Part shown: in pieces, positions 1 to 6,080 of the stretch | Numbering within the stretch: the stretch's first letter is position 1 | How the letters are laid out: every line of letters begins with the position of its first letter | Source of the DNA: Myxococcales bacterium | GTDB taxonomy: Bacteria > Myxococcota > Polyangia > Fen-1088 | Direction of reading: 5' to 3' | Assembly: GCA_003159055.1 (NCBI GenBank) | Contig: PMLH01000616.1 | Location: 2,425-8,504, forward strand | Length of the DNA: 6,080 nt | Notes under the pieces: model-generated | What the model was told of the DNA's origin: nothing | Seen by the model: only the letters and a program-made list of their open reading frames with translations | The model's database searches: none | Made by a program: the position numbers and the translations under genes

Positions 1-1544
1 GGATTCTTGCATTGGGGGCAGATTTCGCGAATCGGTTCGGAATGCCCGCAGTAGTGGCAGAGCAGGTGTCCGCGCAAGCGGTGCAAGGTGAGAGAAACCG
101 CACAGGCTTTGCAACGAACGACATGGCCGCAGGCGTGGCAATGCACGAAAGTCGAAAAGCCACGACGATTGAGGAACAGAATCGTCTGTTCACCGGCGGC
201 CAGAGCTTGATCGACCGCCAACGCCAGCGGAGGGGATAGCAGGCCGTCCGGCCCAGGCGGATGGCGTCGCAAGTCGATCACCTCGACGGGCGGCAAGGGG
301 CGATCGGCGGCGGCTGGATTGGCGCGGACAGGAAGAAGCAGTCGAAAAAAGCGCCCCAGTTGAACGTTGCGGTAGGTTTCCAGGCACGGCGTCGCCGAAC
401 CAAGCACGGCCAGAGCACCACCCTGGCTTGCTCGCATCACGGCCAAATCGCGCGCGTTGTAGCGGAAGCCTTCGTCTTGCTTGAACGAACCGTCGTGTTC
501 TTCGTCGACCACCACGACGGCAAGGTTGCGTACCGGCGCGAATACCCCGGAGCGAGCGCCGACCGCAATGCCTACTTCGCCGCGCCGAAGTCTCCGCCAG
601 GCGGAAGCCCGTTCACCCGCCGGCAAGGCGCTGTGCAAAACTGCGACGTCATCGCCAAACCGAGCTCGAAAACGCGCCGCAAGCTGGGGCGTGAGCGCAA
701 TCTCAGGCACCAGCACAAGCGCGCCGCGGCCGCGACGGCGCGCCTCCGCGATGATGCGCAGGTAGACCTCGGTCTTGCCCGAACCAGTGATCCCCTGCAA
801 AACGAAGGTCGCGTAGCCCTTGTCGAGCGCCGCAAGCAAGGCAGCGTGCGCACCTTCCTGATAAGCGTTGAGTGTTGGCAACGTACCGTCGGTTGCCTCG
901 ACAACAAGCTCGGCCGTGTCGGCAGAGGCACGCCGCCTACGCTTGGTTCCCCGGATGTTCTCGGCCACCTCGACAAAACCGCGTTGTTCGAGGAACTCGA
1001 CGCGAGAGGCCTCGGACGATCCCTTGCGCACGAGCGCGGCGAGACTCAGCGTTCGCGCCTTCTTGAGACGCCCCAAAAGCTCGCGATCGGCGTCGTCGAG
1101 AGCCAGTGCGGACAGCCCGGATGGTACATCCGCCGTGGCGGAGCGAATCCCGAGCCCGGTCAGGCGGAGCCGTCGCGAAGCCGAGGCTCGCTCTCCGCTC
1201 GGTAGCGCGGAGCTCAGTACCTCGCCAAGCGGTGCCAAGTAGTACCCCGCCGCCCATCGACAGAGATCGAGGATAGGCTCGTCAATCGCCGGCCCATCGC
1301 CAACCACCTCGACGATGTCGCGAATGTTCTCGCGCAGCTCTGCATCAATGTTCTCGGCATGCCCCACCACAAATCCCGTGACGGTGCGGTGGCGAAAAGG
1401 CACCAGCACCTGGGTACCGACGGGAATCTCCCCCGACCGATTGCTTCGGTAGGTGTGGATGTCAAAGATCGGCAAGGCAACCGCGACCTCGAGAAAGGTC
1501 TCCTCCTCGCGAGTATCTCTGCGGCTGGCGCGATCAGCGGGCAT
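1..1544 (-). CDS. priA: Primosomal protein N' (PriA), replication-restart helicase, C-terminus cut by window edge
   Basis: PriA is a cytoplasmic superfamily 2 3'-5' DNA helicase that recognises abandoned replication forks and starts reloading of the replicative helicase. From the ATG at 1544 I read 514 uninterrupted codons to the window edge; the family is usually about 730 residues, so roughly 200 C-terminal residues are missing. Visible in order: an N-terminal 3'-end-binding domain (about 16-115, with 'VALPIFDIHTY' and 'GTQVLVPF'), a winged-helix region (about 150-200), Walker A GITGSGKT (251-258), the Walker B box DEEH (347-350), motif III GSATP (382-386), 'FLNRRGF' (457-463), and the inserted zinc-binding domain with eight cysteines in four pairs (469/472, 478/481, 496/499, 509/512). 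No defect is seen. The start lies 11 bases after the sctU stop and has no clear Shine-Dalgarno sequence; the frame stays open a little way upstream, so an earlier non-ATG start is possible. Confidence 0.96.
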   Translation of the reverse strand, partial: MPADRASRRDTREEETFLEVAVALPIFDIHTYRSNRSGEIPVGTQVLVPFRHRTVTGFVVGHAENIDAELRENIRDIVEVVGDGPAIDEPILDLCRWAAGYYLAPLGEVLSSALPSGERASASRRLRLTGLGIRSATADVPSGLSALALDDADRELLGRLKKARTLSLAALVRKGSSEASRVEFLEQRGFVEVAENIRGTKRRRRASADTAELVVEATDGTLPTLNAYQEGAHAALLAALDKGYATFVLQGITGSGKTEVYLRIIAEARRRGRGALVLVPEIALTPQLAARFRARFGDDVAVLHSALPAGERASAWRRLRRGEVGIAVGARSGVFAPVRNLAVVVVDEEHDGSFKQDEGFRYNARDLAVMRASQGGALAVLGSATPCLETYRNVQLGRFFRLLLPVRANPAAADRPLPPVEVIDLRRHPPGPDGLLSPPLALAVDQALAAGEQTILFLNRRGFSTFVHCHACGHVVRCKACAVSLTLHRLRGHLLCHYCGHSEPIREICPQCKN

Positions 1545-1555
1545 GGGTGGGCTCG

Positions 1556-2620
1556 CTAGAGACTCTGGCCCCGTCGAGAGGTTCCGGCCAACCCAAGTTT
1601 GCCATTCGCAAGCAGTTCGGCGACCGGCTCGTACAGTCTTTCAGGGATCTGTTCGCCCTCATCCGACCTTGCCAGTTCCTCAGCCAAGGAAGCACTTACG
1701 ATGACGGGCACGCCCACCTGCGAGGCAGCCGCTTCAATCCGTCTCGCGAAGTGATTCCTGCCTTTGCACACGATGACCGGGGCGCCGGAAAAGGCCGGAT
1801 CGTAGCGTAGTGCTATCGCTGCACAGCCGGGCTCGATCACAACCAAATCAGCCTGCGCCAACTCGGCGAGAGCCTTGGCTTGCGAGAGCTCGAGGTGAAT
1901 GCGTCGTCGTTCAGCCTTGAAAGCAGGATCTCCCTCGGTTTCCCTGTGCTCACGCTTTGCCTCATCGTGGGTCATCCGCAATGTCTTCCGATGGCGGCAG
2001 CGCTTCCACAAGTAGTCTGCAAGGCCGAGGCCCAGCAGGGTGAACGCCAAACCAAGACCGAGGTGCTTCGCTATGACGAAAATGCCGTCAAGAACCCGCG
2101 AGACGTCGCAGACGCTTGACCTGGCGATTGCTGCTGCGGCGGAATAGATGCACGCAGCCGCGACAGCCAAGAGCGCCACGACCTTGGCCAATGCTTGACC
2201 GGTGGCAGCGAGCTTGTCGGTTCCCCAGAGCCGAAGCAGACGCGGGCCGATTCGCTGCGCGTTCGGCAGTAGCAGGTTCGTGCGAACGAGTCCACGCGTC
2301 TGCAGATAGCCGACGGCCAGAGCAGCACCGACGATTGCGACCATGGGTATTGCCAACACCGAGGCAGTCGCGCGCAGTCCGGCGGCGAGCGCGGCGCCGA
2401 CCGAAAGCGGCCCCGCCGAAGCCCTGATGGATTCGCGAAAGAAGAGAACCAGAACACCCACCGCAGCCCTGCCACAAGCGATGAGGGCCGCGCAAGCGGC
2501 GAAGACGACGAATCCCGACATGAGGTCGTGACTGACGGCGACCAGGCCCTCCGACCTCGCTTGCGCCACCTTGCGCGGCGTGGCCTCGTGCGTGCGATTC
2601 TCTTCGGATGAATCAGCCAT
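1556..2620 (-). CDS. sctU: Type III export apparatus switch protein, SctU/FlhB family, without the NPTH autocleavage motif
   Basis: This 354-residue inner-membrane protein belongs to the FlhB/YscU family, which wraps the FliPQR gate and, through its cytoplasmic domain, controls which substrates the type III secretion machine exports. Family signs: a charged N-terminus with 'ATPRKVAQARSEG' (13-25), about four hydrophobic segments (roughly 33-61, 75-105, 143-166, 185-205), the linker 'MTHDEAKREHRETEGDP' (216-232), and a C-terminal domain with 'ALRYDP' (270-275), 'APVIVCKG' (280-287) and 'YEPVAELLA' (330-338). The striking feature is residues 263-266: almost all relatives have Asn-Pro-Thr-His there and self-cleave between Asn and Pro, but here it is Glu-Pro-Gly-Cys. 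The flanking residues (ADLVV before, AAIALRYD after) align well, so the position is secure and cleavage is predicted to be lost. ATG start 14 bases after sctT, with a modest GGA upstream. Whether it serves a flagellum or a non-flagellar system is not settled. Confidence 0.93.
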   Translation of the reverse strand: MADSSEENRTHEATPRKVAQARSEGLVAVSHDLMSGFVVFAACAALIACGRAAVGVLVLFFRESIRASAGPLSVGAALAAGLRATASVLAIPMVAIVGAALAVGYLQTRGLVRTNLLLPNAQRIGPRLLRLWGTDKLAATGQALAKVVALLAVAAACIYSAAAAIARSSVCDVSRVLDGIFVIAKHLGLGLAFTLLGLGLADYLWKRCRHRKTLRMTHDEAKREHRETEGDPAFKAERRRIHLELSQAKALAELAQADLVVIEPGCAAIALRYDPAFSGAPVIVCKGRNHFARRIEAAASQVGVPVIVSASLAEELARSDEGEQIPERLYEPVAELLANGKLGLAGTSRRGQSL

Positions 2621-2634
2621 GCTCGATCCAGCCG

Positions 2635-3417
2635 TTATCGTCCGATCTCGGTTGCCGAGCGCATGAGCGCCAGAAACCCGGCGAGACTGCCTTGCATGGC
2701 TGCTTGAATGCCACCCAAGCCGAGCAGCAGAACCCCAACACCGAGTAGCGCCTTGGCCGGCACGCCCAAGGCATGCACGGGAAGCTGGGGCACTGCGCGG
2801 CCAATGAATCCCAGTACCAGGTCAGCGAGAACAAGCGCGATCAAAACAGGCGCGCACAATCCGAGCGCAGATTCGATGAGTTTGCCCGATGCGAGAATGG
2901 CCCCGCTCGCCATCGCATGCGCGGCGGGAGCAAGCCGGAGTGGCGTGGAAATCGGAATCGCATCGTAGCTGCGCGCGAGTGCTACCGCCACGTGCCCAAT
3001 GCCTCCGATCTCGAGAAAGACAACCGTCGACATGAGAAGCATCGTCGCGGCGAAGGGGCCGCTTCTGCCCGTGCCCACGGGCGCGCCTGCGTCGAGCGCG
3101 CCATACCCGGAGAGTGCGTCGACGAAACCGCCCGCTGCCTCGGCCGCTCGAAACCAGCACGCGCATAGGAAGCCCATCACCACGCCCACGAGAACCTCGC
3201 GTGCCGCCAGGACAGTCCACAACAATAAGGCACCGTCGGGCACCTGTGCCGACAGGATCGGCAGGCACAGTGCAGACAGCGCGACGCCAAAGGCCAAACG
3301 CAACGGCAGAGAGAGCGTTGGGCCTCCGAACGCCGGAATCAGCCACACGAGCGGCAGCGATCGCGCTGCGCCCAAAGCAAGCAAACCGAGGTGTCGCTCA
3401 AGCTCTGCTGGAAGCAC
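2635..3417 (-). CDS. sctT: Type III export gate subunit, SctT/FliR family
   Basis: A very hydrophobic 260-residue protein of the FliR/SctT family. In known systems one copy joins five FliP/SctR and four FliQ/SctS subunits in the helical export gate in the inner membrane. Family marks are 'AAREVLVGVVMGF' (71-83) followed by 'FRAAEAAGGFVD' (89-100), and late in the protein 'ADLVLGFIGRAVPQLPVHALGVPAK' split over 198-222, where the 'A-L-G-RxxPQ' pattern is diagnostic. Several hydrophobic segments are seen (about 12-30, 38-56, 66-88, 122-142, 185-207, 220-240). The start is GTG; I chose it because GAGGG lies a few bases upstream and an in-frame stop lies 24 bases upstream. It begins 7 bases after the sctS stop. 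The loop where FliR carries its plug (about 103-120) is Gly/Ala-rich here. Length is normal for the family. Confidence 0.93.
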   Translation of the reverse strand: MLPAELERHLGLLALGAARSLPLVWLIPAFGGPTLSLPLRLAFGVALSALCLPILSAQVPDGALLLWTVLAAREVLVGVVMGFLCACWFRAAEAAGGFVDALSGYGALDAGAPVGTGRSGPFAATMLLMSTVVFLEIGGIGHVAVALARSYDAIPISTPLRLAPAAHAMASGAILASGKLIESALGLCAPVLIALVLADLVLGFIGRAVPQLPVHALGVPAKALLGVGVLLLGLGGIQAAMQGSLAGFLALMRSATEIGR

Positions 3418-3421
3418 GTGA

Positions 3422-3426
3422 CCCTC
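3422..3426 (-). promoter_or_regulatory. Ribosome binding site deciding the GTG start of sctT
   Basis: GAGGG overlaps the TGA stop of sctS and precedes the sctT GTG by about 4 bases. It supports the GTG at 3417 as the start of sctT. Confidence 0.5.
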
Positions 3427-3700
3427 AACGAACCAACGGAATTAGGGCCAGCAAGGCCTCGGCGAATCGAACCACCTGTGCGCCCAGAAACGGCCCTGAC
3501 ACGAGCACGACCGCAACCACGGCGACGAGCTTCGGCACGAAAGCGATCGAGGGGTCCTGGATCTGCGTCGCGGCCTGCAAGGCGCCGACCACGAGCCCAA
3601 CCACCAGGCCCGCTAGCAGTGGCGGCGCGGAGACCACGAGCACCAGGAGCAGTCCTTCACGCACGACCCGCAACACCATATCTGTCGCAACGCTAGACAT
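3425..3700 (-). CDS. sctS: Type III export gate subunit, SctS/FliQ family
   Basis: A 91-residue protein with two long hydrophobic hairpin segments (about 15-45 and 55-78), matching the usual 88-91 residues of FliQ/SctS. These subunits intercalate with FliP/SctR in the export gate. The family signature is intact: 'REGLLLVLVVSAPPLLAGLVVG' spread over 14-35, then 'LQAATQIQDPSIAFVPK' (41-57), almost identical to the FliQ pattern QAATQI...FVPK. The ATG at 3700 lies inside the last codons of sctR, giving an 8-base overlap that suggests translational coupling. The frame remains open to an ATG at 3829, but that start would add 43 residues unlike the family and overlap sctR by more than 130 bases, so I reject it. 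A second in-frame ATG at codon 8 is a possible but less likely start. Confidence 0.94.
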   Translation of the reverse strand: MSSVATDMVLRVVREGLLLVLVVSAPPLLAGLVVGLVVGALQAATQIQDPSIAFVPKLVAVVAVVLVSGPFLGAQVVRFAEALLALIPLVR

Positions 3701-4409
3701 AGGATTCGACAAGCCCTCGCAACAGAAGCTGCCAACCGTCGGCGAGAACGAAGAGAAGCAGCTTGAATGGCAGGGACACCGAGGTCGGCGACAGCATCTG
3801 CATGCCAAGAGCAGCAAGTAGATTCGCAATCACCAGGTCGACCACCAGGAAAGGAATCAAAAGCAGAAATCCGATTTGGAAAGCCCGGCGCAGCTCGGAA
3901 GTCAGAAATGCCGGCACGACGACCAAGAAGTCACGGTCGGAGATCGAAGCCTGCTCGTCCGAGCTGCGCATACGCCGGGAAAGCCCGTAAAACAGCGACC
4001 GATCTTTGGCAGACGCATGCTTGAGCAAGAATTCCCGCAACGGCTCTTTCGCCTTGATGGCGGCCACACTCAAAGCCTCAAGGCCCTGCCCGCTCAGGAG
4101 TTCCGCGCCGGAGCCGCGCCCCAGGTCATCCGCGGCGGCTTTGAACATTCGCTCGCCGGTCGGTGCCATCACGTAGATGGTCAGAATCAGAGCGAGCCCT
4201 GTGATCACCTGCGACGGTGGGATCTGTGCCGCACCAAACGCGCTCTTCAGGATTGAAAGCACAAGGGCGATCTTCACGAAGCTGGTCATCAACAAGAGCA
4301 CAAAGGGCGCAATCGACAGCGCACCGATCGCCAGGAAGAGCATCACCGGCCGTGACGCCAGTCCGTGCGTCTGGTCGACGGCAGCTGCCAACGCGACGGT
4401 CACGTTCAT
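3693..4409 (-). CDS. sctR: Type III export gate subunit, SctR/FliP family
   Basis: A 238-residue polytopic protein of the FliP/SctR family; five copies form most of the export pore. Visible: a first membrane segment pair with 'APFVLLLMTSFVKIALVLSIL' split over 34-54, 'IPPSQVITGLALILTIYVMAP' split over 63-83, a hydrophilic region (about 85-163) containing 'PLREFLLKHASAKDRSLF' (123-140), 'PAFLTSELRRAFQIGF' (166-181), and the C-terminal signature 'SLPFKLLLFVLADGWQLL' (212-229). The first 20 residues lack a basic n-region followed by a long hydrophobic core, so I see no convincing cleavable signal peptide, unlike FliP; this and the ending 'LVESYV' look more like injectisome SctR. The pore-loop sequence GMQM (202-205) has Gln where FliP commonly has Met. 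Its ATG overlaps the fliO stop (ATGA), with a strong GAGGAGG ribosome binding site. Confidence 0.95.
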   Translation of the reverse strand: MNVTVALAAAVDQTHGLASRPVMLFLAIGALSIAPFVLLLMTSFVKIALVLSILKSAFGAAQIPPSQVITGLALILTIYVMAPTGERMFKAAADDLGRGSGAELLSGQGLEALSVAAIKAKEPLREFLLKHASAKDRSLFYGLSRRMRSSDEQASISDRDFLVVVPAFLTSELRRAFQIGFLLLIPFLVVDLVIANLLAALGMQMLSPTSVSLPFKLLLFVLADGWQLLLRGLVESYV

Positions 4410-4765
4410 GGGCTGCGCCTCCTCAGAATCTTGGACAGCACATCCACGAAGATACTCCCCGTCTTCTCCCCAGCCGGCGACACTTCGGTGATGGCGGCGC
4501 GGTCAACCTCCGCAATCAGGTTCACTGGCCCGTCGCCTACCCCCAACAAGAAGCAACGTCCAGCCGCTTCGACCAGGTAGACCGACCGCCGAGGTTCCAG
4601 GTAGCAGTGCCCGAGCACCCGAACGTTGGCAGACGAAACCCCTACGCCCTTTCGCCCCAGCCAGCGCAGCACCCAATAGGCAACCACACAGACCAGACCA
4701 AGCGAGATGAACGAAACTGCAAGCGGGCTTCCCAAGCCAGGGAGCTCAGAGCCTGAACCACCCAT
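4406..4765 (-). CDS. fliO: FliO-like flagellar biosynthesis/export gate assembly protein
   Basis: A 119-residue protein with a short N-terminus, one membrane segment (about 14-36, 'PLAVSFISLGLVCVVAYWVL') ending in a basic stretch RWLGRKG, then a small beta-rich soluble domain with 'VRVLGHCYLEPRRSVYLVE' (48-66), 'RCFLLGVGDGPVNLIAEVD' (70-88). This pattern of 'v.vl....L.p..svylvev.gr..llGv....v.li.e' is that of FliO, which in flagellated bacteria helps FliP form its pentamer and is not a stable part of the machine. Its place directly before sctR, in the flagellar order OPQR-flhB, supports the call. FliO is not a standard member of injectisome operons, so its pairing with an SctR-like gene is unusual. 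An in-frame TAA 13 bases upstream makes the ATG at 4765 the first possible ATG; there is no Shine-Dalgarno sequence. FliO diverges fast, so identification rests partly on context. Confidence 0.82.
   Translation of the reverse strand: MGGSGSELPGLGSPLAVSFISLGLVCVVAYWVLRWLGRKGVGVSSANVRVLGHCYLEPRRSVYLVEAAGRCFLLGVGDGPVNLIAEVDRAAITEVSPAGEKTGSIFVDVLSKILRRRSP
4418..4424 (-). promoter_or_regulatory. Strong ribosome binding site of sctR
   Basis: GAGGAGG lies within the last codons of fliO, 8 bases before the sctR ATG. It is the best Shine-Dalgarno match among the starts in this cluster and fixes the sctR start. Together with the ATGA stop/start overlap it points to coupled or locally boosted translation of sctR, whose product is needed in five copies per export gate. 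Confidence 0.75.
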
Positions 4766-4771
4766 GGGTGG
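4758..4771. repeat. 14-bp perfect palindrome over the fliO start codon
   Basis: CCACCCATGGGTGG reads the same on both strands and is centred on the fliO ATG. It sits immediately after the candidate promoter, so it could be an operator or a structure that affects initiation, but a palindrome of this length could also arise by chance where a Gly-Gly codon pair follows a C-rich leader. Confidence 0.5.
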
Positions 4772-4801
4772 GACTTACCGCTACTCGTCCCCGCATGTCA
4801 A
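4772..4801 (-). promoter_or_regulatory. Candidate promoter for the export-gate genes
   Basis: Between the terminator hairpin and fliO the minus strand contains an exact sigma-70-type -35 box TTGACA (4801-4796). The best -10 at 18 bases' spacing is TAAGTC (4777-4772), a poor match that keeps only the first two bases of TATAAT. If used, transcription would begin at or next to the fliO ATG, giving a leaderless or nearly leaderless message. The perfect -35 and the absence of a Shine-Dalgarno sequence are compatible with this, but the weak -10 makes it a tentative call. Confidence 0.3.
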
Positions 4802-4819
4802 CCGAGCAGTCAATACGAA

Positions 4820-4843
4820 AGCGCCGCCCTGAAAGGCGGCGCT
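4820..4843 (-). terminator. Probable intrinsic terminator after rplQ
   Basis: A perfect 9-bp G+C-rich stem (AGCGCCGCC pairing with GGCGGCGCT) with a 6-base loop sits about 25 bases beyond the rplQ stop and about 55 bases before fliO. Read on the minus strand, the stem is followed by TTCGTATTG, including the last paired T only a short T run, so the U-tract is weak. It most likely marks the end of the rpoA-rplQ transcript and would make the export-gate genes a separate unit or one reached only by read-through. Confidence 0.7.
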
Positions 4844-4867
4844 CTTGCTAGCCGGATCTACTGACGG

Positions 4868-5527
4868 CTAGTCGCCGCCGCGGCTTCGGCTCGACCGCTT
4901 CATGGTCGCGGCCGACTTCGCTGGTGCACGTCCGGCACCACCGTCCTTCTTGGCCTTCGGCGTGGGAGCGGCCTTGGCCTTCGGGGCTTTGGCCGGTTTT
5001 GCCCCGGCCGGAGCGGCGGCCTTCGCCTTGCTCTTGGCCTCGCCACCTTCCTTGGGCTCTTTGCCTTCCTTACCCTCTTTCCCCTTCCCCGGCGTCTTCG
5101 GCGCAGCTTCGTCGCCCTCTGCCGGAATCAGCTCAAGGAACCCCATCGGAGCCGCGTCGCCTGGACGTTGATCCGTCTTCATCAGGCGGGTGTAGCCACC
5201 ATGACGTGCCAGAAAGCGCGGTGCGATCTCCTCGAACAGCTTCAGGACCGCATCGCGGTCACGCACCGTTCGCAAAGCCATGCGCATGGCATGAACCACG
5301 CGGGCGCGCTCCTCGTCGGTGCGCTTGTCCGGCTTCTTGGTCAAGATCGGCCCCAACCGCCGTGCCACCGTGATGACACGTTCAGTCAAGCGACGAATCT
5401 CCTTGGCCTTGACCACGGTGGTCCGAATCCGCTCGTAGGTGAGCAATGCCGCCACCATGTTGGAAAACAACGCCTTGCGGTGGGCGGAGGTCCGGGAAAG
5501 ATGAAGTCCAGCTCTCTTGTGTCGCAT
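4868..5527 (-). CDS. rplQ: 50S ribosomal protein L17 with a long low-complexity C-terminal extension
   Basis: L17 is a core protein of the large ribosomal subunit, near the peptide exit tunnel. Residues 1-136 are typical: 'MRHKRAGLHLSRTSAHRKAL' at the start, 'AKEIRRLTERVIT' (41-53), 'PRFLARHGGYTRLMK' (103-117), and 'RPGDAAPMGFLELIP' (121-135). Compared with the 127-residue E. coli protein, the core has an insertion around 60-80 ('LTKKPDKRTDEERARV', 62-77). Beyond about residue 137 comes an 82-residue tail rich in Lys, Ala, Gly, Pro and Glu, with short repeats (KEGKEGKEPKEGG, 150-162; later AKA/PKA/KPAK units), ending in SSRSRGGD; it should be disordered and very basic towards its end. The frame is unbroken, so I see a true extension. 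rplQ follows rpoA after 85 bases, as in the ribosomal alpha operon, and ends about 25 bases before a hairpin terminator. Only a weak AGG precedes the ATG. Confidence 0.97.
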   Translation of the reverse strand: MRHKRAGLHLSRTSAHRKALFSNMVAALLTYERIRTTVVKAKEIRRLTERVITVARRLGPILTKKPDKRTDEERARVVHAMRMALRTVRDRDAVLKLFEEIAPRFLARHGGYTRLMKTDQRPGDAAPMGFLELIPAEGDEAAPKTPGKGKEGKEGKEPKEGGEAKSKAKAAAPAGAKPAKAPKAKAAPTPKAKKDGGAGRAPAKSAATMKRSSRSRGGD

Positions 5528-5612
5528 GTTGGCCTAAATACTCGGTGCTCTACGGGTTGGGAGGGGAATTCCTGGAATCGCTTTGGATGCTTGGGCTGTC
5601 TCTAGGCCTTCT

Positions 5613-6080
5613 TTAGGCTTTTTTGGGCGGACCGTCACCCGGCCAGCCCTCCAGCTTCATGCCGAGGGAGAGGCCCATGCCGGCCAAGATTTCTTTGATT
5701 TCCTTGAGCGACTTGCGACCAAAGTTCTTGGTCTTGAGCATGTCGGACTCGGTCTTCTGCACGAGCTCGCCAATGTAGCGAATGTTCGCGTTCTGCAGAC
5801 AGTTCGCGGAACGCACCGACAGCTCCAGATCGTCGACCGACTTCCACAAGTTCTCGTTGAGCTTCTGCTGCTCTTCGGAAACCGTGGCTTCCGGCGCGGG
5901 CTCGGCGCCCTCCTGGAAGTTGATGAAGATGGAGAGCTGATCCTTGAAGATCTTGGCTGCGTAGGCAACCGCGTCCTCCGGCTTCACCGTACCGTTGGTC
6001 CACACTTCGAGCGTCAAGCGATCGTAGTCGGTCTGCTGACCGACGCGCGCATTGGTCACGCTGAAGTTGACCTTGCGAAT
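5613..6080 (-). CDS. rpoA: DNA-directed RNA polymerase alpha subunit, N-terminus cut by window edge
   Basis: The last 155 codons of RpoA, running in from the window edge. RpoA forms the dimer on which RNA polymerase assembles, and its C-terminal domain contacts UP elements and activators. The first visible part is the end of the N-terminal domain ('[19 protein letters not shown]', 4-22; '[16 protein letters not shown]', 22-37). An acidic linker (about 56-78) leads to the C-terminal domain, with '[11 protein letters not shown]' (85-95), '[15 protein letters not shown]' (102-116) and '[14 protein letters not shown]' (119-132). The residues corresponding to E. coli R265, N268, C269, G296, K298 and S299 are all present (R90, N93, C94, G121, K123, S124 of the visible part). 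It ends '[16 protein letters not shown]'. The GTG at 6059 (codon 8 here) is internal, because the conserved sequence continues upstream of it to the edge. Confidence 0.98.

What the first reader, a model, noticed from the sequence alone, without database searches (positions are those of the whole stretch)
1823..1834. Export switch protein with Glu-Pro-Gly-Cys in place of the Asn-Pro-Thr-His autocleavage motif
FlhB/SctU proteins normally cut themselves between Asn and Pro of NPTH by Asn cyclisation; in Yersinia YscU the Asn is residue 263. Here residues 263-266 are EPGC, with well-conserved flanks (ADLVV before, ALRYDP after), and the reading frame is intact on both sides. Glu is not expected to support the cyclisation, so the protein should remain uncleaved and be unable to make the usual early-to-late substrate switch. 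This could mean a machine that exports only one class of substrate, for example one without a needle or hook. The Cys might offer another kind of control, though this is speculation.
Basis: partly seen in the sequence, partly recalled or inferred. Interest (0 to 1): 0.78.

Follow-up and report, generated by a model that had tools for sequence, protein, structure and literature searches.

The report
Secretion switch protein without self-cutting site
In a group of environmental bacteria related to Myxococcus, a protein that normally cuts itself so that a secretion machine can change cargo has lost its cutting site, although the machine's genes are still maintained, which suggests a machine that does not use the usual switch.

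Summary
The SctU/FlhB-type gene (1556-2620, minus strand) reads EPGC at residues 263-266, where the family has its NPTH self-cleavage site. It is not an isolated error: all 8 members found of the window's clade lack the Asn (EPGC, DPGR, DPGK, EPSR, APGI, EPGV, EPGV, DPGV), and Pro is kept in 8 of 8. A neighbouring clade has a new, conserved D-G-D-R. Six genomes with that version also carry a flagellar-type FlhB that keeps NPTH. Sisters keep NPDH or NPEH; other relatives lost the motif separately.

In relatives the machine is a non-flagellar T3SS of myxobacteria whose parts are scattered among housekeeping genes. Its gate genes are under strong purifying selection. The subdomain after the lost site evolves about five times faster, relative to the membrane part, than in NPxH sisters.

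Best reading: SctU stays in one piece and the cleavage-dependent cargo switch is gone. Cleavage and substrates are untested. Published Asp and Gln substitutions of the Asn do not cleave (PMC2615192, passages). The Cys occurs in 1 of 8, so Cys control is unsupported. A single cargo class remains inference.

The parts
1823..1834 (-). EPGC in place of the N-P-x-H self-cleavage site, residues 263-266 of SctU/FlhB
   Evidence: model places it on a turn between strands 259-263 and 267-272
1556..2620 (-). sctU/flhB, 354 aa
   Evidence: PF01312, E 5.3e-73; below the NCBIfam equivalog cut-offs for both SctU and FlhB
1607..1822 (-). Part coding for residues 267-338, the CC subdomain after the lost site, with raised evolutionary rate in clades without the motif
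2635..3417 (-). sctT/fliR, 260 aa
   Evidence: PF01311, E 3.9e-38
3425..3700 (-). sctS/fliQ; ATG at 3700 chosen by the family match and the overlap with fliP
   Evidence: PF01313, E 8.9e-25 in the longer frame 3425-3829
3693..4409 (-). sctR/fliP, 238 aa
   Evidence: PF00813, E 1.3e-64
4406..4765 (-). fliO, 119 aa
   Evidence: PF04347, E 1e-13; TIGR03500 over its cut-off
4868..5527 (-). rplQ (neighbour, conserved linkage)
   Evidence: 76% identical to the gene in L067; L001 copy is Ribosomal_L17
5613..6080 (-). rpoA, 3' part (neighbour, conserved linkage)
   Evidence: tblastn; L001 copy is RNA polymerase alpha
3..1544 (-). priA, cut by the window's end (neighbour, conserved linkage)
   Evidence: PriA_3primeBD and Zn_ribbon_PriA; follows flhB in L067-L069

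Best explanation
This is the SctU/FlhB protein of a non-flagellar, myxobacterial type III export machine, in a lineage that has lost the Asn-Pro self-cleavage for good. The loop between the two strands is kept as a plain tight turn (acidic residue-Pro-Gly in the window's clade, D-G-D-R in a neighbouring clade). SctU therefore stays in one piece. Its membrane part still serves the FliPQR gate, while the cytoplasmic subdomain that takes part in the cargo switch is freed of much of its constraint. The machine probably works in one export state, without the cleavage-dependent early-to-late switch. Shown: loss across the clade, intact genes, selection on the gate, relaxed constraint on the CC subdomain. 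Inferred: no cleavage. Inferred and less sure: a single export state.
For: Loss in 8 of 8 clade members, 100/99 support, tree built without the motif columns; Pro264 in 8 of 8, Gly265 in 7 of 8, acidic 263 in 7 of 8. DG clade: D1 in 43 of 44, R4 in 41 of 44, with synonymous codon changes. Flagellar-type FlhB in the same order keeps NPTH in 10 of 10 readable copies. Gate genes: dN/dS 0.10-0.21, flhB 0.42, part after the motif 0.56, for one pair of genomes. CC/membrane rate ratio 0.29 in NPxH sisters against 1.23, 1.46 and 1.30 in three sets without the motif; 4.5, 5.8 and 5.1 fold in 60 column bootstraps, 5-95% ranges all above 2.9. Asn needed for cleavage: Spa40 substitutions (PMC2615192, passages); EscU chains with Asp or Ala there are held as single 137-residue chains.
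Against: No cleavage assay exists for any member. Some members have Asp-Pro, a bond that can be labile (recalled). CN also speeds up (0.56-1.03 against 0.26), so relaxation is not limited to CC. flhB dN/dS is higher than that of the other gate genes, which also fits slow decay of this one protein. Substrates, needle and ruler are unknown: the needle profile rang in no control and the FliK profile found only one weak match although flagellar-type systems are present. The window's own genome is not held.
Confidence: 0.72

Rival explanations
1. Slow decay: the machine, or SctU in it, is on its way out, and the motif loss is a sign of relaxed selection rather than of a stable switchless machine.
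For: flhB dN/dS 0.42 and 0.56 after the motif; long branches in the window's clade (mean root-to-tip 1.46 against 0.95 in NPxH rows); no FliM/FliN-type protein found in G007-G009 and no FlhA found in G007.
Against: Gate genes dN/dS 0.10-0.21; genes intact with conserved order; the DG clade, where the loss is also old, has a short mean root-to-tip of 0.76 and conserves its new D-G-D-R; ATPase and SctJ present in G007-G009.
Confidence: 0.15
2. Another cleavage chemistry: the protein is still cut at or near this loop, by an Asp/Glu-Pro reaction or by a protease, and the switch works.
For: Acidic residue before Pro in 7 of 8 clade members.
Against: Spa40 with Asp is uncleaved (PMC2615192, passages) and the EscU chain with Asp is held uncut. 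The DG clade has no Pro. The raised CC rate speaks against a kept switch.
Confidence: 0.08
3. The switch is kept without cleavage: uncleaved SctU changes state by binding a partner at the rebuilt loop.
For: The replacement loops are conserved. Passages of PMC2615192 argue that surface features there, rather than the cut itself, matter.
Against: CC, where a partner would be expected to bind, is the least constrained part in these clades.
Confidence: 0.04
4. Sequencing or assembly error, or an isolated mutation.
For: No whole genome is held for the window.
Against: P0001 has EPGC and the other clade members have related Asn-less versions.
Confidence: 0.01

Closest known systems
FlhB/YscU/SctU family (PF01312): self-cleaving export switch proteins such as EscU, Spa40 and FlhB
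   Same: Whole-length homology, membrane part plus cytoplasmic CN and CC subdomains, encoded with fliPQR/sctRST
   Different: The Asn-Pro cleavage site is absent throughout the clade; CC evolves much faster than in NPxH sisters
Myxo non-flagellar T3SS of Abby and Rocha (PMC3459982, passages and section 9) and the needleless T3SS* of M. xanthus (PMC12075869, passages)
   Same: Myxococcota; gate, FlhA/SctV, ATPase and a short SctJ in relatives; FliO present, as reported for Myxococcota T3SS (PMC12403147, passages and section 7)
   Different: Here the parts lie apart among housekeeping genes and SctU lacks the motif.
Laboratory non-cleaving mutants (EscU N262A, HrcU N264A, FlhB N269A)
   Same: No Asn at the site, uncleaved; early substrate (HrpB2, PMC3040844, passages) or low-level export (PMC3189125, passages) remains
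   Different: Those are engineered and impair the system; here the state is natural, shared by a clade and kept

Membership tests
FlhB/SctU (PF01312) | Whole-length match to the family profile | tested here: met
   Residues 7-338, profile 1-333 of 335, E 5.3e-73
FlhB/SctU (PF01312) | Encoded with the FliPQR/SctRST gate | tested here: met
   fliO, fliP, fliQ, fliR directly upstream
FlhB/SctU (PF01312) | N-P-x-H cleavage motif | tested here: not met
   EPGC
FlhB/SctU (PF01312) | Self-cleavage between Asn and Pro | not testable with these tools
   Needs expression; inferred absent
NCBIfam SctU equivalog TIGR01404 or FlhB equivalog TIGR00328 | Score over the curated cut-off | tested here: not met
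   205.3 against 358 and 196.1 against 349.25 bits
Flagellum | FliE, FliM/FliN in the genome | tested here: not met
   None found in G007, G008, G009, the nearest genomes; drafts may be incomplete; the window's own genome is not held
Myxo non-flagellar T3SS | Gate, FlhA/SctV, ATPase and short SctJ | tested here: met
   In relatives: FlhA in 17 of 18 genomes, ATPase over cut-off in 17 of 18, YscJ family in 18 of 18, flagellar copies included. In the window only the gate part is seen
Myxo non-flagellar T3SS | No secretin and no needle | tested here: inconclusive
   Needle family PF09392 in 0 of 18 genomes, but it rang in none of the 14 controls; secretin not searched
Myxo non-flagellar T3SS | Groups with the named Myxo systems in a tree | not tested

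The most novel reading that the evidence does not exclude
A lineage of type III machines has dispensed with the cleavage-dependent specificity switch. SctU is fixed in the uncleaved state, the loop is rebuilt as a conserved new turn (E/D-P-G or D-G-D-R), and the CC subdomain is free to drift or to take another role. The machine then exports one class of cargo all the time, perhaps into the envelope rather than through a needle.
Probability: 0.5. Interest if true: 0.75.

Novelty: new variant of a known kind. Interest (0 to 1): 0.62.

Why it matters
The NPTH site is described as strictly conserved (PMC2615192, abstract passage), and whether the cut is needed for export has been argued from laboratory mutants. 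A natural lineage without the site, whose gate genes stay under selection, with NPDH/NPEH sisters as cleaving controls, would make that question directly testable. The rate shift also points to the part of the protein that depends on the switch: CC is released most, the membrane part is not. Six genomes carry both states, a T3SS copy without the site and a flagellar-type copy with it.

Tried and rejected
Cys control was dropped: Cys in 1 of 8 clade members. Error or isolated mutation was dropped. A reading of the scattered gate as an orphan without ATPase or ring was dropped when the genomes of the order proved to have an unlinked ATPase and a short SctJ. The idea that the genes between fliR and flhB in some NPDH/NPEH relatives encode a ruler lost together with the motif was not borne out: by eye they look like a lipoprotein, an outer-membrane-type protein and a secreted protein (no family search was run on them). 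The idea that the FlhA deletion goes with the motif loss failed: it is also in G004, G005, G006, G014 and G015 and not in the DG clade. The needle search was uninformative, the FliK search nearly so. The viral-contig scan found no relative. One loss against two for the window and DG clades stays open: a smaller tree had them as one clade, 99, but with the NPDH trio P0060, P0061, P0063 added the fork is unresolved. A fold search was not run, so the model was compared with solved structures by sequence only.

Full report
What is there. On the minus strand the window reads rpoA (3' part), rplQ, fliO, fliP, fliQ, fliR, flhB/sctU and priA (rpoA and rplQ named from their L001 copies). The flhB/sctU gene (1556-2620, 354 aa) matches PF01312 over its whole length. 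Residues 263-266 are EPGC, encoded by 1823-1834. The finding is confirmed.

Not isolated. The protein search (26 hits) and its alignment showed that the nearest relatives also lack the Asn while the flanks stay conserved: EPGC, DPGR, DPGK, EPSR, APGI, then DGDR. Three Myxococcales MAG contigs (record titles: isolates fen_1125, fen_1144, fen_1123) carry DGDR at the same locus. In the order of these genomes (18 genomes, 29 matches), 15 T3SS-type copies can be read at the site: 6 DGDR, 1 DDDR, 2 EPGV, 1 DPGV and 5 NPDH or NPEH. The copies of G004, G016 and G017 gave no letters there. Ten flagellar-type copies all have NPTH. G001, G002, G003, G010, G011 and G012 hold one of each kind. The NPTH copies are called flagellar-type because their genomes have a long FliF-type frame, FliM/FliN and FliE; flagellin was not searched.

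Wider survey. In a sample of 282 genomes of the phylum, 149 had a match. I read 133 loci (134 aligned rows): 120 have N-P-x-H (102 NPTH, 6 NPDH, 6 NPSH, 4 NPEH, 2 NPIH), 13 do not (6 DGDR, 1 DDDR, 2 EPGV, 1 DPGV, 1 SPGE, and L160 and L188 with one residue missing), and one row is a piece without the site. Ten of the 13 are the members of the order named above. Printed rows that I did not fetch and rows past the end of the printed list are not counted, nor are the partial loci L024 (same gene as L037), L027, L036 and L038. In the class (317 genomes, 216 with a match) I read the 14 loci L245-L258 (two of these genes had been read before): 10 NPTH, one each NPTQ, NPTR, NPTK, and one without letters. 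A profile search with the clade raised the protein set to 132. With the window (133 rows), 73 have N-P-x-H, 58 do not (3 of them NPTR or NPIR) and 2 have no letters. That set was chosen by similarity and gives no frequency.

History. In a tree of 187 rows the label needs 13 changes, at least 7 of them forced by starred branches, so the motif has been lost more than once among relatives. A careful tree of 60 rows (18 of the 45 DG-clade rows kept; motif columns left out) has the window's clade (8 rows, 100/99), the DG clade (100/98) and three NPDH proteins in an unresolved fork, so the window and DG clades go back to one loss or two. The sister group of NPDH/NPEH proteins (31 rows, 100/99) holds six more rows without the motif (AGGA, TGDDA, AAEA; APGE, APGG, DSGP). 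Their places are unsure; they form two groups of three (94 and 98).

Selection. In the window's clade Pro264 is kept in 8 of 8, Gly265 in 7 of 8, and residue 263 is acidic in 7 of 8; Cys266 is in 1 of 8. In the DG clade D1 is kept in 43 of 44 and R4 in 41 of 44, with synonymous differences among seven genes. For G007/G009 dN/dS is 0.11 (fliP), 0.14 (fliQ), 0.21 (fliR), 0.10 (fliO), 0.13 (priA), 0.42 (flhB) and 0.56 (flhB after the motif). Pairwise dN/dS worked out is about 0.18-0.32 for seven DG-type flhB genes, 0.29-0.41 for the three EPGV/DPGV genes and 0.07-0.18 for six flagellar-type NPTH genes. On a fixed tree, the rate of CC (residues 267-338) over that of the membrane part is 0.29 in 28 NPxH rows, 1.23 in the window's clade, 1.46 in the DG rows and 1.30 in the other six rows without the motif; for CN the figures are 0.26, 0.56, 0.70 and 1.03. 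Sixty column bootstraps give 4.5 (2.9-8.7), 5.8 (3.9-10.6) and 5.1 (3.1-9.0) fold for CC over the NPxH rows. CC is released most, CN partly. The branch leading to each clade shows no such rise (0.26 and 0.00), so the acceleration came after the clades arose.

The machine. In relatives the parts lie apart among housekeeping genes. rpoA-rplQ-fliOPQR-flhB is one part, with priA next in G007-G009 as in the window. In the two loci examined, the second FlhA lies between an Aldedh-family gene and hisD-rplU-rpmA-obg (G008 and G001). FliH and the ATPase lie beside typA/bipA (G008; G001 by clustering). A short SctJ lies beside a DNA polymerase III delta-prime gene and PSP1 (G007, G001). G007-G009, nearest to the window by gate and priA identity, have one FlhB each and no FliE or FliM/FliN found. 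G007 shows no FlhA, which may be a gap in the draft.

Mechanism. Cleavage needs the Asn side chain: Spa40 with Asp, Gln, Ala, Leu or His there is uncleaved (PMC2615192, passages). EscU chains with Asp (3bzr) and Ala (3bzp) are held as single 137-residue chains, while 54-residue EscU chains that end near the site are held separately. S. putrefaciens FlhB cleaves at NPEH, and N269A stops cleavage and filament formation (PMC7771051, passages), so NPEH sisters should cleave. Non-cleaving mutants still export HrpB2 (PMC3040844, passages) or low levels of cargo (PMC3189125, passages). A machine without the site would be expected to export but not to switch. The model of the window's protein (27 sequences, mean pLDDT 76.3, pTM 0.52; block 261-270 at 87) has the site on a turn between two strands.

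Literature. Abby and Rocha describe Myxo systems that lack secretin and needle (PMC3459982, passages and section 9). FliO in Myxococcota T3SS is in PMC12403147 (passages and section 7). The needleless T3SS* of M. xanthus is needed for prey lysis (PMC12075869, passages). PMC9380563 (passages) was looked at and not used. No paper on a natural lineage without the motif showed up in the searches; the library holds open-licence papers only.

Noticed in passing
L101, L100, L097, L098, L109, L110, L096 (FlhA of G008, G009, G014, G015, G006, G004, G005): The second FlhA/SctV lacks about 50 residues in its cytoplasmic part, at profile positions about 404-453, probably most of domain D2 (domain limits recalled). 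It is full length in G001, G002, G003, G010, G012, G013, G017 and G018.
   Followed up: partly
G007, G008, G009: No FliM/FliN/SctQ-type protein was found in the three genomes nearest to the window, against 15 of 15 other genomes of the order. They may run without a sorting platform, or the protein is too divergent.
   Followed up: partly
L085 4580-6746, L074 9028-9843, L078 2246-4351: Between fliR and flhB in some NPDH/NPEH relatives lie genes that look like a lipoprotein, an outer-membrane-type protein and a secreted protein. Two further possible outer-membrane barrels lie near sctJ in L144. They could be envelope partners of the machine.
   Followed up: no
L050 (G186), L160 (G107), L188 (G195): Separate losses of the motif outside the order: SPGE, and two with one residue missing.
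   Followed up: no
P0016: A relative with DSGP and an insertion of about 22 residues just before the site.
   Followed up: no
L252, L254, L255: NPTQ, NPTR and NPTK variants: Asn-Pro kept, His lost.
   Followed up: no
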